A stretch of DNA of 6,686 bases from Planctomycetota bacterium (GTDB taxonomy: Bacteria > Planctomycetota > Phycisphaerae > Sedimentisphaerales > Anaerobacaceae), in contig JAGLTN010000110.1 in assembly GCA_023135255.1 (NCBI GenBank), forward strand, positions 1 to 6,686. Reading direction: 5' to 3'. The notes beneath the pieces were generated by a model, which had not been told where the DNA came from, did not search any database, and was given only the letters and a program-made list of their open reading frames with translations. Below, in pieces: positions 1 through 6,686 of the stretch. The translations under genes were made by a program, and so were the position numbers. The first letter of the stretch is position 1, and each line of letters begins with the position of its first letter.

Positions 1-1
1 A

Positions 2-60
2 TACCCTTCAGGGTAAGAAATTTCCGCGAGGAAAGTTATGAAGTGTTGTCTCAAAGTTCT
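2..60 (+). repeat. Leader repeat element, copy 1 (upstream of the first esterase)
   Basis: The first 20 bases, tacccttcagggtaagaaat, recur without change at 6628-6647. The match continues in weaker form to position 60 (CGCGA, AAA, TCT and AGTT blocks), giving about 43 of 60 aligned positions with one gap by hand count. The core is an inverted repeat, TACCC-TTCA-GGGTA, which could be a two-fold operator or a small RNA hairpin. It lies about 75 bp upstream of the extended -10 box of the first esterase. A second CGCGAATAAA...AACTT block at 66-85 also resembles the right-hand copy. The window starts one base before the element, so its true left edge is unknown. Confidence 0.75.
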
Positions 61-63
61 TTA

Positions 64-79
64 CCCGCGAATAAACGGG
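64..79 (+). other. Small inverted repeat in the esterase leader
   Basis: CCCG at 64-67 and CGGG at 76-79 flank the loop CGAATAAA. CGCGAATAAA at 66-75 recurs at 6651-6660, each time followed five bases later by AACTT. The inverted repeat itself is not kept in the right-hand copy, where the second arm reads TCCG. The conserved word is therefore more likely to matter than the hairpin. Confidence 0.35.
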
Positions 80-94
80 GAACTTGGTTGTGAG

Positions 95-103
95 TGATAT
101 AAT
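95..103 (+). promoter_or_regulatory. Extended -10 promoter of the first esterase
   Basis: TG-A-TATAAT is an extended -10 box (TGn plus a perfect TATAAT), which in sigma-70 promoters can work without a good -35. I see no convincing -35 at a 16-18 bp spacing. Transcription would start near 110, giving a 5' leader of about 25 nt with the Shine-Dalgarno AGGAG at 124-128. The only other TATAAT with a TGn on the plus strand in a leader is at 6607-6615. Confidence 0.55.
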
Positions 104-134
104 TTTTACATATTTATATTTTTAGGAGAACGTA

Positions 135-1670
135 ATGTTAAAGAAAGTTTTTGTTTTTGCAGTGGTTATGATAGTTGCTTGTGTTTGTACGGCGGATGTT
201 CGGCTGCCTGGCATTATTAGTAACAATATGGTGTTGCAGCAGGAGTCTAAGGTTGCTATATGGGGCTGGGCGGAAGCTGGTGAGAAAATTCAGGTTCGGC
301 CTTTATGGCAGAAATGGGCGGCTAAGACGGTTGCCGATGGGGATGGAAAGTGGATGGTTGAGATCAAGACTGGTAAGGCGGGTGGTCCTTTCGCGATCGC
401 TATTAAGGCGAATAATGAAATAATTTTGCAGAATGTTATGATAGGTGAGGTTTGGATTTGCAGCGGGCAGTCTAATATGCAGATGGCGGTTAAAAGCTGT
501 GTGAATGCGAAAAAGGAAATCGCCAGTTCAAAGTACCCTGCTATCAGGTTATTCACTGTGCCTAATGTTGTTGCAGGTGAGCCTAAGGATAATTGCGGCG
601 GGCAGTGGAAAGTATGCAGCGCGGATACTGTTGCGAATTTTAGCGGGGTTGGTTACTTCTTTGGTAGATATCTTCATGAGAAATTGGATGTGCCAGTTGG
701 TTTGATCGACAGCAGTTGGGGCGGGACGCCTGCGGAGTCGTGGACGAGAGATGAGTATATGAAAAAGGATGCTGATTTTGAGCCTATATTGAAAAGGTAT
801 GCTGATGCTGAGAAGGCTTATCCGGCGGCTATAAAGAAATATAAAGAGGAGACGTTGCCGAATTGGGAGAAGGCAAAAGCCAAAGCTAAAAAAGAAGGTA
901 AGAAAGTTCCGCGTTGGCCTGGTAAACCATTTGGCCCTGACAATCCGCATCGGCCAAGTGGATTGTATAATGCTATGATCGCACCGCTTTTGAACTATGA
1001 GATCAAGGGTGCTATCTGGTATCAGGGTGAGAGTAATGCCGGGCGGGCTTATCAGTACAGGAAGCTTTTTCCGAATATGATCGCGAACTGGAGAGAGGAT
1101 TTTGGTATTGGGGATTTCCCGTTTTATTTTGTTCAGATCTCGCCGTTTAAGTATGGGACAGAGTATGCCGCGGCGGAGTTGATGGAGGCGCAGCTTTTGA
1201 CTTTGAAGGGTGTTGAGAATGTCGGTATGGCTGTCACTAACGATATTGGAAATGTGTCTGATATTCATCCTAAGAATAAGCAGGATGTTGGTAAGAGGCT
1301 TGCGCTTTGGGCGTTGGCTAAGGATTATGGTAAGAAAGATATCGTTTACAGCGGGCCTATCTATAAAGAGATGAGGGTCGAAGGTGATAAAATCAGGATT
1401 TCGTTTGATTATGCTTGCGGCGGATTGGTCGCTAAGGATGGTGACTTGAAACAGTTCCAGATCGCTGGTGAGGATAAGAAATTTGTGGATGCCAAGGCAG
1501 TCATCGACGGCAAGGCGGTTGTTGTTAGCTGTGATTCTGTTAGTAAGCCTGTAGCGGTTAGATATTGCTGGGGCAATACTGCGATTGGGAATCTTTTTAA
1601 TGGCGGTGAGCTGCCGGCGAGTCCATTCAGGACTGATGATTGGGCTGGGGTTACAATTAATAACAAATAG
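135..1670 (+). CDS. Secreted SASA-family esterase (sialate O-acetylesterase-like)
   Basis: This 511-aa protein is a carbohydrate O-acetyl esterase of the SGNH/SASA superfamily, expected to remove acetyl groups from a glycan outside the cytoplasm. Residues 1-20 are a signal peptide ending CTA|DVRL; Cys16 after IVA also fits a loose lipobox, so lipid anchoring is possible. An N-terminal beta domain (about 21-100) is followed by the hydrolase core. Visible motifs are GQSNM with nucleophile Ser113, SSWGGTPAESW (193-203, the block II glycines), WYQGESN (295-301) and DIHP with Asp376/His378. A lysine-rich helical insertion (about 205-260) precedes RPSGLYN. The C-terminal beta domain runs from about 404 to the end. 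The start is supported by AGGAG at 124-128, six bases from ATG. A terminator follows 29 bp after the stop. The exact substrate (sialic acid, acetyl-xylan, xyloglucan) cannot be read from the sequence. Confidence 0.93.
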   Translation: MLKKVFVFAVVMIVACVCTADVRLPGIISNNMVLQQESKVAIWGWAEAGEKIQVRPLWQKWAAKTVADGDGKWMVEIKTGKAGGPFAIAIKANNEIILQNVMIGEVWICSGQSNMQMAVKSCVNAKKEIASSKYPAIRLFTVPNVVAGEPKDNCGGQWKVCSADTVANFSGVGYFFGRYLHEKLDVPVGLIDSSWGGTPAESWTRDEYMKKDADFEPILKRYADAEKAYPAAIKKYKEETLPNWEKAKAKAKKEGKKVPRWPGKPFGPDNPHRPSGLYNAMIAPLLNYEIKGAIWYQGESNAGRAYQYRKLFPNMIANWREDFGIGDFPFYFVQISPFKYGTEYAAAELMEAQLLTLKGVENVGMAVTNDIGNVSDIHPKNKQDVGKRLALWALAKDYGKKDIVYSGPIYKEMRVEGDKIRISFDYACGGLVAKDGDLKQFQIAGEDKKFVDAKAVIDGKAVVVSCDSVSKPVAVRYCWGNTAIGNLFNGGELPASPFRTDDWAGVTINNK

Positions 1671-1699
1671 GATATGAGTAAAGTTAGATATTTTAGAGC

Positions 1700-1734
1700 A
1701 GCTGGGAATTTGTAAGTTTCCGGCTGTTTTTTTT
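1700..1734 (+). terminator. Intrinsic terminator of the first esterase
   Basis: CAGCTGGGAA (1700-1709) pairs over ten positions, two of them G-U, with TTTCCGGCTG (1718-1727) across an 8-nt loop. Seven T follow directly (1728-1734). It lies 29 bp past the esterase stop codon. On the minus strand the hairpin is not followed by a T-tract, so it should act only on plus-strand transcription and would not stop the convergent gene. Confidence 0.9.
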
Positions 1735-1742
1735 AGCCTTGT

Positions 1743-1778
1743 GGTAATATTTATTCACCATGAAGGTAATATTTTCAC
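1743..1778. repeat. Short direct repeat between the convergent genes
   Basis: GGTAATATTTATTCAC (1743-1758) and GGTAATATTTTCAC (1765-1778) are near-identical copies starting 22 bp apart. The two differ by a 2-bp indel. The pair is AT-rich and lies just beyond the terminator. No function can be assigned. Confidence 0.55.
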
Positions 1779-1783
1779 TTTCG

Positions 1784-1802
1784 ATCCTCGCTTCGCTCGG
1801 AT
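1784..1802 (-). other. Compact GAA-loop hairpin downstream of the FGE-fold gene
   Basis: On the minus strand ATCCGAGCGAAGCGAGGAT folds into ATCC/GGAT, then a tandem G-A/A-G pair of the sheared type, then GC/GC closing a GAA loop. GCGAAGC is a known unusually stable DNA mini-hairpin. No T-tract follows, so it does not resemble a terminator. It begins 57 bp past the stop codon of the FGE-fold gene. DGR target genes often carry a hairpin or cruciform downstream of the variable region that aids mutagenic homing, and that role is inferred here from position only. Confidence 0.5.
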
Positions 1803-1833
1803 GCAAAGGGTAAAAGAACAAAGAGCAAAGGGT
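1803..1833. repeat. Direct repeat GCAAAGGGT
   Basis: GCAAAGGGT occurs at 1803-1811 and again at 1825-1833, start to start 22 bp. This is the same spacing as the direct repeat at 1743-1778. The pair sits between the hairpin and the FGE-fold gene stop codon. The copies are short and could be chance in this purine-rich stretch. Confidence 0.4.
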
Positions 1834-1859
1834 TACAGAAAATTCAGGCGAAAAAACAA

Positions 1860-2765
1860 TCAACGACAAACTCGAAACCCTACGCTGTCGTCCGTGCCGC
1901 TCGGGCCGAAGGTGGCGCGGATGGAGACCGCACAGGCGCCGTCGAGGTAGCCCCAGCAGCCGCCGCGGAGAAGGCAAAAGCCTCCAGAATTAATACTACT
2001 CGTCCACTCAAAGACATTGCCCGCCATGTCATTCATACCATAGCCGTAAGACGGGTAATGGTTAACTGGCGATGTATAAGGTTTACTGGTCAGACCGAGT
2101 GGATTATTTGGCCAGTAATTCGCCTTGTTTGGATCTATGCTTGTCCCGCAGCCGTATGTGTAGGTGCCATCGTAGTCCGCTACTGCCTGCCACTGCCACT
2201 CAGTTGGTAATCGCCAGCTATAATAGTTACAGAATGCCGTTGCTCCATACCAGCTTACATAAACAACAGGGTGATTGCTCATATCATAGCCATCACGGCT
2301 GCGGACACTAAAAATCCCGCCGGAATAAGTAATCTGACTATCAAAATTGTATGGATATGTGTAAAAATAAAGCTCACCCTCAAAATCTGCTCCACTGTTA
2401 GAGCCAACGGCTCCATAGACGAAGTTGTATGCTCCAACTGTAATATCGTTGGAATCCTTGGCGGCATTCAGAAACTGACAATACTGAGCATTTGTTGTTT
2501 CGTATTTGCTCATCTCGCCAGTAAAACCGCCATGACTGATTGGGTTACCGTTAGGGTCTTTCATTCCCTCACCCGAATCGTTTATATCCACCCATGTTAT
2601 ATCAGGGACACTTGCAAGCCAATATTTTGCCATTATTGCAAAATCTTTATAATCGACTATTCCATCGTTGTTGATATCAGCACCTTCGCTCCAGGAATTG
2701 TCGCTGGCAAAAGATGGGTGAATACATGCACATAAAATGATAATAAAAAATAAAGTTCTTTTCAT
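1860..2765 (-). CDS. Secreted FGE/SUMF1-fold protein with dockerin-like EF-hand; probable DGR target
   Basis: This 301-aa protein has a signal peptide (residues 1-20, ...HPSFA|SDN; Cys14 after ILCA could alternatively be a lipid-anchor site). One dockerin-type calcium loop, DINNDGIVDYKD, spans residues 30-41 and is followed by a helix. An FGE-sulfatase (C-type-lectin-like) domain runs from about 58 to 301, with EMSKYETTNAQYCQFLNAA, HPVVYVSWYGATAFCNYY, RLPTEWQWQAVA, GMNDMAGNVFEW and RGG...GFR. True formylglycine-generating enzymes carry two catalytic cysteines after RGG. Only the second aligns here (Cys278); the first is Tyr273. Oxidase activity is therefore unlikely and a binding role fits better. 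The last 35 codons differ sharply in composition from the rest (see the variable-region entry). The start is supported by AGGAGA seven bases upstream of ATG, with a promoter at 2854-2882. The gene is convergent with the first esterase and divergent from the second. Confidence 0.9.
   Translation of the reverse strand: MKRTLFFIIILCACIHPSFASDNSWSEGADINNDGIVDYKDFAIMAKYWLASVPDITWVDINDSGEGMKDPNGNPISHGGFTGEMSKYETTNAQYCQFLNAAKDSNDITVGAYNFVYGAVGSNSGADFEGELYFYTYPYNFDSQITYSGGIFSVRSRDGYDMSNHPVVYVSWYGATAFCNYYSWRLPTEWQWQAVADYDGTYTYGCGTSIDPNKANYWPNNPLGLTSKPYTSPVNHYPSYGYGMNDMAGNVFEWTSSINSGGFCLLRGGCWGYLDGACAVSIRATFGPSGTDDSVGFRVCR
1884..1967 (-). other. Putative DGR variable region (VR) at the 3' end of the FGE-fold gene
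   Basis: These 28 codons (Arg267-Ser294) are 76% G+C, against 45% in the 84 bases just upstream. They contain 9 A against 17 in the coding strand, and 23 of the 28 codons end in C. Framework codons (RGG, W, the C/V and R positions, P, then GFR) stay in register with the usual FGE C-terminus. The intervening residues G-Y-L, G-A, I, A-T-F-G, S-G and D-D-S are encoded by GGC, TAC, CTC, GCC, ATC, ACC, TTC, AGC and GAC. Each of these can be derived from AAC by changing only A. That is the signature of adenine-directed mutagenic retrohoming from an AAC-rich template repeat. No template repeat or reverse transcriptase lies in the window, so this call is inference from composition and register. Confidence 0.68.
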
Positions 2766-2853
2766 GACGGTCTCTCCTATAAATATTCACTTTAAAAAAA
2801 ACCAAATACATGAAGAAAGTTTAAGCCTCATTTTCCTTCTTCCAATTGTTCGT

Positions 2854-2882
2854 ATTATAACATTTTTTTTACCATAAGTCTA
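2854..2882 (-). promoter_or_regulatory. Sigma-70-like promoter of the FGE-fold gene
   Basis: Reading the minus strand, TAGACT (2882-2877, 4 of 6 to TTGACA) is separated by exactly 17 bp from a perfect TATAAT (2859-2854). Transcription would start near 2847, giving a leader of about 80 nt before the ATG at 2765. The spacer contains an A-tract. I see no paired operator or riboswitch-like structure in the leader. Confidence 0.65.
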
Positions 2883-2971
2883 TGATTTTATTACAATTGG
2901 GTTGCTGGTTTTACAGGTCTGAGTTGCCATCTCTTATTTGAACGGTTAAAAACAGCTTTTTTATGAACAAT

Positions 2972-3000
2972 TTGCATAAGGGTGCGGTAATGATTACAAT
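2972..3000 (+). promoter_or_regulatory. Sigma-70-like promoter of the fusion esterase gene
   Basis: TTGCAT (2972-2977), a 17-bp spacer and TACAAT (2995-3000) form a plausible promoter. Transcription would start near 3007, and the leader of about 47 nt carries AAGGA at 3041-3045. The same -35 word with the same spacing recurs at 6587-6615 in the next leader. Together with the minus-strand promoter at 2854-2882 this accounts for the 288-bp divergent region. Confidence 0.55.
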
Positions 3001-3003
3001 CAT
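2990..3003. promoter_or_regulatory. Inverted repeat overlapping the -10 box (possible operator)
   Basis: ATGAT-TACA-ATCAT is a perfect 5+5 inverted repeat centred on the -10 hexamer TACAAT. A repressor dimer bound here would block the promoter. The site is short and AT-rich, and I find no second copy at the other promoters in the window, so a chance origin is possible. Confidence 0.3.
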
Positions 3004-3053
3004 GCGTTATTATTGCTTTTGTCTTTTTCAATCTTTATGGAAGGAAATGTATA

Positions 3054-6000
3054 ATGAAAAATAAATCGGCTTTTTTGTTCATATCGGTTTTGGTTTTAAT
3101 TTTATGTTCTGTGGGTTTGGCGGATGTTCGGCTTGGTAGTTTGTTCGGTGATTATATGGTTATTCAGCGAGGGATGAAAGTGCCTGTCTGGGGATGGGCG
3201 GAGCCTGGCGAGAAGGTGGCTGTTAAGGCAAGCTGGAAATGGGGAGCAGTTAAGACGGTTGCAGATGACAACGGCGAGTGGATGGTTAAGGTTAATGCGC
3301 CTAAGGCTGGTGGGCCTTTCGATATTGAGGTGAGTGGTAATAATACGATTAAGATTAAAAATGTTTTGTGCGGTGATGTGTGGGTTTGCGGGGGGCAATC
3401 TAACATGGCATTTTATGTGCGCAACAGTGATAATGCAAAAGAGGAGATCGCTAATTCTGATTATCCGGGGATAAGATTATTGAAGGTTGGTGCTGTTGTT
3501 GCCCAGGAGAGGCAGAGGGATATTGAGACTAAGGGATGGGATGTTTGCGGGGCTGGGACTGTTGGATGGTTTAGCGCGACATCTTATTTCTTTGGGCGCG
3601 AGATTCATAAAGAACTTGGTGTGCCGATCGGGCTGATAATGTGTTGCTGTCCGAGCACTCCTGCTGAGGCGTGGGTGAGCAGAGAGACGCTGGAGGCTGA
3701 TGAGGATTTGAAGGTAATACTCGATAAGGTTGAGGTTGCGATGGAGAGGTATCCGCAGGCGATGGAGGGATATAAGATGTGGATGGCGAAGTGGAAGAAG
3801 GCTGCTGCCAAGGCTAAGGCCCAAGGTAAGAATGCTCCTTATAAACCACAGGTGCCGAGAGGCAGAGATCATGTTTGTTATCCTACGGGGCTGTTTAATG
3901 GCTCGCTTTCGCCATTGATGCCTTACGGGATAAAAGGGGCTATCTGGTATCAGGGTGAGGCTAATGCTTCAAGGGCTTATGAGTACAGGAAGTTGCTGCC
4001 TGCGATGATCGGTAACTGGCGGCAGGAATGGGGACAGGGTGACTTTTCGTTTTATCTGGTTGAGATAGCGCCGTTTGGTTATTGGGAGCCTGTGCTTTCG
4101 GAAATGCGGGAATCGCAGAGGATTGTTGTGGATTCGGTTGCCAATTGCGGGATGGCGCAGACGATAGATATTGGTGATGTGCATGATATTCATCCGACAA
4201 ATAAGCAGGATGTCGGTAAGAGGCTTGCGCTGGTTGCGTTGGCGAAGACTTACGGGAAAAAGGGTATTATTTATTCCGGGCCTGTGTATAAGGAGATGAA
4301 AGTTGAGGGCGATAAGATTCGACTTTTCTTTGATCATTTGCACGGCGGGCTTGAGTGCAGAGGTGATGAGCTGAATTATTTCACTATCGCCGGCGGGGAT
4401 GAGAAATTTGTTGATGCGAAAGCTGAGATCGATGGTGACACGATATTGGTACATAGTGACAAGGTGAAAGAGCCTGTTGCGGTTCGGTTTGCGTGGGGAG
4501 ATACTCTGGTTCCTAATTTGTTTAATAAAGCGGGTCTGCCTTGCAGCTGCTTCAGGACGGATGACTGGCCTGGGATAACGGCTGATCGAAAGGGGTTTGT
4601 TTATTCAGGGCCCATTTATCGGGAGATGAAAATCGAGGGGAATAAGATAAAGGTGTTTTTTGACTTTGCGGCTAATGGTCTTGTTAAAGCGAACGGGGAT
4701 TTTAATCAGTTTGAGATCGCTGGTGAGGATCATCGGTTTTACCCGGCGGATACGGAGTTTGGACATGACTGGATAGTTTGTTTCAGTGACAAGGTTGCCA
4801 AACCTATTGCGGTCAGGTATGGCTGGGGTGAAACTGATGCGCAGAATTTGTTGAATAAGGAATGCATGTTTGCTGGGCCTTTCAGGACGGATAGCTGGGC
4901 TGATAAAGAACAAGTGAAAGCGAAATTGAGAAGCAAGTTTTTTGAGAAGCTTTATAGTAAGACTTATTACAGCTTGGTCGACAGAATCGAAGAGGATGGG
5001 TATATCGAGGAGTCTTTGACTGGTGCTTATGACGGGATGTATCCGAGGACTACGGGCGGGGTTGCGTCACTGCTATTGGAGACAGGAGACTATGCGAACG
5101 CTAAGAAAATTTTGAATCTGGATCTGCAGGTTGCAAGTCAGTATGGAATGGAAAGGCTGCCTCATGTAATAGGCAAGCACAGGGGCAGGCTTATACGCCC
5201 TGTGGCTGACGCGGATAATATTGCTCAGGCGAAGACTAATCATGTGGTTCATCATCTGAAACAAGGCGGCGGAAGTGCGGTTAGTTTTGTTGCTGGTAGT
5301 GATAAGGCAATTAAAGCTGTTGAGGCGGCGGTCAGGTCGAAAAAATCTAATGGTAAGTTTGTGCTTAGCCTCAGAGAATCTGCTGATGGTGAGGTGCTTG
5401 GGAGTTCGGAATTTTTTGTTAATGCAAATATGCAGGACGAATTGTGGAAGCGTTTTGTTTTTACTTCACCAGTGAAAGTTGAGGCAGGCAAAAAATATTA
5501 TGTTCGAATTGATTTTGTAGGGAAAGGTCGGCCTTGGTGGATGGGTTATAAGAGGCTTAATGAGAGCGACGGGTTCGGTGCTAATTTTCTTGTAAAACGT
5601 GAAGGAAAAAAGTCTTACTGGTTTGAGCAGAGCAGAGAGGCGGGCGGGTTTGCTATCGATACGGGCGACTTGGGGCATGAAGATGATGAAGAGTATTTTA
5701 TTATCAGCGATTTCGATGAGGTCGACGGGCAGGCTCATGTGCCTATGGCGTGGGCAAGGCTTGTTAGTAAGACCGGCGACAAAGAATTCGAGGATAAGTG
5801 GTATGAATATCTTGCGAAGATAATTGATCGGGCGAGTGACTTTCCATATTTCATGTATGGAAATAATCCGACGTGGGGATTTGTTGATTTGGTGCTTTGC
5901 CCTTCTTTTGAACATTCGAGAGAGTATCGGTTCTGGCATTGTTATGATCTTTTGACGCAAAGCTTTAATGGCGCAGCGTGGCAGGCGATGGCGGATGTTG

Positions 6001-6584
6001 CCAGGAGACGCGGTGACGATGCGCATGCTGATAAGTGGGAAGATAAATTGAAAAGGCTTCGGTATGGGATAGATAAAAATCTTACAAGAGAAGTTGACGG
6101 GAAAAAGGTTTATCTGGAAATGAGGCTGCCTGACGGTAGTGGTGGAAAGCCTATGCACGATATGGGATGGGTTAATTTTTCGCCTGTGGCTGCTCAGTGG
6201 GAAGCTTTGGACAGAGAGGTGCTGGTTAATACGATCGATCTGCTTAGAAGTAAAGCTATGCAAACTTTAGCGGATGGGACCAAGTGGCTGCCTACGGATT
6301 GGTATGAAGATAAGGGGCCTTCACCTGAGATCATTGGTAAGGGTATCGGTTGGGAGATTGATTTTTGCAGACAGCAGGGGCAGTGGTGGCGGATCATGGA
6401 AATATTTGAGATGCTGGAGAAGGTTAATACTACTGAGCTTTATATGGAGGGGGCTGGCTATCGGGATGGCAAGCTTATCGTTAAGGACGCTGGTAATGGC
6501 GAGCAGACATGCTGGTGGAGCTGGGCGATGGCGAGGCTTCGTAAGGATATGGGAATGGATGCCAAGCCTAAACGATGGGATTAA
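3054..6584 (+). CDS. Secreted multidomain SASA esterase fused to a putative alpha/alpha-barrel glycosidase module
   Basis: This 1176-aa protein has a signal peptide (1-23, SVGLA|DVRL), then an N-terminal beta domain and SASA/SGNH hydrolase core clearly paralogous to the first esterase. GGQSNM has nucleophile Ser116, WYQGEAN is at 298-304 and DIHP has Asp378/His380. Block II is unusual: the paralogue's SSWGGTPAE reads CCCPSTPAE (197-205), so the oxyanion-hole glycines are missing. The C-terminal beta domain occurs twice in tandem (about 404-511 and 514-620). Residues about 620-1176 do not match a family I can name. Their helix-rich repeats (YDGMYPRTTGGVASLLLETG, EYRFWHCYDLLTQSFNGAAW, CWWSWAMARLRKDMG) resemble (alpha/alpha)6-barrel glycosidases. 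A beta-sandwich-like insertion (about 730-866, with FVFTSPVKVEAGKKYYVRI) resembles a carbohydrate-binding jelly roll. AAGGA at 3041-3045 supports the start. Probable role: extracytoplasmic deacetylation coupled to glycan cleavage or binding; substrate unknown. Confidence 0.9.
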   Translation: MKNKSAFLFISVLVLILCSVGLADVRLGSLFGDYMVIQRGMKVPVWGWAEPGEKVAVKASWKWGAVKTVADDNGEWMVKVNAPKAGGPFDIEVSGNNTIKIKNVLCGDVWVCGGQSNMAFYVRNSDNAKEEIANSDYPGIRLLKVGAVVAQERQRDIETKGWDVCGAGTVGWFSATSYFFGREIHKELGVPIGLIMCCCPSTPAEAWVSRETLEADEDLKVILDKVEVAMERYPQAMEGYKMWMAKWKKAAAKAKAQGKNAPYKPQVPRGRDHVCYPTGLFNGSLSPLMPYGIKGAIWYQGEANASRAYEYRKLLPAMIGNWRQEWGQGDFSFYLVEIAPFGYWEPVLSEMRESQRIVVDSVANCGMAQTIDIGDVHDIHPTNKQDVGKRLALVALAKTYGKKGIIYSGPVYKEMKVEGDKIRLFFDHLHGGLECRGDELNYFTIAGGDEKFVDAKAEIDGDTILVHSDKVKEPVAVRFAWGDTLVPNLFNKAGLPCSCFRTDDWPGITADRKGFVYSGPIYREMKIEGNKIKVFFDFAANGLVKANGDFNQFEIAGEDHRFYPADTEFGHDWIVCFSDKVAKPIAVRYGWGETDAQNLLNKECMFAGPFRTDSWADKEQVKAKLRSKFFEKLYSKTYYSLVDRIEEDGYIEESLTGAYDGMYPRTTGGVASLLLETGDYANAKKILNLDLQVASQYGMERLPHVIGKHRGRLIRPVADADNIAQAKTNHVVHHLKQGGGSAVSFVAGSDKAIKAVEAAVRSKKSNGKFVLSLRESADGEVLGSSEFFVNANMQDELWKRFVFTSPVKVEAGKKYYVRIDFVGKGRPWWMGYKRLNESDGFGANFLVKREGKKSYWFEQSREAGGFAIDTGDLGHEDDEEYFIISDFDEVDGQAHVPMAWARLVSKTGDKEFEDKWYEYLAKIIDRASDFPYFMYGNNPTWGFVDLVLCPSFEHSREYRFWHCYDLLTQSFNGAAWQAMADVARRRGDDAHADKWEDKLKRLRYGIDKNLTREVDGKKVYLEMRLPDGSGGKPMHDMGWVNFSPVAAQWEALDREVLVNTIDLLRSKAMQTLADGTKWLPTDWYEDKGPSPEIIGKGIGWEIDFCRQQGQWWRIMEIFEMLEKVNTTELYMEGAGYRDGKLIVKDAGNGEQTCWWSWAMARLRKDMGMDAKPKRWD
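4272..4568 (+). repeat. Internal duplicated C-terminal beta domain, copy 1
   Basis: Codons 407-505 run from YSGPVYKEM to FRTDDW. This copy occupies the same place as the single C-terminal domain of the first esterase (YSGPIYKEM...FRTDDW) and is the ancestral one by position. It shares about 48 of 99 residues with copy 2, without gaps. Confidence 0.9.
4602..4898 (+). repeat. Internal duplicated C-terminal beta domain, copy 2
   Basis: Codons 517-615 run from YSGPIYREM to FRTDSW. The offset from copy 1 is exactly 110 codons (330 bp) at both ends. The DNA has diverged, with only short identical stretches such as ttcaggacggat, so the duplication is old. It links the esterase half to the glycosidase-like half. 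Confidence 0.9.
4911..6581 (+). other. Unassigned C-terminal module of the fusion protein
   Basis: Residues about 620-1176 have no counterpart in the first esterase. Regularly spaced aromatic-rich amphipathic segments and conserved-looking acidic residues (YDGMYPRTTGG at about 660, WLPTDWYEDKGPSPE near 1080, WEIDF near 1102) suggest an alpha/alpha-barrel glycosidase or lyase fold. The beta-rich segment about 730-866 breaks it and reads like a carbohydrate-binding sandwich. The family assignment is inference, and no catalytic pair can be named safely. Confidence 0.5.
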
Positions 6585-6586
6585 CC

Positions 6587-6615
6587 TTGCATTTTAAGCC
6601 CTTCTATGGTATAAT
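6587..6615 (+). promoter_or_regulatory. Promoter for a gene beyond the right edge
   Basis: TTGCAT (6587-6592), a 17-bp spacer and TATAAT (6610-6615) with an extended TGn at 6607-6609 make the best promoter in the window. It starts three bases past the fusion gene stop codon. Transcription would begin near 6622, placing the palindromic element at 6628 at the very start of the transcript or just downstream of the start site. Confidence 0.7.
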
Positions 6616-6627
6616 TTAGTCATATTG

Positions 6628-6686
6628 TACCCTTCAGGGTAAGAAATGTTCGCGAATAAATCCGTAACTTCTTATCTTTGAGTTAT
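6628..6686 (+). repeat. Leader repeat element, copy 2 (next gene's leader)
   Basis: The 20 bases at 6628-6647 are identical to positions 2-21. CGCGAATAAA (6651-6660) and AACTT (6666-6670) match 66-75 and 81-85 of the first leader. This predicts that a related or co-regulated gene starts shortly after the window. No terminator for the fusion gene is visible between its stop codon and this promoter. Confidence 0.75.

Follow-up and report, generated by a model that had tools for sequence, protein, structure and literature searches.

A probable DGR variable region at the 3' end of an FGE-fold gene, apart from its machinery, in a Planctomycetota genome

Introduction

The window, the whole 6,686-nucleotide stretch of DNA analysed here, is the entire contig C14 of a Planctomycetota draft genome (2.85 Mb, 644 contigs, 83% complete). 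An earlier note on it had proposed that the 3' end of one gene, encoding a protein of the FGE fold, is the variable region (VR) of a diversity-generating retroelement (DGR) whose reverse transcriptase (RT) lies elsewhere; such elements are bacterial machines that rewrite a single spot of a protein again and again. The locus raises two questions: whether a DGR wrote this gene end and, if so, whether VR genes without an RT are fossils or are fed by travelling machines, which the comparisons below make testable. DGR surveys usually start from the RT, and a large survey states, in the text available to us, that it would miss targets away from the RT (PMC8144416). For the target described here, the codons themselves gave the first sign, and comparison with relatives followed.

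Results

The features of the window are the following.

135..1670, plus strand: SASA-domain carbohydrate esterase, neighbouring gene (open reading frame and domain search)
3054..6584, plus strand: large SASA-domain protein, neighbouring gene (open reading frame and domain search)
1860..2765, minus strand: FGE-fold target gene, 301 codons (301 residues), the sole minus-strand gene, between the two SASA-domain genes
1881..1967, minus strand: variable region core, codons 267-295, with 15 hypervariable codons, all NNC
1860..1880, minus strand: GFRVCR plus stop, constant in the G044 template repeat and most homologues
1840..1847, minus strand: candidate initiation-of-homing site CTGAATTT, inferred, at +33 from GFR
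1772..1859, minus strand: conserved untranslated block past the stop, alignable with VR genes of other genomes
1786..1801, minus strand: TCCGAGCGAAGCGAGG element with GCGAAGC core, candidate DGR target-site hairpin

The FGE-sulfatase (FGE/SUMF) domain PF03781 covers residues 85-300 of the protein (E = 2e-28), which bears out the fold assigned in the earlier note. At the N-terminus we see, by eye, a signal-peptide-like stretch. The dockerin-like module that had also been claimed corresponds to a dockerin type I match at residues 30-65 (E = 6e-4), which is present but falls below the Pfam cut-off (20.4 against 22.9 bits); the proposed display of the binding face through a dockerin depends on this sub-threshold match. 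A homologue profile matched TvpA (PDB 2y3c), a DGR variable protein of solved structure, at E = 1.1e-12, and formylglycine-generating enzymes ranked ahead of it with better E-values. Fold searches returned FGE matches with TM mostly 0.40-0.45 and rmsd 8-11, too weak for placing the VR residues. The predicted structure has low confidence in the VR (pLDDT below 50 at residues 239-284), so surface exposure of the VR residues is presumed from the FGE-type fold in general.

The protein forms a cluster of one member, and the closest among the 120 homologues listed is 71% identical to it. Five named contigs carry relatives, all from Planctomycetota and one from Anaerohalosphaeraceae, which makes a planctomycete close to these the likely host. 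The contig bears the 20-base word TACCCTTCAGGGTAAGAAAT at both ends (2-21 and 6628-6647), likely a dispersed repeat where the assembly broke.

The unusual patch occupies codons 267-295 of 301, which is the position expected of a VR, at the 3' end of an FGE-fold gene. Over codons 267-294 the G+C content is 0.76, A accounts for 9 of 84 bases and 23 of 28 codons end in C; in 28-codon segments sampled from the part up to codon 266, G+C ranges from 0.33 to 0.57. These are the numbers given in the earlier note, which were right for this stretch and placed one codon off, as the 28 codons directly before GFR (268-295) have a G+C of 0.74, 10 A and 22 C-ending codons. The note's observation that the non-framework residues are all encoded by NNC holds in full: each of the 15 variable codons (272-274, 276, 277, 282, 284-287, 289, 290 and 292-294) ends in C, against 69 of the 266 codons 1-266 (Fisher p = 5e-9). 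The difference persists when only the pyrimidine-ending codons of 1-266 are considered (69 of 172 end in C; p = 3e-6).

To place these codons against a template, we used the template repeat (TR) of the related genome G044, described below, and an entropy alignment, covering positions 60-301, of the 60 top-ranking proteins out of 826, among them that of the window. All 15 positions at which this TR has AAC or AAT codons exceed 2.8 bits, a level passed by none of the 20 remaining codons of 267-301 and, from 60 to 266, by 4 of 207 positions (71, 218, 219 and 228). Because the 15 hypervariable positions are exactly the AAC/AAT codons of the G044 TR, the result supports a DGR variable region.

Relatives carry complete machinery. 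RVT_1 searches in 13 relatives, together with a DGR-RT alignment run over 161 genomes of the order (E up to 1e-40), identified six genomes with DGR-type RTs: G044, G047, G130, G107, G035 (with one stop) and G061 (a partial match). All six genomes' DGR-type RTs have the IG..TSQ motif. Complete target-avd-RT-TR cassettes are present in G044 (contig C78), G130 and G047, and G044 has a further avd-RT-TR at the end of contig C80. From TR to VR, changes affect 19 of 38 A against 0 of 73 other bases in G047, 13 of 32 against 1 of 85 in G130, 19 of 39 against 1 of 101 for G044 C80, and 18 of 37 against 0 of 86 for G044 C78, where the count takes in the 123 bases that precede the homing-site motif. A codon is deleted in the second G044 C78 target, which misaligns at full length; over 70 bases it shows 20 changes at A and none elsewhere. 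A copy on G044 C141 is identical to the C80 VR and adds nothing. The G044 target on the separate contig C132 differs from the C80 TR at 28 of 39 A and 2 of 101 other bases, which suggests that it may be served in trans by a TR on another contig. At the VR end, the G044 and G130 cassettes show a C-to-G change (CTGCA in the TR, CTGGA in the target); a change of this sort is the usual difference between template and target homing sites. In G035 (locus L071, C1:2381105-2382049), the DGR RT with an internal TGA adjoins an AAC-rich TR, and this cassette is possibly in decay.

When the window VR was compared with 240 loci, its best TR-like match was the G044 C80 TR, which comes from another family of the same order. 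Mismatches fall at 25 of 35 A, 5 of 34 C, 5 of 27 G and 2 of 12 T (p = 3e-8), that is, at 25 of 35 A sites against 12 of 73 non-A sites. Reading the comparison in reverse, with the window as template, showed no enrichment at A (A 2/12, C 7/36, G 17/39, T 11/21). The window also differs from the VR of G047b, again from another family, at 28 of 34 A sites and 6 of 62 others (p = 8e-13), the low non-A figure being partly due to the locked C, and from its own paralogue on contig C169 at 27 of 34 and 16 of 62 (p = 4e-7). Static paralogue pairs lack the contrast (4/34 vs 8/62; 7/34 vs 18/62). Confinement of variation to template-A sites is thus seen as a strong enrichment, and across lineages only. 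G043c was left out of the pairwise comparison, its VR being one codon off register.

Framework third positions offered a separate view of VR history. Between the VRs of G041 and G047b, from two families, 1 of 16 such positions differs, against 56% in the gene bodies (p = 1e-4). Between the window and G047b the figure is 6 of 16, against 57% in the gene body, which makes this sub-test weak for the window.

We then counted NNC codons at the 15 sites in 29 copies, sorted into VR-type and control sets before counting. The 17 VR-type copies have 10-15 of 15, with 15 in the window and 13 in paralogue C169; the 12 control paralogues have 2-10, and the two sets meet at 10 (L018 and L025). Left out of the count were L014, L019, L020, L042, L086 and two of L067, seven out of 34 copies in all; L017 was counted one codon off register.

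The DNA beyond the stop codon was also informative. The window's 3' block can be aligned with the corresponding DNA of VR genes in G055, G043, G047, G044, G040, G024 and one named contig, so that the search for genes sharing the same 3' flank, proposed in the earlier note, did find it behind VR genes of other genomes. A block-like stretch lies between target and avd in the G044 C78, G047 and G130 cassettes. Behind an isolated G047 target at 2.111 Mb lies an initial piece of avd that contains a stop (37/118 positions, E = 5.7e-13), and the G055 copy retains, by eye, a few of these initial avd codons; the window block stops near the expected avd start (by eye). In view of these avd stubs, isolated targets resemble the remaining front parts of cassettes truncated around the start of avd, and the window target may be another such front part. 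Paralogue C169 has lost both the block and the homing-site motif. Inserts with GTTAGAG/CTCTAAC-type ends occur in the 3' block at L087, L135 (G047 C1 near 1.7955 Mb), L037 (G041 C68) and L132 (G041 C44), and the G047 insert holds a small gene that is GIY-YIG-like by eye.

At the candidate homing site the window reads CTGAATTT instead of CTGGATTT, an A replacing a G. Among the other 16 VR-type copies in the count, 7 carry CTGGATTT at this spot, where the G044 TR reads CTGCATTT. The motif is absent in 4 of 17 VR-type copies and one has the TR form; CTGCATTT also occurs, at another spacing, in one control copy.

The TCCGAGCGAAGCGAGG element within the block is single-copy in its own genome. Across 10 genomes there are 8 copies, 7 of them beside a VR target or avd, and the exact form is missing from 4 of the 10, VR-bearing or cassette-bearing genomes included. 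A general repeat as the source of the 3' block was considered and rejected, since the 16-base element occurs once in its own genome and a reversed control pattern does not occur there. The window element folds no better than shuffled sequences (z -0.25, weak stem), and together with five others it spans z -0.70 to 0.36. Behind 11 of 20 VR-type ends there is a GCG-AGC core. In the gap between target and avd of the G047 cassette (L063:8088-8112), at the position corresponding to the window element, there is a perfect 10-bp inverted repeat with a GAA loop (z -3.94), which has this core at its tip and is likely a DGR target hairpin.

Finally, we searched for the machinery of the window's own genome. 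The open reading frame list shows no RT in the window, as the earlier note had stated. In the 83%-complete assembly, no DGR RT was found with RVT_1 or the DGR-RT alignment, and no avd with PF05635 or an alignment of four avd proteins that lie beside DGR RTs. The alignment was used because PF05635 detects avd poorly: it gave 8e-4 for G047 and 6e-4 for G130, missed the avds of the G044 cassettes and listed many other family members. DNA searches of the assembly found no TR, and a TR profile (150 of 223 candidates scored) returned only the C14 and C169 VRs and a weak match on contig C54. The near-copy differing at A positions beside an RT and an Avd-like gene, which the earlier note had told its readers to seek, did not turn up in this assembly, and its proposal of remote service found no RT, avd or TR to lean on.

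The genome's second copy, on C169, has a similar and more decayed end. Bases 41-160 of C54 (L119) may belong to a third VR-type gene, which lies at the contig edge and ends in GFRVASVPEPATL and a PEP-CTERM-like tail; it is a weak VR candidate (E = 0.036).

Copies with at least 12 of 15 NNC codons occur in nine genomes: G000 (the window's own), G012 (counted via L023, identical to L016), G024, G040, G041, G043, G044, G047 and G055. Only G044 and G047 have a DGR RT. The RVT_1 matches of G041, G043 and G055 are to RTs of other kinds; G012, G024 and G040 gave no such match. With a DGR RT in two of nine such genomes, counts that start from the RT may miss many targets. G043 is a single contig, 99% complete, and holds several VR-type FGE genes (L084, L085, L086 and L121, two with PEP-CTERM-like tails) and five RVT_1 matches, all without the DGR motif. 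Draft incompleteness is therefore not the whole story.

Viral sequences gave little. Phage records yielded 9 matches, all below 30% identity, and viral contigs with the target numbered none in one search and two, both distant, in another. No RT locus on viral contigs (the best 80 of 565 relatives) supplies a closer match to the window VR than the G044 TR does; the AAC-rich TR of the nearest viral RT (L159) is of GFRVSE and not of GFRVCR type.

Discussion

The coincidence of the variable codons with the AAN codons of a TR, the A-restricted difference, the cassettes of three relatives and the shared 3' block uphold the central proposal of the earlier note, and the reading of the patch as a probable DGR variable region is well supported by these comparisons. 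We consider it very probable that the 3' end of this gene was written by a DGR that our searches of the assembly did not detect, the gene being either an orphaned or a remotely served target. The same process as in the relatives' cassettes may well have written it. A DGR RT, together with Avd, would reverse-transcribe RNA from a TR rich in AAC and misread its A at random. The resulting cDNA would take the place of roughly the final 30 codons, as far as a point about 15-20 bases beyond the stop, and each AAC would become NNC, changing 15 residues of the presumed binding face. With AAC turning into NNC, a stop codon could not arise.

Whether the target is still rewritten is a closer matter. An RT-avd-TR cassette in an unassembled part of the genome or on a mobile element could be rewriting the gene in trans today. 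The VR looks fresh, with 15 of 15 codons locked as NNC, an intact open frame and the block kept; the G044 target on another contig matches its TR in the manner expected (28/39 A vs 2/101 other); and remote variable proteins are described in the available parts of reports on cyanobacteria (PMC7517822) and Thiohalocapsa (PMC10907252). Against live service stand the RT, avd and TR not found in the 83%-complete assembly and the precedent of G043, which at 99% completeness holds VR-type copies yet five RVT_1 matches without a DGR motif. The A for G in the homing-site motif and the weak hairpin also point towards an orphaned target. The nearest TR, from another family, with its 12 non-A mismatches, counts against the DGR reading as a whole. 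Within the DGR reading we lean slightly towards an orphaned target, which we regard as somewhat probable; live remote service is a serious possibility to which we give less credence.

It is very unlikely that no DGR was involved and that a G+C-rich patch arose through recombination or selection on the binding face, the C-ending codons reflecting local codon usage. Several framework codons of the patch do end in C, but selection on residues would neither give all 15 variable codons a final C nor leave the other sites unchanged, and the 12 control paralogues reach 2-10 of 15 NNC, with two control pairs lacking the A-site contrast. Least credible of all is an ordinary FGE/SUMF-type enzyme with an end variable through relaxed constraint: the Pfam domain agrees with it, as do the formylglycine-generating enzymes matched by sequence and by fold, with better scores than TvpA, but the high entropy falls on 15 spaced codons set among conserved G, W, C, P and GFR instead of being spread out, and DGR variable proteins share the fold (2y3c).

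A broader idea, which we hold tentatively and think rather improbable, is that targets outnumber machines in this order: many genomes would keep freshly locked VR genes without a DGR, rewritten in trans by a small number of mobile RT-TR modules that move from lineage to lineage and are then lost. If true, a VR would follow the history of its template and not that of its own gene, as the third positions of G041 and G047b (1/16 vs 56%) illustrate.

The window gene is most likely of a kind already known, a DGR target, and a further case that lies apart from its machinery. Among its closest counterparts are the cassettes of G044 (C78 and C80), G047 and G130, which share its target family and have a like 3' block before avd; the G044 C80 TR also matches the window in codon register and in its GFRVCR stop end. 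These cassettes keep avd, RT and TR, whereas the window has the target and block alone.

TvpA of Treponema denticola (PDB 2y3c) is a surface lipoprotein with its own DGR, and its VR lies at the C-terminal end. The window protein resembles it in its FGE-type fold (profile match E = 1.1e-12), and unlike TvpA it has a weak dockerin match and no DGR alongside.

Phage DGR target-site hairpins (BPP-1) are described, in the available text of PMC3240598, with GC-rich stems of 7-10 bp, GRNA loops and a distance of 4-34 bp from the VR. As far as that text goes, the element downstream of the window VR and the 10-bp stem with GAA loop of the G047 cassette are alike in kind; the differences from the phage hairpins are a spacing of about 36 bases from the homing-site motif to the element downstream (by eye), a loop of 3 bases and, in the window copy, weak folding.

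In the open PMC literature, we found no report that deals with this case, whether among DGRs with a remote and orphan VR, with a dockerin or from Phycisphaerae. Planctomycetes are listed among bacteria with several DGRs in the accessible portion of PMC10907252, and PMC7517822, so far as its text was available, counts as a remote variable protein one whose VR has at least 50% nucleotide identity to a DGR target of the same organism. The remote targets of cyanobacteria and Thiohalocapsa, as these partial texts present them, are like the window gene in being of C-type-lectin/FGE type, away from the RT and with the VR at the 3' end of the gene. They differ from it in that, for most loci, a DGR with a matching TR is present in the same genome, whereas none was found in the assembly of the window.
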